A program made the translations under genes and the position numbers. From Sandaracinus sp. (GTDB lineage Bacteria > Myxococcota_A > Polyangia > Polyangiales > Houyiibacteriaceae): 64,000 nucleotides of DNA. Location: positions 1 to 64,000 of the forward strand of contig PABA01000151.1 in assembly GCA_002699025.1 (NCBI GenBank), written 5' to 3'. Below, piece by piece: positions 1 to 64,000 of this stretch (positions are counted from its first letter, which is position 1; each line of letters opens with the position of its first letter). The notes under the pieces were generated by a model that searched no databases, was not told the origin of the DNA, and worked only from the letters and a program-made list of their open reading frames with translations.

Positions 1-2
1 CG

Positions 3-320
3 ATGGTCATCGCCGGGCTCCGCTGGCGGGAGCAGGGCGCCGAGGGCGTGGTCCTGCGCCTCCCGGGGGGCGCGACGATGAAGCGGCTCGTCGCGCTGAT
101 CGACGGGCGCCTCGGCTTCGGGCGGAACCTCCTGCTCCACGACTTCGAGCCCGCGCCGCACAGCGAGGTCGGCCTCGTGCCGAGCGAGAGCGACTTCGTG
201 CGTACCCACGGCGGGCGCATGCTCGAGCTCGGGCTCGCGCCGGGCTCGCCGACCCTGAAGGCGCTCCGCGACGCGGCCGCCCAGCCCGACCCCCCGGGCG
301 TCGACCTCCGCTTCTCCTAG
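3..320 (+). CDS. Hypothetical protein, C-terminal part (5' end outside window)
   Basis: The frame is open to the left edge, so the first in-frame ATG at position 3 cannot be told apart from an internal Met and the true start probably lies upstream of the window. About 105 residues are visible. They have no cysteine, signal peptide or membrane segment, and I do not recognise the family. The stop at 318-320 is followed at once by two strong hairpins, so this is the last gene of its transcript. GC-rich third codon positions support coding. Function unknown. Confidence 0.6.
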   Translation: MVIAGLRWREQGAEGVVLRLPGGATMKRLVALIDGRLGFGRNLLLHDFEPAPHSEVGLVPSESDFVRTHGGRMLELGLAPGSPTLKALRDAAAQPDPPGVDLRFS

Positions 321-368
321 CGGCCGGTCCCTGGCCGGCCGCTCTGGCGGAATCCCGGGGATTCCGCC
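320..368 (+). terminator. Two consecutive hairpins after the first gene
   Basis: Hairpin one has an 8-bp stem (320-327 with 335-342) and overlaps the stop codon. Hairpin two is perfect: GGCGGAATCC (346-355), a three-base CGG loop, then the exact reverse complement (359-368). There is no T-run, so this is a terminator or 3'-end stabiliser without the classic U tract, which is common in very GC-rich genomes. Confidence 0.55.
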
Positions 369-497
369 GTGGGAGGACCGCATCCACTCGCGCTCCCGCG
401 CTCGCGCTTCGCCTGGTTGGGCCCGTGGGCAGCCGGGCGCCCCCGCCAGGCGGGTCAGGAATCTCCCGATCAGCTCGAACCGCACGCGGAACCATCC

Positions 498-546
498 GCG
501 AAATCCCCTCGGGATTTCGCCAGAGCGACCGGCTCAGCCGGTCGCT
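498..546 (-). terminator. Two consecutive hairpins at the end of the convergent lipoprotein gene
   Basis: GCGAAATCCC (498-507) pairs perfectly across a CTC loop with 511-520, and AGCGACCGG (524-532) pairs perfectly with 538-546. The second stem runs into the stop codon of the minus-strand lipoprotein gene. With the hairpins at 320-368 this makes a four-hairpin bidirectional termination zone between converging genes. Confidence 0.5.
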
Positions 547-844
547 AGGGGAGGGTCGACCAGGACGCGCAGGTCTCCGCGTCGGCGCAGACCCAGTGGC
601 ATCCCTCGACGCCGCACGGGTAGCAGCAGCTCAGTCCCTCCGGGCAGGCGCGCACCTCGGCCGGGCCGCCCTGGCTTCCGGCGCGGCAGACGATCGGCTC
701 GGCCGGGGTCTCCTCGCCGCGCTGCTCCACCTCGTCCCCGCTGGTGACCTCGTCGTCGGGCTCCCCGCCGCTCCCGCAGGCCGAGAGCGCGAGGAGCGCC
801 GCGAGGACGAAGGAGCGGGTGGCGGTCGCGCGTTTCGTGCTCAT
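545..844 (-). CDS. Cysteine-rich small lipoprotein
   Basis: A 99-residue predicted lipoprotein. The chosen ATG (842-844) puts a basic N-region directly before a hydrophobic core ending in the lipobox Leu-Ser-Ala-Cys at Cys23; an upstream ATG at 913 would add an unlikely Arg/His-rich extension. After an acidic linker, the C-terminal half holds about ten cysteines, which suggests a small disulfide-stabilised domain. No family recognised. It is probably lipid-anchored in the envelope and is transcribed alone towards the hairpins at 498-546. Confidence 0.75.
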   Translation of the reverse strand: MSTKRATATRSFVLAALLALSACGSGGEPDDEVTSGDEVEQRGEETPAEPIVCRAGSQGGPAEVRACPEGLSCCYPCGVEGCHWVCADAETCASWSTLP

Positions 845-918
845 CGTGCCGCCCATCATGCCTCGTTTCGACCGGAGCGTGCGATGAGCGTGTCCGGTCC
901 GGTTCGGCTTCATGCTGC

Positions 919-952
919 GGGCAGGGGCAGGGGCAGGGGCACGGGCACGGGG
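919..952. repeat. GGGCAC/GGGCAG hexamer run
   Basis: Low-complexity run of about five GGGCAN hexamers just beyond the stop of the next minus-strand gene. The same (GTGCCC/GGGCAC)n motif recurs at 13590-13660, 13806-13821, 22031-22066, 22110-22140 and 58844-58870, mostly in intergenic DNA close to gene ends. Confidence 0.7.
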
Positions 953-965
953 TGGGTGCTCAGGG

Positions 966-1349
966 TCAGTCGCGGCGGCAGGTGACGCGGGTCTGGAACT
1001 CGCGGGCCGGGGAGCCGCGGCGGGTCGCCACGCGCTCGGTCTCGCTCGCGTCGACGCGGCGCTCCACGGGCTCCGGGTCGACGTTCGTCGCGATGTCGCA
1101 CTTCACCGGGTAGTCGCAGCTGTTCTCCACGACCACGATGTGCGTGTAGCCGTAGGCCTGGTAGGGCGCCTCCTTCGAGACCTCCACGCAGCTCGGCACG
1201 TCGTTCTCGTCGGCGCGCGCGCTGGGCGGCAGCGCCCCGAGGACGGGGAGAGCGAGGAGGGCGGCGAGGGCACTGCGGCGGAGGGCACCGCGGCGGAGGG
1301 CACTGCGGCGGAGGGTCATGCGGCGGAGGGTCATGCGGCGGAGGGTCAT
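966..1349 (-). CDS. Secreted small protein with repeat-expanded signal peptide
   Basis: A 127-residue protein if started at 1349. Starts at 1334 and 1319 are equally possible because the N-terminus is built from 15-bp units that each encode Leu-Arg-Arg-Met-Thr or a close variant. The repeats feed into a hydrophobic core and an Ala-Arg-Ala signal-peptidase I site before Asp-Glu-Asn-Asp. The mature part of about 80 residues has four cysteines and a strand-rich look (Tyr-Thr-His-Ile-Val-Val-Val-Glu-Asn). No recognised family; likely periplasmic or secreted. Confidence 0.7.
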   Translation of the reverse strand: MTLRRMTLRRMTLRRSALRRGALRRSALAALLALPVLGALPPSARADENDVPSCVEVSKEAPYQAYGYTHIVVVENSCDYPVKCDIATNVDPEPVERRVDASETERVATRRGSPAREFQTRVTCRRD

Positions 1350-1350
1350 G
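1266..1350. repeat. 15-bp in-frame tandem repeat at a start codon
   Basis: Five to six copies of a 15-bp unit (GGYRCYGCGGCGGAG on the plus strand). The three copies nearest the gene's 5' end each carry a start codon in the same frame, so unit gain or loss changes the length of the signal-peptide n-region without changing frame. Confidence 0.75.
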
Positions 1351-1472
1351 GTGGCGTCTGTCCCTCAGCGTGCGCGCGGAGGCGTCGCGCTGGCAAGCGG
1401 GGGGCGTCGCCCGGACGGACGAAGCGCCCGGCGCCGATGTTCACTCCGCCCGGTCTGCGATAGCGTGATGCC

Positions 1473-1727
1473 GTGCGCTCCCTCCTCGCCCTCCCGCTCC
1501 TCCTCGCGCTCGCCTGCGGCGAGGAGCGCCCCCCGACGCCGCCCGCTCCCGAGGCGCCCGCCGCCGAGCCCACCGACGAGGACGAGGCCCTCCTCGACGA
1601 AGAGCTCCTCGAGGACGACGCGCCCCCCTCCCTCGGCGAATCCGAGCTCGACGCCATGAGCGAGCCCGAGCTCGAGGCCGCCTGCTTCCAGGGCTCGACC
1701 GGCGCCTGCGACCGCCTCGGCCACTGA
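1473..1727 (+). CDS. Small acidic lipoprotein
   Basis: An 84-residue lipoprotein read from a GTG start. Signal core followed by lipobox Leu-Ala-Leu-Ala-Cys (Cys15), a Pro/Ala/Glu linker, a very acidic stretch (Asp-Glu-Asp-Glu-Ala-Leu-Leu-Asp-Glu-Glu), and a C-terminal Cys-Phe-Gln-Gly-Ser-Thr-Gly-Ala-Cys-Asp motif. That ending resembles one Sel1-like or cysteine-hairpin unit seen in myxobacterial lipoproteins. The stop lies 11 bp before the FHA activator, so the two are likely co-transcribed. Function unknown. Confidence 0.7.
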   Translation: MRSLLALPLLLALACGEERPPTPPAPEAPAAEPTDEDEALLDEELLEDDAPPSLGESELDAMSEPELEAACFQGSTGACDRLGH

Positions 1728-1738
1728 AGGAGCCCTCG

Positions 1739-3034
1739 ATGAGCCAGCAGACCGAGCAGCACGGCGCCCGCGGCATCCCCACGCGCGCCGTCGCCGTCCA
1801 GGTGCTCGAGGGCGCCGACGCCGGCCAGCGCGCCAGCGGCGACGCGCGCCTCACCGTCGGCACCGCCAGCGACAACGACCTCGTCCTCCAGGACCCGACC
1901 GTCTCCCGCTATCACCTCGAGCTCCGCCGCGGCCCCCACGGCATCGAGGCCCGCGACCTCGGCTCCACCAACGGCACCCTCGCCGGCGCCCTCCGCCTCA
2001 CCGAGGCGGCCGTCCCCGCCGGCACCGTCCTCACGCTCGGCAAGACCGCCCTCCGCGTCGACGACGGCGAGGCGCAGGAGCTCGACCTCCACGACGGCAC
2101 CCACCTCGCCGGCCTCCGCGGCCGCTCGCCGGCCATGCGCCACCTCATGGCCAAGGTGAAGCGCGCCTCCCAGTCCGACGTCGCCGTGCTCCTCGTCGGC
2201 GAGAGCGGCACGGGCAAGGAGCGCATCGCCGAGGCGCTCCACCAGATCGGCCCGCGCCGCCGTGGCCCCTTCGTCACCGTCGACTGCGGCGCCCTCGCGC
2301 CGACCCTCGTCGCGAGCGAGCTCTTCGGCCACGAGGCCGGCGCCTTCACCGGCGCCAAGGCCCGGCACCCGGGCGCCTTCGAGCGCGCCGACGGGGGCAC
2401 GCTCTTCCTCGACGAGATCGGCGAGCTCCCCGAGTCGCTCCAGGCGACGCTCCTCGGCGCCCTCGAGCGCCGTCGCTTCCGCCGCCTCGGCGGCCGCGAG
2501 GAGATCGCCGTCGACGTGCGCGTCGTCTCCGCGACCCACCGGGACGTGCGCGCCGACGTGAATACGGGCCGCTTCCGCCTCGACCTCTTCTACCGGCTCG
2601 CCGTCGTCACCCTCGAGGTCCCCCCGCTCCGCGCGCGCCCCGACGACATCGAGCTCCTCGCCGAGCACTTCCTCCAGGAGCTCGGCTGGCAGCGCCCGCA
2701 GGACGTGCTCACGCCGCCCGTGCTCGAGGCGCTCCGGCGCCACCACTGGCCCGGCAACGTCCGCGAGCTCCGCAACTTCGTCGAGGCCACGGTCGCCATG
2801 GGCGAGCCCCCCGAGCTCCACGGCGCCGTCGAGGGCGCGGGCGCCGACCCCTTCGCCGCCGTCCTCGAGCGCCCCTGGAAGGATGCCCGCGCCGCCATCG
2901 TCGGCGAGCTCGAGCGCCGCTACTTCGGCCGCCTCATCGAGCGCACCGAGGGCAACGTCTCCGAAGCCGCCCGCGTGGCGGAGATGGACCGCGGCCACCT
3001 CACGGACCTCCTCCGCCGCCACGGCCTGAAGTAG
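1739..3034 (+). CDS. FHA-domain sigma-54-dependent transcriptional activator
   Basis: A 431-residue bacterial enhancer-binding protein. An N-terminal FHA domain (about residues 25-110; Arg-Tyr-His and Ser-Thr-Asn-Gly-Thr signatures) binds phosphothreonine. The AAA+ domain follows with Walker A Gly-Glu-Ser-Gly-Thr-Gly-Lys-Glu, the sigma-54-contacting GAFTGA loop, Walker B Leu-Phe-Leu-Asp-Glu-Ile and the R-finger region. A Fis-type helix-turn-helix ends the protein. The ATG is preceded by GGAG. FHA-activators in this phylum are normally switched by Hanks-type kinases, three of which lie in this window, though a direct link is inference. A hairpin (3047-3075) ends the transcript. Confidence 0.93.
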   Translation: MSQQTEQHGARGIPTRAVAVQVLEGADAGQRASGDARLTVGTASDNDLVLQDPTVSRYHLELRRGPHGIEARDLGSTNGTLAGALRLTEAAVPAGTVLTLGKTALRVDDGEAQELDLHDGTHLAGLRGRSPAMRHLMAKVKRASQSDVAVLLVGESGTGKERIAEALHQIGPRRRGPFVTVDCGALAPTLVASELFGHEAGAFTGAKARHPGAFERADGGTLFLDEIGELPESLQATLLGALERRRFRRLGGREEIAVDVRVVSATHRDVRADVNTGRFRLDLFYRLAVVTLEVPPLRARPDDIELLAEHFLQELGWQRPQDVLTPPVLEALRRHHWPGNVRELRNFVEATVAMGEPPELHGAVEGAGADPFAAVLERPWKDARAAIVGELERRYFGRLIERTEGNVSEAARVAEMDRGHLTDLLRRHGLK

Positions 3035-3046
3035 CCGGGGAGGGCG

Positions 3047-3075
3047 GTCGCCCCATCACGCTCGGACGGGGCGAC
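3047..3075 (+). terminator. Hairpin after the FHA activator
   Basis: GTCGCCCC (3047-3054) pairs perfectly with GGGGCGAC (3068-3075), 13 bp downstream of the stop codon. No T-run follows. Confidence 0.4.
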
Positions 3076-3191
3076 ACGGGCGCGGTCCATGCGCGCGATC
3101 GGCGGCGCGGCCACGCCGCCCTCGAGACGCTCGGTCGCTCCGACGCCCACGCCTTCGCCACGGAGCAAGCGGGGAGGCGACGGCGCGCCGC

Positions 3192-3542
3192 TCAGCCGAT
3201 CTCGCCGGCGTCGACGAGCTTCTTCAGCTCGGCGAAGCCGCCGACGAGCACGCCCCGGCGGAAGACCATCGGGAAGGTGGGCCAGCCGGTCCACATCTTC
3301 AGCGCGTTCCGCCGCCGCCAGGGCCCGACGTAGGAGCCGTACTCGAGGTAGCGATGGGCGATGCCCTTCGCGTCGAGGAGCTTGCGCGCCTTCCGCGGGA
3401 AGGGGTTCTGCTTCATCCCGACGACCACCAGGTCGTTCGCCTCGATGGCGCGCTGCACCTCCTCGACGATGTCGCCGTGGGGGGCGACCTTCTCGCGGGC
3501 GGCGGGGTGGATCTTCTCTTCGGGCAGGATGGGCCGGCTCAT
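3192..3542 (-). CDS. Glutaredoxin-like protein lacking all cysteines
   Basis: A 116-residue thioredoxin-fold protein of the glutaredoxin type. The beta-strand Leu-Val-Val-Val-Gly-Met-Lys, the segment aligned with the active site, the cis-Pro region Trp-Pro-Thr-Phe-Pro-Met-Val-Phe and the glutathione-binding Gly-Gly-Phe follow the monothiol (Grx4-like) layout. Where the family has CGFS or CPYC, this protein has Asn-Pro-Phe-Pro, and it contains no cysteine anywhere, so it cannot do thiol-disulfide chemistry. A non-catalytic binding or scaffold role is inferred. The ATG at 3542 follows GAGAG. It lies upstream of nothing co-directional but shares direction with the DUF547 gene, which ends 54 bp before it. 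Confidence 0.8.
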   Translation of the reverse strand: MSRPILPEEKIHPAAREKVAPHGDIVEEVQRAIEANDLVVVGMKQNPFPRKARKLLDAKGIAHRYLEYGSYVGPWRRRNALKMWTGWPTFPMVFRRGVLVGGFAELKKLVDAGEIG

Positions 3543-3596
3543 GGGGCTCTCTCGGGGTGAAGGGTTCCGGGCGAAAGGGGTCACGGAGCGCGCCGC

Positions 3597-4484
3597 TCAG
3601 GCGGCGTTCAGGGACCAGTCGTAGGGCGCGTAGGTCCAGCGGCTCCCGCGCGCCAGCGCGGCGCGGAGGGGCGCGGCGACGGGAGGCTCGGCGTGGGCCT
3701 CGAGGAAGGCGGCGACGCCGGCGCGGCCACCGAAGTCGCGCGCGTACCAGCGGAGGATGCGGGGCAGCACGAGGCGCCCTCGCTCCACGCGCACGCTCGC
3801 GTTCACCCAGCTCCGCGCGGCGAGCTCGAGCTGCCCGTCGAGCTGCTCGGGCGTGTAGAAGCCGACGGGCGGGCAGCTCTCGGAGGCGCAGACGAGCGCC
3901 GCGTGGACGCGCGGGTCGAGGCGGCGCGCGGCGAAGGCGTGGCCGGCGTGGCCCGGCGGCAGCACGCGGCGTCCGGTGGCCGGGTGCGGGGCGTCGCAGC
4001 GCAGCAGCGCGTTCTCGATCGCGTCGAGGCTCAGCTCGGCCTCGCCGACCCGGTAGCGCACGGCGGCGAAGAAGCTCGGCACCTCCATCACGGATCGCTC
4101 GATGCCGAGGGCGAGCACGCCGTGGATCGCGAGCACGTTGTAGAGGTTCGCGAAGAAGCTGATGCGCTCGGCGTCGCTCGGGAGGTCGGCGGGGGTGAGG
4201 CGGCGCAGCCCCGGGGCCAGGCGCTCGAGCTCGGCGAAGGCCTCGCTCCGCCGCAGGCGCCGGTAGTCGACTCGGCCCGAGGCGTCCACGAGCTCGGCCT
4301 TCAGCGCGTGGCGCGCGTCGCGGAGGGCGCGGAGGAGCGCCTGGGGGTCGCGCTCCTCGGGGAGGGGGCCGGCGTTGAGGACGTGGTCGCGCCGGAACGG
4401 CGGCGCGAAGGCGCCGAGGAGCGCGCGGAGATCGCGGGCGTGCCGGAGGACGTCCCAGGCGTCACGCAGCGCGGAGAGGGCCAT
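3597..4484 (-). CDS. DUF547 domain protein
   Basis: A 295-residue protein. The middle (Phe-Phe-Ala-Asn-Leu-Tyr-Asn-Val-Leu-Ala-Ile-His, the short helix ending in Leu-Asp-Ala-Ile-Glu-Asn, and Asp-Pro-Arg-Val-His-Ala-Ala-Leu-Val-Cys-Ala-Ser-Glu-Ser-Cys-Pro-Pro) is the signature of DUF547, a papain-like fold with Cys/His candidates that is widespread but uncharacterised. The start at 4484 was chosen because upstream codons are a Ser/Arg-rich antisense shadow of the next gene. No signal peptide. It is divergent from the phosphodiesterase gene at 4630 and precedes the glutaredoxin-like gene, possibly in one transcript. Confidence 0.85.
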   Translation of the reverse strand: MALSALRDAWDVLRHARDLRALLGAFAPPFRRDHVLNAGPLPEERDPQALLRALRDARHALKAELVDASGRVDYRRLRRSEAFAELERLAPGLRRLTPADLPSDAERISFFANLYNVLAIHGVLALGIERSVMEVPSFFAAVRYRVGEAELSLDAIENALLRCDAPHPATGRRVLPPGHAGHAFAARRLDPRVHAALVCASESCPPVGFYTPEQLDGQLELAARSWVNASVRVERGRLVLPRILRWYARDFGGRAGVAAFLEAHAEPPVAAPLRAALARGSRWTYAPYDWSLNAA

Positions 4485-4629
4485 GCGAGAGGGACCGTCG
4501 CACGAGCGGCCTCGGCGTGACGCGGCTTTTTCGAGGAGGCGCGGGGTCGGTGGGGCCGGCGGCCGTGACAGCGCCGCCCGGAGCCGCCATGGTAGGCGCG
4601 ACGACGACGAGTTGGAGGACGCGCGAGAC

Positions 4630-5484
4630 ATGAGCGACGAGGCGGCGAAGGTGGATCGGCTCCGGGTGGCGACGCTGAACGTGTGGAACAAGAGCGGGCC
4701 CTGGCTCGACCGGCGGACGCTGATCCGCGAGCAGCTCGAGGAGCTCGCGCCGGACATCGTGGGGCTGCAGGAGATCCTCGAGCTGCGGGTCGGCGACAAC
4801 GCCATGAACCAAGCCGACGAGCTCCTCCCCGAGGGCTTTCACCGGGCCTACGGTGCCTCGCACGAGATGAGCGGGAGCTGGGTCCCCGAGGGGCAGCACC
4901 TGCTCTTCGGGAACGCCCTGCTCAGCCGCTTCCCGATCCGCGCGCACTTCGTCCATCCGCTCCCCGGCGAGGACCTGAGCGACCAGAAGCGCACGCTCCT
5001 GCACGCCGTGCTCGAGACGCCCTTCGGCGTGCTCGACGTCTTCGTCACGCACCTGAACTGGAAGCTCGAGGAGGGGTGGATCCGCGAGCGGCAGGTGAAG
5101 GAGATCGCGCGGCTGATCGGCGAGAAGGCGCGCGACGACGGGCGCTACCCGCCGCTGCTGATGGGCGACCTGAACGCCGAGCCGCAGAGCGACGAGATCC
5201 GCTACCTCGGCGGCTACACGCGGCTGGGCGAGGAGCGCACGGTGCGCTTCACGGACGTGTGGTCGTACGGGGGCGTCGGGCCGGGCCACACCTTCGACAC
5301 GATCCGGAACCGCTTCGCGGGGCAGTACCCGGAGCCGCCGCGGCGCATCGACTACATCTTCGTGCGCGGGCCCGCCCACGACGGGCGCGGGCGGCCGATG
5401 CGGCCGCGGATCTGGGCGCATCGGGACGAGAACGAGATCTTCCCGAGCGACCACTTCGGCGTGGCCTGCGACTTCGCGGTCTGA
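4630..5484 (+). CDS. Endonuclease/exonuclease/phosphatase family protein
   Basis: A 284-residue metal-dependent phosphodiesterase of the EEP superfamily. Motifs in order: Val-Ala-Thr-Leu-Asn-Val-Trp-Asn, Ile-Val-Gly-Leu-Gln-Glu-Ile (metal-binding Glu), Phe-Val-Thr-His-Leu-Asn, Leu-Met-Gly-Asp-Leu-Asn-Ala-Glu, Arg-Ile-Asp-Tyr-Ile-Phe-Val-Arg, and the terminal Ser-Asp-His-Phe-Gly-Val (catalytic His). It has no signal peptide, so it is probably cytoplasmic. The substrate (DNA, phospholipid head group or nucleotide) cannot be read from sequence. The start at 4630 begins the conserved N-terminus; longer starts extend into antisense of the DUF547 gene. Confidence 0.9.
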   Translation: MSDEAAKVDRLRVATLNVWNKSGPWLDRRTLIREQLEELAPDIVGLQEILELRVGDNAMNQADELLPEGFHRAYGASHEMSGSWVPEGQHLLFGNALLSRFPIRAHFVHPLPGEDLSDQKRTLLHAVLETPFGVLDVFVTHLNWKLEEGWIRERQVKEIARLIGEKARDDGRYPPLLMGDLNAEPQSDEIRYLGGYTRLGEERTVRFTDVWSYGGVGPGHTFDTIRNRFAGQYPEPPRRIDYIFVRGPAHDGRGRPMRPRIWAHRDENEIFPSDHFGVACDFAV

Positions 5485-5660
5485 CGCGGTCGCGTGACCG
5501 TCCGCGCAGGCCGTCGGCGCCGGGCCCGAGCGCACGGCCCGGAGCGCACCGCCACCGAACGTGCTCCTCGGCCTGAGCAGCGCGGCGCCGGAGCGCGACC
5601 GTCAGAACGCGGCGGGGTCGGAGCGCGGCGGTCGGAGCGCGGCCGTCAGCGCGCGTTCGT

Positions 5661-5713
5661 CAGAGCACCGTCCTCAGAGCACTGTCCTCAGAGCACCGTC
5701 CTCAGAGCACCGG
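5661..5713. repeat. 14-bp tandem repeat at a gene end
   Basis: Three full copies and one partial of CAGAGCACYGTCCT. The final unit contains the stop codon of the minus-strand small gene (5702-5704), so the C-terminus of that protein sits at the repeat edge. Related GGAGCGCGG repeats lie at about 5586-5645. Confidence 0.75.
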
Positions 5714-5968
5714 GAAGCCGAGCGCCTCGAGGTCCTTGCGCAGGGCCTCGCTCGGCGGCACCGCGCCCAGGTCGAGGTGACTCGCCAGCTCCCGCGCCGC
5801 GGCGCGCACCTCGATGCGCGTCGGCACGCTCGTGGCGTGTTCGCGCACGCGGCAGCGCGCCTCCGCCAGCCGCCACGCGGCGACGGCCAGCCCACCGCTC
5901 TCCTCCAGGATCGCGGCGTAGCCTCCGGGGTGCTGGGTCTTCTTCAGGAGCCACTCGATCGGTCGCAT
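5702..5968 (-). CDS. Small hypothetical protein
   Basis: An 88-residue soluble, probably helical protein starting Met-Arg-Pro-Ile-Glu-Trp-Leu-Leu-Lys-Lys. A GAGG lies just upstream of the ATG. One cysteine, no signal or membrane segment, and no recognised family. It is isolated: about 600 bp upstream carries no convincing gene and a repeat abuts its stop. Codon use agrees with its neighbours. Confidence 0.55.
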   Translation of the reverse strand: MRPIEWLLKKTQHPGGYAAILEESGGLAVAAWRLAEARCRVREHATSVPTRIEVRAAARELASHLDLGAVPPSEALRKDLEALGFPVL

Positions 5969-6571
5969 GATGCCTCGCCTTCGCTTCGTTCTTCCCTCCG
6001 CGCGTCCTTCTCGATGTGCGGATTGGACGCACCTCACCGTCGTGCCGTGACGCCCTGAAGCGTCGACACCGCCCTCCCGCGGGCAGGGGGATGGCCTCGC
6101 GGGTCGTCCGGGGCCGGGGCCTCGAACCGTGAGCGCAACGCGCTCGCCCTGATAGACGGGAAGAAGCGGCAGATCGTCAAATTTTCGACCCCCGACCCCC
6201 TCCCCACCTTGGGTCGTTTCTTCGCCGCGCCCCCGGCCGCGCCGACGGGCAGGCCTCGCCCTCGGAAGCCCGAAAGCGTCATCTTTTCGATGGGATGGCG
6301 CGCCTGAACGCAGGGCCCGGGCACCGGCCGAGGCGCCTCCGCGGCCACGAATTCGACGGATCGAGCCGCTCGTCCGGCCCGCTTCGGCGCCGTACGACGC
6401 GCGATACGGGAAGCGCCGCCCCGAGATGCGGACGGTGCCCCTGCTCCGCACACCGCTCCAGCGAGCGGGTCCACGACGGGCCGCGAGCAGACCGAATCCG
6501 AGCCGAGCCCAGGCTGGGGGCCTGGGCCGGACGGCGCGCACGAGTCCCGGTCCGAGCCCCGAGCCGAGCCG
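5969..6571. other. Intergenic region, no gene found
   Basis: About 600 bp between two minus-strand genes. Open frames here have arginine/proline-rich shadow composition and none resembles a protein family. I see no RNA-gene signature or strong hairpin. It presumably contains the promoter of the small gene at 5702-5968. Confidence 0.4.
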
Positions 6572-8401
6572 TCAGGCGCGGCGGGCGACGCCGACCCGCA
6601 CCCGCACCCGCACCTCGGGCCGGAGCCGCGCCATCGCCGCCTCGAAGCCCGCCGGCGCGTCTCCTCGCCAGCGCACCTCCTCGAGCGCCGGGAGCGTCGC
6701 CAGCACCTCCGCCGTCGGCGGATCGATCCGGGCCGAGAGCTCGAGCGTGCGGAGCGTCGCGCAAGCCGCGAGCACGTCCCAGCGCACGGGCCGCACCCCG
6801 GCGAGCGTCAGCGACACCAGCGGCGCCTCGGCGAGGAAGCCGAGCGGCAGCCGCTCCCGCAGCCCGAGCACGCGCACCTCCCGCAGCGACGCTGGCGCCC
6901 AGCTCGGCGCGGCCCGCAGCCCATCGGCCGCGTGGAAGGTCACCGAGCGCAGGTTCGGGAAGGCGGCGAGCGGCGCCAGCGGGAGCGCGATGCGGATCCC
7001 GTGCGCCCGGTCGATCTCGCCTTGGAGGTAGAGGTCCACGAGCTGCGGCCGGAGCTTCGCGCCCATGCGGCTCCGCGCCGGTGCGTCGGCCACCAGCTGC
7101 AGGAACGCGAGCTGGCGCACGACCCGCTTCCAGTGGCGTCGGTAGCCGGGCGAAGTGGAGCGCTGGAGCCCGTCCTTCCCGCGCCGCCAGCGGAAGCGCT
7201 CGAGCAGCGCGTCGTAGCTCGCGGCGTCGCCCCGGGCGCGGAGCCGCCGCACCGCCGCCGCCACCCGCCCCACATCGCCCAGGGCGATCTCGCCGCGCAC
7301 CTCCTCGACGAAGCGGTCCCGCCGCCAGCTCTTCTTCGGGGGCGCCTCGGGCGGCTCGCGCCGGGCGAGCGCGTCGAAGTCGGGCATGTCCGCCTGCACG
7401 TGCGCCCAGCGGTGCCGCGGGGGGAGCGACTCGGTGGCGAGGGGCGCGCCGCCGGTCGCCACGACCCGGATCGCCGGGCAAGCCTCGAGCGCCTCCACGT
7501 CGCGGAGCTCCTTGCACCCGCGCACGTCGAGCACGTCGAGCTCCGGGCAGTCCTCGAGGCCGGCGAGGCTCTTCAGGCGCGGGCAGTGCATCAGCGAGAG
7601 CCGCCTCAGCCCCTCGACGGCGCCGAGCCCCTCGAGGTCGGCCAGGTGGGGCCAGCCGCCGAGGTGCAGGCTGCCAGCGGACGTCGTGAGCGTCGCGGGC
7701 GGGAGCCCGCGGAGCGAGTGGAGGCCGAGCCGGCCCACGAAGGCGACGGACTCGAGCTCGGGCCAGCCGCGCAGCTCCTCGAGCGTGCGGAGCGCGTCCA
7801 TGGAGCCGATCTGCAGGCGGCGGAGCCGGGGCGCGCGTTCGACGAAGGGGGCGAGCCGGTCGAAGGGCACGTGGTGGAGGCGGAGCTCGCGGAGGGCCGG
7901 GAGGCGGGGCAGCGCGGCGCTCGCGCGCGGGCCGCTGAGGCGGAGCACGGTGAGCTGCTCGAGCGCCTCGAGCCCCTCGAAGGGGCGCGGCGCGCCGTCG
8001 TCCCGGAGGCGGAGCTCGCTCAGCCGCGGCAGGCGCCCCATCGCGCGGGCGAGCAGGCCGGGTGGCGTCTCGGGGCCGAGCACCACCGTCAGCGCGCGGA
8101 GCCGTGGGAGGCTCTCGAGCGCGCGGAGGGCGGCCTCCGTCGGCTGGGTCACGGCGACCTGTTCGAGGGCCTCGGCGCGCTCCCGGAGGCGCGCGCTCTG
8201 CCCGCGGCACGCGCCCAGGAGCGCCGCCTTCGCCCAGGGCCAGGGCGCGTCGCGCCGCCGGAGCCCGCGCTCCATCCAGCTCAGCGCCGCCTCGCTCACC
8301 TCGGCATCATCGAGCGCCGCGAGCAGCTCGATGGCCTGGAGGAGCTCCACGAAGCGCCCCGTGCGGAGGAGCGGCTTCAGCGCGTTCAAGGGGTCGGCCA
8401 T
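6572..8401 (-). CDS. Leucine-rich-repeat protein
   Basis: A 609-residue cytoplasmic protein. From about residue 90 it is made of degenerate leucine-rich repeats (Leu-Pro-Arg-Leu-Arg-Ala-Leu, Leu-Glu-Gln-Leu-Thr-Val-Leu-Arg-Leu and similar, roughly 20-25 residues each). A non-repeat insert near residues 330-440 (Arg-Arg-Asp-Arg-Phe-Val-Glu-Glu-Val-Arg onward) separates a second repeat block. The first 80 residues resemble the short helical leader of the TIGR02996-type myxobacterial LRR proteins. Such proteins are protein-protein interaction scaffolds of unknown partner. The ATG at 8401 starts the helical leader; the longer frame is Arg-rich and falls over a 12-bp repeat. Confidence 0.8.
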   Translation of the reverse strand: MADPLNALKPLLRTGRFVELLQAIELLAALDDAEVSEAALSWMERGLRRRDAPWPWAKAALLGACRGQSARLRERAEALEQVAVTQPTEAALRALESLPRLRALTVVLGPETPPGLLARAMGRLPRLSELRLRDDGAPRPFEGLEALEQLTVLRLSGPRASAALPRLPALRELRLHHVPFDRLAPFVERAPRLRRLQIGSMDALRTLEELRGWPELESVAFVGRLGLHSLRGLPPATLTTSAGSLHLGGWPHLADLEGLGAVEGLRRLSLMHCPRLKSLAGLEDCPELDVLDVRGCKELRDVEALEACPAIRVVATGGAPLATESLPPRHRWAHVQADMPDFDALARREPPEAPPKKSWRRDRFVEEVRGEIALGDVGRVAAAVRRLRARGDAASYDALLERFRWRRGKDGLQRSTSPGYRRHWKRVVRQLAFLQLVADAPARSRMGAKLRPQLVDLYLQGEIDRAHGIRIALPLAPLAAFPNLRSVTFHAADGLRAAPSWAPASLREVRVLGLRERLPLGFLAEAPLVSLTLAGVRPVRWDVLAACATLRTLELSARIDPPTAEVLATLPALEEVRWRGDAPAGFEAAMARLRPEVRVRVRVGVARRA

Positions 8402-8408
8402 GCTCCCC

Positions 8409-8456
8409 TGCTCGGTCCGGCGCTCGGTCCGGTGCTCGCTCCGGTGCTCGGCGCGG
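8409..8456. repeat. 12-bp tandem repeat upstream of the LRR gene
   Basis: Four copies of (T/C)GCTCGSTCCGG in tandem, starting 8 bp before the start codon of the minus-strand LRR gene, hence in its ribosome-binding and leader region. Confidence 0.6.
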
Positions 8457-8641
8457 CGCGCGAGCCGAGGCGCGGATCGGTCTGCGACGGCTGCCCGAAC
8501 CCGCCCCGCGAGCACGAGCCGATCGGCGCCGCGCAGCTCACGCCCGCTCCCGTGGCCGACGCCGCGAGCGCCCGTGGAACGCGCCCCGCCGAGCCGATCG
8601 ACGCCGGCCCCGTCTTCGGCGCTCCCGCGCGCGCCCCGCGC

Positions 8642-10087
8642 TCAGCCGAGCCCATCGACGCAGACGTACTTCAGCTCGGTCCAGTCGTCGACGCCGTGCC
8701 GCGAGCCCTCGCGCCCGAGCCCGCTCTCCTTGATGCCCCCGAAGGGCGCCACCGTCGTCGACACGAGCCCCGTGTTCACGCCGACCATGCCGCTCTCGAG
8801 CGCCTCCGAGACGCGCCAGATGCGCCCGACGTCGCGCGCGTAGAAGTAGGACGCCAGCCCGACCTCCGCGTCGTTGGCGATCGCGAGCGCCTCCTCCTCC
8901 GTCTCGAAGCGCACGACGCCGGCCACCGGACCGAAGGTCTCCTCGCGCGTCATCACCATCTCCGGCGTGACCCCGGTGAGGAGCGAGGGCTCGAAGAAGC
9001 TCCGCCCGAGCGCGTGCCGCCCGCCGCCGAGCTTCACCACCGCGCCCTTGTCCTTCGCGTCGCCGACGTGCCGCTCGAGCTTCGCCACGGCGCGCTCGTC
9101 GATCACCGGGCCCACGTCGACGCCGTCCTCGAGCCCGGGCCCCGTCTTCAGCGCGTCGATGCGCGCGGCGAGCTTCTCCACGAAGGCGTCGTGCACGCCG
9201 GCCTGCACCAGGATGCGGTTCGCCGCGACGCAGCTCTGCCCCGAGTTGCGGAACTTCGCCATCATGCAGCCCTCGACCGCCGCGTCGACGTCGGCGTCGT
9301 CGAAGACGAGGAAGGGCGCGTTGCCGCCGAGCTCGAGGCTGACGCGCTTGACCGTCCCGGCGCACTGCTCGAGGAGCGCCTTCCCGACCGCCGTCGAGCC
9401 GGTGAAGCTCAGCTTCCGCACCCGCGCATCGCTCGTGAGCACGCCGCCGATCGTCGGCGCGTCCTCCCGGTCGCCGGTGAGCACGTGGAGCACGCCCTTC
9501 GGCACGCCCGCCTCCTCGGCGAGGGCGGCGAGGGCGAGGGCCGAGAGGGGCGTCGCCTCGGCCGGCTTGATCACCATCGTGCAGCCCACGGCGAGGGCCG
9601 GACCGAGCTTCCGCGTGATCATCGCTGTCGGGAAGTTCCAGGGCGTGATCGCCGCGGTGACGCCGACCGGCTGGCGGAGCACGAGCAGGCGCGCGCCCTT
9701 CCGGTGCGCGGGGATGGTCTCGCCGTAGACGCGCCGGGCCTCCTCGGCGAACCAGGTCAGGAAGCTCCGCGCGTAGGCCATCTCGCCCTTCGCCTCGCGG
9801 AGCGGCTTGCCCTGCTCGCGCGTGAGCAGGTGCGCGAGGGCGTCCTCGTGCTCTTCCATGAGCGCGACGAGGCGGCGGAGGATCGCGGCGCGCTCGTCGG
9901 CGAGGGTGGCGCGCCAGGCGGGGAGGGCGGCCTCGGCGGAGGCGATGGCGGCGCGCGTCTCGGCCTCGCCGCAGCGGGGCACGCGCGCGACCTCCTCGCC
10001 GGTCGCCGGATCGGTCACGGGGAAGGTCGCGTCGGTGGGGATCCAGTCGCCGCCGACGTAGGCGCGGTCGCGGAGGAGCTCGGTCAT
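8642..10087 (-). CDS. gabD: NAD(P)-dependent succinate-semialdehyde dehydrogenase
   Basis: A 481-residue aldehyde dehydrogenase whose length and layout match GabD. It oxidises succinate semialdehyde to succinate, the last step of 4-aminobutyrate breakdown. Visible landmarks: Pro-Trp-Asn-Phe-Pro (substrate/NAD pocket), Lys-Pro-Ala-Glu, Phe-Thr-Gly-Ser-Thr-Ala-Val-Gly-Lys, catalytic Glu in Leu-Glu-Leu-Gly-Gly-Asn-Ala-Pro-Phe and catalytic Cys in Gly-Gln-Ser-Cys. The start at 10087 was preferred over 10108 because the family begins at Leu-Leu-Arg-Asp-Arg-Ala-Tyr-Val-Gly-Gly-Asp-Trp. No gabT is adjacent, so the in vivo aldehyde could be broader. Confidence 0.92.
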   Translation of the reverse strand: MTELLRDRAYVGGDWIPTDATFPVTDPATGEEVARVPRCGEAETRAAIASAEAALPAWRATLADERAAILRRLVALMEEHEDALAHLLTREQGKPLREAKGEMAYARSFLTWFAEEARRVYGETIPAHRKGARLLVLRQPVGVTAAITPWNFPTAMITRKLGPALAVGCTMVIKPAEATPLSALALAALAEEAGVPKGVLHVLTGDREDAPTIGGVLTSDARVRKLSFTGSTAVGKALLEQCAGTVKRVSLELGGNAPFLVFDDADVDAAVEGCMMAKFRNSGQSCVAANRILVQAGVHDAFVEKLAARIDALKTGPGLEDGVDVGPVIDERAVAKLERHVGDAKDKGAVVKLGGGRHALGRSFFEPSLLTGVTPEMVMTREETFGPVAGVVRFETEEEALAIANDAEVGLASYFYARDVGRIWRVSEALESGMVGVNTGLVSTTVAPFGGIKESGLGREGSRHGVDDWTELKYVCVDGLG

Positions 10088-10145
10088 GGCGGCGGCATCA
10101 TAGGGCACTCGGTGCGGTTCCGAAGCGCCGGGGCCGCGATGGCCG

Positions 10146-10343
10146 TCAGCGGCGCTCGAGGTCGCTTGGGGCGAGCGAGACCGTGCGGAGGACGCCGTCG
10201 ACGCTGCGCCAAGTGCAGCGGACGAGCTCGAAGGGGAGCTGCTGGTGCAGCTCGACGGTCATGACCGGGCCGCCGTCGCGCAGGCGGACCTCGGCGCCGG
10301 GAGACCAGCGGGGGCGGGTGGGGGCGTTCGGTTCTGTCGACAT
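10146..10343 (-). CDS. DUF2158-like small protein
   Basis: A 65-residue protein. The core Gly-Ala-Glu-Val-Arg-Leu-Arg-Asp-Gly-Gly-Pro-Val-Met-Thr-Val-Glu, then Val-Arg-Cys-Thr-Trp and a hydrophobic tail, match the YodC/DUF2158 pattern (G-x-x-V-x-L-K-S-G-G-P-x-M-T-V). That family forms small SH3-like barrels of unknown function. The ATG at 10343 sits just before the conserved core. It lies upstream of gabD on the same strand with a 58-bp gap. Confidence 0.65.
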   Translation of the reverse strand: MSTEPNAPTRPRWSPGAEVRLRDGGPVMTVELHQQLPFELVRCTWRSVDGVLRTVSLAPSDLERR

Positions 10344-10404
10344 CTTGTCTAGATAGTGCCTGGACCCGGCGCCCGTGTCCAGGCTCGCTCCACGGCTCGT
10401 CATC

Positions 10405-10719
10405 GACTCCCTGGGGGAGTCTCACGGTGACGACGGTTCGACTCCCGGGGGGAGTCTCACGGTGTCGATGGTTCGACTCCCGGGGGGAGTCTCACGGTGT
10501 CGATGGTTCGACTCCCGGGGGGAGTCTCACGGTGACGACGGTTCGACTCCCGGGGGGAGTCTCACGGTGTTGACGGTTCGACTCCCGGGGGGAGTCTCAC
10601 GGAGTCGATGGTTCGACTCCCGGGGGGAGTCTCACGGTGACGACGGTTCGACTCCCGGGGGGAGTCTCACGGTGACGACGGTTCGACTCCCGGGGGGAGT
10701 CTCACGGTGACGACGGCTC
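10405..10719. repeat. Nine-unit 35-bp palindromic tandem repeat
   Basis: Nine head-to-tail units start at 10405, 10440, 10475, 10510, 10545, 10580, 10615, 10650 and 10685. Each holds GACTCCC-GGG-GGGAGTC, a perfect 7-bp inverted repeat (unit 1 has one change), then TCACGG and a variable stretch before GGTTC. The palindromes are near identical; differences concentrate in the seven bases TGACGAC, TGTCGAT, TGTTGAC or AGTCGAT. The array fills most of the gap between the divergent DUF2158-like and CBS genes. Confidence 0.95.
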
Positions 10720-10771
10720 GGCCTTTCGTCGCCGGGGTCGGCTGTGGCATGCCGGAGAGAGGGAGCGCGCC

Positions 10772-11266
10772 ATGAGCCACACCGTCCGCGACATCATGAC
10801 GACCGAGCTGGTCACGCTGCGGGAGGAGGACAACCTCCTCTCCATCCGCGAGGGCATGGAGGCGCTCCACGTGCGCCACCTGCCGGTGGTCGACGGCGAG
10901 AAGCTCGTCGGGCTGATCACCCACCGCGACATCCTCCGCCTCACCTACGCCGAGCTCGACGCGGGCGACGCGCAGGCGGAGCGGCGCTCGGCGCTCGCGG
11001 AGCAGACCTTCGTCGGCAAGGTCATGCAGCGCGAGGTGCAGACGGTGGAGCCGGACGTGCCCCTCGCGAAGGCCGCCCGGATCCTCCTGAAGCACAAGTA
11101 CGGCTGCCTGCCGGTGGTCGACGACGGACGGCTCGTCGGCATCGTCACGCCCCACGACTTCCTCCGTCACGTGGTCGGGGAGGAGGTCACCGGCCACCAG
11201 GGCGAGGAGTCCACGGCGCGCAAGAGCCGGAGCCTCCGCCCGCTGACCGACGAACGCCAGGAGTGA
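10772..11266 (+). CDS. Two-CBS-domain protein
   Basis: A 164-residue stand-alone CBS pair (Bateman module). The first CBS (about residues 5-60: Val-Arg-Asp-Ile-Met-Thr-Thr, Leu-Pro-Val-Val-Asp-Gly, Gly-Leu-Ile-Thr-His-Arg-Asp-Ile) and the second (about 80-140: Val-Met-Gln-Arg-Glu-Val, Leu-Pro-Val-Val-Asp-Asp-Gly, Gly-Ile-Val-Thr-Pro-His-Asp-Phe) are complete, so it should bind adenosyl nucleotides such as AMP or ATP as an energy sensor. A GGGAG lies upstream of the ATG. The kinase gene starts 15 bp after the stop, indicating an operon in which the sensor may modulate the kinase (inference). Its promoter must lie in or beside the 35-bp repeat array. Confidence 0.9.
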   Translation: MSHTVRDIMTTELVTLREEDNLLSIREGMEALHVRHLPVVDGEKLVGLITHRDILRLTYAELDAGDAQAERRSALAEQTFVGKVMQREVQTVEPDVPLAKAARILLKHKYGCLPVVDDGRLVGIVTPHDFLRHVVGEEVTGHQGEESTARKSRSLRPLTDERQE

Positions 11267-11281
11267 GCCGCGGGCTCGGCC

Positions 11282-13567
11282 GTGCGATCGGGCCCCAAGC
11301 TCGCGCTCGGTGAGCGCTTCGCCGACCGCTACCGGATCCTCGAGCTCCTCGGGGTGGGCGGCATGGGCGCCGTCTACGAGGCCGAGGACGAGCAGGTCGG
11401 CGAGCGCGTCGCGCTGAAGCTCCTCGCCCCCACGGACGAGGTGGACGAGCTCGCCCGCTCGCGCTTCCGCCGCGAGGTGCGCCTGGCGCGGCGCATCAGC
11501 CACCCGAACGTCGTGCGCATCCACGACCTCGGCACGCACGAGGGCGTCTGGTACCTCAGCATGGCCCTCGTCCGCGGCACCGATCTGCGCCGCCTGCTCC
11601 GCCGCACGGGCCCCATGGATCCGTCCCGCGCGGCCGCCCTGGTGCGCGACGTCGCCGGCGCCCTCGACGCGGTCCACGCGGCGGGCGTCGTCCACCGCGA
11701 CCTCAAGCCCGCGAACGTGCTCCTCGAGGAAGGGGGCCGCGTCGTCCTCACGGACTTCGGCGTGGCGCGCGTCTCCGAGAGCTGCGCCAACACCCGCTCG
11801 GGGCTCGTCGGCACGCCCGTCTACATGGCCCCCGAGCAGGTCCTCGGGCACCCGCTCGACGCGCGCACGGACCTCTATTCGCTCGGGCTGATCCTCTACG
11901 AGCTCCTCACGGGCGAGGTGCCCTTCGTCGCGGAGACGGCCATCGCCACCGCCCTCGCGCGCGTGCAGCACGACCCGCCGGACCCGCGGTCGAAGCGCGC
12001 GGACCTCCCGGACGAGCTCGGGCGGCTCGTGCTCCGCTGCCTCGCGCGCGCGCCGGAGGGGCGGCCGGCCTCGGCCGCCGAGGTGCACGAGGCGCTCGCG
12101 CCCTTCGCCGGCGAGGTCGGCGCCGTGCCGCCCATGGTGGGCGCCGAGAGCCTCTTCTCCGTGCCGACCGTGCCGCTCCGCGATCGGGCGCTCGCGATCC
12201 TGCCCTTCCGCTATCACGGGCCGCCGGAGGACGCCTTCCTCGGCCGGGCGCTCGCCGACGAGCTCATCGACCTGCTCGCGCGCACGCGGGGGCTCCGCGT
12301 GCTCTCGAGCGGGGCGACGGAGGCCTTCCGCGACGACCGGGATCCGCGCGTCGTCGGGCGGCAGCTCGACGTGGACGCGGTGGTGGACGGGACCGTGCAG
12401 CGGAGCGGCGCGCGGGTGCGCGTGGTGGCCCGGCTCTGCGACGCGGCGACGGGGGCGCAGCTCTGGAGCGAGCGCTTCGACGGCCAGCTCGGGGACGTCT
12501 TCGAGCTGCAGGACAAGGTCGGGCGGCGGGTGGCGGAGGCGCTCCGGGTCGGGCTCACGACCGAGTCGCATCGGGGGAGCGCGCCCGGGGAGGCGGTGGA
12601 GGCCTACCTGAAGGCGCGGGGGCGGCTCGCCGAGATGCAGTTCCGCGGTGCCGGGGGCGCGGTGGCGCTCCTCGAGGACGCGCTCGACGCGGCGCCGGAG
12701 TTCCAGCCGGCCATGAGCGCGCATGCCATGGCGTGCCTGCGGGCCTGGTTCATCCCGGGCCTCGAGGACGGCCGCGACTGGGAGGCGGCGGCGCGGGCGA
12801 GCGTGCGGCGGGCGGTGACGCGGGCCGGGGCGCTCGCCGAGAGCCACCTCGCGGCGGCGATGCTCGCGGGGCAGGACGGCGACTTCCGGCAGGCGGCGGA
12901 GGCGCTCGAGCGCGCGCTCGCGATCGCGCCGACCTGCGCGGAGGCGCACGAGTACCTCGGCCGGCTGCAGATGGAGAGCGGGCGTGGCGAGGAGGGGGCC
13001 GCGCACCTGCGCATGGCCCTCGACCTCGACCCGCGGCTCGCGCGGGCCTTCGCGGAGCTCGCGCGCTTCCACGCGCTCGGGGGGCGCTGGCCGGCCTTCG
13101 AGGCGGCGCTCGAGGCGCTCGGGGAGCGGCTCGGGGAGGCGGCCTCACCGACCTTGCAGACGCGGCTCCGGGGGGCGGTCTGGCGGGGGGACGCGGACGA
13201 GGTGCGGGCGGCGCTGGCGCTGCTCGAGGACGCGGAGCGGCCCGACCGGCGGATGATGCGGCGCTACGGCGAGGCGGCGCTCGACGCGGCGGAAGGGCAG
13301 GCGTTCCGGGGCGAGCTCGGGGCGCTGGTGGCGGAGAGCGAGAACGCGCGCTTTCGGGCCTTCGCGCACCAGCTCGGCGCGGAGATCGCGGCGCTCCACG
13401 GGGCCGAGGAGGCGGCGCGGGAGCACGTGCGCGCGGCGGCGGCGGGGGCGCTCGTGGACCTCGACTGGCTCCGGCGTTGCCCGCTCCTGGGGGCGCTGCG
13501 AGAGCGGGGCGAGCTCGCGGAGGCGGAGGCCCAGGTCGCACAGCGCGCCTTCGCGATCTGGCGTTAG
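11282..13567 (+). CDS. Ser/Thr protein kinase with TolB-like and TPR domains
   Basis: A 761-residue protein from a GTG start. The N-terminal Hanks-type kinase (about residues 15-280) has Gly-Val-Gly-Gly-Met-Gly, the Val-Ala-Leu-Lys lysine, His-Arg-Asp-Leu-Lys-Pro-Ala-Asn, Asp-Phe-Gly and Ala-Pro-Glu, so it should be active. Next comes a segment beginning Ala-Ile-Leu-Pro-Phe (about 300-430). It is the FlgO/TolB-like region common beside kinases and cyclases, with Gly-Arg-Ala-Leu-Ala-Asp-Glu-Leu and Val-Asp-Ala-Val-Val-Asp-Gly-Thr. TPR-type helices follow to the end. No membrane segment is obvious, so it is probably cytoplasmic. It is co-transcribed with the CBS gene; it could phosphorylate FHA proteins such as the activator at 1739 (speculative). 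Confidence 0.93.
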   Translation: MRSGPKLALGERFADRYRILELLGVGGMGAVYEAEDEQVGERVALKLLAPTDEVDELARSRFRREVRLARRISHPNVVRIHDLGTHEGVWYLSMALVRGTDLRRLLRRTGPMDPSRAAALVRDVAGALDAVHAAGVVHRDLKPANVLLEEGGRVVLTDFGVARVSESCANTRSGLVGTPVYMAPEQVLGHPLDARTDLYSLGLILYELLTGEVPFVAETAIATALARVQHDPPDPRSKRADLPDELGRLVLRCLARAPEGRPASAAEVHEALAPFAGEVGAVPPMVGAESLFSVPTVPLRDRALAILPFRYHGPPEDAFLGRALADELIDLLARTRGLRVLSSGATEAFRDDRDPRVVGRQLDVDAVVDGTVQRSGARVRVVARLCDAATGAQLWSERFDGQLGDVFELQDKVGRRVAEALRVGLTTESHRGSAPGEAVEAYLKARGRLAEMQFRGAGGAVALLEDALDAAPEFQPAMSAHAMACLRAWFIPGLEDGRDWEAAARASVRRAVTRAGALAESHLAAAMLAGQDGDFRQAAEALERALAIAPTCAEAHEYLGRLQMESGRGEEGAAHLRMALDLDPRLARAFAELARFHALGGRWPAFEAALEALGERLGEAASPTLQTRLRGAVWRGDADEVRAALALLEDAERPDRRMMRRYGEAALDAAEGQAFRGELGALVAESENARFRAFAHQLGAEIAALHGAEEAAREHVRAAAAGALVDLDWLRRCPLLGALRERGELAEAEAQVAQRAFAIWR

Positions 13568-13899
13568 CGATCCCGCCTCCGAGCGAACCCCGTGCCCGTG
13601 CCCATGCCCCTGCCCGTGCCCGTCCGTGCCCGTGCCCATGCCCCTGCCCGTGCCCGACTCGTCTGAAGCAACTCGACCATCGTCAGAATCGCTCTCCGCA
13701 GGTCGACGTTTCGCACGCCCAGCGCTCACGAGATCGACGAGGGGGCAGATTCGAACACCCGGAAGCGGCTAGCTCTCCGCCTCCGGAGTTGCCTCAGACG
13801 AATCGTGCCCGTGCCCGTGCCCGACTCGTCTGAAGCACCGCGGAAGCGGCGGACTCTCCGCCTCCGGAGCTGCTCCAGACGAGGCGTGCCCGTGCGCGC
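13568..13899. repeat. Intergenic repeat cluster (hexamers, dispersed 82-bp element, hairpins)
   Basis: The gap between a convergent kinase and sigma-factor pair is almost all repeats. GTGCCC-type hexamers span 13590-13660. An 82-bp element at 13657-13738 is the reverse complement of elements at 41223-41304 and 41385-41466. Two copies of a unit with TCTCCGCCTCCGGAG lie at about 13760-13800 and 13848-13890. TCAGACGAATCG (13794-13805) pairs with CGACTCGTCTGA (13822-13833) across a GTGCCC loop, with one mismatch, and could serve as a bidirectional terminator. Confidence 0.8.
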
Positions 13900-14508
13900 T
13901 CAGAGCAGGCCTTCCTCCTGGGCCCAGCCGCGCAGCTTCTCCTTCACGAGCTGGAAGCGCTTGCGGAGTCGGGCCGCCTCCCGCCGCACGGCCGCGTCGT
14001 CGAGCTCCTCCCCGGGCTCGCTCAGGACGTGCACGACCTCGTTCCACGGCAGCCCCTTGTCGACGCGCAGCACCAGCGCGAGCTGGTCCGCCTCGTCGAG
14101 CCGGCTCCGCAGCTCCCGCATCCGATCCTTCACCTCGGTCCGCTGGTGCAGCATCGTCGTCGTCCGCACGTGCTCGGCCGCCGCGAGCATCTCCGCCGGC
14201 GCCTCGCTCAGCGCCCGCTGCCGCCGCTCGCGCCGCCCCCGCAGCTTCCGGAAGCGGCTCTCCGCATGCCGCGCCAGCGTGTAGGCCCAGCCGCGCAGGC
14301 TGCAGCGCCAGGCGAAGCCGGGGAGCCCCTTCCAGAGGTCCTCGCAGAACATCGCGAAGACCTCCTGCGCGTCGTCCGGGTTCCGCAGCCGCGCGCGCAG
14401 GAAGCCCCCGATGCCGGGCCCGTAGCGGCGGAGCACCTCCGTCGCCACGAAGCGCGTGTCCCCCGCGTCGAAGCGGGCGCGCAGGTCGGACTCGTCGAGC
14501 TCGCTCAC
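13900..14508 (-). CDS. ECF-type RNA polymerase sigma factor
   Basis: A 202-residue sigma-70-family factor. Region 2 (about 30-95: Phe-Leu-Arg-Ala-Arg-Leu, Asp-Asp-Ala-Gln-Glu-Val-Phe, Ala-Trp-Arg-Cys-Ser-Leu-Arg-Gly-Trp-Ala-Tyr) is clear. Region 4 (about 130-195) is diverged (Leu-Val-Leu-Arg-Val-Asp-Lys-Gly-Leu-Pro-Trp-Asn-Glu-Val, then Arg-Arg-Glu-Ala-Ala-Arg-Leu-Arg-Lys-Arg-Phe) as in the myxobacterial sigma-factor family seen near kinases. The start is a GTG at 14508, placed before Ser-Glu-Leu-Asp-Glu; upstream codons are Arg/Gly-rich shadow. No anti-sigma gene is adjacent. Confidence 0.85.
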   Translation of the reverse strand: MSELDESDLRARFDAGDTRFVATEVLRRYGPGIGGFLRARLRNPDDAQEVFAMFCEDLWKGLPGFAWRCSLRGWAYTLARHAESRFRKLRGRRERRQRALSEAPAEMLAAAEHVRTTTMLHQRTEVKDRMRELRSRLDEADQLALVLRVDKGLPWNEVVHVLSEPGEELDDAAVRREAARLRKRFQLVKEKLRGWAQEEGLL

Positions 14509-14672
14509 GCCCCACGCTCTACGCCCCTCGGCCCGCGCCGCAAGACGGCGAAGCCCGACGTCCCCCGGCCCTCCGGTCGCGGGGCGCCCGGCCTTCTCTC
14601 TTCGCCGTCCGTGAGCGGGGAGCACCACACCGGGTCCTCGCGAGCGGGTCTGCCCGAGCGGCGGCGCGGACC

Positions 14673-14732
14673 GTGAAGCACGGGACGGTGAAGCGCGGTA
14701 CGGTGAAGCACGGGACGGTGAAGCGCGGCACG
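14673..14732. repeat. 15-bp tandem repeat (30-bp higher order)
   Basis: Four copies of GTGAAGCRCGGBACG; copies 1 and 3, and copies 2 and 4, are more alike, so the array grew as a 30-bp unit. It lies in the gap between two minus-strand genes. Confidence 0.8.
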
Positions 14733-14761
14733 CGGCTCGCGCCCGGCGGGTCGCGATCCCC

Positions 14762-15400
14762 TCAGCCGCCCGCGCGGCGGAGCGCGTCCACCACGGCCGG
14801 GTGGCCGGCGGCCTCCGCGACCGCGCGCGGGGTGCGGCCGGCGTCGTCCTTCGCGTCCGGCTCGGCGCCGACCGAGATCAGCCAGCGCACGACCTCCACG
14901 CTCCCGGCGCCGGCCGCGTCGTGCAAGGGCCGCCCGCCGCGCTCGTCCTGCATGTCCGGGTCGTCGCCGTCCTCCACTCGCGCCCGCACGGCGGCGAGGT
15001 CACCGGCGCCCGCCGCGTCGTGGATCGGCTGCCGCTTCCGCCCGACCACCTCGAGTCGCCCGCCCTTCCCGACCGTGAGCCGCCCGCCCTCGACGACGAG
15101 GCGCGAGACGCGCATGCGCTCGATCATCACCTTCTCGCCGCAGTGGCCACAGTGCCGCGCGTCGGCCGGGTTCGGTGCGCCGCAGAAGGGGCAGGGCCGC
15201 TCGCCGCCCCCCGCGCTCGCGCCGATCTCCACCTGCGCCCCCGCGCCGACGTGTACCGTGCCGTCGTCCAGCTTCCGGACGCCCCGCGTGAGGCCGAGCC
15301 CCTCGAAGCCCGTCGCGTTTCCGCAGTAGGGGCAGATGCGCACGCAGTCGGCGGCCGGCGCGCCGCAGCCGGGGCAGCTCAGGACGTAGTGGCGTCGCAT
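14762..15400 (-). CDS. Zinc-ribbon and ankyrin-repeat protein
   Basis: A 212-residue protein. Two four-cysteine zinc ribbons occupy the N-terminal half (Cys-Pro-Gly-Cys with Cys-Pro-Tyr-Cys near residues 9-27; Cys-Pro-Phe-Cys with Cys-Gly-His-Cys near 70-90). A short strand-rich segment follows, then two to three ankyrin repeats (Gln-Pro-Ile-His-Asp-Ala-Ala, Arg-Pro-Leu-His-Asp-Ala-Ala-Gly-Ala-Gly, Gly-Arg-Thr-Pro-Arg-Ala-Val-Ala). It is probably a cytoplasmic protein-binding adaptor. Partner unknown. A GC-rich GTCCGCG(T/C)TCC repeat lies upstream at 15430-15490. Confidence 0.85.
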   Translation of the reverse strand: MRRHYVLSCPGCGAPAADCVRICPYCGNATGFEGLGLTRGVRKLDDGTVHVGAGAQVEIGASAGGGERPCPFCGAPNPADARHCGHCGEKVMIERMRVSRLVVEGGRLTVGKGGRLEVVGRKRQPIHDAAGAGDLAAVRARVEDGDDPDMQDERGGRPLHDAAGAGSVEVVRWLISVGAEPDAKDDAGRTPRAVAEAAGHPAVVDALRRAGG

Positions 15401-15501
15401 CGCCCGAGCCTACCGCGTCCGCCTGGCACCGTCCGCCGATCGTCCGCGTTCCGTCCGCGTTCCGTCCGCGCTCCGTCCGCGTTCCGGCTGCGCACCGTCC
15501 G

Positions 15502-15557
15502 AAGTTGACGCCCCCGTCGACTTACCCCAGGCTCGAAATTGACGGGGGCGTCGACTT
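15502..15557 (+). promoter_or_regulatory. Two matched operator-like palindromes before the FMO-TetR operon
   Basis: Site 1 (15502-15523) is AAGTTGACG-CCCC-CGTCGACTT; site 2 (15536-15557) is AAATTGACG-GGGG-CGTCGACTT. Both are 9-4-9 inverted repeats with the same right arm, and their centres are 34 bp apart, about three helical turns, on one DNA face. They end 30 bp before the FMO start. The natural reading is binding by the TetR-type protein encoded as the second gene (autoregulation), which is inference. Confidence 0.75.
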
Positions 15558-15587
15558 TGGGGGCCAGGTCATGAACGGGGTGAAGCC

Positions 15588-16964
15588 ATGAAGAGCCAGC
15601 GAGACGGAACCTTCGAGCGCGGCGCGCGTGTCTGCGTGATCGGCGCGGGCCCTTCGGGCATCGCCGCCGCCAAGGCGCTCCTCGACGAGGGCTACGCGAA
15701 CCTGACGATCGTCGACCGCGGCCGGGAGGTCGGCGGCAACTGGGTCTTCGACGCCGACTCGGGCCACTCGAGCGTCTTCGAGACGACGCACATCATCAGC
15801 TCGAAGAAGTTCTCCGCGTACGACGACTTCCCCATGCCGGAGGACTACCCGGACTACCCCTCCCATTGGCTGCTCGCCGAGTACTTCCAGGCCTACGCCC
15901 GCCACTTCGGCCTCTACCCCTTCATCGAGTTCGAGACGCTCGTCGAGCGCTGCGAGAAGCGCCCCGGCGGCGGCTGGCGCGTCACGACGACGAAGGACGG
16001 CCGCAGCGAGACCCGCGACTTCGAGGTCCTCGTCGTCGCCAACGGCCACCACTGGAAGCCCCGCTGGCCCAGCTACCCGGGCGAGCTCGAGTGCGAGTAC
16101 CTCCACTCCCACGACTTCAAGCGCGCCGAGCCCTTCCGCGGCAAGCGCGTGCTCGTCATCGGCGGCGGCAACTCGGCCTGCGACGTCGCCGTGGAGACCT
16201 CCCGCGTCTCCGGCCAGACCGACCTCAGCTGGCGCCGCGGCTACTGGGTCGTGCCGAAGTTCCTCTTCGGGCTCCCCGGCGACCACATCCACAACTTCAT
16301 CGTGGACAAGCTCTCCTTCGTCCCGGCCAAGGCGCGCCTCAAGGGCCTCGAGCTGCTGCTGCGGCTCATGAACGGGCCGAACGCCGCCTACGGCCTGCCC
16401 GACCCGGACCACCCCTTCGGCACGACGCACCCGACGCTCAACTCGGAGCTGCTCTACTTCATCCGGCACGGCGAGATCCGCCCGCGCCCGGACGTCGCGC
16501 GCTGGGAGGGCCGCCGCGTGCACTTCACGGACGGCCGCTCCGCCGAGTACGACGCCGTCATCGCCTGCACGGGCTTCGAGATCGCGCACCCCTTCTTCGA
16601 CCCGGAGCTCATCGACTACTCGGAGGGGCCCGTGCCGCTCTACCTGAAGATGATCCCCGAGCAGCACGACGACCTGTACTTCATCGGCCTCTTCCAGCCC
16701 CTCGGATGCATCTGGCCGAGCTCCGCGCTCCAGGCGAAGATCATGGCGCGCCGCATGGCCGGCGCCTGGTCGCCGCCGCGCGACCTCGGCGCCGCCATCC
16801 GGCACGAGATGGCGAACCCGGACGTCGAGCAGCTCGACACGCCGCGCCACACCATCACCGTCGACGCGCCGCTCTTCCGCCAGCGCCTCCTCGCCGAGCT
16901 CCCGGCGGACTTCGTCTCCCGCGCGCCGGTCCCCGCGACCCGGCACGCCGAGGCCGCCGAATGA
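15588..16964 (+). CDS. Flavin-containing monooxygenase
   Basis: A 458-residue FAD/NADPH class B flavoprotein monooxygenase. FAD-binding Gly-Ala-Gly-Pro-Ser-Gly near residue 19, then Glu-Val-Gly-Gly-Asn-Trp, the FMO linker region Tyr-Leu-His-Ser-His-Asp-Phe, and a second Rossmann motif Val-Ile-Gly-Gly-Gly-Asn-Ser-Ala for NADPH. Ala-Cys-Thr-Gly-Phe near residue 325 is the conserved late motif. Such enzymes oxygenate N or S atoms, or ketones; the substrate is not apparent. The stop overlaps the TetR start (ATGA), so the pair is translationally coupled and probably induced by a substrate sensed by that repressor. Confidence 0.92.
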   Translation: MKSQRDGTFERGARVCVIGAGPSGIAAAKALLDEGYANLTIVDRGREVGGNWVFDADSGHSSVFETTHIISSKKFSAYDDFPMPEDYPDYPSHWLLAEYFQAYARHFGLYPFIEFETLVERCEKRPGGGWRVTTTKDGRSETRDFEVLVVANGHHWKPRWPSYPGELECEYLHSHDFKRAEPFRGKRVLVIGGGNSACDVAVETSRVSGQTDLSWRRGYWVVPKFLFGLPGDHIHNFIVDKLSFVPAKARLKGLELLLRLMNGPNAAYGLPDPDHPFGTTHPTLNSELLYFIRHGEIRPRPDVARWEGRRVHFTDGRSAEYDAVIACTGFEIAHPFFDPELIDYSEGPVPLYLKMIPEQHDDLYFIGLFQPLGCIWPSSALQAKIMARRMAGAWSPPRDLGAAIRHEMANPDVEQLDTPRHTITVDAPLFRQRLLAELPADFVSRAPVPATRHAEAAE

Positions 16965-17569
16965 GCGCCGACGCGAGCGCCGCGTCCGTCGGCGGCCGCC
17001 GCGAGGCGACCAAGCGCGCCAACCGCCAGGCCATCCTCGACGCCGGCCGCGCCGTCTTCTCCACCGTCGGCTTCGACGCCGCCACCGTGCGCGACGTGGT
17101 GCGCGAGAGCGGCCTCTCGCCCGGCACCTTCTACAACTACTTCCCCGACAAGGACTCCGTCTTCCGCGTCCTCGTCGGCGACTTCCTCGCCGCGCTCCGC
17201 CCCGCCGTGCGCGAGGCGCGGGCCACCGCCGAGACCCCCGAGGCCTTCGTCGAGGGCGCCTTCCGCGTGGTCGTCGAGGCCCTCTACGGCGACCCGGCCA
17301 TGCTCGCGCTGATCGGCCGCTCCTCCTCCGCCTTCCGCGCCCACGTGCTCGGCGGCGCCGAGCTCCCGGGCCTCTTCGCCGAGCTCCGCGACGACATGGG
17401 CGCCGCCGTCGAGCGCGGCCTGCTCCCCGCCTTCGATGTCGAGCTCATGACCGCCGCGATGATCGGCGCCGCCCTCGAGGTCTGCATCCTCGCCGCCGCC
17501 TCCGGCCGCGCCCCGGCCGAGGTCGCCACCTTCCTCGGCCAGCTCTTCCTCGCCGCCCTCCGCCCCTGA
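16961..17569 (+). CDS. TetR/AcrR family transcriptional regulator
   Basis: A 202-residue one-component regulator. The N-terminal HTH (about residues 22-65: Arg-Gln-Ala-Ile-Leu-Asp-Ala-Gly-Arg-Ala-Val-Phe, Ala-Thr-Val-Arg-Asp-Val-Val, Gly-Thr-Phe-Tyr-Asn-Tyr-Phe-Pro-Asp-Lys) is canonical. The C-terminal ligand domain is helical and distinct. The ATG overlaps the monooxygenase stop by four bases, so it is co-expressed with its probable target. The twin palindromes at 15502-15557 are the likely operators. Ligand unknown. Confidence 0.92.
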   Translation: MSADASAASVGGRREATKRANRQAILDAGRAVFSTVGFDAATVRDVVRESGLSPGTFYNYFPDKDSVFRVLVGDFLAALRPAVREARATAETPEAFVEGAFRVVVEALYGDPAMLALIGRSSSAFRAHVLGGAELPGLFAELRDDMGAAVERGLLPAFDVELMTAAMIGAALEVCILAAASGRAPAEVATFLGQLFLAALRP

Positions 17570-17683
17570 CCGCCCCATCCGCCCTCCGCCCCCGGCCCCC
17601 GCTCCAAGGCCGCCCCGAAGGCCCAAAACCCGCTCCCCCCGCCGAAGGCCGTACCGAAGGCCCGAAGCCGCCGCTCGAAGGCG

Positions 17684-18155
17684 AACGCCCTGGACGCGTC
17701 CTCTCCCCTCGCCCGACGCGCCCTCGGTTCCCTGGTCCCCCCGGCCGAAGGCCGGTCGTCGCCTGCGGCGACGAAACCCCGACCCCCGCCAAAGGCCAAA
17801 GGCCAAAGGCCGAAGGCCGGTCGTCGCCTGCGGCGACGAAACCCCGACCCCCGCGGCCGAAGGCCGCCCCGGAGGCGACGAAACCCCGGTCCCGCGGCCA
17901 GAAAGGCGAACGCCCTGGACGCGTCCTCCCCACTCGCCCGACGGGCCCTCGGTTCCCCGATCCCCCCGGCCGAAGGCCGGTCGTCGCCTGCGGCGACGAA
18001 ACCCCGACCCCCGCCGAAGGCCAAAGGCCGAAGGCCGCCCCGGGCCGACGTGCCCAGCGCACCTCCAACTCGCCCAACGCACCCCCGGTCCCCTGGTCCC
18101 CCCGGCCGAAGGCCGGTCGTCGCCTGCGGCGACGAAACCCCGACCCCCGCCGAAG
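17684..18155. repeat. REP-like double-hairpin repeat block
   Basis: Three longer copies (about 105 bp; near 17684-17790, 17907-18015 and 18050-18155) plus a short one (17811-17851). The core begins CCGGCC-GAA-GGCCGG and continues GTCGCC-TGC-GGCGAC, two consecutive hairpins, then GAAACCCCGACCCC. Cores start at 17741, 17966 and 18101. Spacers are (AAAGGCC)n and (CGAAGGC)n. A fourth, more diverged copy lies at 22220-22335 beyond the adjacent kinase gene. The 600-bp gap 17570-18172 contains nothing else that I can see. Confidence 0.9.
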
Positions 18156-18172
18156 GCCAAAGGCCAAAGGCA

Positions 18173-21100
18173 TCAAGGTCGCCGCGCGCGCGCCAGCAGC
18201 TCGGCATGCGCCGGGACGCGCTCCAGGAAGAGCGCGCGGAGCGCCGGGTCCTGGATGCGCGCGGCCTGCGCGCGGACGCGTTCGGCGCCCACCGCGAAGG
18301 TTTCTCGCGCCGCTTCCGCGTCGCCCGCGGCCTCGAGCGCGAGGCCGAACACCAGGCGCACCTCCGCCTCGCCCTCCTCGAGCTGACCGACCTCCTCGAG
18401 GCGGCGCATGGCCTCCTCCGCCGCTGCCCGCGCCGCGCCCGGGTCGCCCGCCGCGAGCTCGGCCCGGGCGAGGGCCGCGTGCCCGAGCGGCGCCAGCGGC
18501 GGGAAGGGCGCCAGGAGCAGCGCCGCCCGCCGCGCCTCGCGGAGCGCCGCCTCGACGTCGCCCCGGCCGAGCTGCGCCCGCACGGCGTAGGCGCGCGTCG
18601 CCCCCTCGAGCCGCGCGTCCCCCTGCCGCGCGAAGGCGTCGGCGGCCTCCGCGGCGAGCCGGGCCGCGCGCTCGTGCTCGCCCCGCTCCACCAGCACCTG
18701 CGCGAGCTGCCCGCGCGCCCACGTCTCCACGTGCGCGAGGCCCAGCACGGCCGCCTGCGCGCCGCAGCTCTCGAGCCCCTCGCGCGCCGCTTCGAGGTCG
18801 CCGAGGAGCGCGCTCGCGAAGCCCACCTCGCCCTCGAGGGAGCAGGCCATGCGCAGGTCCTCGGCCTCCGCGAAGGCGTCCCGCGCCTCCCGCTGCCGGT
18901 CGCGCGCCCGCCCCGGCTCGTCGGCCGCCAGCGCCTGCATGGCCAGCGCGAGCGCGCGCCAGCCCCGCGCCTCGGCCGAGGGCGCCTCCCGCGGCAGCGC
19001 GTCGAGGATCGCGCGCCCGGCCTCGTAGCGGCCGAGCCGGAAGAGCTCCCGCGCGCCTTGCGCGAGCGCGATCTGCCCGGAGGCGCTCCAGCGCGGGTCG
19101 GGCCCCTCGGCGCCCGGCCGCGTCGTGCCCCGATCCCGGAGGCGCCCCACGGCGGACTCCAGGCGCGCCCCCTCGCCGCAGCGCCCGAGCCCCTGGAAGA
19201 GGAGCGCCGCGCCCCGATGCGCGAGCGGATCGCCCGGCGGCAGGTGCCCGAGCGCCGCGCTCGCGTGCCGTTCGCCGCTCCGGTGGTCCCCGCGCCAGAT
19301 GCTTGCCTCCGCCCGACAGAGCAGCGCCCGACCGCGCGCCTCGCCCTCGGCGCCGAGGGTCACGGCGAGCTCGGCCCAGCGCTCGCACGGGCCGAGCTCG
19401 TTGGCGCCGAGCGCGCGCTCGGCGGCGCGCGCGTACCAGCTCGCGGCTGACCCGTCCCGTCCGCCGCGCCGGTAGTGCTCGGCGACGATCGCCGGCTCGG
19501 GCGCCGGGCCCTCGGCGAGCCAGCGGGCCGCCCGTCGATGCCCCGCGCGCCGGTCCGGCTCGGTGAGCGTGCCGTAGGCGGCCTCGCGGAGGAGCGCGTG
19601 GCGGAAGCGGTGCCGCGGGGGCTCACCGAAGGCGCGCGCGGGCAGCCGGTCGAGGATCTCCGCGTCGACCAGAAGGTCGAGCCAGCCGTCCACCTGCCCC
19701 TGCCCGACCGCGGATCCGAGGAGCGCCGCGATGGCCTCGCGCTCCAGCGTCGGTCCGAGGACGCTCGCCGCTCGGAGCGCCCGCCGCGCGTCCTCCGGCA
19801 GGCCCTCGAGGCGCGCCTGGACCATGGCGAGCACCGAGTCCGGCGGCGTGTCCCGGGGCTGCCCGCGGGCCTCGGCGCGGAGGAGCTCCTCGAGCAGGAA
19901 GGGATGACCGGCGGCCTGGTCGACGAGCTCCTCGCGGCGCGCGGGGTCGACCTCACCGAGCACGGCGTCGATCAGCGCGGCCGCGGCGGCCGGGTCGAGC
20001 TCGGGAAGCGCCAGGGTGGACGCCCGCCCGGCCCAGAGCCGGGGGAAGCGATCGGCGAGCGCGGGGCGCGCGAGCCCGACGACGCTCAGCGCCCGGTCGG
20101 CGCCGCGGAGCGCGTGCCCGAGGAGCTCGACCGAGGGCGCGTCGGCCCAGTGGAGGTCGTCGAGGATCCACACGCGCGGCCCGCGCGCGAGCTCGGCGTC
20201 CACCCAGCCGTGAAAGGCATGCCGGACGAGGTCGCCGAGCCGGGTCGGGTCCGGCGCCGCCTCGTCCGGCCGGAGCAGCGCGCGGAGGCCGCGACCGAAC
20301 GCCGCCGGCGCGCCGGGCGCGTGCGCCTCGAGCCAGCGCGGCAGATGGGCCAGCGCGCTCTCCTCGTCGTCCCCCTCGCCCTCGAGCGAAGCGCGGAGCA
20401 GCGCCGCGGCGAGCCCGAAGGGGACGTCCGCCCCGAGCGGGTGCGCCGCCGCCCAGACGCAGCGGATGCCCTCGTCCCGGAGCGCCCGCGCCAGCTCGTG
20501 GGCGAGCCGTGACTTGCCGAGGCCGGCAGGGCCGACGACCAGGGCCGCGCTCGGCCGCCGCCGCCGGTGCGTCTCGGTCACGGCGTCGCGGAGCCACGCC
20601 AGCTCGCGCTCCCGCCCCACGCAGGGCGTGCTGCGGCCGGCCACCGGTCGGATCGTCGTGGGCCGATGGCGCTCGGCGCGGAGCCGCGGGGGGGCGCCGG
20701 GGGTCACGACGAAGCGCGCCTCGACGAGCGAGGCGGAGACCTCGTCCATCGGCACGCCGGCCTCGCGGGGCGCGTCGATGAGCGAGGCGGCCCGATCCAG
20801 CGCGCCACCGACGGGGAGCCCGCGGGTGCCTTCGCGACGCCCGGTCGCCAGGGCCAGGGCGCGCTCGGGCCAGCGCTCGGCGAGGGCGAGGGCGCAGCGA
20901 GCGGCCGCCGCGGCGAGATCCGTGGCGACGCCCGAGCCGCTCACGTGGAGCACGGCGCTCCCGTCGGCCAGCCGCTCCACGCGGGCTCCGTGGCGCCGTG
21001 CGACGGCCTCCAGCGCCGGGTCGTCGTCGTCGCGGGGGGCGGGCAGGGTGGCGTCCTCGGGCCCGGGCGTCGGCGCGCGGAGGAGCACCACGGCGACCAG

Positions 21101-21988
21101 GCGGCGCTCGTCGGTGGTGAGGGCTTCCGTCGACTCGGCCAGGTCGGCGGGGACCTCCTGGAGCGCCCCGGCGTCGATGGCCGCGAGCCGGGCGGCCACC
21201 TCGTCGGCGCTTGCCGGGCGCCGCGCCGGGTCCTTCGCCAGGAGCGCGTTCACGAGGGCCGCGAGCGCCGGCGGCAGACCGGGCGCCCGATCGGCGATGG
21301 AGGGGAGCTCCTCCAGGAGGACCTTCGCGAGGACGGCGATGGCGTGGCTGCCGCCGAAGGGCGGGCGCCCGAGGAGGCACTCCCAGAGGACGCAGCCGAG
21401 GCCGTAGAGGTCGGCCGCCGGGCCGACCCGGTCGTCGCCCCGCGCCTGCTCCGGCGCCATGTAGCCCGGGGTGCCCACGGTCGCGCCGGCCTCCGTGAGG
21501 CGGACGGCGTCCTCGAGGCGGGCCACACCGAAATCGAGCACGCGCACGGCCGCCGGGTCGCCACCCGGCAGGAAGAGGTTGGCGGGCTTGAGGTCGCGGT
21601 GGACGACGCGGCGCGCGTGGGCATGGGCCAGCGCCTCGGCCACGCCGCGCCCGAGCGGGAGCGCGTCCCGGGGCGCGAGCCGGCGCTCGCGGAGGGCGTC
21701 CTCCAGCGTGACGCCCTCGAGCCACTCGGTGGCGATCCAGGGGTGTCCCTCCTCGTCGACGCCGTGCGCGACGTAGGCCACCACGCGCGGGTGGGCGAGG
21801 CGTGCGATGGCCTCGACCTCGCGTTCGAAGCGCGCCCGGCTCACGCCGCGGTGGAGGCGCTTGAGCGCGACGAGCTGGTCCGCGCGCTCGTCGCGGGCGC
21901 GGTGCACGACGCCCATGCCGCCGGCGCCGACGCGCTCCTCCACGCGGAAGCGCCCGCCGAGCAGGCGCCCTCGGAGACCCTCGGGCAT
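18173..21988 (-). CDS. PknK-like Ser/Thr kinase / cyclase-like / AAA ATPase / TPR signalling protein
   Basis: A 1271-residue multidomain regulator. Residues about 10-270 are a Hanks kinase with Gly-Ala-Gly-Gly-Met-Gly, Val-Ala-Leu-Lys, His-Arg-Asp-Leu-Lys-Pro-Ala-Asn, Asp-Phe-Gly and Ala-Pro-Glu. About 310-470 looks like a degenerate class III cyclase-type domain (Arg-Arg-Leu-Val-Ala-Val-Val, a Gly-Ser-Ala-Val-Leu turn, a Gly-Gly-Ala-Leu-Asp-Arg-Ala segment). From about 490 an AAA/STAND ATPase has Walker A Gly-Pro-Ala-Gly-Leu-Gly-Lys-Ser and Walker B Ile-Leu-Asp-Asp-Leu-His-Trp-Ala-Asp. About 800-1271 is TPR helices. The start at 21988 places Arg-Phe-Arg-Val-Glu-Glu just inside; earlier codons overlap GTGCCC repeats. 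It is a single-gene unit flanked by related repeats. Confidence 0.92.
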   Translation of the reverse strand: MPEGLRGRLLGGRFRVEERVGAGGMGVVHRARDERADQLVALKRLHRGVSRARFEREVEAIARLAHPRVVAYVAHGVDEEGHPWIATEWLEGVTLEDALRERRLAPRDALPLGRGVAEALAHAHARRVVHRDLKPANLFLPGGDPAAVRVLDFGVARLEDAVRLTEAGATVGTPGYMAPEQARGDDRVGPAADLYGLGCVLWECLLGRPPFGGSHAIAVLAKVLLEELPSIADRAPGLPPALAALVNALLAKDPARRPASADEVAARLAAIDAGALQEVPADLAESTEALTTDERRLVAVVLLRAPTPGPEDATLPAPRDDDDPALEAVARRHGARVERLADGSAVLHVSGSGVATDLAAAAARCALALAERWPERALALATGRREGTRGLPVGGALDRAASLIDAPREAGVPMDEVSASLVEARFVVTPGAPPRLRAERHRPTTIRPVAGRSTPCVGRERELAWLRDAVTETHRRRRPSAALVVGPAGLGKSRLAHELARALRDEGIRCVWAAAHPLGADVPFGLAAALLRASLEGEGDDEESALAHLPRWLEAHAPGAPAAFGRGLRALLRPDEAAPDPTRLGDLVRHAFHGWVDAELARGPRVWILDDLHWADAPSVELLGHALRGADRALSVVGLARPALADRFPRLWAGRASTLALPELDPAAAAALIDAVLGEVDPARREELVDQAAGHPFLLEELLRAEARGQPRDTPPDSVLAMVQARLEGLPEDARRALRAASVLGPTLEREAIAALLGSAVGQGQVDGWLDLLVDAEILDRLPARAFGEPPRHRFRHALLREAAYGTLTEPDRRAGHRRAARWLAEGPAPEPAIVAEHYRRGGRDGSAASWYARAAERALGANELGPCERWAELAVTLGAEGEARGRALLCRAEASIWRGDHRSGERHASAALGHLPPGDPLAHRGAALLFQGLGRCGEGARLESAVGRLRDRGTTRPGAEGPDPRWSASGQIALAQGARELFRLGRYEAGRAILDALPREAPSAEARGWRALALAMQALAADEPGRARDRQREARDAFAEAEDLRMACSLEGEVGFASALLGDLEAAREGLESCGAQAAVLGLAHVETWARGQLAQVLVERGEHERAARLAAEAADAFARQGDARLEGATRAYAVRAQLGRGDVEAALREARRAALLLAPFPPLAPLGHAALARAELAAGDPGAARAAAEEAMRRLEEVGQLEEGEAEVRLVFGLALEAAGDAEAARETFAVGAERVRAQAARIQDPALRALFLERVPAHAELLARARRP

Positions 21989-22028
21989 CGAAGCGAACCT
22001 GCCGCAGGCGCACGAGCCCGTCGAGCAA

Positions 22029-22335
22029 AGACCCGTGCCCATGCCCGTGCCCGTGCCCGTGCCCGCAGGCCGACGAGCCATCGGGAGGGGGAAGAAGGGA
22101 GCCAAGACCCGTGCCCGTGCCCCTGCCCCTGCCCGTGCCCGCAGGCCGACGAGCCATCGGCAACCGGAAGAGACGCCCGACCCATGCCCCTGCCCCCGAC
22201 CCCCCCTCGTCCGCGCCGCGCCTGGCCGAAGCCGAACGCCCTCGACGCGCCCGTCTCACTCACCCGACGCGCTCGCGGTTCCCCGATCCCCCCGGCCGAA
22301 GGCCGGTCGTCGCCGAAGGCGGCGAAACCCCGACC
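22029..22335. repeat. GTGCCC/76-bp tandem repeat and fourth REP-like copy
   Basis: Two and a partial third copy of a roughly 76-bp unit: a GTGCCC-type hexamer run followed by GCAGGCCGACGAGCCATCGG (exact at 22065-22084 and 22141-22160) and a GGAAGA-containing tail. Next comes a diverged copy of the 17.7-18.2 kb double-hairpin element (22220-22335). This fills most of the 420-bp gap between two minus-strand genes (21989-22408) and must include the kinase gene's 5' leader. Confidence 0.85.
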
Positions 22336-22408
22336 CTCCGACCGAAGGCCGGACCGAAGGCGAGGCGTTCTGCGGGCCCGGGCTCGAGTCTCCGCTCCCG
22401 GAGCCCGT

Positions 22409-24391
<1,983 letters not shown>

Positions 24392-24402
24392 CGCTCCAAG
24401 CT

Positions 24403-24479
24403 GCCGTGGAAACACGGCGAACACAAGCTCGTCACCGAGCTGGAGCGATGCGCTCCAACACCTGTCGCGAAACGCGACA
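24403..24479 (+). promoter_or_regulatory. Upstream activator sites (three palindromes)
   Basis: Three perfect inverted repeats: GCCGTG-GAAA-CACGGC (24403-24418), TGGAGCG-ATG-CGCTCCA (24441-24457) and TGTCGCG-AAA-CGCGACA (24463-24479). The last two are 7-3-7 and centred 22 bp apart, two helical turns. They lie about 75-100 bp upstream of the predicted start of transcription, the normal place for enhancer-binding sites of a sigma-54 activator. Confidence 0.75.
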
Positions 24480-24521
24480 CCTCGCCCGCGCCGCGTCCCC
24501 GAAAGCCGCTCGCCCGGGCTC

Positions 24522-24537
24522 TGGCACGTGCGCTGCA
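24522..24537 (+). promoter_or_regulatory. Sigma-54 (-24/-12) promoter of the aldehyde dehydrogenase operon
   Basis: TGGCAC-GTGCG-CTGCA matches the sigma-54 consensus TGGCAC-N5-TTGCA with one change. The invariant GG (24523-24524) and GC (24535-24536) are separated by exactly 10 bp. The start of transcription would be near 24548, giving a very short leader before the AGGAGG at 24550-24555 and the ATG at 24561. Confidence 0.8.
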
Positions 24538-24560
24538 CCGTCTCCCCGCAGGAGGTCCCC

Positions 24561-26081
<1,521 letters not shown>

Positions 26082-26252
26082 GCGAGACCGGGGCCCGCTG
26101 CTTCGGCCCCCCGAGGCGCGTGACCCCCGGTGGGCCCGCCCCGCGTCCTGCGCGGCGGGCTCGACCTCCCGCGGCGTGGCCGGCTCCCCGCTACCCCCCA
26201 CCCCACCCGGGGAGCCGGCCGCGGCGCACCTACTCTTGTCAGGCCGTCGAAC

Positions 26253-26690
26253 ATGACCACCGAGAGCGAGACCCCCGCCCCCGAGCCGAGCGCCGACGAG
26301 CCCGGTGCCGACGCGCCCGGTGTCGACGCGCCCGGTGCCGACGAGCCCGGTGTCGACGAGCCCGGTGTCGACGTCACGCCCGCCGCCCTCGCGCTCATCG
26401 CCGAGCTGGTCGAGGAGCATGGCCCGCTGATGTTCCACCAGAGCGGCGGCTGCTGCGATGGGAGCGCGCCCATGTGCTACCCGCGCGGCGAGCTCCGCCT
26501 CGGCGCCCGCGACGTGCGCCTCGGCACCGTCGGCGAGCAGCCCTTCTACATCGGCGGCGATCAGTACGAGCGCTGGAAGCACACCCGCCTCACCCTCGAC
26601 GTCGTCGCGGGCCGCGGCGCCGGCTTCTCCCTCGAGGCCCCCCGCGGCGTCCGCTTCCTGATCCGCTCCGATCTCTGCGAGCCGACCTGA
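26253..26690 (+). CDS. DUF779 family protein
   Basis: A 145-residue protein. Residues 45-145 match DUF779: Gly-Pro-Leu-Met-Phe-His-Gln-Ser-Gly-Gly-Cys-Cys-Asp-Gly-Ser-Ala-Pro-Met-Cys, then Phe-Tyr-Ile-Gly-Gly-Asp-Gln-Tyr-Glu and Trp-Lys-His-Thr. The Cys-Cys..Cys cluster may bind metal. The family is known mainly as a genomic neighbour of AcoD-type aldehyde dehydrogenases, as here, so a role in that enzyme's maturation or activity is inferred. The first 40 residues are an unusual acidic Pro/Gly/Asp-Ala repeat encoded by 15-bp units. The ATG at 26253 is used; upstream codons are Arg/Ala-rich shadow. Confidence 0.88.
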   Translation: MTTESETPAPEPSADEPGADAPGVDAPGADEPGVDEPGVDVTPAALALIAELVEEHGPLMFHQSGGCCDGSAPMCYPRGELRLGARDVRLGTVGEQPFYIGGDQYERWKHTRLTLDVVAGRGAGFSLEAPRGVRFLIRSDLCEPT

Positions 26691-26894
26691 CGGCCGGCGG
26701 GGCGCTCGCTCCGCTCGCTCACGAACGGCTCGCTCTGCTCGCTCCGGGGGACAGGGAACGGAGGCGCGTCGGATGCGCGACGAGCCCTGCGGCCTATCGG
26801 GCGCCCGGGTCGGCGGCGCTCGCTCTGCTCTCTCGACGGCAGCGAACGGTCGGTCCTGCCGGGGCCGCGATGGGCAGGCCTCGTCGGCCGTGCG

Positions 26895-26930
26895 CGGGGA
26901 GGTCCGTCGACCGAGGCTCGGACCTCCCCG
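26895..26930. terminator. Bidirectional hairpin between DUF779 and lipase genes
   Basis: CGGGGAGGTCCG (26895-26906) pairs perfectly with CGGACCTCCCCG (26919-26930), a 12-bp stem with a 12-base loop, between convergent genes. The rest of the 26691-26953 gap has only CGCTCGCTC-type low-complexity sequence. Confidence 0.6.
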
Positions 26931-26953
26931 GCTGAGCGGGTTGCCCGTCGCGG

Positions 26954-27940
26954 TCAGAAGCGCGCGTAGAGGCGGCGGAGGAGCGCGGAGAGCTCGCCCT
27001 CGCGCTCGGGCGGCGTCGGCGCGAGGACCCCGTGCTCCTGGAGCACGCCGACCAGCTCGCGGGGCACGTGGCCGCCCCCGCCGACCACCGCGGCGTGGCC
27101 CGCGGGCAGCACCCGCACGTGCACGCGCTCGTCGGTGGCCATGCGCGCGTTCTCCTGCTCGTCGGTGCTGAAGACCAGGTCGTCCTCCACGCAGGCGCCC
27201 TCCTCGTCGCGGCGCCGGCAGGTGCCCGCCTCGTCCGTCACGATCTGCAGGTGCTCGCTCACGGCCGGGTGGAGCGGGCGCGGCTCCTGCCAGTAGGCCG
27301 AGCGTGGGTGGATCTCGACCCAGTTCGCGCCGGTCACGGCCTGGCAGACGGCGGTCGTGAAGCCGAGGGAGACCACGTGGAGCCAGGCCCAGCCGCAGTG
27401 GCGCGCGGCGTCGATGCCGGAGAAGGGTGACGAGACGGTCACCAGCCGCAGGTCGCCGGCCTCGGCGGGGGGCGGCTCGCCCATGCTCAGCGCGATGCGC
27501 GAGACCAGGCCGCCCTGGCTGTGGGCGAGCACGGTGATGCGCTGGCCGGGGAGCTCGCGGCGCAGCCGCTCGAGGCCGCGCTGGAGGTGCACGGCGGCGG
27601 CGCGCAGTGTGCGCCGGTAGTCGTAGTTGAAGCAGAGCGCCTGCTGACCGTGGAACTCGAAGACCTCGGCGAGGCGCTCGAACTGGCTGCCCGACGAGAA
27701 GCAGCCGTGCACGATCACGACGAGGGGTTGGTCCGGCTCGAGGGCGATGGCGTCGGGCTGATCGCCGGTGCACGCCGCGAAGCCCTCGAGCTCGAGGGGC
27801 GCGCGTGTCTCCTCGCCGGGCGCGCCGGTCGGCCCGGCGAAGCGCACGGGGGTGCTCGTGATGGTCGGCCCGCACCCCAGCGCGGCGGCGACGCAGAGCG
27901 CCGCGGCCGCGACATGGCACCGTCGCACGAACCAACCCAT
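26954..27940 (-). CDS. Lipase-like alpha/beta-hydrolase lipoprotein
   Basis: A 328-residue predicted exported lipoprotein. A twin-arginine-free signal ends in Ala-Ala-Leu-Gly-Cys (Cys23). The hydrolase fold shows Leu-Val-Val-Ile-Val-His-Gly-Cys-Phe (oxyanion loop His-Gly), nucleophile elbow Ala-His-Ser-Gln-Gly-Gly, and late residues Val-Leu-Pro-Ala-Gly-His-Ala that could supply the catalytic His. This resembles the triacylglycerol lipase/PGAP1-like group. Extra cysteine pairs fit a periplasmic or surface location. The substrate is unknown. Transcribed alone towards the hairpin at 26895-26930. Confidence 0.85.
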   Translation of the reverse strand: MGWFVRRCHVAAAALCVAAALGCGPTITSTPVRFAGPTGAPGEETRAPLELEGFAACTGDQPDAIALEPDQPLVVIVHGCFSSGSQFERLAEVFEFHGQQALCFNYDYRRTLRAAAVHLQRGLERLRRELPGQRITVLAHSQGGLVSRIALSMGEPPPAEAGDLRLVTVSSPFSGIDAARHCGWAWLHVVSLGFTTAVCQAVTGANWVEIHPRSAYWQEPRPLHPAVSEHLQIVTDEAGTCRRRDEEGACVEDDLVFSTDEQENARMATDERVHVRVLPAGHAAVVGGGGHVPRELVGVLQEHGVLAPTPPEREGELSALLRRLYARF

Positions 27941-28271
27941 CGCCCGAGACTAGCGTCAGCGCCCCGCTTCGTCAGGGGGCCGTCGGCCGCTTCGGTCGGG
28001 TCGAAGGGTCGCCGAAGGCCATGAGCACGACCCAGGTCGGCACGTTGGTCGCGGTCGGCCCACGCCGGGGGAGAGATGCGGCGTCCGGCCCCCGACTGCG
28101 CCCTGTGCGTGCGCGTCGTCTACGAAGCCCGTCCGGACGTGACGACGAGCGACGTGAGCGGCTGGTGCGTCGAGACCGCCCCCATGCGTCGCTCGAGTCC
28201 GCGGTCCCCGGCGCGCCCGTGGAGAGGCGTCGGCTGCGGCTCGACCGTCGGCCGGGGAGCCCTTCGCGCGG
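27941..28271. other. Intergenic region, no gene found
   Basis: About 330 bp between the lipase gene's start and the end of the reverse transcriptase gene, both on the minus strand. Frames here are shadow-like and I see no strong hairpin. The lipase promoter should lie at its left part, close to 27941-28000. Confidence 0.35.
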
Positions 28272-29660
28272 TCAGTCCGGACAGGCGTCGAGCATGGCGC
28301 GGAGCTTCGCGCCCTGGGCCGCGTCGAGCATCCCGATCCAGGCGATGCGCCCCCGGAGGTGCTCCCGGAAGCGCGGGTGCTTCGTCCGGTTCTGCGCCGC
28401 GAGGCCGGTCTTCTTCGCGTTGTGCAGGAGGGCCCGGAGCCGGCGCCGCTCCTTCCGCGAGACGTTGGCCTTGCGGTTCACGGTGACGCCCGTGACCTCC
28501 TGCCGGCCGCCGCGCCGCATCACGCGCGTCTTGGCCTCGTTCACGACGAAGCCCTCGTTCTTCACGACGTCGCGCACGGCCTTCAGGAGGCGCCCGGTCT
28601 TGCGCGGGTCGTCGCTCGAGAAGGTCAGGTCGTCGGCGTAGCGCGTGTAGGCGAAGCCGAGGCTGCCGGCGAGGCCGCCCAGGCGCCGGTCGAGCGCGTA
28701 GCAGGCGATGTTCGTGAGCATGGGGCTCGTGCAGGCCCCCTGCGGGAGCACCCGTTCGCCGAGGGCGACGTGGAAGACCTTCCCGTCGAGCTCGGCCTCG
28801 ACGCGGGGCGGCTCGGTGCAGAGGAGGGCCATCACCGTGGCGACGGACTCCGGGTAGCCAAAGACGCTCCGGAAGACGCCCTTCACGCGGCGGAAGCCGA
28901 GCGTCGGGAAGAAGTCCTCGAGGTCGAGGTTCACGACGACGCGCTTGCTGACGTGCGGCGTCGCGTTCGACTTCACGCTCCGGCCGCGCTGGAAGCCGTG
29001 CACGGTGGGCTGGGGTCCGACCCTCTCGAGGACGTGGACGAGGATCCACTCCTGCGCGCGGCGGAGGTCCTTCTTGGGCGCGCTGATGTGGCGCAGGCCG
29101 CCGGTCTTCTTGGGGACGGAGAAGCGGTGGTAGTGCACGAGCGCCGCGGCGCGCCGGTGGTAGGTGAGCCAGCGGAGCTTCGGGAGGTCGATGCCCATGG
29201 CCTCGGCGAGGGCCTTCGGCGTGGCGATGGGGGGCGCGCCGAAGCGGACGCCGTCCGGGCTCGGCGTGTGGCTCTCGAGGCCGGCGCTGACGCCCTCGCC
29301 GGCGTGCCAGACGCGCTCCTTCTTCGCCGTCTCCCAGGCCTCGCGCCGCTGCTTCGCCTCGAGCTCGCGCTCGATCTTCGCCTTCGCCCGGCGCTCCTTC
29401 GACTCCTTCCAGCGGCGCACGCGCTCCTGCTCGAGGGCCTTCTGCGGGTCGGCGACGACGGTCGCCTTCTTCCGGAGCTGGGCGAGCTCGTACTCGAGCT
29501 CGAGCGTCTCCTTCACCTCGTCGTCCGGGTCCTCCGGGAGCGGCTCGCTCGAGGGCCAGAAGCCGAGCTCGCGCATGCGGGCGAGCACGAGCTCCTCGTC
29601 GGCCGACTCGACGAGCTGCTGGTAGAGGGCCTTCTTCTTCTCCTTCGGATCGTCGGCCAT
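28272..29660 (-). CDS. Retron-type reverse transcriptase
   Basis: A 462-residue RT. Residues 1-150 are a charged, mostly helical extension (long Lys/Glu/Arg coiled coil near 60-115), as in the known long myxobacterial retron RTs. The RT core starts near 165. Motif A is Val-Val-Asn-Leu-Asp-Leu-Glu-Asp-Phe (Asp246), then Leu-Pro-Gln-Gly-Ala-Cys-Thr-Ser-Pro (305-313), catalytic Tyr-Ala-Asp-Asp (341-344) and the retron-typical Val-Thr-Gly (389-391), followed by a basic thumb. There is no maturase/HNH domain, so it is not a group II intron. It lies immediately downstream of an msr-msd locus whose RNA it would bind and partly copy into branched msDNA. It probably works with the SWIM and ARM proteins encoded upstream in anti-phage defence. 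Confidence 0.93.
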   Translation of the reverse strand: MADDPKEKKKALYQQLVESADEELVLARMRELGFWPSSEPLPEDPDDEVKETLELEYELAQLRKKATVVADPQKALEQERVRRWKESKERRAKAKIERELEAKQRREAWETAKKERVWHAGEGVSAGLESHTPSPDGVRFGAPPIATPKALAEAMGIDLPKLRWLTYHRRAAALVHYHRFSVPKKTGGLRHISAPKKDLRRAQEWILVHVLERVGPQPTVHGFQRGRSVKSNATPHVSKRVVVNLDLEDFFPTLGFRRVKGVFRSVFGYPESVATVMALLCTEPPRVEAELDGKVFHVALGERVLPQGACTSPMLTNIACYALDRRLGGLAGSLGFAYTRYADDLTFSSDDPRKTGRLLKAVRDVVKNEGFVVNEAKTRVMRRGGRQEVTGVTVNRKANVSRKERRRLRALLHNAKKTGLAAQNRTKHPRFREHLRGRIAWIGMLDAAQGAKLRAMLDACPD

Positions 29661-29708
29661 GGCGTCTTCGCGCGCGGCGGGGAGAGACGGGGAGAGAGGG
29701 CGACTCGG

Positions 29709-29956
29709 CTCGGGAGGACGCGCCGACGGGGCGGGGCGTCTACGTTCCTTGCGGAGGACGAGGCCGTTCCACTGAATGGGAGCCGTGCCCCCCGTGAGCC
29801 CGGGACACCGGAGGTGTCGAACCAGCGAAGGGTGCGGGGGGCATGGCTCCCGTGGTGACGAACGGACTCGTGACGAATGTCGAGCAGCTCGGCCAGCACG
29901 GCGTAGCACCGTGCGGATGGCTAGACCCGGCGCCTTCGTCGGCGCGTCCTCCCGAG
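29709..29956 (-). ncRNA. Retron msr-msd non-coding RNA
   Basis: Read on the minus strand, the locus begins with a1 CTCGGGAGGACGCGCCGACG (29956-29937) and ends with its perfect 20-bp reverse complement a2 (29728-29709). Just after a1 comes TAGC, with the candidate branching G at 29921. The msr part has hairpins such as GCACGG/CCGTGC and GAGC/GCTC. The msd is a long hairpin: a 17-bp stem (29851-29835 with 29794-29778, one mismatch) capped by an inner GACACC-TCC-GGTGTC hairpin (29818-29804). The RT start is 48 bp beyond a2. Transcript ends were not determinable. Confidence 0.92.
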
Positions 29957-30002
29957 ACGAGTTGCTTCTCTCTACGTCGTCGTGCGCGCCTCCTTCCCCC
30001 GT

Positions 30003-30152
30003 GCGGCCTTCGGCCCCGGCTCTCCGCCGTCCGCTGTCCGCTGTCCGTGACGCGGGCCCTTCGGCCTCGGCCGTCCGCCGTCCGCTCTCCGCTGTCCGTG
30101 ACGCGGGGCCTTCGGCCCCGGCTGCCTCCCGTCGGCCGTCCGCTGTCCGTGG
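30003..30152. repeat. Three 50-bp hairpin-bearing repeats upstream of msr
   Basis: Three tandem copies, period about 50 bp. Each has GGCCTTCGGCC-type hairpin sequence (best at 30106-30120, GGGGCCTTCGGCCCC) followed by a TCCGCTGTCCGTGACGC segment. They lie between the end of the SWIM gene (30307) and a1 of the retron RNA, so they would be transcribed upstream of msr if the locus is one operon. Confidence 0.8.
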
Positions 30153-30306
30153 GGGCGCGGTCGACGGGGCGGCTGCGGCCGCTCGCACGGAGGGAGGGGG
30201 CGGATGAGCTCGGCGCGCGCGTGCGCTCCGTACGCAGCGGCCCACACCGCGGCGGGCGGCTGCCCCCGACGGAGAGCGGACGGCCGACGGCGGACGGCCT
30301 GGACCG

Positions 30307-31980
30307 TCACGCTTCCTCCTCCAGGCGGCGCATGTGCACCAGCCGGAGCGCGAGCATGTGCTCGCAGGGGCCCTTCGTGAGCTTGTGCTTCTCGAACTCG
30401 GCGCAGGTGCAGGTGGCCTCGATGATGCTGCCCTCGTGGTCCACGTGGAGGAGGGGGCGCACTCGCGCGCCGGCGCCGCGCACGCTGCCGCTGAGCTTGT
30501 AGCCGGTCTGCACCGGGCGCCGCGCGATGAGCCGCGCGCCCCCGGCCTCGAAGATCGCCCGCGCCGCCTTCGCCTTCGGGTCGGCCTCCTCGGCGGCGGC
30601 CTTCAGCTTCGCGAGCTCCTTCTTCGCGTCGAAGGGGCTGTGGAAGAGGTCCCGGTGCCGGTACACGCCGCCCGGAAGATCGACCATCGCCCGGCCGGCC
30701 TGGCAGAGGAAGCTGAGCGCGCTCTTCACGTGCTCCTCCCCGAGCCCGGTCGCCTCGGCGAGCTGCGCCGGCGTGGCGAAGCGCGGCGCGCGCAGCGCGT
30801 GGTAGGTCGCGGCGAGCTGGTCGGCGCTCACGTCGACCTTCCGGCTCAGGAGCGAGAAGCGGCTCTCGCCGGTCCAGTCGTTGTCGGTCCAGCCGCTCAG
30901 GCCGAGCGTGAAGGTCGCGTCGCCGAGGTCGCAGACCCAGATCGTCGGCATGCCGTGGCCGGCGAGGTACACCTCGGCTCCTTCGAGGCTCCCGACGAGG
31001 CGCTCGAGGATGCGCAGGCGCCGCCGGCCCCAGGTGCGGATCGTCTGCCGCTTCGGCCCCTCGTAGACGGCCGCCGGCGAGAGCTCGATCGCGTGCTCCC
31101 AGGGCTCGAAGACCACCTTGGCCCGCCGCCCCGGCTCGAGCTCCCAGCGGAGCGCCCGCGGCGAGGCCTTCGCCTTGAAGCGCCGCACGAAGCGCACGAG
31201 GTTGAACACGTCGATGGGCGCGAGCTCGAGCCGCGTCAGCCCCATGGCCATCACGCTCTGCACCTGCAGGAAGCCGCGCACCCACGACTCGGGCAGGTCG
31301 ATCTTCTTCTCCGCGTGCGTCCCGCCGCCCGAGGTCACGCTGAAGCCGCTCGGCGACACGTCGAAGCGCGTGTCGCGGTAGGAGCGCATGCGGTTCAGGT
31401 GCCGGTAGAGGCGCGTCGAGTAGTCGACGTTCGTCGTGCCGCACTCGAAGGCGTCGATCTTCCGGAAGAGGTCGTACTTCATCGCGAAGCGCCCGTAGCT
31501 GGACTCGTCGCGGCTGAAGGCCTCGAAGGCGAGCTCGTCCGGGTGGACGGTGATCACCGGGTCGAGGATCCAGTCGAGCTCGTACTGGTCGGTCCAGACG
31601 TGCTCGAAGTACTGGCGGCGCGCGGCGCGGAAGGGGGCGAGGCGTGCGCGGCGGCGCTGGCGGAGCTCCTCGAGGCGCGCCTCTTTCTGCTCGAGCTCGG
31701 CGCGGAGGTCTTCGCTCTTCAGGGCGAGCGATTGGAGGAACTTCCGGTCCTGCTCCTCGAGCCAGGCGCGGAACTCGAGCCGATCCTTCGGGCGGTACTT
31801 CAGGTCGCTCACGACGACCGCGTGGAGCGCGGCGAGCCCCTCGCGGACGACGAGCGGGCGGGCGAGGTCCCCCTCGAGGAAGCTCGGCTCGCGGAGCACG
31901 TTGGTCGCGAAGGCGACGCGGCTGTGGCCGAGGTCGCTCGCGATGCCGCTCGAGCCGGCGTACTTGAACTGGAGCTTCAC
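30307..31980 (-). CDS. Winged-helix/SWIM zinc-finger protein of the retron locus
   Basis: A 557-residue protein starting with GTG at 31980, which overlaps the stop of the ARM gene (GTGA). A coiled coil lies near residues 75-125 (Leu-Arg-Ala-Glu-Leu-Glu-Gln-Lys-Glu-Ala-Arg-Leu-Glu-Glu-Leu). A winged-helix-like segment is near 395-445 (Ala-Thr-Pro-Ala-Gln-Leu-Ala-Glu-Ala-Thr-Gly-Leu). The end is a SWIM zinc finger, Cys-x-Cys-x12-Cys-x-His (Cys524, Cys526, Cys539, His541), a nucleic-acid or protein-binding module. With the ARM protein and RT this is the accessory set I recall for type XIII retrons (WH-SWIM protein). It is either the effector or a regulator of it; which is unknown to me. Confidence 0.87.
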   Translation of the reverse strand: MKLQFKYAGSSGIASDLGHSRVAFATNVLREPSFLEGDLARPLVVREGLAALHAVVVSDLKYRPKDRLEFRAWLEEQDRKFLQSLALKSEDLRAELEQKEARLEELRQRRRARLAPFRAARRQYFEHVWTDQYELDWILDPVITVHPDELAFEAFSRDESSYGRFAMKYDLFRKIDAFECGTTNVDYSTRLYRHLNRMRSYRDTRFDVSPSGFSVTSGGGTHAEKKIDLPESWVRGFLQVQSVMAMGLTRLELAPIDVFNLVRFVRRFKAKASPRALRWELEPGRRAKVVFEPWEHAIELSPAAVYEGPKRQTIRTWGRRRLRILERLVGSLEGAEVYLAGHGMPTIWVCDLGDATFTLGLSGWTDNDWTGESRFSLLSRKVDVSADQLAATYHALRAPRFATPAQLAEATGLGEEHVKSALSFLCQAGRAMVDLPGGVYRHRDLFHSPFDAKKELAKLKAAAEEADPKAKAARAIFEAGGARLIARRPVQTGYKLSGSVRGAGARVRPLLHVDHEGSIIEATCTCAEFEKHKLTKGPCEHMLALRLVHMRRLEEEA

Positions 31981-34589
31981 TCGGCCGCCTCCGGGGCGGG
32001 CGGGGCGGCGTCGCTCCGCACGCGCAGGTCGGTCTCGATGGCCGGGTGCTTCGTCTGCAGCACGGCCAGCGCGTGGGCGACGCGTTCGAAGTCGCCGCGC
32101 GTGTGCGTGCGGAGGAGCTCGGCCATCAGCCCGGCCGCGAATTGCGCCTGGCGTTCGTCGCGGAGCCCGCGCCGGAGCAGGAGCTCGAGCACGCCCCACT
32201 TCAGCGCGCGGGAGGGCCAGGTGTCGAAGAGCACGGCGCGGAAGTAGCCCTCGAGGCGCGCGAGGGGCACGAAGCCGTCGCGGAGGTGCGTCTGCATCAG
32301 GCCGAGGGCGAAGGCGCGCATGGCCCGGCTCGGGTGCTCGCTCAGCCGGTAGAGCACCTGCTCGGCGTCGAGCTCGTCGAAGTGGCGCACGACCAGCTCG
32401 CGGCCGAGGGCCTCGACCTCCTCGTCGTTCGAGTCGCAGAGGCCGACGAGGCCGTCCATGCCGAGGTGCTCGAGACCGACCTCGTCGCGGAGGAGCGCGA
32501 AGGCGACGTCGCGCGTGTCGTCCCACTCGCTCTCGGCGAGGGCGAAGAGCGGCGCGGGGTCGGCGCGGAGCGCCTCGACGTTCGCGCGGAGGAGGGCGTG
32601 GGCGGCGGCGCGGACGGCGGCGAGCTCGTCGCCCGCCATGGTCACGAGGCGCGGCAGGCCGAGCGCCTTCAGGCCCTCGGGGTGCGCGGCGAGGAGGGCG
32701 CCGGCGACGCTCCGACCGGCGGCCGAGCCCTCGTCGAGCCAGGCGAGGATCGCGTCGAGCTCGAGGCGGGCGCCGAGCTCGGCGACCAGGGCCTCGCGGG
32801 CGACGCGGGCGAAGCCGCCGTGGCGGTTCTCTTCGTCGGGCTGCTTCAGGATCGCGAGGAAGCCCTCGGCGTGGGCGGCGCGGAGGGCCGGGTCCGCGCG
32901 GAAGGCCTCGACGAGCGTGCGCGCGACGTGGTCGCGGAGCACCGGGTCGACGGCGAGGGGGAGCTGGAAGATGCTCCGCTCCTCGCGGGTCCAGGTCGGG
33001 GCGCTCTGGTCGAGCCAGCGTTGGGCGATGGCGCGCACGGCGGGGTGGCCCGACTGGGGGTGCATGAGCAAGCGCGCGAGGAGGCCGAGGTCCGGGCGGG
33101 CCGGGTCGAAGCGGCGGTCGAGCTCGGCGCAGACCTTCTCGACGAGCGGCGTGCCGGCCGTGAACTCCTCGGGGGCGCCCAGGAGGCCGAGGAGCTGGGC
33201 GAGGCTGGCGTGGCGGAGGAGCTCCGGGTGGCGCTCGAGGCCCTCGAGGCCGAAGTGGAAGACGTCGGGGAGCTTCGCGCCCGTGAGCACGCGGAGGTAG
33301 GCCTCGCGACCCGCGTCCCAGAGCGCCGGGAAGCTCTCCTCGCGGCCCTGCTTCGGGCGGCCGACGACCGCGGGCGAGCGGTAGCGCCAGCGGAGCTTGC
33401 GATCGAGGACCAGCCGTTCGCCGCCGCCGAAGAGGACGCGGCCGAGGAGGTAGCAGCGGCCGTAGGCGCCGACGAGGCCCTTGGGCGGGCGGAGGTCTTT
33501 TGGCGAGTAGTGCACGAGCACCTCGGCGGCCGTGCGCGCGTAGGCGGCGGGCTGATGGCGGGCGAGGTCGCGGAGGTGACGCCAGCAGGCGCGGCGCACG
33601 TACTGCTGCGTCTTCGGGGAGAAGACGGAGAGAGGCTTCTTCTTGCCGTCCCAGCCGCTCTTCAGGTTGGCGGTCGCACCGGGGCTCGTCAGCGCCGCGT
33701 GCTCGACGGCGTGGGCGAGGAAGCCGAAGGTCTTGGCGTCGCGCCGGAGCATGGCGCGCTTGAGGACACTCTTGGCGTAGCGCCAGACGTGGGGGCGCTC
33801 GATCTGCGCGCGGGCGAGGATGCGGCGCGCGGCGCCGACGGTGACCGGGGTGCCGGCCTCGTAGAGCACGTCGGCGACGAGGCCGAGGCGGCGCGGGTCG
33901 CCGGCGAGGGCGGCCTTCACGAGCGCCTTCACGTCCTCCTTCTTGCGGCTCTCCTCGTCCATGGCGCCGAGCACCTCGGCGACGGCGGGCGGGAGGCGCT
34001 GCAGGCCGCGCTGGCGGGCCGCGGCGAGGGCGGCGCGGAGCGTGTCGCGGGCGTCGTCCGGGAGCGCCTTCGAGCCGTGGAGGAGGCGGAGGGCCTCGAC
34101 GCCGCTCCGCCGCCGCGAGAGGTTCTTCTTCTCGGCGAGGGCGATGGCGAGGGGCAGGGCGCGCGGGTCGCCGAGGCGGGCGAGGCTCTCGACGAGGAGG
34201 CAGGCCTCGCCGCGCTTGCCGGCGACGGCGGCCTCGGCGGCGGCGTGCAGCGCGTCGGCCGCGTCCGTCTTCCCACGCCAGGCGCAGCGGAGGGCGGCGC
34301 GGCAGCGGGCGGCCGGGTCGCCGCCCTTCAGCGCGGTGATGAGATCCCAGCCGGGGACGAGCTCGGCGAAGCCCTCGTCCTTCAGCTGCTGGACGGCGAG
34401 GGCGAAGGGCTCCTGGGCCTGGTCGGCCGGGTAGGGGCCGTAGGAGGTGCCGCCGCCGAGCTGCGCGGCGGAGGGGCCGCGGGCGACGCGGACGAGGACC
34501 GTGCCCGGCGTCGAGGCCGGCTCGAGGGAGACGACGGCGACGCGGTCGTGGCCGCTCTGTCGGTGGAGCCGGACGGGGTCGATCTGCAC
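31977..34589 (-). CDS. ARM/HEAT-repeat protein of the retron locus
   Basis: An 870-residue protein from a GTG start at 34589. The N-terminal 90 residues form a strand-rich domain (Val-Ala-Val-Val-Ser-Leu-Glu, Thr-Val-Leu-Val-Arg-Val-Ala-Arg-Gly, Phe-Ala-Leu-Ala-Val-Gln-Gln-Leu) reminiscent of a WGR domain. The rest is about twenty ARM/HEAT-like helical pairs (for example Leu-Ala-Arg-Leu-Gly-Asp-Pro-Arg-Ala-Leu-Pro-Leu-Ala). It has no catalytic motif that I can see. It is the first gene of a tightly coupled pair with the SWIM gene (4-bp overlap) and is the expected ARM partner of a type XIII-like retron. Confidence 0.85.
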   Translation of the reverse strand: MQIDPVRLHRQSGHDRVAVVSLEPASTPGTVLVRVARGPSAAQLGGGTSYGPYPADQAQEPFALAVQQLKDEGFAELVPGWDLITALKGGDPAARCRAALRCAWRGKTDAADALHAAAEAAVAGKRGEACLLVESLARLGDPRALPLAIALAEKKNLSRRRSGVEALRLLHGSKALPDDARDTLRAALAAARQRGLQRLPPAVAEVLGAMDEESRKKEDVKALVKAALAGDPRRLGLVADVLYEAGTPVTVGAARRILARAQIERPHVWRYAKSVLKRAMLRRDAKTFGFLAHAVEHAALTSPGATANLKSGWDGKKKPLSVFSPKTQQYVRRACWRHLRDLARHQPAAYARTAAEVLVHYSPKDLRPPKGLVGAYGRCYLLGRVLFGGGERLVLDRKLRWRYRSPAVVGRPKQGREESFPALWDAGREAYLRVLTGAKLPDVFHFGLEGLERHPELLRHASLAQLLGLLGAPEEFTAGTPLVEKVCAELDRRFDPARPDLGLLARLLMHPQSGHPAVRAIAQRWLDQSAPTWTREERSIFQLPLAVDPVLRDHVARTLVEAFRADPALRAAHAEGFLAILKQPDEENRHGGFARVAREALVAELGARLELDAILAWLDEGSAAGRSVAGALLAAHPEGLKALGLPRLVTMAGDELAAVRAAAHALLRANVEALRADPAPLFALAESEWDDTRDVAFALLRDEVGLEHLGMDGLVGLCDSNDEEVEALGRELVVRHFDELDAEQVLYRLSEHPSRAMRAFALGLMQTHLRDGFVPLARLEGYFRAVLFDTWPSRALKWGVLELLLRRGLRDERQAQFAAGLMAELLRTHTRGDFERVAHALAVLQTKHPAIETDLRVRSDAAPPAPEAAE

Positions 34590-34773
34590 GGGTCGATCTC
34601 GAAGGGATCTCGGAGGGGTCGATCTCGCCGGGCGCGAGCCGCTGGCTCCACGCTCGGTGAGCTCGTGGGCGCTCTCTCCGGGCTCGCCGGAGCCGTGCGG
34701 TCGTCGAGAGCGTCGTGCGAGGGTATACGAGCCCGGCCTCGAGATGTTCCCCGCCCGGATGGGCGAGGCGCGC

Positions 34774-35808
34774 TCAGCCCGAGAGCGCGGCGCGGCGCTC
34801 GCGGACCATGCGCTTGTAGGGCCCCTTCAGGAGCGGCTCGAGGGCACGCAGGGCCGCGTCGTTCCCCATCGCCTCGGCGAGCTCGAGGGAGAGCTTCACG
34901 GCGTTCTTGTTCTTCGCCGCGCCCCACGCGGCGACCGCCTCCACGAAGCGATCGCGGTCCGCGACCAGGAGCGCGGCGGGCGCCCAGAGGCCCGGCGCCC
35001 GCGCCTTGCCGTCGCCGGCCCAGCCCTCCGCCGCGGCCGCGAGGGCGTCGACGGGCAGCGCCGCGAGGCCCGGATCCCCGGGCGCCGCGCGGAGCGCCTC
35101 CTCCGGCGCGGCGGGCGCCCACTTCGGAGGCTTCGCCTTGCCCGCGCGCTCGATCGGCCGCCCCGCCTCGAGCCAGGCCTCGGCGGCCTCGCGGGTCGGA
35201 CCGGCCGCGAGCTCGCCGAGGACGCCCGTGATCGCGTCCTCGTCGACCAGCCGCAGCGCCGCCGCCCCGGCCGCTCGATCGCGCGGCTTCTCCGCGAAGA
35301 GCAGCGGGAGCGCGCCGCGCGCGAAGGTCGCCGGATGCGCGCGGCGCCAGCGCCAGGCCTCGAGCGCCGAGCGCCCACCCACGGCGAGCCACCAGACCAT
35401 CACCTCCGCGACGTCGGTGTGGTCGACGCGCGCCAGCACTTCGGCGCCAACCTTCGGCACGGCGCCCGCGTAGCGGATCACGCCCGGGAGGGCGCGGGCG
35501 CCGAAGCGGTGGAGCAGCACCCAGAGCCCGCCCGACCACACGTAGCACCAGCGCTTCGGGTCGAGCTCCGCGAGCGCCTCGAGCGCGGCCCGCTCGCTCG
35601 CGTGGAAGAGGAAGTGGATGGGCAGCTCTTGCGCGTCCGAGGCGAGCCGCGCATCGTACCAGGCGGGCTCGCGGCCGGGCCAGCTGCTCTTGGTGACGTC
35701 GAGGTAGAAGGCGAAGTCCTCGTCGGGGAAGGCGAAGCGGGCCTCCGTGTCGAAGCGCGGCGCGGCGGGGCGCGCTCCCTCTCCCCAGGGCGGCGTGTCG
35801 CTCAACAT
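34774..35808 (-). CDS. Hypothetical HEAT-like protein upstream of the retron
   Basis: A 344-residue cytoplasmic protein. The N-terminal half is Trp/Tyr-rich (Phe-Pro-Asp-Glu-Asp-Phe-Ala-Phe-Tyr-Leu-Asp, Trp-Cys-Tyr-Val-Trp-Ser-Gly-Gly-Leu-Trp-Val-Leu-Leu). The second half has HEAT-like helices (Ala-Ala-Gly-Ala-Ala-Ala-Leu-Arg-Leu-Val-Asp). It recalls fragments of the WGR/DUF4132-type proteins of this phylum, but I do not assign a family. It is co-directional with the ARM gene with a 184-bp gap that contains three GGGTCGATCT repeats, so it may have its own transcript or be a fourth retron-locus gene. Confidence 0.6.
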   Translation of the reverse strand: MLSDTPPWGEGARPAAPRFDTEARFAFPDEDFAFYLDVTKSSWPGREPAWYDARLASDAQELPIHFLFHASERAALEALAELDPKRWCYVWSGGLWVLLHRFGARALPGVIRYAGAVPKVGAEVLARVDHTDVAEVMVWWLAVGGRSALEAWRWRRAHPATFARGALPLLFAEKPRDRAAGAAALRLVDEDAITGVLGELAAGPTREAAEAWLEAGRPIERAGKAKPPKWAPAAPEEALRAAPGDPGLAALPVDALAAAAEGWAGDGKARAPGLWAPAALLVADRDRFVEAVAAWGAAKNKNAVKLSLELAEAMGNDAALRALEPLLKGPYKRMVRERRAALSG

Positions 35809-35873
35809 GCCGGCAGCCTACTCCGCAGTCCGGGCGTCGAGGGCGCTCGTGCGCGACGAGCGCGTGGCTGTCT

Positions 35874-36320
35874 TCAGACGCCGAAGGCGAGGCCCTGCTC
35901 GGCGAGGCGGCGGCGGGCGGCGTCGATGCGCCGGAGGTCGCGGAGGCCCACGAGGGTCGCGAGGCAGGCGCAGAGGAGGAGGGCTGGGGCGGCGAAGGCG
36001 ACGAGCGAGACGAGGCCCATCCCCACGAGGAGGAAGGCCCAGACGAAGCCGCCGATGCCGAAGAGCGCGCCGAGGCCGAGGGTGGCCAGGGCCGCGCCGA
36101 AGCGCGCGCGGTAGACGGCCGTGCCCAGATAGAGGAGCACCAGGCCGCCGGCGAGCTCGGCCCAGGGGACGGCGCCGAAGGCGGGGCTCCGGAAGCGCAT
36201 GGTCAGGAGGACCTGCAGCCCCGTGAGGAGGGTGAGCATGCCCGCGAGGGAGACGAGGGCACCGGCGCCCCGGACGAGGGAGGGCGTGCGGAGCTCCGCG
36301 ATGTCGGCGTCGATGCTCAT
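35874..36320 (-). CDS. Small membrane protein
   Basis: A 148-residue inner-membrane protein with about four hydrophobic helices (near residues 20-42, 52-68, 75-98 and 102-125) separated by short basic turns. It is Gly/Ala/Leu-rich with Arg/Asp-rich termini. No family recognised. The ATG at 36320 is followed at once by a conserved-looking acidic N-terminus; longer starts run into the 21-bp minisatellite. Isolated minus-strand gene. Confidence 0.65.
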   Translation of the reverse strand: MSIDADIAELRTPSLVRGAGALVSLAGMLTLLTGLQVLLTMRFRSPAFGAVPWAELAGGLVLLYLGTAVYRARFGAALATLGLGALFGIGGFVWAFLLVGMGLVSLVAFAAPALLLCACLATLVGLRDLRRIDAARRRLAEQGLAFGV

Positions 36321-36381
36321 GACGGGCAGCGTACGGCGCCGAGGCCTCGGGTCTCCCTTCGCCCCGCCCCGCGTCCTGTGG

Positions 36382-36602
36382 ACCCCCCACGCGTCCAGCG
36401 GACGCCACCACGCGTCCTGCGGACGCCGCCACGCGCGTCCAGCGGACGCCACCACGCGTCCTACGGGCACCGCCACGCGTCCTGCGGACGCCGCCACGCG
36501 CGTCCAGCGGACGCCACCACGCGTCCTACGGGCACCGCCACGCGTCCTGCGGACGCCGCCACGCGTCCTGCGGGCACCGCCATGCGTCCTGCGGACGCCA
36601 GG
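36382..36602. repeat. 21-bp palindrome-bearing minisatellite with 65-bp superrepeat
   Basis: About ten units of 21 bp (some 23) around GCGTCC-WGC-GGACGC, a 6-bp inverted repeat, alternating with imperfect GCGTCCTACGGGCACC units. Three consecutive units (65 bp) are duplicated exactly at about 36431-36495 and 36496-36560. It occupies the gap between two divergent genes. Confidence 0.9.
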
Positions 36603-36722
36603 GGCTTCTGGGGCGCCCGGCGAGGGGCTCGCGAGATGGCGGAATGCGCCATGATGACGGACGCTTGCGTGGGGTGGGCGTGGGCTCTCGGGGCCGCCGG
36701 GGAGGGCGCGCCCTCCAGAAAT

Positions 36723-36801
36723 TGAACTTGACGTCGAGTTCAGTTTGGGAGGCGTGGATGGAAGCGGGAGTTCCATATGTGTGAGAAGTTGTACTTTTCA
36801 C
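36723..36801 (+). promoter_or_regulatory. AT-richer regulatory region with two palindromes
   Basis: This is the least GC-rich DNA in the neighbourhood. TGAACTTGACGTCGAGTTCA (36723-36742) is a 20-bp palindrome with one mismatched pair. GTGAGAAG-TTGTA-CTTTTCAC (36781-36801) is an 8-5-8 inverted repeat with one mismatch, and half of it recurs at 36811 (GTGAGAAA). Both lie 70-150 bp before the lipoprotein at 36871 and look like operator sites. No convincing -35/-10 pair was found. Confidence 0.5.
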
Positions 36802-36870
36802 ATTGGTATTGTGAGAAATCGCAAGGCTCGCTCGGCGCCGGTCGGTCAGCTTTCGCTGGAGGGGGTCGGT

Positions 36871-37665
36871 ATGCGCTGTGGGCTCGTGGGGCTGATGACG
36901 GTGGTGTGCGCGCTCGGCGGGTGCGCCGAGGGGGCGAGCCGCCCGACGCTGGTGGACGCTGGCGGGGCGGGTCGCGACGCGAGCCCGGTGGGGCCGGCCG
37001 TGGACGGAGGCGTCGGCGCGCGACCGGACGCGGGGCCGACCGGGCTCGATGGCAGCCTCGGCTCCCCGGACGCGGCCATCCTCGACGCCGCGATCCCCGA
37101 CGCGAGTGGAGCGCCGGATGCGGGCGCGCCGAGCGAGGACGCGGGCGCCACCCCTGACGCGGGCGCATCGCCCGACGCGGGCGGCGCGATGGACGCGGGC
37201 GCGCCGAGCGTGGACGCAGGCCCGGGCTGCACGTCCGCCACGACCTGCGCGGGGGCGCGGGACGTCGGCGCGGTCACCGGGGACGAGGGCGCGACCGCCC
37301 TCGAGGCCAGCGGGAGCGGCGCCGAGTGGCTCGCGGTCACCGTGCGCGACACGGGCAGCACCTGGAACGCCGACTCGACGATCCGCGCCACGCTGACCCT
37401 CCACTCTCTCGGCGAGACCGACTACGACCTCGTGGTCTTCCGCGCCGCCGCCAGCATGACGCCGATGGTCCGCGAGTGCGTGGCCAACGAGACGAGCAGC
37501 GCGCGGCCCGTCGGCGAGGTCGACCGGATCGAGCTGAGCTGGCCGGACGTCACCAACGGGCTCTTCGCGAGCGACGGGGACGGGCGCATCCTCTCGGTGC
37601 TCGTGCGCCACGCGGCCGGGCCCTGCGACGGCCCCTGGCGCCTCGAGGTGTCGGGCAACCGCTGA
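36871..37665 (+). CDS. Asp-Ala-Gly-rich lipoprotein
   Basis: A 264-residue predicted outer-surface lipoprotein. The start is an ATG preceded by GGAGGGGG, followed by a hydrophobic core and lipobox Ala-Leu-Gly-Gly-Cys (Cys18). Residues 25-120 are a long low-complexity Asp-Ala-Gly/Ala-Pro/Ser-Pro linker typical of myxobacterial surface lipoproteins. The C-terminal 140 residues form a strand-rich, four-cysteine domain (Thr-Ile-Arg-Ala-Thr-Leu-Thr-Leu-His-Ser-Leu-Gly-Glu-Thr-Asp-Tyr-Asp-Leu-Val) that may be a carbohydrate-binding or PPC-like beta sandwich. Substrate unknown. Confidence 0.8.
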   Translation: MRCGLVGLMTVVCALGGCAEGASRPTLVDAGGAGRDASPVGPAVDGGVGARPDAGPTGLDGSLGSPDAAILDAAIPDASGAPDAGAPSEDAGATPDAGASPDAGGAMDAGAPSVDAGPGCTSATTCAGARDVGAVTGDEGATALEASGSGAEWLAVTVRDTGSTWNADSTIRATLTLHSLGETDYDLVVFRAAASMTPMVRECVANETSSARPVGEVDRIELSWPDVTNGLFASDGDGRILSVLVRHAAGPCDGPWRLEVSGNR

Positions 37666-37949
37666 GCGCTCGAGGCGCGGGAGCGCGGCCGCGCGTTCGG
37701 GAGGCGCGCTCGGGGGATGGACCTCGTCCGCCCGGGGGCCTGCTCGCCCATCTCGGTGTCCTGCTCGGAGGCGGACCCTGCTCGCTCGGCGGACCCCGCT
37801 CGCCCGGCGGGCCGGTTCGCCCCATTTGATCGGCGAGCGCCCTCGTTTTCTCGACCACGGCGGCGTGATGGCGTGACGAGCGACCCACGGCGCCGAGCCT
37901 CGGAATCGTCGCGCGCTCCAGCCCGTGGGCAGAGGCACGAGCAGGGGTC

Positions 37950-40900
37950 TCACTCCGCGATGCGCCGGCCGGTCTCGCGCAGCCGGTGGGCGAGCACCCG
38001 CACGATCTCCCGCGTCGCCCCCGGACGCCGCGCCATCAGCTCCTCGAGATCCGCGCCGCGCAGCCGCAGCAGCGTGCAGTCCTCCCGACACACCGCGTCC
38101 GCGCTCCGCGGCTGGTGGTCGAGCAGCGCCAGCTCCCCGAAGAACTCGCGCTCCCCCATGCTCGCGAGCTCCACGTCGCCGTCCACCATCGCCACGCGCC
38201 CCCGCACGACCAGGTAGAGGTCCTCGCCCGGATCCCCCTTCGCGAAGACCGTGTCCCCCGCCCGCGGCTCCACCTGCTCGACCTTCTCCGCGAGCTGCAG
38301 CACGTCGTCGCCGCTCAGGTCGCGGAAGAGGGGCACGCTCCGCAGAAAGCGCATGCGTTCGTAGACGGGGACCATCTCGGCGTCGCCCGCCGCACCCCCC
38401 ACGCGCGAAGCAGCCGGGAAGCGTGCTTCGAAGCGCTCTCCATAGGTGAGCAGGGCGCAGCGGCGGAGGTGAGCATCGCCGAGCGCCACGATCGCGTCCA
38501 GCGGGTCGGCCAGCGCCTCCCGATCGAGCAGCTCGAGCCGCTCGGCGGCCTCCACGCGCTCCCGCAGTGAGAGCCGCTCGAAGAGAGGCACGACCCGCCG
38601 CGCCAGCTCCCGCTCCAGGCCGAGCTCGAGCAGCTCCGTCACCTGCGCGTCGCGCGCGCTCGAGCGCCGCCGCCGCCCCACCTCCACGGCATCCACGAGC
38701 CGCTGCCGCCCCATCAGCAGCAGCAGCGCCAGCACGTCCCGGCGCGCCCGCTCGATGTGCAGGTCCACCTCGTGCGCCAGGAAGGCGAAGTCCTCCTCCA
38801 CCTCCCAGTCGGGCACGCCGTCGTCGTGCGCGAGGCCGGCGAGGATCGAGTAGAGCCGGTAGGCCCGCTCGGCGTCGCGGAGCAGCAGCGGCTCCACCAC
38901 CTCGGGCCCGAGCGGCGGCCTCCGCCCCGCGCGCACGCTCGCCCCGAGCGCCTCGGCCGCGCGGCGCCGGATCACGTCGTCCGGGTGCTGCAGGAGCCGA
39001 AGCACGAGCGCCTCCGTGACCGGCCCGCTCGGCGCCCGCGCGACCCGGCTCGCCAGGCGGCTGAGGCTGGCGCCCAGGGTGCGCTCGCCGACCTCGGGCG
39101 TGTCGTCCAGCCCCTGCTCGTCCAGCGCGACGAGGTGCCGCGCAGCCGTCGGCGCCGTGCGCGGGTCCTTGAGCAGCCGCACCACGTCCGGAAGCAGCGC
39201 GAGCAGGCGAAGGCGCACGACGGTCGCCGCCACCGCGAGCTGCGCCTCCGGGTCGCCCTTCTCGAGCCACCAGGCGAGCTGCGTCTGCACCCCACGCGCC
39301 CGGGTCGCCTCCCCGGTCAGCGCACCGAGCGCGTCCGCCAGGCTCGCCCGCTCGGCGAGCATCGGCAGGAGCGCCTCGCCGAGCGCCTCGCCCGCGTGGG
39401 CGCGCTCGAGCCCCGCGACCTTGCACGCGCGCGCGAAGGCCGGGTCCGCGTCCGCCTCCCCGACCTCCAGCGCCGCCGCCGCCTGCGGGTCGAGCTCGGG
39501 CAGGCCGCGGAGCACCTCCACGATCGCGCGGCGGACCGTCGCGTCCTCCTCCGCGGCGAGCCGCCCGGCGAGGCGGCGGCCGAGGTCCGCGGGCGCGTGG
39601 CGGGCGAGCCCCCGGAGCGCGGCGAGGCGCACGGAGGCGTCCTCGTGCGCGAGGCCCCCGGCGAGCACCTCGGCCGCCTGCTTCGCGTCGGAGAGCCCGA
39701 GCACCTCGGCGGCGGCGGCGGCGCGCGCGGGGTCCCGATCCTCGAGCTCCTCGGCCAGCGCGCGGCAGGCGTCGGCGTCGAGGTCGGCGGCCTTCGGCGC
39801 GCGCCCCGGCCCGAGGAGCACGCGCCGCGCGTCGATGGCCTTGTGGAGCGCGCGGTGGTAGACGCGGCGGGCCCGCGGGAGCGCGAGGAGCGCCATGGCC
39901 GCGCTCGAGGCGAGGACGAAGGCCGCGAGCCAGCGCGTGTCGAAGCTCGAGGGGACGCAGCCGAGGCCGACGGCGCTCACGGCGTAGAAGCCCGGCGCGA
40001 GGACCCCACGGATGGCGGCCTTGGCCTGGGAGCGGCGCACGCTCGAGAGCGGCGTCTGGAGCTGATCCGCCGACGAGGACCAGACCGCCTGCTTCAGCAC
40101 GCGGCCGACGCCGCGCATGACGACGACGGTGATCAGGCTCGGCGTGACGAGCGCGAGGGTCGCGGCCGCGGCGACCGCGAGGGGCATCACGAGGAGCGAG
40201 CGGGCCGCGCCGAGGGCGCCGAGGAGCCGGCCGCTCACGCCGGCGAGCAGCAGCATGCCGAGGGCGCTCGTGGCGCCGTAGTAACGGCCGTAGAAGGCGC
40301 TGATGGCCTCGGCGCCTTCGAGGGTCTCGCGGGCGGTCGCCATGAGCGCGAAGTCCATGAACTGCTCGGTGAGCAGGGCGAGCACGGCCAGGCCGGCGAC
40401 GAGGCGCATGAGGGGCTCGCGGCGGACGAAGGCGAAGCCGTCGCGCCAGGCGGCGACGAGGGACTGGCGGCGGCCGCGGCGGGCGCCGGGCTCGAAGTCG
40501 CGACGCACCACCTCGCGGACGAGCAGCAGCGTGCCGAGGAGCACGACGGGCGCGGCGACGAGGAGGGCCTCGGCGCCGAGCGCGCGGGCGAGGGGCGGGA
40601 CGAGGAAGCCGCCGAGGGTCCAGGCGGCGCCGGCGCCGAGGCCGGCGACGGGGAGGAGGCGGCGGGCGCTCCGGGCGTCGCAGGCGACGGCGGCGGTGGA
40701 CCAGACCTGGATCACGAGCACGCCGGAGGCCGCTTCGATGACGACGTAGGTGGCGAAGCGGATCGCCGGCGCGGGGAGGACGAGGGCGAGCCGGAGGCCG
40801 ACGAGCGCGGCGATGGTGAGGGCGAGGGAGGCGAGGGCGAGACGGCCCGGGCCGAGGCGCGGCGTGAGGCTCACGCAGAGCGAGCTCACGGAGGCGAGCG

Positions 40901-41096
40901 TGACGGCGCTGAGGGCGAAGGCCCAGGGGATGGCGGAGCGGTCGTAGGCCTCGAGGAAGAGGCCGCTCTGGGCCGCCTTGAGGAGGGCGAGGGCGAGGCT
41001 GAGCGCGAAGATCATCGCGAGCAGGCGCGCCGCGCGGCCCCCTTGGCCGTCGGGGATCGCCAGCCATCGCCGGAGCGCTCGCCCCCGCCCGCTCAA
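37950..41096 (-). CDS. MFS/ATP-translocase-like membrane protein fused to HEAT repeats and a cyclic-nucleotide-binding domain
   Basis: A 1048-residue fusion, read from a TTG at 41096; an ATG 27 codons later is an alternative. Residues about 20-410 hold some twelve transmembrane helices of MFS or ATP/ADP-translocase type. About 430-860 is HEAT-like helical repeats (Ala-Ala-Glu-Val-Leu-Gly-Leu, Val-Arg-Leu-Ala-Ala-Leu-Arg-Gly-Leu-Ala). About 900-1040 is a CRP-type cyclic-nucleotide-binding domain (Leu-Phe-Arg-Asp-Leu-Ser, Gly-Asp-Pro-Gly-Glu-Asp-Leu-Tyr-Leu-Val, Phe-Phe-Gly-Glu-Leu-Ala-Leu-Leu-Asp, Arg-Ser-Ala-Asp-Ala). There is no DNA-binding HTH. It suggests transport controlled by cNMP binding on the cytoplasmic side. 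Substrate unknown. Confidence 0.85.
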   Translation of the reverse strand: MSGRGRALRRWLAIPDGQGGRAARLLAMIFALSLALALLKAAQSGLFLEAYDRSAIPWAFALSAVTLASVSSLCVSLTPRLGPGRLALASLALTIAALVGLRLALVLPAPAIRFATYVVIEAASGVLVIQVWSTAAVACDARSARRLLPVAGLGAGAAWTLGGFLVPPLARALGAEALLVAAPVVLLGTLLLVREVVRRDFEPGARRGRRQSLVAAWRDGFAFVRREPLMRLVAGLAVLALLTEQFMDFALMATARETLEGAEAISAFYGRYYGATSALGMLLLAGVSGRLLGALGAARSLLVMPLAVAAAATLALVTPSLITVVVMRGVGRVLKQAVWSSSADQLQTPLSSVRRSQAKAAIRGVLAPGFYAVSAVGLGCVPSSFDTRWLAAFVLASSAAMALLALPRARRVYHRALHKAIDARRVLLGPGRAPKAADLDADACRALAEELEDRDPARAAAAAEVLGLSDAKQAAEVLAGGLAHEDASVRLAALRGLARHAPADLGRRLAGRLAAEEDATVRRAIVEVLRGLPELDPQAAAALEVGEADADPAFARACKVAGLERAHAGEALGEALLPMLAERASLADALGALTGEATRARGVQTQLAWWLEKGDPEAQLAVAATVVRLRLLALLPDVVRLLKDPRTAPTAARHLVALDEQGLDDTPEVGERTLGASLSRLASRVARAPSGPVTEALVLRLLQHPDDVIRRRAAEALGASVRAGRRPPLGPEVVEPLLLRDAERAYRLYSILAGLAHDDGVPDWEVEEDFAFLAHEVDLHIERARRDVLALLLLMGRQRLVDAVEVGRRRRSSARDAQVTELLELGLERELARRVVPLFERLSLRERVEAAERLELLDREALADPLDAIVALGDAHLRRCALLTYGERFEARFPAASRVGGAAGDAEMVPVYERMRFLRSVPLFRDLSGDDVLQLAEKVEQVEPRAGDTVFAKGDPGEDLYLVVRGRVAMVDGDVELASMGEREFFGELALLDHQPRSADAVCREDCTLLRLRGADLEELMARRPGATREIVRVLAHRLRETGRRIAE

Positions 41097-41154
41097 CGGA
41101 CCCCGCCGCGCATCACGCCCGGCCGCCCGGGCCCCCGCGGCCGCGAGGCACCCT

Positions 41155-41520
41155 CGTGCACGTGCACGATGGGTCCGACGAGACCCCCGAGGCGGAGAGC
41201 GCGCCTCCCCTCCGCCCCTCTAGTCGATCTCGTGAGCGCTGGGCGTGCGAAACGTGGACCTGCGGAGAGCGATTCGGACCAAGGTCGAGTTGCTTCACAC
41301 GAATCGTGCACGTGCACGTGGACGTGGACGATGGGTCCGACGAGACCCCCGAGGCGAAGAGCACGCCCCTCCTCCGCCCCTCTAGTCGATCTCGTGAGTG
41401 CTGGGCGTGCGAAACGTGGACCTGCGGAGAGCGGATCTGACGGAGGTCGAGTTGCTTCAGGCGAATCGTGCACGTGCACGTGGACGTGGACGATGGGTCC
41501 GACGAGACCTCCGGGGCGGC
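41155..41520. repeat. 162-bp tandem repeat containing the dispersed 82-bp element
   Basis: Two full units and a partial third (period 162 bp). Each unit has a GTGCAC/GTGGAC hexamer run, GATGGGTCCGACGAGACC, a variable GC-rich segment, then the 82-bp element (41223-41304 and 41385-41466). That element is found inverted at 13657-13738 beside GTGCCC hexamers. The 448-bp gap 41097-41544 between two minus-strand genes holds nothing else. Confidence 0.92.
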
Positions 41521-41544
41521 CGTCTCTCGGGGTCGCGCCGCCCG

Positions 41545-43329
41545 TCATTCCCCGGTCGCCGCCGAGCCGGCCCCGGTCCCCTCGGCGCGCATGCCCGCGG
41601 CGCCGCGCCGGACGCCGGCCATCCGCGTCGTCGTCATGGACGCGCTCCCGCCCGCCGCGTTCATCGGCGAGGCGGCGGAGCGGCTGGCGCCCATGCTCGC
41701 GCCCGCCGCGTCGTCGCCGTCCTCGCTCTCGTCCTGCGCGTCATCGCTCTCGTCCTGCGCGTCGTCGCCGTCGCCGTCGTCATCCTCATCGCCGTCCCCG
41801 CCGCCCTCGTCGCGCATCCACTCCGGAGGCTCCTGCGTCGCCCACGCCGGCCGCTCCTCCGCCGGCGCCCGCAGCTCGCAGCCCTCGTTCTTCGCGATGG
41901 GCCCGTCCGGCACCAGGAACCCGTCCGTGATGCCGCCCATGCCCGTCACCTCCGTCGGCCCGGGGCAGCCCTGCGCGATCCACGCCCGCACCAGCGCGAT
42001 CTCCTCCTCCGGGATCGACGGCAGCCCCATCGGCATCCCCGGCGCCGCGTCCGGGTAGGGCGGCCGCGCGTGGTCGTGGAAGGCCGCCACCCGATCGCGC
42101 ACCTCCTCCGGCCGCCGCCGCAGCATCGCCTCCACGAGCGGCGCGAAGCGCGCCCCCTCCCGCGGCTCGAGCACCGAGTAGCGCTCCCCCGTCTCGCCAT
42201 CCACGGCGCCCCAGACGAGCGTCTCGTAGGTGCGCATCGCCAGCCGCGACCCCGGCCAGCCGAAGCCCCCCTCGTTGCCCGGCCCGAGGTCGCGTTCGTG
42301 CTCGTTCATGTGGCAGTGCACGCAGATGCGCCCGAGCACGCGCTCCTTCACCTCGGCCCAGCCGACCGGCCGCTCGAGCGGGGCCGGCGCCTCGAGCGCG
42401 GGGGGCGCGGGCGTGGCGGCGAGCGGCGCCTCCGCGTGGAGCAGGAAGTCCGCGACCCGCTCGGCCTCCTCGTGCGTGAGCTGCAGGTCCGGCATCAGCG
42501 TCCCCTCGCGGAGCGCCTGCGGGTCCTCGATCCACGCGACGAGCACGTCGCGGTGCATGCGCTCGCGGGCGAAGCGCAGGTTGGGCGCGAGCTTCGCCGG
42601 CACCCCCGCGTCGGCGAGCTGCTCGGCGCTGACGTTCGTCTCGAGGTTGCCGAAGGTGTGGCAGGCCGTGCAGCCCCGCGTGAGGAAGAGCTCGCGGCCC
42701 GCCGCGATCCGTTCGGCGCTCGGCGCCTCCGCTTCGGCGTCTTCGCCCTCGCGCTCCTCGCCCTCCTCGAAGGGATCGGCGACCTCGGCCACCGCCGCGA
42801 AGTAGCGCACGATGGCCCGCCGGTCCGCGTCCGGCAGGTACGTGCGCACCATGGTCTCCTCCATGGCCGGGCGGAGGTCGTAGGGCTCGGCGATGAACTC
42901 GGCGATCCACGCCGGGTCGAGGCGCCGCGCCACCGCCGTGAGGTCCGGCACCTCCTTGTAGTGGACGATGTTGCGCTGATAGCGGAGCAGCGTGTCTTCG
43001 CCATAGCGCTCGCTGAGCATCTCGTAGTGCCGATGCCCCGGCTCGAGCCCGTCGAGCCAGTTGTGGCAGCTCGTGCAGTGATCGGCGCGCCCCGCCGGCT
43101 CGACGTCGTCGATGGCGTGGCAGCGGTTGCACTCCTGCCGCACGAGCGCCGCGCGCCCCTCCTCGAGCGCCTGGGCCCGCTCGGCCTCGTCCCACTCGAC
43201 CCGGTGCCGCGCGAGCACCGCCTCGACGTCCGGCGGCGGTGGGGGAGGCGGCGGAGGCGGAGGCGGCTCGTCACCCCCGCAGGCGAGGAGGAGGGCGAGG
43301 GCGCCCGCGGCGAGGGAGCGGCGATCCAT
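41545..43329 (-). CDS. Tetraheme c-type cytochrome lipoprotein
   Basis: A 594-residue exported lipoprotein (lipobox Leu-Leu-Ala-Cys, Cys17) followed by an uninterrupted run of twelve prolines. Four CxxCH heme sites are visible: Cys67-Asn-Arg-Cys-His71, Cys85-Thr-Ser-Cys-His89, Cys220-Thr-Ala-Cys-His224 and Cys336-Val-His-Cys-His340. The layout (two close hemes, then single-heme domains with cytochrome c-like helices) suggests periplasmic electron transfer. The last 90 residues are Asp/Glu-rich then Ala/Gly/Met-rich and look disordered. It is divergent from the kinase-RDD gene. The redox partner is not apparent; no oxidase genes are adjacent. Confidence 0.88.
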   Translation of the reverse strand: MDRRSLAAGALALLLACGGDEPPPPPPPPPPPPDVEAVLARHRVEWDEAERAQALEEGRAALVRQECNRCHAIDDVEPAGRADHCTSCHNWLDGLEPGHRHYEMLSERYGEDTLLRYQRNIVHYKEVPDLTAVARRLDPAWIAEFIAEPYDLRPAMEETMVRTYLPDADRRAIVRYFAAVAEVADPFEEGEEREGEDAEAEAPSAERIAAGRELFLTRGCTACHTFGNLETNVSAEQLADAGVPAKLAPNLRFARERMHRDVLVAWIEDPQALREGTLMPDLQLTHEEAERVADFLLHAEAPLAATPAPPALEAPAPLERPVGWAEVKERVLGRICVHCHMNEHERDLGPGNEGGFGWPGSRLAMRTYETLVWGAVDGETGERYSVLEPREGARFAPLVEAMLRRRPEEVRDRVAAFHDHARPPYPDAAPGMPMGLPSIPEEEIALVRAWIAQGCPGPTEVTGMGGITDGFLVPDGPIAKNEGCELRAPAEERPAWATQEPPEWMRDEGGGDGDEDDDGDGDDAQDESDDAQDESEDGDDAAGASMGASRSAASPMNAAGGSASMTTTRMAGVRRGAAGMRAEGTGAGSAATGE

Positions 43330-43434
43330 GCGGGAGAGAGGATACCAGCGGCGGCCGGCCGCCCGGAGGACCCGGACGCGGAGCGACGATCCGACGGAGA
43401 GGGAGAATGAACGCGGCCGCTGGTAGTCTAGGGG

Positions 43435-45111
43435 GTGGTGAAGCGTCGGGACGAGAGCCAGCGGGTGGCGCTGGCCGACACGGTGATCGGGGACTCCTCC
43501 GGGGAGATCCGTACGCCCGCCTCCGGCGATTCCTCCCCGGGCACCGCGCCGGGGGCCAGCGCATCGAGCACCAGCGCGTCTCGGCCCGTCTCCTCCTCCG
43601 TCGCGCTCGCCGAGACCGTCGTCGGCGACTCGACCGCCCCGCCCCGCCTCGAGAGCACCGGCCCCGTCGCCCTCGCCGACACGGTCATCGGCGACTCCGC
43701 CTCCGGCGTCGGCTCCTCCCCCGGCGCGCGCCCGAGCCCGGCCGCCAGCGACGCCGACCGCTACCTCGGCGCGAAGATCGACCACTACCGCATCGAGTCG
43801 CTCCTCGGCGAGGGCGGCATGGGCGCCGTCTACGCCGCCCACGACGTCTCCCTCGACCGCCCCGTCGCCCTGAAGATGCTCCGCGGCGCGCTCACCCAGC
43901 CCGGCTACGAGGAGCGCCTCATGCGCGAGGCGCGCGCCCAGGCGAAGGTCCCGCACGCCAACATCGTGCAGATCTACTACATCGGCCGCGCCCGCCCCGA
44001 GGGGGCCCCGGCCGACGAGAGCGCGCCCCTCTACTTCGCCATGGAGCGCGTCGGCGGCGAGAGCCTCGAGGCCATCCTCGACGCCGGCGAGCGCATGAGC
44101 CCGGAGGCCGCGCGCATCGCCATGCTCCAGGTGGCCCGCGGCCTGAAGGCGGCGCGGAAGGTCGGCATCATCCACCGCGACATCAAGCCCTCGAACCTCA
44201 TGCGCGACCGCGAGGGCCGCATCAAGATCGCCGACTTCGGCCTCGCCAAGCCCATGGAGGGCGACGTCTCGATCACCCAGGAGGGCGCCTTCGTCGGGAG
44301 CCCCCTCTACATGTCGCCGGAGCAGGCCAGCGGCGACCCCGTCGACCACCGCGCCGACATGTACTCGCTCGGCGCGACCTTCTATCACCTGCTCGCCGGC
44401 CACCCGCCCTTCGACGGCGACACGCCGCTCAAGGTGATCAGCCGCCACCTGAGCAAGCCCGTGCCGCCGCTCGCCGAGGCCGCGCCCGAGGTGCCGCCCG
44501 CGCTCCGGGCGATCCTGCACAAGCTCCTCGAGAAGGACCCGAAGGACCGCTTCGAGGACTACGACGCGCTCCTCGAGGCGCTCTCCGCGGCCGACCCGGC
44601 GCGCGCCCCCTACGCCGGCTTCTGGATCCGCGCGGCGGCCTCCCTCATCGACACCATCGTGGCCGGCATCCTCATCGCGCTCGTCGGCTGGGTGGGCCTC
44701 GTGCTGCACCTCGCGCATGTCACCGTCGGGCACGCGCTCTTCGGGCAGACGCTCGGGAAGAAGCTGCTCCACGTCCGCGTGCGGCAGCTCGACGGCAAGC
44801 CCCTCGGCTGGAAGAAGGCCGTGCTGCGGACCTTGCTCTCGCTCTGGATGCCCGTGGCGCTCGCCGTGATGATCCTCGTGACGCAGGGCTTCGTCGGGCT
44901 GACGACGACCATCGAGCAGCTCCGGCTCGGGGAGATGGGGCGCGTGCAGCACGTGATCGTCGCCCTCGCCGTGAGCAACGGCGTGCTCAGCCTGATGTAC
45001 GGCGCGGGCCTCGCCGTGGCCGGCTTCCAGAAGCAGAAGCGCGCCATGCACGATCTGCTCAGCGGCACCGTCGTGCGCTACGTCCTGCCGACGGGCACGG
45101 CGACCCGCTGA
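43435..45111 (+). CDS. Ser/Thr kinase with RDD membrane domain and triple N-terminal phospho-motif
   Basis: A 558-residue protein from GTG (43435, or 43438). The first 110 residues are Ser/Ala/Pro-rich and carry three copies of Val-Ala-Leu-Ala-(Asp/Glu)-Thr-Val-(Ile/Val)-Gly-Asp-Ser. A complete Hanks kinase follows (about 120-385): Gly-Glu-Gly-Gly-Met-Gly, Val-Ala-Leu-Lys, His-Arg-Asp-Ile-Lys-Pro-Ser-Asn, Asp-Phe-Gly and Ser-Pro-Glu. The C-terminus (about 400-555) is an RDD domain with three or four membrane helices (Ala-Gly-Phe-Trp-Ile-Arg-Ala-Ala-Ala-Ser-Leu-Ile-Asp, Gly-Gln-Thr-Leu-Gly-Lys-Lys). The kinase is therefore membrane-bound. The triple motif looks like an autophosphorylation or FHA-docking array (inference). 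Confidence 0.92.
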   Translation: MVKRRDESQRVALADTVIGDSSGEIRTPASGDSSPGTAPGASASSTSASRPVSSSVALAETVVGDSTAPPRLESTGPVALADTVIGDSASGVGSSPGARPSPAASDADRYLGAKIDHYRIESLLGEGGMGAVYAAHDVSLDRPVALKMLRGALTQPGYEERLMREARAQAKVPHANIVQIYYIGRARPEGAPADESAPLYFAMERVGGESLEAILDAGERMSPEAARIAMLQVARGLKAARKVGIIHRDIKPSNLMRDREGRIKIADFGLAKPMEGDVSITQEGAFVGSPLYMSPEQASGDPVDHRADMYSLGATFYHLLAGHPPFDGDTPLKVISRHLSKPVPPLAEAAPEVPPALRAILHKLLEKDPKDRFEDYDALLEALSAADPARAPYAGFWIRAAASLIDTIVAGILIALVGWVGLVLHLAHVTVGHALFGQTLGKKLLHVRVRQLDGKPLGWKKAVLRTLLSLWMPVALAVMILVTQGFVGLTTTIEQLRLGEMGRVQHVIVALAVSNGVLSLMYGAGLAVAGFQKQKRAMHDLLSGTVVRYVLPTGTATR

Positions 45112-45541
45112 GCCAGCGCGAGGGGCGCATTGGCGGACGCGCTCGCGTCGAGGCCGGCCTCGGGGCATCGCGAGGACGTGCCTCTCCGGATCCGCTCCCA
45201 CTCCGCCGACGTCGGGGCCGAGGACGTCGTGCGCCCAGGAGAGGGCTCCCGCATCCGGGTGTGGCCGGCCCAGGGCGGCGAGCCCCGGGACCCTCCGCGG
45301 CCGGCGCGCTCGCGGCGCCCCACGACCACCGGGGCCACGTGCTCGCGGTGCTCCGAGGGCCCGAGAGCGACGCGCGAAACGTCCGAGCCTTCCTCGAGCC
45401 ACGCCGCTGGAGCACCGGGCCGGCGGTGCCCGAGGAGCTGGCGGAGGCGCGCCGAGCGAGCGTCCCCCATGGGGAGGAATACTCATTCGTACCCATCATC
45501 GAGGGGCGCGCGCGAGCGGCGTTTTCGCTACAGCTTCCGGC
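45112..45541. other. Intergenic region, no convincing gene
   Basis: About 430 bp after the kinase gene. One plus-strand frame has a short protein-like stretch (around 45320-45540, ending Glu-Glu-Tyr-Ser-Phe-Val-Pro-Ile-Ile-Glu), but without a start, motif or consistent upstream composition. It could be a gene remnant; otherwise I see nothing. Confidence 0.3.
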
Positions 45542-45835
45542 ATGCCGTACGTGATCAACCGCCCGGACGACGCTCCCCAGGCGTGTGCCCACGGCACCTG
45601 GCTCGCCCACTGGCGCGCCCTCGCCCCCGCCGAGGATCGCATGCGGGGCTGGTGCGCCTCCGTCGGCTGCGAGGGCGAGGCCGAGCAGGGCGTGAAGGTG
45701 CGCAAGGTCGACTACCGGGGCCGCCCCATGGGCGCGACCCTCGTCGTCCCCGTCTGCCGCCAGTGCGCCAGCCGCAACGCCCGCTACATCGTCGTCGGCC
45801 CCCTCCTCGACGCCGCCGGCAGCTGCTCCGAGTGA
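45542..45835 (+). CDS. Small Cys-containing hypothetical protein
   Basis: A 97-residue soluble protein. Cysteines at Trp-Cys-Ala-Ser-Val-Gly-Cys and Val-Cys-Arg-Gln-Cys could form one four-Cys zinc site. Between them are basic strand-forming residues (Val-Lys-Val-Arg-Lys-Val-Asp-Tyr-Arg-Gly-Arg). It starts at ATG in Met-Pro-Tyr-Val-Ile-Asn-Arg. No family assigned; isolated gene. Confidence 0.65.
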   Translation: MPYVINRPDDAPQACAHGTWLAHWRALAPAEDRMRGWCASVGCEGEAEQGVKVRKVDYRGRPMGATLVVPVCRQCASRNARYIVVGPLLDAAGSCSE

Positions 45836-46335
45836 GCCCACTCGCTCCCCGCGGCGCCCGAGCCCTCGGCATGGGCGTTCGAACCCGTGCGCGTCGTCTC
45901 TCCGGCGACGACACGAGCTTCCTCCGCACCTTGGCGACGGCCATGCGTGGGTGATCTGCGTTCACAAGGTCGGTCGACGATCAGTTGCATCGGATTCGTC
46001 CGTGTCGATCCGAACTCAAAGGCCTGAAAGCTGCCAGCTCGTACGCGGCATGACGCTCCAGCTTCGTCGCTCGCGAGGATGAGCACCGACCCGTCGCGCA
46101 AGTAAATGCACGAAAATATTGGGGAAGATCTCGAGATGTGCCGCATAGCAGGATACGACCATGGACACCTTGGTCGAAGCTGCTATCTCGGTCATCACTC
46201 CCCCAGGGCGTGCCAAGAGTCGCGGGAATCAAGTTTGTAGTCGACCGCGAGTGTACGCTCTTTGCGTTACCCCGTTTGGGGTGAGCGCTGGGGAGAAGTC
46301 CGTCCGCTCAGTCTCGCGGACGGTGGAGCGCGACC
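45836..46335. other. Lower-GC intergenic region, possible decayed gene
   Basis: GC content drops clearly, especially 45960-46260. A minus-strand frame (46146 to about 45960) reads as plausible protein (Tyr-Leu-Arg-Asp-Gly-Ser-Val-Leu-Ile-Leu-Ala-Ser-Asp-Glu-Ala), and another minus frame (46195-46100) continues its upstream side (Val-Val-Ser-Cys-Tyr-Ala-Ala-His-Leu). This is what a frameshifted remnant would look like, but I cannot assign it. The promoter of the 46336 operon should be at the right end. Confidence 0.3.
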
Positions 46336-47160
46336 ATGACTCGACCCACCCCCCTTCTTCTCGGCCTCACCCTCGCAGCCCTCGCTGCGTCGGGTTGCGA
46401 TCGAGGCGACCCTGTCGTCTCCGGCGCGCGCCAGGCTCTCAGCGATGAAGCGGAGACGAGCGGAGCACCTTCCGCACCGCTTGGCGACGCGGCCGCCGCG
46501 AGCGGCTCTTCCGAAGCCCGGCTCGGCTTCGCCGGAGGTGTCGTCGAGTCCCCGGACGGTCGCCTCGCCGTGCATGTCGCGCCGCGCGCGCTCCGCCGGG
46601 AGCTTCGCCTCCGGGTCGGCCGAGCGGGCGACGACGCCCCGCCCGACGACCTCGGCCTCTCTCTTCTCGGGCCCATCTACGAGGTGGAGGTGCTCGAGGG
46701 TCGCTTGCCGAGGCAAGCCGGCTTCGACTTCTCCCTCGAGCCCCTCGAAGAGGTGCCGGAGGCCGAGGCACCCGAAGACGGTGTCCTCGTCGTCCACGAC
46801 GGCCGCCGCTGGCGGGAGCTGGAAACCCAGCCGGACGTCGAGGCCTGTCACGCCGACGTGGACTTCGTCCGTCTCCGCGGCATCCGACGCGACACCTTCC
46901 ACGTCGCCCTCGCGACTCGAGCCCCCGTATCGCGACTCTGCGAACGCCGCGCTCGGCGCGCGAGCGCGCGCTTCTCGCGCGAGTGCCCCGACGCCGATGC
47001 CAGCTGGCTGACGGCCGAGCTCGCCAGGCGCTGCGACGAGGTCGCTCCCCCCAACGCGCGCCTGCGCGCCCTCCGCCCGTGCCTCGAGGCGCTCGCTTGC
47101 GAGCCGGAGATGGACGAGCTCCTGACCTTCGGCGCGTGCGTCGAGGAGGCCTGGCGATGA
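46336..47160 (+). CDS. Lipoprotein coupled to the RHS protein
   Basis: A 274-residue lipoprotein (lipobox Ala-Ala-Ser-Gly-Cys, Cys21) with GGAG before the ATG. Residues 60-205 form a strand-rich domain beginning Gly-Gly-Val-Val-Glu-Ser-Pro-Asp-Gly-Arg-Leu-Ala-Val-His-Val-Ala. The C-terminus has paired cysteines in a helical region. Its stop overlaps the RHS gene start (ATGA), so the two are translationally coupled. A role in anchoring, folding or export of the RHS protein is inferred. No family assigned. Confidence 0.8.
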   Translation: MTRPTPLLLGLTLAALAASGCDRGDPVVSGARQALSDEAETSGAPSAPLGDAAAASGSSEARLGFAGGVVESPDGRLAVHVAPRALRRELRLRVGRAGDDAPPDDLGLSLLGPIYEVEVLEGRLPRQAGFDFSLEPLEEVPEAEAPEDGVLVVHDGRRWRELETQPDVEACHADVDFVRLRGIRRDTFHVALATRAPVSRLCERRARRASARFSRECPDADASWLTAELARRCDEVAPPNARLRALRPCLEALACEPEMDELLTFGACVEEAWR

Positions 47161-50100
47161 ACCGCGTCCACCAGATTCTACTCGCCGTCGCCGTCTTCAC
47201 GGCCGGCTGCATGACCAGCCCGCACGACCTCGAAGCGGTCGGGACCCGGTCGAGCACCATCACCTTCGAGGGCCTCACCGACAAGCCCAACGAGCTCGTC
47301 ACCGTGAGGACCTGGACGACCAGCGACACCTCCTGGAGAGACCTCGGGCAGACCCGCACCAACAGCACCCGAACCGTTCGCTGGGCCGGCCGCGACTGGT
47401 ACTACTGGAACCTGAAGCGGAGCATCCGCTCGGACTATTGGCGTGCCCGGGGGCGCAGCGGCTACGTGGTCCGGGTTCAGGCGCGTCGCGAGAACGGCGA
47501 CAGCGTCTACGCCTTCGACCAGGACATCTTCAGCGGCTCGTCGCCCTGCAACCCGAACACGACGGACAACATCGGCGATCTCTCCGAGTGTCTCGCCAGC
47601 GACTCGCCGATCATCACCATCACCACCGACGACTTCGGCGGCTGCGCGCCCGCCGGTGACGACACGACCTGCAATGGGCGCGACGAGGATTGCGACGGCC
47701 GCATCGACGAGCACGGCAGCGGCACGGAGCTCTCCTGCAACGGACGCGACGACGACTGCGACGGCGCCATCGACGAGGCCTACGTCGCTCCCGAGACCCA
47801 CTGCGGTGAGGGCGTCTGCGCGTCGGAGGGCCAGCTGCTCTGCGTCGACGGCGACTACGTCCAGACGTGCGAGCCGGGCCCCAAGTGGCAGGAAGAGGAC
47901 ACCGTCTGCGACGGCATCGATGGCGACTGCGACGGCCGCCAGGACCACGAGGAGGAGGCCTTCGAGAACCAGCCCGACAACGACTGCGACGGCGTCGACG
48001 ACAACTGCAATGGGTCCATCGACGAGGGCTTCGTCGATGACGGCAACCCCTGCACCACCGGCGACCGCTGCGTCGCCGGCGAGGTCGTCGCGGAGACCAT
48101 CGTCAGCGCGACCTGCCCCGCAGACCCGTATCCCTCGGCCCCCGTCGGCCCGCCAGGCGGGGTGGCGTCCTTCGCGGACTCCGTGGCCTTCCTGCACGAG
48201 GGTCCGGGCGCCTACCAGCGCGGTGTCACTCCGGGGACCATCGATCCCGCCCGAGCCACCCGCCTCTACGGCGAGGTGCACGCCCTGACCGATGGACCCA
48301 TGGGAGGCGTCCGCGTCTCGATCGTCGGCCACCCGGAGTTCGGCCACGCCTACACGCGGGCCGACGGCAAGTGGGACCTCGTCGTCAACGGAGGCGGGGG
48401 GGCGCACGTCTCGTTCCAGCGCGATGGCCACCCCGAGGTGCAGCGGACGGTGACCCTGCCCCACAACGATCATGTGCGGGTCCCGACGGTGGTGATGACG
48501 CCCTACGACGACGCGGCGACCACCGTCACCCTGGACGGAAGCGCGTCCGCGCCCACGGTCCACACCGCGAGCCAGATCACGGACGAGGACGGAACGCGGA
48601 CCGCCCGCTTGCTCTTCCCCTCGGGCGTCTCCGGTGAGATGACGTTGCCGGATGGCAGCATCGTGCCGCTGGCGAGCGCGACCGTTCGGGCCACCGAGCT
48701 GACGGTCGGCGCCCTCGGGCCCCAGGCCATGCCCGGCTCGATGCCATGCCAGATCATGTACACCTACGCCGTCGAGCTCAGCCTCGACGAGGCCGTCTCC
48801 GCCGGCGCCACCCGCGTTGACTTCGACCGGGCTCTGCCTTTCTATCTCGACAACTTCCTCGGCTTCCCGGTGGGCGCCGCCGTTCCCACCGGCTGGTACG
48901 ATCGGCTCGAAGGGGCCTGGAAGGCCGACCGCGATGGGCGCGTCATCGAGGTGTTCTTCGATGGCTCCATCGACATCGACGGGGACGGGAGCCCGGAGAG
49001 CATCCCGGAGCTCGACGCCTTCGGCATCGACGCCGAAGAGCGCGGCGTGCTGGCCACCCGCTATCCGGCGTCCACGCTCTGGCGTGTCCCCATCCGGCAT
49101 TTCACGCCCTGGGATCACAACTGGCCGGGCGTCCCCACGCCGGACGCCGAGGAGCCGCCGGAGCTCGCCGCGGAGCCGGGGCCCGAGGACGCGCCGTGTG
49201 AGCGCGCCGGCTCGCTCATCCAGTGCGAGAATCGCACCGTGGCCGAGGAGCTCCCCATCCTCGGCACGAATCTGGGCCTTCGATACCAGTCGGACCGCGT
49301 CCCCGGGCACGAGGAGTTGCGCCACATGCGCTTCGTCCTCACCGACGACGGCCCGGATGGGCCGCCCGAAAGCCGCCTTCGTACCCAGATGAAGATCGAA
49401 GTCGCCGGCCGCGCCTTCTACTTCACCGGTGCTCACGCCCAGCCCGACCCGGACGACCCGAACCGTCGCCTCGTCGACTTCGAGTGGGATGGCCTCGACT
49501 GGCGGGGCCAGCCCGTGACGCGGCCCGTTCCAGCGCGCGTGGAGGTCTGTCACGTCTACCCGGCGGTGCCCGCTCCGCGTGCAATCGTTCGAAACGTCAC
49601 GAGCGTCGGCGGGTCGGCCTCGTTCGGACAACGCGGCGTCATCTCGATGCAGAGGCCGGAGATCGATCGCTCCAACTCTACGGCGCGTCTCTGCCGGACG
49701 TTGATCACCGAGCGCGTCTTCGGCTCCTACGACGCGCGCGCGGAGCAGCAGCTGGGCGGCCTCACGCTCACCGCACAGCACGCGGTAGCCGAGGGCGGGG
49801 CCATGCTCCTCCGCGGCGACGGCACGCAGTACACCCGCGCCGGCGGGCTCCGCGTCGACACGATCATCGCCAGCCGGGCTGGTGGAGAGGTGCTCCAGCC
49901 CAGCGGAACGGACGCCCGGGACGCTTGCATGACGTCGATTCGGGCGATGGCCGTGGATCCGGCGGGTCGGCCCGTCGTCGTGATCGACGCCGGGGGCTGC
50001 CCCTCGGGGCAAACGGGTGTGTTCCGACTCGAGGTCGACGGCACGCTGACCCGTGTGGCCGGCGACGGGAGCTACTTCATCCGTCCGGACGGACACCCCG

Positions 50101-53100
50101 CGGATGACGGTGCGCTGGCCACGGAGGTGCCGCTCCATAGGACGATCCGCGACGTGGCTTTTGGGCCGGACGGCTCGCTCTACATCGCCGAGCAGCATTG
50201 GATCCGTCGCGTCGATCCCGATGGGCGCATCCACACTCTCGCTGGGGTCGGGAGGGCGGCAGTCGACGACCGCGCCACGGAGGAAGAAGCCCGTGAGGGG
50301 TTGCCGGCCGTCGACACGAACGTGAGGCCGACCAAGCTGAGCGTCATGGCCGACGGGACGGTGGTCTTCGTCGACGCGCTCTACGGACGCATCCGCGCCA
50401 TCCTCCCGGACGGTCGCTTGGAGACGTGGGTGGGCGGAGGGCAGCCGCAGCCTGCCGATCCCGATACGGGTACCCCGGAGATGCCTGCGCCCATGCTGGA
50501 CCCTGACCTCTTCGTCGAAGGCACCGATCCGCGCGCGGTCGTCCTGGACGCCAACGACATCGGCACCGTCGCGGTCATCTCCGCCTGTGACATCGCCTTC
50601 GACCTCGACGGGCGCATCCTCCGGCTCTCTGCGGATGGGCTCCTCTACTCGGTCACCGGCAGCGCCCCGGATCCGAGCGCGGGCCATGGCGCTCCTGCTC
50701 AGAGCCTGAGTCGCGGTGGCGTGATCTCCGACATGGAGGTCGACGCCTCCGGCCGACTCGTCTTCGTGCGCGTGGACCGCTCCTCGGGTGAGGCGACCAT
50801 CTGGCGGATCGAGCCGGACGACCGGCTCAGCCTGCTCGCGGGGGGCGGCGCCGTCGACGCCTTCTTCGACTCGATCCCGGCCGACCAGGCGCGTGTCCTC
50901 TCTTTCGGCGACAGCCGCGGCCTGGCCCTCGGGCCCGAAGGCAACGTCTATGGCATCTTCTACCTGCAGGACACCGAGGCCGGGGAGCGTCGCTACCACG
51001 TCGCGCGCGTTCGCGGGAGGGACCTCTTCCTCGAGGAGCGCCTCATCATCGACGGGGCCCAGGCCCACCAGTTCGACGCCGACGGGCGGCACATCCGCAC
51101 GCTGGACGCCATCACCGGCGAGCCGCTCCTCGAGCTCGACTACGACGCCGAGGGCCGCCTCAGCCGGCTGACCGACGCCGATGGAAACGTCGTCGACGTC
51201 GCCTACCCGAGCGACGCGCTCGTCACCTTCACGCCTCCCTTCGGGCCCGCCACTCTCGTCCGCCTGCACGCGAGCGGTGAGCTCGCCGGCTGGGTGAACG
51301 ACGTCGCCTACTCGGGCGACCCCGACGGGGCTCGCTCCATCTTCGAGCTCCGTCCCGACGGCCTCCTCGACGCCTACGTCGATCGGCGAGGGCAGCGTCA
51401 CGAGATGAGCTACGACGAGCTCGGTCGCCTGGAGGGCGATCTCGCCACCGGCTCCGGCTACGCCTGGAGCATCTCCCAGGAGGACGAGCGGACGAGCACG
51501 TACGTGCGCCGCACCGTTCGCCTCGAGACCAACGGCGGCCGGGCCGTGGAGCACGAGGTCCTCGCCCGTCGCGACGGCCGCCGCGAGCGCCGCGTCCGTC
51601 AGGTGAACGACCCGGCCGACCCCTCCGACGATCTCGAGAGCGTCGCCATCGAGACCTACGAGGCGGGCGCTCTGAGCGAGCTCGTCACGACCTCGCCGGA
51701 CGGGACCTCGGTCGAGCGCCGCTACAGCCCGGATCCGCTCCTCGGATGGGGCGCCTCCCACGTGGCCGAGGGCGAGGTCCGTCTGCCGAGCGGGCGGCGG
51801 AACGCCGTCGCCACGGACGTGCAGGCGATCCCGAGGAGCGACACCGACTGGCGCGCCCGCGAGCGGGTCGTCACGACGACGCGAAACGCGCACCTCCCCG
51901 AGGGCGACGCGCGGCGCTTCGTGGGCGAGTCGCGCTGGGTCCGCGCCGCCGACGGGAGCGCGACCTTCGAGGCTCTCTCGGCGGGGGGCCGCCGGAGCCT
52001 CACGCGCCTCGACGCCGACGGACGGCCCGTGTGGAGCGCGCTGGTCGACGAGTCGGGGGCGCCGCTCTTCCACCCCACCGTGACCCGCTACGACGGGCGC
52101 GGTCGCGTCACGGCCGTCATCCAGGCGCCTACCGACGCCGCGGGGGAGCCCATCCTGAGCGATCCCTCCCAGGTGCGTCGCATCGACTACGCCTACACGG
52201 GCGCCGGGGGCGCCGACCTCGGCTGGCTGCAGTCGTGGAGCCAGCCCGCCTCGGATGGCGAGACGCGCGCGGCGTCCTTCGGCTACGACCCGCTCGGCCG
52301 GGTCGACTCCCTCTCGCAGGGCGGCGCCACCACCGAGCTCGGCTACGACGTCATGGGTCACGTCGACGCCGTCACTCCTCCCGGGCGCGACCCACACCGG
52401 ATGAGTTACTCCCAGGGGGAGGCGCTCGAGCGCTACGAGCCGCCCGCCTACACCGACGCCTCGAGCGGCGCCTCCGTGGAGACGCCCACCCGGTGGGCTC
52501 CGGGCGCCGACCGGGGTGAGCTGGCTCGAGTGGAGCGACCGGACGGCCGCGATCTCTTCCCGCACTACGACGAGCACACGGGTCGCATCCAGCGGGTCGA
52601 CGTCACGGACCTCGGCTCGCTGACCTACGGCTACGTACCTCCCGGGGGCGGCCCGGACACCGGTCAGCTACGCTCCGCGACGATGCCGCAGGCGTCCGGG
52701 CTGATCGTGTCCGCCATCACCAACCGCTACGACTACGACGGCCCGCTCCTCACGGAAGAGGAGACCGACTTCGGTGGGTTCGGGTGGAGCGTCGCGTTCG
52801 AGCACGACTCGAACGAGGATCTTCGGCTCCGGCGCATCCGCGTCGACGGAAGCACCCACGCCGAGTACGCCTACGACGCCGACGGGCTCCTGACCGAGGC
52901 TGGCCCGCTGGCGCTCACACCGAACCCGGAGACCGGGATGCTGGAGCGGGCCGAGGTCGGGGAGGTCGCCACGACGATCAGCCGCACGGCCTTCGGGGAG
53001 CCGGACCTGGTCGACACGAGCTGGCCCGGCGGCCGGCTGGCCTTCGACTATGACTTCGACCGCGCGGGGCGCATCGTCGAGCGCACGGAGACGACCACGG

Positions 53101-54428
53101 GGAGCGAGGCGCTTCGCTTCGCCTACGACGCGCGGGGTCGGCTGACGGATGTCTTCGTCGGGGCCTCGACCTCGCCGCGCTACCACTACGAGTACGACGA
53201 GAACGGCAACCGGGTGGCTTGGCAGCTCCCCTGGGACGTCTGCGCGAGTGACTGCGCCGACGTGGACGAGCAGGACCGGCTGCTGCGCGCCGGGAGCGTG
53301 CGGTACGCGTACGACGACGCCGGCCAGCTCGAGCGGCGCATCGAGGGCGGGGCGGTCACCGAGTACGAGTACGACGCGCTCGGGCATCTCCGGCGGGTGC
53401 AGCTCCCCTCGGGCGAGGTCATCAGCTACCTCGTCGACGCCCGTGGGCGCCGGGTCGCGCGGCTCGTGGACGGGGCCTTCGATCGGCTCTGGGCCTATCA
53501 GGACGGGCTCAACCCCATCGCCGAGTTCGATGGGACCGGCAAGCTCACGAAGCGCTTCATCTACGGCACCCTGCCGCACGTGCCGGACCTCATCGTGCTC
53601 GAGCCGGCTGGCACCGTGCTGCGCGTCGTCACCGATCAGGTGGGCAGCGTCCGCCGCGTCGTGGACGTCGACACCGGTCAGGTGATGCAGTCCCTCGACT
53701 ACTCCCCCTTCGGCGTCATCGAGAACGAGACCCGCGCGAGCGGCTTCGACCAGCCCTTCCGCTTCGCCGGCGGCCTCCACGACCGCGCCACGGGCCTCAT
53801 CCGCTTCGGCGCCCGCGACTACGACCCGCACCTGGGTCGGTGGACCGCGAAGGACCCGATCGGGTTCGCGGGCGCTCAGGCGAACCTGTACGAGTACGCC
53901 TTGAGTCGGCCGATCGACTACGTTGACATTGACGGTCGTATTCCGTGGTTCATCGTTGCTGGTCTTGCGGCAGCGGTGACGACTTTTGCTTTCGGAGTGA
54001 TGAACGACTTGGTGTCGAACAGAACACCTGACTACGGTCGCCATGCAATCAATGCAGTCACAGCCGGTGTCGTTACTGGGACGGTTGGCTACTTCTTGCC
54101 AGCGGCCGTCGGAGGCACGGCGGGGGCGTCGCTCGGCGCGAAGGAGGCAGGGCAACGATTGATGGGTGCTGCCGCTGTGGGCGCGATGGGCGGACTGGTG
54201 GCGGGCGGGCTGAGCGAGCACGTGGGCTCGGTAGACTTGGAGCAAGCCGATGGCGCGAAGGCTCCGCTCCCTGTCAGATATCCGGAGCACTACGAGACGT
54301 TCGGCTTTGGGGGGCGATTTGGGATCTGCCGGCCCGATGTTGGTTACCCGGACCCTATGGAACCCCGCCCTCTTCCATGGTGGGTGTCTTCCAGCAAGTA
54401 TCGATTCGACAATCCTACCCCAAGATAG
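47157..54428 (+). CDS. RHS/YD-repeat polymorphic toxin-like lipoprotein with MopE-type and NHL-like regions
   Basis: A 2423-residue protein. Lipobox Phe-Thr-Ala-Gly-Cys (Cys19). Residues about 170-300 carry four to five MopE-type Asp/Cys motifs (Cys-Asn-Gly-Arg-Asp-Glu-Asp-Cys-Asp-Gly), which bind metal in known relatives. A carboxypeptidase-regulatory-like segment is near 360-460. About 900-1290 has NHL/beta-propeller units (Asp-Gly-Ser-Leu-Tyr-Ile-Ala-Glu). About 1300-2200 is YD repeats (Tyr-Asp-x-x-Gly-Arg). The RHS core signature Asp-Pro-Ile-Gly-Phe-Ala-Gly-x-x-Asn-Leu-Tyr ends near 2261. The remaining 162 residues are a distinct lower-GC tip with a Gly/Ala-rich hydrophobic stretch, then a Tyr/Pro/Trp-rich tail: a candidate delivered toxin of no recognised family. 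Confidence 0.93.
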   Translation: MNRVHQILLAVAVFTAGCMTSPHDLEAVGTRSSTITFEGLTDKPNELVTVRTWTTSDTSWRDLGQTRTNSTRTVRWAGRDWYYWNLKRSIRSDYWRARGRSGYVVRVQARRENGDSVYAFDQDIFSGSSPCNPNTTDNIGDLSECLASDSPIITITTDDFGGCAPAGDDTTCNGRDEDCDGRIDEHGSGTELSCNGRDDDCDGAIDEAYVAPETHCGEGVCASEGQLLCVDGDYVQTCEPGPKWQEEDTVCDGIDGDCDGRQDHEEEAFENQPDNDCDGVDDNCNGSIDEGFVDDGNPCTTGDRCVAGEVVAETIVSATCPADPYPSAPVGPPGGVASFADSVAFLHEGPGAYQRGVTPGTIDPARATRLYGEVHALTDGPMGGVRVSIVGHPEFGHAYTRADGKWDLVVNGGGGAHVSFQRDGHPEVQRTVTLPHNDHVRVPTVVMTPYDDAATTVTLDGSASAPTVHTASQITDEDGTRTARLLFPSGVSGEMTLPDGSIVPLASATVRATELTVGALGPQAMPGSMPCQIMYTYAVELSLDEAVSAGATRVDFDRALPFYLDNFLGFPVGAAVPTGWYDRLEGAWKADRDGRVIEVFFDGSIDIDGDGSPESIPELDAFGIDAEERGVLATRYPASTLWRVPIRHFTPWDHNWPGVPTPDAEEPPELAAEPGPEDAPCERAGSLIQCENRTVAEELPILGTNLGLRYQSDRVPGHEELRHMRFVLTDDGPDGPPESRLRTQMKIEVAGRAFYFTGAHAQPDPDDPNRRLVDFEWDGLDWRGQPVTRPVPARVEVCHVYPAVPAPRAIVRNVTSVGGSASFGQRGVISMQRPEIDRSNSTARLCRTLITERVFGSYDARAEQQLGGLTLTAQHAVAEGGAMLLRGDGTQYTRAGGLRVDTIIASRAGGEVLQPSGTDARDACMTSIRAMAVDPAGRPVVVIDAGGCPSGQTGVFRLEVDGTLTRVAGDGSYFIRPDGHPADDGALATEVPLHRTIRDVAFGPDGSLYIAEQHWIRRVDPDGRIHTLAGVGRAAVDDRATEEEAREGLPAVDTNVRPTKLSVMADGTVVFVDALYGRIRAILPDGRLETWVGGGQPQPADPDTGTPEMPAPMLDPDLFVEGTDPRAVVLDANDIGTVAVISACDIAFDLDGRILRLSADGLLYSVTGSAPDPSAGHGAPAQSLSRGGVISDMEVDASGRLVFVRVDRSSGEATIWRIEPDDRLSLLAGGGAVDAFFDSIPADQARVLSFGDSRGLALGPEGNVYGIFYLQDTEAGERRYHVARVRGRDLFLEERLIIDGAQAHQFDADGRHIRTLDAITGEPLLELDYDAEGRLSRLTDADGNVVDVAYPSDALVTFTPPFGPATLVRLHASGELAGWVNDVAYSGDPDGARSIFELRPDGLLDAYVDRRGQRHEMSYDELGRLEGDLATGSGYAWSISQEDERTSTYVRRTVRLETNGGRAVEHEVLARRDGRRERRVRQVNDPADPSDDLESVAIETYEAGALSELVTTSPDGTSVERRYSPDPLLGWGASHVAEGEVRLPSGRRNAVATDVQAIPRSDTDWRARERVVTTTRNAHLPEGDARRFVGESRWVRAADGSATFEALSAGGRRSLTRLDADGRPVWSALVDESGAPLFHPTVTRYDGRGRVTAVIQAPTDAAGEPILSDPSQVRRIDYAYTGAGGADLGWLQSWSQPASDGETRAASFGYDPLGRVDSLSQGGATTELGYDVMGHVDAVTPPGRDPHRMSYSQGEALERYEPPAYTDASSGASVETPTRWAPGADRGELARVERPDGRDLFPHYDEHTGRIQRVDVTDLGSLTYGYVPPGGGPDTGQLRSATMPQASGLIVSAITNRYDYDGPLLTEEETDFGGFGWSVAFEHDSNEDLRLRRIRVDGSTHAEYAYDADGLLTEAGPLALTPNPETGMLERAEVGEVATTISRTAFGEPDLVDTSWPGGRLAFDYDFDRAGRIVERTETTTGSEALRFAYDARGRLTDVFVGASTSPRYHYEYDENGNRVAWQLPWDVCASDCADVDEQDRLLRAGSVRYAYDDAGQLERRIEGGAVTEYEYDALGHLRRVQLPSGEVISYLVDARGRRVARLVDGAFDRLWAYQDGLNPIAEFDGTGKLTKRFIYGTLPHVPDLIVLEPAGTVLRVVTDQVGSVRRVVDVDTGQVMQSLDYSPFGVIENETRASGFDQPFRFAGGLHDRATGLIRFGARDYDPHLGRWTAKDPIGFAGAQANLYEYALSRPIDYVDIDGRIPWFIVAGLAAAVTTFAFGVMNDLVSNRTPDYGRHAINAVTAGVVTGTVGYFLPAAVGGTAGASLGAKEAGQRLMGAAAVGAMGGLVAGGLSEHVGSVDLEQADGAKAPLPVRYPEHYETFGFGGRFGICRPDVGYPDPMEPRPLPWWVSSSKYRFDNPTPR

Positions 54429-54441
54429 GCTTGCATAGGTA

Positions 54442-54783
54442 ATGATCGCAATGGATTGTATGATCAGGGCGCGGGTGTCAGTGGGGATTCTTGTTGCATC
54501 TATGTCGCTATTCTTGGGGATGGTGTTTCGCGATGGGGAAGAGGCTGTGGCGATCATGGAGGGTATGCTCGGGGGGACGATCCTGGTGGTCTTCTTCTAT
54601 GGGTTCCCTCAGCGGTATCGCGGGATAGGGGTGTTCCCGTTCGTGGCGTTGTCTGTGATGTTCTTTCAGACCGAGTCTGCGGAGGGGATGGGCAGGGTGT
54701 TGTTTTGTGCTGGCGCCTTGTTTCAGAGTGCCTTGTGTTGGCTTGTCGTGAAGTCCGAGCGTAGTCGCAAGCGCTTCGATTGA
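54442..54783 (+). CDS. Small membrane protein after RHS toxin (candidate immunity)
   Basis: A 113-residue membrane protein with about four hydrophobic helices. It begins 14 bp after the RHS stop; ATGs at 54442, 54451 and 54460 are all possible. GC content and codon use are clearly lower than in the flanking genome, like the RHS tip. Position and composition fit an immunity protein for a toxin tip with a membrane-seeking segment, but this is inference; there is no recognised immunity domain. Confidence 0.65.
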   Translation: MIAMDCMIRARVSVGILVASMSLFLGMVFRDGEEAVAIMEGMLGGTILVVFFYGFPQRYRGIGVFPFVALSVMFFQTESAEGMGRVLFCAGALFQSALCWLVVKSERSRKRFD

Positions 54784-54924
54784 TATGAGTGACGCATGTT
54801 TGCCGTGTTCGTTAGATGGTCTATGGTCTATGTCAGGTGATGCTCGCTCCGCGACTGCGATCCCCACCTGAGCCCGCGGGCGCTGGGGCAAGCAGTATCC
54901 GCGTCGTTTTAGGTTTCTCAGAGG

Positions 54925-55506
54925 ATGAGTGGGGGAGCAGCGAAAGCCGCGGCAGCGTGTGTGTTAGCACTCGCGGTCCTCGTGTTGGCTAGGTGGGCAT
55001 ACGGGTCGTTCGTGAGTGTTGAACGGGTCGTGGACTCCGCGGTGCTCGAGGCGCATACAGAGGACGCGATCGACGAGTGTCGCTCGCAAGTGCAGCTTCT
55101 TGGGGGACTCCTTGCGCTTTTTATTCGCGGGAAGAGCTACGGTTTCGATGCGGGTTCGTCAGAGTTGTTTGGTGAATCCAGGTCTGACTCCCGTGCGATT
55201 TGGCGCAGGGCGGAGGATGAGGAGGGCCGAGTCACTGATGTGCAGCTGATGAGGTTCGATGCATACAGGACGGGAGGAGGCGTTGCTGCCTACCGGATGT
55301 GCGATGAGGATCGGAGCGTTCTGCTTCGAGACCTTTCGCATGTTGACAAGGCGGAGTGGACGAGAGAGCGGTTGGTGGATGGGCTGTGCGGTGGTGATAC
55401 GTCCTGCGATGAGTATGGTCGAGATCGTCTGGGGGTTGGGTTTCGAGGCGGAGTTGTGGTTGTGTATTTCTCAGATGGAATCGTCGACAGGATCGATCTT
55501 CTCTGA
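54925..55506 (+). CDS. Orphan N-anchored protein in RHS module (candidate immunity)
   Basis: A 193-residue protein with one N-terminal membrane anchor or uncleaved signal (about residues 8-28) and a soluble domain with cysteines at Asp-Glu-Cys-Arg, Met-Cys-Asp-Glu, Leu-Cys-Gly-Gly-Asp and Ser-Cys-Asp. It ends with strands Gly-Val-Val-Val-Val-Tyr-Phe-Ser-Asp-Gly-Ile-Val. No family recognised. Low GC relative to the genome. A decayed, internally deleted copy of this gene lies at about 56141-56277, which suggests duplication and loss typical of orphan immunity genes. Confidence 0.65.
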   Translation: MSGGAAKAAAACVLALAVLVLARWAYGSFVSVERVVDSAVLEAHTEDAIDECRSQVQLLGGLLALFIRGKSYGFDAGSSELFGESRSDSRAIWRRAEDEEGRVTDVQLMRFDAYRTGGGVAAYRMCDEDRSVLLRDLSHVDKAEWTRERLVDGLCGGDTSCDEYGRDRLGVGFRGGVVVVYFSDGIVDRIDLL

Positions 55507-55615
55507 TGGATAGACATCGCCTCACGACAGGCGGATGAGCGGGCGAACACATCATGGGTCTTCTCACTCCGGAATTCATTGACGTGGGGTATGTCACGTC
55601 TCAGGTGCCGTACGC

Positions 55616-56089
55616 ATGACCCTCGGGCTCGCATGGGTGTTCTCTCGTCAGATTGTGGTGAAGGGGTGTGTCTCTGAGAGAGAATTGAGGAAGATGGCGA
55701 TTCTTGACCTGAGAAACATGCATGGAGATCGTGATGGCAGAGTGGAGCCCAGTCCAGAAGCACTGTATGTCGATACAGTTCGAGCTTTTGTGGATAGATA
55801 TCGTATTCATGACTCTTGCTTTGATCGGGATCCTGAGCGATGGATGGCGATGGATGCGGGAATGTGGGCCAATGACGTTCTCGACAAACACCAGAGGGAG
55901 GGGCGGGACCCAGTCGAGGTGTGTCGTCGCGTGAGGGAGTGTTGCTTCGAGGCGTATCCTTATGCGGACTTTGCATACTGGGTATATTCACAGCACGGAG
56001 GGAAGTGTGGGGACTGGAGTTGGAGTTGTCGTGGGGACATGATCTGGGGAGGGCGAGGTATCTTGTGGGTGTCCCCTGGTGATGCATAG
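55616..56089 (+). CDS. Orphan hypothetical protein in RHS module
   Basis: A 157-residue protein with low GC for this genome. A hydrophobic N-terminus of about 18 residues could be a signal or anchor. The body is rich in Asp, Arg, Trp and Cys (Arg-Glu-Cys-Cys-Phe-Glu-Ala-Tyr-Pro-Tyr-Ala-Asp-Phe-Ala-Tyr-Trp). No family recognised. It sits between a putative immunity gene and that gene's decayed copy, so it may belong to the same exchangeable cassette. Confidence 0.55.
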   Translation: MTLGLAWVFSRQIVVKGCVSERELRKMAILDLRNMHGDRDGRVEPSPEALYVDTVRAFVDRYRIHDSCFDRDPERWMAMDAGMWANDVLDKHQREGRDPVEVCRRVRECCFEAYPYADFAYWVYSQHGGKCGDWSWSCRGDMIWGGRGILWVSPGDA

Positions 56090-56140
56090 CGCGCTGGCGA
56101 CGGGCTGACTGTGGTTCCTTGCGCTGTCTGAGATGTTCTG

Positions 56141-56277
56141 CCGCCGCGTCGTTCTAGGTTTGTCAGCGGATGAGTGAGGGACCAGCGAAAGCCGAGGCAG
56201 CGTGTGTGTCATGGTCGCGATCGTCTGGGGGTTAGTTTCGAGGCGGAGACAGGATCGATCTCTTCTGATGTATAGAC
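56141..56277 (+). pseudogene. Internally deleted remnant of the 54925 gene
   Basis: Bases 56146-56209 match 54900-54963 (leader, start codon and first 13 codons) with a few changes. The sequence then jumps to the end of that gene: GATCGTCTGGGGGTT (56219-56233) equals 55425-55439, and ACAGGATCGATC (56249-56260) equals the terminal codons. The central 460 bp are missing and the joins lose frame. It is a clear degraded duplicate. The following RCC1 gene starts inside its 3' end. Confidence 0.85.
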
Positions 56278-57818
56278 AGGCCGGGTTGTTTCTCTCGTGT
56301 GAATCAGCAAGTCGTGCGCGATTTGGTTGCGGCCCGATAGTGGCTTGCCTTGTCGTAGTTGGTTGCTTCAGCTCTTCGCCTCCTTCGGGGGCGGAGAGGG
56401 AGACGCCGGTCGCAGACGGGTCTGTTGACGCGCTGCCAGGTCTTCCGCCCTGGACGGGTCCCGATGCTGGAGGTTTCGTTGATTCGTCGACGGCTACAGA
56501 CGCTGCGAGGCTCACGGATGCCTCAACGCGCCCGCCGGGCGAGGCGGGGGTCGCGGAGGCGGGGGTCGCGGAGGCGGGGATGCCGGTCGAGCCGGAGCTC
56601 GACGCGGGCGTGGTGGAGGACGCGGGTGGGGGCGATGCCGGTCCCCCGGTGGCGGCGCGGTTCTGTGAGGGGCGGCGGCTCGAGCTGCCGGAGGGGGCGT
56701 GTGCGGCGCCGCGGTCCGATCGGTTCGCGATCACGGAGGACGGGGCCTGCTTCATCGACGCCTCGTGCGGGCTCTGGTGCTGGGGGCGGAACTCCCGGGG
56801 TGTGGCGGCCAGCGGGGACTACGAGATGCAACTCCGGCCGCGGCGGGTGCCCGGCGAGTGGGTCTCGGTGACCGGGTTCTTCGCTTCGGGGAGCGGGCCA
56901 GACTTCGGGCGCTTCGTCGGCATCGACGCCCAGGGGCGAGCCTTCATCTGGGGCGACGACATCTACTGGGTCTTCGTCCCCACGAGCGCGACTCAGCCGG
57001 TGCGGCTCGGCGAGCGCTCGGATTGGCGCGCGGCCTCGACCGGGTCGCAGGGCATGCTCCTGCTCGACTGCGACGGCAGGGTGTACGCGCGCGGTGAGGA
57101 CATCTTCGGCACGTTGGGCACCGGGTACGAGGCGGACGGCACGTGCCCCATCATCCCCGACGAGGAGGCGCCGAACTGGGCCGACCCGACCCCGCTGGAG
57201 CTCGACCAGCGGTTCGACGCGCTCCTGCCGCGGCTGGCCCAGCAGGCGTGCATGCAGACGGGAGGCGAGCTCTGGTGCAGTGGAACGTACGAACGGAGTT
57301 TCGGGGGCTTCGAAGAGCGCCGCTACTGCGCCTACGAGCGGCTCGAGGGCCCCGCGGAGAGCTGGAAGGGGGGCGTGACGATGGGGCTCGCGACCTGTTT
57401 GGTCTCCGAAGAGGGCAGGCTGTTCTGCGCGGGCTCGTTGCGCTCGGGCATGGCCGGGGATGGGCGGCGCTACTTCCGCACGCGTCGGTGGTACGAGAAC
57501 CCCGACCGGGGCCCCTGGCGCGTGGTGTCCGTGGGCTGGGACTTCGTCTGCGGCGTGAAGGAAGAGGGGACGCTCTGGTGCTGGGGGGCTGCGGAGGGCG
57601 GAGCGCTCGGCGATCCGAGCATCCCCGCGGAGTCCGCTCCCCGGCAGGTGGGAGAACGGCGCGACTGGGAGTGGGTGTGGAGCGACCGCGACCAGCGGAC
57701 GAGCTGCGCGCTGAACGCGAGCGACGAGCTCTGGTGCTGGGGCGAGAACGGTGGGCTGCTCGGCGTGGGCGACGTCGCGCCGCGGCCGGTGCCTACGCGG
57801 GTGGTCTTCGCGGACTGA
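56268..57818 (+). CDS. RCC1-repeat lipoprotein
   Basis: A 516-residue lipoprotein (lipobox Val-Val-Val-Gly-Cys near Cys33). After an Asp-Ala-Gly/Glu-Ala-Gly linker (about 40-120) there are RCC1-like blades, each marked by Leu-Trp-Cys-Trp-Gly or a variant (near 165, 230, 270, 330, 420 and 485). These should form a seven-bladed propeller exposed on the surface for protein binding. The ATG at 56268 falls in the 3' end of the pseudogene and gives a long n-region; a TTG at 56286 is an alternative. The linker's first part has lower GC than the rest, marking the edge of the low-GC cassette. Confidence 0.85.
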   Translation: MYRQAGLFLSCESASRARFGCGPIVACLVVVGCFSSSPPSGAERETPVADGSVDALPGLPPWTGPDAGGFVDSSTATDAARLTDASTRPPGEAGVAEAGVAEAGMPVEPELDAGVVEDAGGGDAGPPVAARFCEGRRLELPEGACAAPRSDRFAITEDGACFIDASCGLWCWGRNSRGVAASGDYEMQLRPRRVPGEWVSVTGFFASGSGPDFGRFVGIDAQGRAFIWGDDIYWVFVPTSATQPVRLGERSDWRAASTGSQGMLLLDCDGRVYARGEDIFGTLGTGYEADGTCPIIPDEEAPNWADPTPLELDQRFDALLPRLAQQACMQTGGELWCSGTYERSFGGFEERRYCAYERLEGPAESWKGGVTMGLATCLVSEEGRLFCAGSLRSGMAGDGRRYFRTRRWYENPDRGPWRVVSVGWDFVCGVKEEGTLWCWGAAEGGALGDPSIPAESAPRQVGERRDWEWVWSDRDQRTSCALNASDELWCWGENGGLLGVGDVAPRPVPTRVVFAD

Positions 57819-57898
57819 GGGCTACGGGCACCTCGAGACGGCCGCCAGTCCATGTTTCCGTTCCGGTTCGAGGTCGTGGGTGAGCACGGCTCCATACG

Positions 57899-58546
57899 GT
57901 GCAGGGTCTGCTCGCGGGTAAGCCGTTCATCGAGTTCGGGCCGGAGTTGGACCCTGAAAAGGCGAAGCACTGGGCTCGTCTGGGAGAGGCATTCTGTGGG
58001 TGGCTCCAGGAGGCGTTTGGCGTGGTGAGCGATCCTCGACCGTCTCGTCGCGTGCTGATGCTGCGTAGGCCGAGTGCCGGCGTGTCGGTGGGCGGCGCCG
58101 TTCTCGTCGTGGGCATCGCGGTCGGCTTCGCGGGAGTCGTGGCGGCTGCGTTTCGCGGCGCACCTCCGATCGGCGCGAGCGCGTTCGGGGTCCTGCGGCT
58201 GCTCTTCCTGGTCGTCGCGGTGGCGGCCGGAGGGGCGGCGATGGCTGCTTGGGCCCGGATCGCCGCCTCGGTCGAGCTCGCGGGGGACGAGCTCCGTTGC
58301 CGGATCGGGCGCCTCACCCTGCGGCGGATTCGCGCTCGGGACGTGCTCTCCCTCGAGCGCGTGGAGCGGTGGCCCTTCCACCGGGTCCCCGGTCTCATCG
58401 GGGAAGGGATCGTGGTGTGCGAGGTGCGGGGTCAGCGGGACTTCGCGTTCGTCGCGCGCGTCGCGCGGGGGGAAGACCTCGCGGAGTGGCGTCGCGATCC
58501 GACGTTCCAGCGGCTGGGGCTCGAGCGGCTCTGGGAGTGCGCGTAG
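57899..58546 (+). CDS. Membrane protein with PH-like C-terminal domain (possible N-terminal frameshift)
   Basis: A 215-residue protein read from GTG. It has a soluble N-terminal 50 residues, two membrane helices (about 60-83 and 95-118), and a C-terminal strand-rich domain (Val-Glu-Leu-Ala-Gly-Asp-Glu-Leu-Arg-Cys-Arg, then Arg-Asp-Val-Leu-Ser-Leu-Glu-Arg-Val) that looks like a bacterial PH domain. A second frame just upstream, from the ATG at 57852 (Met-Phe-Pro-Phe-Arg-Phe-Glu-Val-Val-Gly-Glu-His-Gly), reads naturally into this one if one indel is placed near 57905. The annotated start may therefore be an artefact. No family assigned. Confidence 0.6.
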   Translation: MQGLLAGKPFIEFGPELDPEKAKHWARLGEAFCGWLQEAFGVVSDPRPSRRVLMLRRPSAGVSVGGAVLVVGIAVGFAGVVAAAFRGAPPIGASAFGVLRLLFLVVAVAAGGAAMAAWARIAASVELAGDELRCRIGRLTLRRIRARDVLSLERVERWPFHRVPGLIGEGIVVCEVRGQRDFAFVARVARGEDLAEWRRDPTFQRLGLERLWECA

Positions 58547-58559
58547 CGGCGGGGGCAGG

Positions 58560-58850
58560 AGGGGCGGCGGCTGTGGAGTCGGGGTCGCGGGGTGTGGCGG
58601 AGGCGGTCGGGGTCGGAGGGGCTTCGGGGTGGCGTTCGGGTCGGGGTCGGAGGGGCTGGCTGACGCGGTCGGTGGTGGAGGGTCTTCGGGGGGGCGTTCG
58701 GGTCCGGTCCGGAGGGGCTCCGGGGGTCTGTGTCGGGTGTGGTTGACGCGGTCGGTGTCGGAGGGTCTTCGGGGGGGGGCGTTCGAGTCCGGAGGGGCTC
58801 TGGGGGGCGGTGTCGGCTCGTTCGGGTCGGAGGGCTTGCGGGCAGGGGCA
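58560..58850. repeat. G-rich intergenic tandem repeats
   Basis: About 290 bp of irregular repeats built from GGAGGGGCT, GACGCGGTCGGTG, GGAGGGTCTTCGGGGGGG and GCGTTCGGGTC, strongly G-rich on the plus strand. It ends in a GGGCAC hexamer run (58844-58870) that reaches the stop of the minus-strand lipoprotein gene. It fills the gap between two convergent genes; no hairpin terminator was seen. Confidence 0.75.
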
Positions 58851-58873
58851 CGGGCACGGGCAGGGGCACGGGT

Positions 58874-60988
58874 TTATGGCGCGCACTGCATTTCGAAAGG
58901 GTCCGTGAAGGTGTCGAGGGGGGTGTCGTGGGAGATCGTCACGTCGGCGATGGGCTCGATGACGACGGGGATCTCGGTGCTGATCGCGCCCCAGAGCTCG
59001 AAGTGCACGCAGGGGGTCGCGCCCATGCGCTGGCCCCAGGCGCGCTGGTACCAGGCCTCCGCGCGCTGCTCGGTGCCGTAGTAGGCGGGGACCCATCCGA
59101 CCTCCGGGATGAGGGGCTCGACCTCGGGGAGGCCGGCGAGCTGGGGCTCGATGACGACGGGGACGCGCAGCGGGCCCTCGCCCACGGGGGGCGGGTGCAC
59201 GCCGACGAAGCGCTCCCTCCACACGGTCTCGCCCGGGCCCATGGGCCGGAACCAGAGCGCGGCCCAGGTGGTCGACGCGCCGGCGGCGCTCCGGGAGACC
59301 TCGAGCTCGAAGAGCGAGGAGCGGCCCTGCGTGTCCTTCACGAGCCAGCGCGCGTAGGAGGCGCCGCGCGTGGCCTTCGCCCGCTCGGCCATCTCGATCG
59401 CCAGCTCGAGCGCCTGCTCGGCGACGAAGTCGGGCACCCCGGCCTGCGCGGCCAGCTCGGCGGCGACGTAGTCGAGGCCCTGGTCCATGAGCTGGTCGAA
59501 GTCGGGTAGGGAGGGCGGCATGCCCATGGAGGTGAGCGCGATCTCCATGCCGAGCTCGAGGGCCGCGCGGCAGACGTCCTCGCAGCCGGTCAGGTCGGCG
59601 ATGGCGTTCGCCACCAGGTTCACGGCGGCGCTCTTGATCTGCTCGTAGAGGGCGGCGGCCCGATCGACGGCCCACTCGACGGCGTCGACGATCTCGCCGA
59701 CGAGATCGCTGAAGCCCTCCGCGACGTCCTCGTACCAGGGGTCGTCGTTCCGCGGCGGCGCGAAGCAGAAGCGGTCGCCTTCGCGGGCGGTGCCGTTCGC
59801 CGGGTAGAGGCCGGAGAGGACGAGGATCTTCCCGTAGGGGTCGTCGAGCCCCTCGAAGAGCGCCCCGCCCGGGAGCGGGTGGTCGGTGATCACGCGGTGG
59901 CAGCGGTAGTCCTTCGAGATGATCTGCGGGACGGGGTACTCGCCGGGGCGGTAGGTGCCGACGACGTGGTAGGGCGGCACGTCGGGGATCTCGACGGCGG
60001 GGACGTCGACGCGCGGGCGCAGCACGAGGCGCACCCAGGAGGAGGCGCCGACCGCGCGGAGGTCGCAGAGCGGGCCGGCGCTCCCGACGGGGACGACGCG
60101 GGCGTAGACGGGGGCGCCGCGGAGGAGGCTCCGGTAGCGCTGGACCTCGGCCTCGCTCGCGCCCTCCTCGGGCGGGGAGAAGTAGGCGGAGACGTCGAGC
60201 TCGACCTCGCGGCCGCCGGGCGGCGTCTCGAAGCGCTGCACCGGGGGCGCGCCCTCGGGCGGGTCGCAGAAGTCGCCCTCCTCCAGGGCGTCGACCTCGA
60301 AGCGCTCGAAGCTGAGCTGGACGTCGTAGGCGAGGACGCCCTCGAGGTCGCTCTCCATGCGGAAGCGGAGCGGCTCCTCGGGGTCCTCGACGTAGGCGGC
60401 GCTGACCCAGCGCGGGTCGGCCTCCGTGCCGGCGTTCACCTGGAGGCGCGTGCGGAGCGCGAGGGCGTCGAGGGCGACGGCCTCGTCCCCGGCCACGACC
60501 AGGCCGCCGCTCGGACCGCGCCAGACCAGATCCCCGCAGGCCTCGTCGTCGACCTCGACGCCGACGCGGTAGAGGTTCCAGGGGACCTCGTCGGCGCGGA
60601 AGCGGAGGACGCCCGCCTCCTCGGTGGCCTCGACGCGCGCGTCGATGGCGTCGTCCGCGTCCGTGTCGTCCGAGGGGGTCGGGGCGGCTTCGGTGACCGG
60701 GCGCGCCGCGACGTCCGGGGTGACGAGGGCGGTCGGACCGAGGCGCACGGTGACGGAGGTCGGGGAGGGATCGCAGCCGACGAAGCGGAGCGTGCCGGCG
60801 ACGTCGGCAGGGGGCGGAGGGGGCGGCGGTCCGGCGTCCTCGGTGGCCCCGTCGGGGGGCGCGGCGTCGCCCGTCCCGGCGTCGGGCGCGCCGGTGTCGG
60901 GGCCGGCGTCGTCGGGGCTGGAGGAGCCGCCGCCGCAGGCGGCGAGGGCGGTGGCGAGGAAGAGGAGGGAGAAGGCGTGGCGGGTCAT
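58874..60988 (-). CDS. Large lipoprotein of unknown function
   Basis: A 704-residue lipoprotein (lipobox Leu-Ala-Ala-Cys, Cys18) with an Asp-Ala-Gly/Pro linker (about 25-62, seven consecutive prolines). Residues 63-370 are strand-rich (Thr-Leu-Arg-Phe-Val-Gly-Cys, Tyr-Asp-Val-Gln-Leu-Ser-Phe-Glu-Arg-Phe). About 380-450 has an Arg-Cys-His-Arg segment. About 455-560 is amphipathic helical (Glu-Gly-Phe-Ser-Asp-Leu-Val-Gly-Glu-Ile-Val-Asp-Ala-Val). The C-terminus is strand-rich again. Several cysteine pairs suggest an exported location. The family is not recognised. The ATG at 60988 is the one directly before the signal. Confidence 0.75.
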   Translation of the reverse strand: MTRHAFSLLFLATALAACGGGSSSPDDAGPDTGAPDAGTGDAAPPDGATEDAGPPPPPPPADVAGTLRFVGCDPSPTSVTVRLGPTALVTPDVAARPVTEAAPTPSDDTDADDAIDARVEATEEAGVLRFRADEVPWNLYRVGVEVDDEACGDLVWRGPSGGLVVAGDEAVALDALALRTRLQVNAGTEADPRWVSAAYVEDPEEPLRFRMESDLEGVLAYDVQLSFERFEVDALEEGDFCDPPEGAPPVQRFETPPGGREVELDVSAYFSPPEEGASEAEVQRYRSLLRGAPVYARVVPVGSAGPLCDLRAVGASSWVRLVLRPRVDVPAVEIPDVPPYHVVGTYRPGEYPVPQIISKDYRCHRVITDHPLPGGALFEGLDDPYGKILVLSGLYPANGTAREGDRFCFAPPRNDDPWYEDVAEGFSDLVGEIVDAVEWAVDRAAALYEQIKSAAVNLVANAIADLTGCEDVCRAALELGMEIALTSMGMPPSLPDFDQLMDQGLDYVAAELAAQAGVPDFVAEQALELAIEMAERAKATRGASYARWLVKDTQGRSSLFELEVSRSAAGASTTWAALWFRPMGPGETVWRERFVGVHPPPVGEGPLRVPVVIEPQLAGLPEVEPLIPEVGWVPAYYGTEQRAEAWYQRAWGQRMGATPCVHFELWGAISTEIPVVIEPIADVTISHDTPLDTFTDPFEMQCAP

Positions 60989-61367
60989 GGTCCTCGGGGG
61001 AGCGCGCCGAGCGGCTCCGAGACGACGCGCGAAGCAACCCACGTGCCCGCTGGTGTCGTGCGGCGCTGGCGTGGGGGCGCTGCGCAGCGCTTGCACCGGG
61101 GTCTGTCCGGAGCGCAGAGGAGGCGCGGAAGAGGTGCGCAAGAGCTGCGGAAGAGGTGCGCCGGGCGCGCGCTCGGGACGGCGGCGAGGCCGAGCTCCCC
61201 GCCCTCGCCTTCCTCCACGCATGGGTGATCCGGGAGCGTGAGCGGGGCCGGCGATCGGGGGCGGGCGCGTCGGCGACCTCCGCGCGAGCCGTGAGCTCGA
61301 GGCGTGCATCGCGCATCGCGCGCCGCGCTCGCTCCCGGCGCCGGCGCTCGTGGAGTAGCCTCCGCCC
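60989..61367. other. Divergent intergenic region
   Basis: About 380 bp between the divergent lipoprotein and hydrolase genes. It includes a GCGGAAGAGGTGCGC repeat pair (about 61123-61166) and a short TGCGCAGCGC-type hairpin near 61081. Promoters for both genes should be here, but no clear boxes are visible. Confidence 0.4.
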
Positions 61368-62156
61368 ATGCCGACCGGGTTCGAGCGCCGCTCCTCCACG
61401 CACCTCGGCGTCCGCCGCGACGTCTACGTCCGCGGCGAGGGCCCCGGGGTGCTCGTCATGCACGAGGTGCCGGGCATCACGCCGACGGTCGCCGAGGCCG
61501 GGCGCCGCATCGCCGATGCGGGCTTCACGGTCTGGATGCCGGACCTCTTCGGCGAGGTCGACCGTCCCTTCTCGCTCCCCTACTCCTTCGCGCAGCTCGG
61601 GCGCGCCTGCGTCGCGAAGGAGTTCCACTGCCTGGCGCGCGATCACGCGAGCCCGATCACCGAGTGGCTGCGCGCGCTCGGCCGCGAGCTCCAGGAGAGC
61701 CGGGGGCAGGAGGGCGCGGCCATCGGCGCCGTGGGCATGTGCCTCACGGGGGGCTTCGCCCTCGCGCTCATGGTCGACCCCTGGGTGCGCGCGCCGGTGC
61801 TCTCGCAACCCTCGCTCCCCTTCCCGGTCTCGCCCGCACACGCCCGGGCGCTCCACGTCTCGCCGGAGGACCTCGTCACCATCCGGCGGCGCGCGACGGA
61901 GGAGGGCGTGCCCGTCCTCGGCATGCGCTTCAGCCACGACGCCATGTGCCCCCGCGCGCGCTTCGAGCGCCTCCGCGCCGAGCTCGGGGACGGCTTCGAG
62001 GCGATCGAGATCGACTCGGGCCCGGGCAACCCGCACGGCCTGCCGCCCATCGCGCACAGCGTCATCTCGCACGACTTCCGCGACGTGGAGGGGCACCCGA
62101 CGCGCGCCGCCTTCGATCGCATGATCGCCTTCTTTCGCGAGCAGCTCGGCCGCTGA
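61368..62156 (+). CDS. Dienelactone hydrolase family protein
   Basis: A 262-residue alpha/beta hydrolase of the dienelactone hydrolase type. Landmarks: Val-Leu-Val-Met-His-Glu-Val-Pro-Gly (oxyanion/Glu region), Val-Trp-Met-Pro-Asp-Leu-Phe-Gly, and the nucleophile motif Gly-Met-Cys-Leu-Thr-Gly-Gly with Cys in place of Ser, as in true DLHs. An Asp in Phe-Ser-His-Asp and a His near Asn-Pro-His-Gly complete a likely triad. It would hydrolyse lactone or ester bonds; the physiological substrate is not evident. No signal peptide, so cytoplasmic. Single gene. Confidence 0.9.
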   Translation: MPTGFERRSSTHLGVRRDVYVRGEGPGVLVMHEVPGITPTVAEAGRRIADAGFTVWMPDLFGEVDRPFSLPYSFAQLGRACVAKEFHCLARDHASPITEWLRALGRELQESRGQEGAAIGAVGMCLTGGFALALMVDPWVRAPVLSQPSLPFPVSPAHARALHVSPEDLVTIRRRATEEGVPVLGMRFSHDAMCPRARFERLRAELGDGFEAIEIDSGPGNPHGLPPIAHSVISHDFRDVEGHPTRAAFDRMIAFFREQLGR

Positions 62157-62283
62157 GAGCGGCGCCTGCGCGTCGGCGTCCGCGCGATGTGGGCGAATCG
62201 ACCATGCGACGCGGTTCTCGGGGGCCTCGCGGAGTCACGGCGAGTGCTCGTCGCGAGGGGGGCCGTCGCGCTCGCGGCCGTGC

Positions 62284-63129
62284 TCAGCCGGTCGCGGCAG
62301 GGATCTGCCGGTAGCGGGCCAGAACGAGTTGATGCGTCGCGTACGCGAGCAAACCCGCAGAGATCCCGATGAGCAGGAGGACCCCGTGGCTCTGTGAAGC
62401 GATCTCACTCAGCGCCCCAGCGACCGACTTGGCCGCTCCGGGATCCTGCGTCGCCGCGGACTCGAGTACGAAGCCGCCGATCACCGCCAGGACGACGCCT
62501 CGGGCCATCAAGCCGACGCGCCCGAAAGCGGTCGCCGCCTTCTCCCCCGGTCGGCTCATCCGACCCGTCTCGAGGGCATCCTCGAACTTCGTCGTCCACC
62601 CCACGTACACCTGAAAGCCGGCATAGCCGAGTATGCACACGCCTGATGCACCGATGAGCATCGGGCCGATGGTGTCCACCGCCATCAGCTCGGCCAACCA
62701 GGTCTTCCGCGAACTGCCCCCTCCGCTCGCCCCGAGGATCAGCTGTACCGCGGTGACGCCCAGCATGGCGTGGACCGCACCGCTGGCGGCGTACCCGGTC
62801 CGCTGCATCAGGCCGGTCGCGTCCGTTCCCTTCCGCTCGGGGTCGAGCGCCGCCTGGATGAAACGCCACAGCGCGTACCCGAACAAGCCGATGGCGGTGA
62901 GCATCAAGAGCGCCTTGCCAAAGGGCTGACTGCCGATCTCCCGTACGGCGTCGCGGCTACCGCCGACGTGCCCGCCGCGACCGATGGCCGCCTGCAGGGC
63001 GAGACCCCCGATCAGCGCGTACACCACACCCTTGGTGGCGTAGCCCGCCCGGGCGAGGCCCTCGACCCATGCGCTCGCCATGCCCTCGGCCCGAGGCGCG
63101 GCTTGCTTCGACTGCTCGCTGTTTCGCAT
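62284..63129 (-). CDS. DUF1206 membrane protein
   Basis: A 281-residue inner-membrane protein made of three similar two-helix units, each starting with an Ala-Arg-x-Gly-Tyr-Ala-(Thr/Ala)-(Lys/Ser)-Gly or Gly-Leu-Met-Ala-Arg-Gly pattern (near residues 25, 110 and 200), which is the DUF1206 triplicated arrangement with six helices. Function unknown; members are often near general-stress genes. It shares strand with the hemerythrin 190 bp upstream. Codon use is slightly less GC-extreme than that of its neighbours. Confidence 0.88.
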   Translation of the reverse strand: MRNSEQSKQAAPRAEGMASAWVEGLARAGYATKGVVYALIGGLALQAAIGRGGHVGGSRDAVREIGSQPFGKALLMLTAIGLFGYALWRFIQAALDPERKGTDATGLMQRTGYAASGAVHAMLGVTAVQLILGASGGGSSRKTWLAELMAVDTIGPMLIGASGVCILGYAGFQVYVGWTTKFEDALETGRMSRPGEKAATAFGRVGLMARGVVLAVIGGFVLESAATQDPGAAKSVAGALSEIASQSHGVLLLIGISAGLLAYATHQLVLARYRQIPAATG

Positions 63130-63315
63130 GGCTCATCGAAGGAGCACGAAGGGTGCCGAGGCTCGCGCCGGTGGGTTCGGGCTCCGGGTGTGGCGAAGAG
63201 CCCGAACCTCCGAGCGGTTCGTGGCAGCTTGACGCAGGCTGCGAGAGCTACGCGCGGCGCACCGCCCCTCGAAGGTCCAACGAGCCCGTGGGCCAGGACC
63301 TCTCGCCCCCGCCTC

Positions 63316-63765
63316 TCAGGCGACCCGGCGCGTCTCTTCGCCCTTCGCGCGTTCGAACTCGTCCGCCAGTTCGCGCTTCCGTTCCTCCGTGAGGACGCGG
63401 CCGGCAAGGGGGAAGACCTCCCTCTCTTCCTCGTCCATGTGGTGCCGGAGGTCGTCGGCGAGCACCTCGAATCGCGTGAGCCACCCGGAGTCGCCGTAGT
63501 CCTTCTCGAGGAGCTCCTCGATCATGTCCTCGGTGTCTCGGTGTTCCTTCACCGAGTGTCCCGCCTGGCTGCGGCTCTCGGGCGCCGCGAGGAGCTCGGC
63601 GTAGAACGTACGCTCCTCCGCGCGAGCGTGAGCGCGGACCTCGTCGGCCAGCTTCGCGAAGAGCTCGCGACGACCGGCGGAGTCGCCGTGGGTCCTCGCG
63701 ATGATGTCGAGGAGTGTGCGGTGCTTGTCGTGTTCGGACTGGATGCGGTCGAAGATGTCGGTCAT
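63316..63765 (-). CDS. Hemerythrin HHE-domain protein
   Basis: A 149-residue four-helix HHE protein. Iron-ligand candidates: His in Ser-Glu-His-Asp-Lys-His, His/Glu in His-Ala-Arg-Ala-Glu-Glu, His in Lys-Glu-His-Arg-Asp-Thr-Glu, and His/Glu in His-His-Met-Asp-Glu-Glu-Glu-Arg-Glu-Val-Phe-Pro. These bind a non-haem di-iron centre and take part in oxygen, NO or oxidative-stress sensing or repair. The start at 63765 begins Met-Thr-Asp-Ile-Phe-Asp-Arg-Ile; a longer ORF adds 31 unlikely residues. No gene is visible from 63766 to the window end. Confidence 0.88.
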   Translation of the reverse strand: MTDIFDRIQSEHDKHRTLLDIIARTHGDSAGRRELFAKLADEVRAHARAEERTFYAELLAAPESRSQAGHSVKEHRDTEDMIEELLEKDYGDSGWLTRFEVLADDLRHHMDEEEREVFPLAGRVLTEERKRELADEFERAKGEETRRVA

Positions 63766-64000
63766 GGTCCTCGCGGCTGCAGGAGCCATGCCGACCATGG
63801 CTACGAGCTCGCCGGCGCCTCTCGCCGCTCTCTGCCCGGGGCTGGGGCGAATCGTCACGGCACGGGGGGCCGAGCCGGCGCTCCGGGGAGATCAGGCGCC
63901 CCTTGCAGGAGAGCGCTGCAGCGCGCCGAGGGCGCCACGTCTCGGCGTGAGGGCTCGAGACTCAGTCCCGGTCGCAACTTCAGAGAAGCTCGTCGAGGAT

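What the first reader, a model, noticed from the sequence alone, without database searches (positions are those of the whole stretch)
29709..29956. msr-msd with perfect 20-bp a1/a2 and a 17-bp msd stem
The inverted repeat CTCGGGAGGACGCGCCGACG (29937-29956 and 29709-29728, 208 bp apart) is exact. Inside, in the right order, are a TAGC with candidate branching G (29921), msr hairpins, and a long msd hairpin with an inner GACACC/GGTGTC loop. A 20-bp a1/a2 is long for a retron. The predicted msDNA hairpin (29778-29851) is about 74 nt; if reverse transcription runs beyond its base the DNA will be longer.
Basis: seen in the sequence. Interest (0 to 1): 0.85.

Follow-up and report, generated by a model that had tools for sequence, protein, structure and literature searches.

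The report
Template RNA of a type XIII retron
A bacterial reverse transcriptase operon carries, just upstream of its enzyme gene, a folded RNA that serves as primer and template for a small DNA; the folding is confirmed by dozens of compensating mutations in relatives, so this is a real but known kind of element (a retron, probably an anti-phage device).

Summary
On the minus strand, 29956-29709 is bounded by an exact 20-bp inverted repeat and lies 48 bp upstream of a retron-type reverse transcriptase gene (29660-28272). Upstream are a SWIM-domain gene and a HEAT/WGR-type gene, both in PADLOC's type XIII set. The RNA core (29925-29739) occurs in the same place in relatives from Myxococcota to Bacteroidota. 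In 21 sequences 40 of 54 pairs change on both sides (score 0.62; 0.10-0.15 when slid), and a model built without the window finds it at this place.

Corrections: the msd stem is 16 bp plus one mismatch and stands on a further conserved helix. A covarying 4-bp helix (TCTA|G with TAGA) next to the branch G puts the DNA start at about 29743. The predicted msDNA is about 125-140 nt, not 74. A 20-bp a1/a2 is normal here.

Verdict: new member of a known kind (type XIII retron).

More surprising things turned up in relatives: clade-C msr-msd elements occur alone or in tandem without a neighbouring reverse transcriptase, while some RT operons lack a template; and a tentative model gives the SWIM protein a PCNA-like fold. 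The window's own element is an ordinary cis copy.

The parts
28272..29660 (-). retron reverse transcriptase gene, 462 aa (YADD active site; NATPH and VTG motifs)
   Evidence: PADLOC RT_XIII E 2.9e-160; Pfam RVT_1 E 1.2e-22; PDB relatives are retron RTs Ec86, Ec67, Ec78
29709..29956 (-). msr-msd precursor RNA from a1 to a2, 248 nt
29937..29956 (-). a1 arm (exact 20 nt)
29709..29728 (-). a2 arm (exact complement of a1)
29922..29925 (-). 5' strand of the priming helix (TCTA), directly before the branch G
   Evidence: pairs with 29739-29742; 97.6% of cells paired, 3 of 4 pairs with changes on both sides (helix 1)
29921..29921 (-). candidate branching G (TAGC), 2'-OH primer
   Evidence: invariant in all aligned relatives; chemistry inferred
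29896..29914 (-). msr hairpin GCACGGTG-CTA-CGCCGTGC
   Evidence: 99.4% of cells paired (helix 3)
29855..29870 (-). basal msd helix, 5' strand (CGAG, CCGTTC, CAC)
   Evidence: 88% of cells paired, 8 of 13 pairs with changes on both sides (helix 4)
29759..29772 (-). basal msd helix, 3' strand (GTG, GAACGG, CTCG)
   Evidence: helix 4
29778..29851 (-). upper msd hairpin: 7 bp, A/C mismatch, 9 bp, conserved CTGG-containing bulge, apical GACACC-TCC-GGTGTC hairpin
   Evidence: helices 5 and 6 about 96-97% paired, all 16 pairs with changes on both sides
29739..29742 (-). 3' strand of the priming helix (TAGA)
   Evidence: helix 1
29743..29870 (-). predicted template of the msDNA: 5' end of the DNA opposite G29743, 3' end near or a few nt beyond 29870 (about 125-140 nt)
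   Evidence: inferred from the priming helix, the basal helix and the known geometry of retrons (PMC6868368)
30307..31980 (-). SWIM-domain protein gene, 557 aa, GTG start overlapping the stop of the upstream gene
   Evidence: PADLOC SWIM_XIII E 1.4e-184; start
31977..34589 (-). HEAT/WGR-type protein gene, 870 aa
   Evidence: PADLOC HEAT-ARM_XIII E 1.9e-119 and WGR_XIII E 2.6e-101

Best explanation
This is the msr-msd of a complete, cis-encoded type XIII retron: HEAT/WGR gene - SWIM gene - msr-msd - RT, all on the minus strand. Shown by sequence: the gene set, the RNA fold, its conservation and covariation. Inferred: the transcript folds on a1/a2 and on a second short helix (TCTA with TAGA) that places the 2'-OH of G29921 against template base G29743; the RT primes there and copies upstream through the long msd hairpin until about its base at 29870; RNase H trims the template. 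The product is a branched RNA-DNA of about 125-140 nt of DNA on about 60 nt of RNA. By analogy with tested retrons, RT plus msDNA holds the SWIM and HEAT/WGR proteins inactive as a guard complex, and phage tampering with the msDNA or its partners frees them to stop growth.
For: PADLOC type XIII hits for all three genes. Same gene order and intergenic RNA in relatives at 52-58% RT identity and in distant ones, including a Bacteroidota genome. a1/a2 differ in sequence between loci but stay complementary. Covariation: 34 of 60 pairs in a plain MAFFT alignment; 108 cells with two-sided changes on the unfitted 14-sequence alignment against 47.8 in shuffles; 40 of 54 pairs in the model-fitted 21-sequence alignment. 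Model R2, built only from clade-C loci, finds window 29739-29914 at E 9e-10 as its sole hit in 64 kb. RT open frames of close relatives stop at about 476-486 aa (some longer), so the RNA is not a conserved coding extension. Retron mechanism: PMC6868368, PMC12548924 (abstract).
Against: No msDNA or RNA data. No Rfam match, although no type XIII RNA family was seen in the results. The fitted alignment A10 leans to its own model. The defence role and the effector identity in type XIII rest on analogy only; no experimental study of type XIII was found in the library.
Confidence: 0.9

Rival explanations
1. The region is coding: the frame from GTG 30245 runs open through the msr-msd into the RT, so the repeat is part of a longer N terminus.
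For: The minus-strand frame is open from 30245 (657 aa).
Against: Open frames without genes are common at 74% GC. Close relatives' RT frames are mostly 476-486 aa; the core varies between 183 and 191 nt, not in threes; two-sided changes follow the stem, not codons.
Confidence: 0.02
2. A decayed or silent retron: the RNA and genes look right but no msDNA is made.
For: No expression data. The SWIM-to-msr gap is about 300 bp longer than in most relatives and holds a 51-bp tandem repeat.
Against: All three genes are full length, the active-site motif is intact, and the a1/a2, priming and msd helices are unbroken.
Confidence: 0.07
3. An intrinsic terminator, attenuator or mobile palindrome unrelated to reverse transcription.
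For: Strong inverted repeats between genes can be terminators.
Against: About 190 nt of conserved internal structure with invariant G, msr hairpin and primer helix; fixed position before type XIII RTs.
Confidence: 0.01

Closest known systems
Type XIII retrons (PADLOC RT_XIII / SWIM_XIII / HEAT-ARM_XIII / WGR_XIII)
   Same: All three protein families at E 1e-100 or better, gene order and adjacent msr-msd.
   Different: Only details: longer SWIM-to-msr gap with 51-bp repeats; PADLOC holds protein models, so the RNA model made here adds the template.
Experimentally characterised myxobacterial retrons Mx162, Sa163, Mx65, Ne144
   Same: Phylum, extended RT N terminus and similar overall transcript size (Mx162 precursor 241 nt, msr 71 nt; PMC6868368).
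   Different: Branch motif TAGC here, CAGC in Mx162/Sa163; predicted DNA about 125-140 nt against 162. No direct sequence comparison was possible.
Retron Ec86 (solved structures)
   Same: RT relative over residues 143-415, E 4e-42; same msr-msd logic.
   Different: Different effector genes and a much shorter msDNA.

Membership tests
retron (any type) | retron-type RT with YxDD and the retron NAxxH and VTG motifs | tested here: met
   YADD, NATPH and VTG present in the translation; nearest solved relatives are retron RTs
retron (any type) | msr-msd next to the RT, bounded by complementary a1/a2 | tested here: met
retron (any type) | conserved branching G at the inner end of a1 | tested here: met
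   G29921 invariant, next to a covarying helix; branching itself not shown
retron (any type) | production of 2'-5' branched msDNA | not testable with these tools
   needs expression and nucleic acid analysis
type XIII retron | RT of the type XIII family | tested here: met
   RT_XIII is the best of 64 PADLOC models, 532 bits against 388 for the next
type XIII retron | SWIM-domain and HEAT/WGR partner genes | tested here: met
type XIII retron | anti-phage function | not testable with these tools
   no experimental study of type XIII found
Mx162/Sa163 RNA group | RNA similarity to Mx162 or Sa163 | not tested
   no named sequence of these retrons was available; Rfam gave no match
sliding clamp fold (SWIM protein, residues 137-367) | fold of PCNA/beta clamp | tested here: inconclusive
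   VIA-align Z 13, rmsd 2.8 over 160 residues, but model pLDDT 58.6 and profile comparison with DnaN found nothing

The most novel reading that the evidence does not exclude
Type XIII retrons are a wider RNA-templated system than known: their msr-msd family includes solitary and tandem templates that RTs use in trans (clade C), and their SWIM protein is a PCNA-like clamp domain fused to a winged helix and a SWIM finger, so that the msDNA would control a protein aimed at replication or DNA ends. The window's retron is the cis-encoded form of this system.
Probability: 0.25. Interest if true: 0.8.

Novelty: new member of a known kind. Interest (0 to 1): 0.45.

Why it matters
The element itself is one more type XIII retron. 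What is useful is a tested RNA model: no type XIII template was matched by Rfam, and the covariation fixes the priming helix, the probable first and last template bases and hence a testable msDNA size. Type XIII appears to have no experimental mechanism in the papers searched. In the wider family the same kind of model shows templates separated from their reverse transcriptases, which, if they work in trans, breaks the rule that msr, msd and RT form one cassette.

Tried and rejected
Rfam at gathering and relaxed thresholds: nothing relevant. MAFFT alone misaligns the 3' side of the variable msd stem, so pair counts on A3 are low there; a covariance model was used for A10, which leans towards its own structure. 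Search for the SWIM protein in viral contigs: none. Neighbours 34774-35808 and 26954-27940 are not shared by other type XIII loci held here, so they were left out of the system. Literature: Mestre 2020 is not held, so the type definition is taken from the PADLOC models. Coding rival rejected (see rivals).

Full report
WHAT IS THERE. On the minus strand the window holds, in order, a HEAT/WGR-type gene (34589-31977), a SWIM-domain gene (31980-30307, its GTG overlapping the preceding stop), a structured intergenic RNA (29956-29709) and a 462-aa reverse transcriptase (29660-28272). The three proteins hit PADLOC's type XIII retron families: RT_XIII E 2.9e-160, SWIM_XIII E 1.4e-184, HEAT-ARM_XIII E 1.9e-119 and WGR_XIII E 2.6e-101. 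The RT has YADD and the retron motifs NATPH and VTG (the motifs as hallmarks are from general knowledge) and its solved relatives are retron RTs.

THE REPEAT. The 20-bp inverted repeat is exact at the stated positions. In 40 random sequences of the same composition one longer repeat occurred, so the repeat alone is not proof. The strand folds far better than shuffles, z -9.5. Rfam has nothing for it.

RELATIVES. A tblastn-type search of 145 genomes of the order found 46 with RTs of this kind, and a scan of named genomes added a Sandaracinaceae MAG, an unnamed bacterium, a Planctomycetaceae MAG and a Bacteroidota MAG (Marinifilaceae), among more distant RTs. Most of the 40-odd closer loci also encode the SWIM protein upstream, and the loci closest to the window the HEAT/WGR protein too. 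Between SWIM and RT, the loci closest to the window carry an inverted repeat of about 14-35 columns whose sequence differs from locus to locus while the arms stay complementary. So a 20-bp a1/a2 is normal for this group and lies inside the 8-30 bases given in the review PMC6868368.

THE RNA CORE. Between the inner ends of a1/a2 lies a core of 183-191 nt in all 14 loci compared. A plain MAFFT alignment of ten gave an RNAalifold structure with 34 of 60 pairs showing changes on both sides. On 14 core sequences the structure drawn from the window gave 108 two-sided cells against 47.8 +/- 5.4 in shuffles. On 21 sequences fitted to the model, 90.7% of cells pair, 40 of 54 pairs have two-sided changes, and the covariation score is 0.616 against 0.10-0.15 for slid versions; this alignment leans to its model. 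An independent check: model R2, made only from clade-C loci, finds window 29739-29914 minus as its one hit in the window, 52.9 bits, E 9e-10.

HOW IT PROBABLY WORKS. Helix 1 of the model (29925-29922 TCTA with 29742-29739 TAGA) sits directly before the branch G29921. It covaries (A-U, G-C and U-A at the position next to the G) and is followed on the 3' side by an invariant CG, so the first template base is most likely G29743 (inferred). The msd hairpin is not only the 29778-29851 stem: conserved helices 29870-29855 / 29772-29759 form its base (helix 4). Copying from 29743 to about 29870 gives 128 nt; with the usual 5-10 nt msr-msd overlap (PMC6868368) the msDNA is about 125-140 nt. The rest of the mechanism (guard complex released by phage) is analogy with tested retrons (abstract of PMC12548924) and is untested for type XIII.

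CONTEXT IN THE GENOME. The same genome has two further type XIII RTs (G000:C115 and C202). In an RT tree they fall into separate clades from the window's (B at 99/99 and C at 100/100 support). The three retrons are thus old, separate lineages in one cell. In clade A the RNA was found once per genome and beside its RT in the ten genomes checked, apart from a weak second hit in one genome and one strong solitary hit elsewhere (L147).

SIDE RESULT: TEMPLATES WITHOUT RT. Clade-C RNAs (model R2) were found in 20 of 284 genomes of the phylum. In G033, G043, G052 and G027 they lie alone or in tandem with no RT or SWIM gene in the roughly 5 kb of flank read (less where the contig ends), each with its own long a1/a2. 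In G052, G033 and G027 the clade-C SWIM stop is followed by the RT start after about 20-27 nt, leaving no room for a template. One solitary element is at a matching site in two species with 2 kb of flank at 89% identity. Fifteen such elements (nine loci plus a three-copy array in G209) have different msd stems that still pair in 98% of cells, all 29 stem pairs with two-sided changes (alignment fitted to the model). The simplest reading is that these templates are used in trans; that is inference.

SIDE RESULT: SWIM PROTEIN. A four-sequence AlphaFold model (pLDDT 58.6) matches sliding clamps in all top 50 PDB hits, VIA-align Z 13.0, rmsd 2.8 over 160 residues, model 139-365. Residues 169-243 of the model are below pLDDT 50 and no sequence profile supports the relation. 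It is a lead only.

VERDICT. New member of a known kind.

Noticed in passing
L221-L229 (G052, G033, G043, G027); L112, L113, L115: Clade-C msr-msd elements stand alone or in tandem, each with its own a1/a2 and no RT or SWIM gene in the flank read, while the SWIM-RT operons in L112, L113 and L115 have only about 20-27 nt between the genes and no template. Looks like retron templates working in trans.
   Followed up: partly
L141:9322-9520, 9702-9900, 9964-10163: Array of three tandem msr-msd with different msd stems, each with its own a1/a2 of about 15 bp or more, and no type XIII RT within about 9 kb.
   Followed up: partly
L230:5595-5793 and 5907-6105 (G062:C3): Two different tandem msr-msd between a SWIM gene and its RT: one RT with two templates.
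   Followed up: no
window 30307-31980 (SWIM protein residues 137-367): Low-confidence model matches PCNA and bacterial sliding clamps (Z 13); no sequence support.
   Followed up: partly
L093 (G000:C115) and L094 (G000:C202): Two more type XIII retrons of clades B and C in the window's own genome, each with a long a1/a2.
   Followed up: partly
window 30007-30151: A 51-bp GC-rich tandem repeat, 2.8 copies, between the SWIM gene and the msr; the gap is about 300 bp longer than in most relatives.
   Followed up: no
L147:9341-9529 (G362:C3): A strong clade-A type msr-msd (111.6 bits) with intact a1/a2 but no RT or SWIM in the 18 kb read; the genome's type XIII RT is on another contig.
   Followed up: partly
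L002:1275-2741: A second WGR-domain protein fused to a beta-propeller lies directly upstream of a type XIII operon.
   Followed up: no
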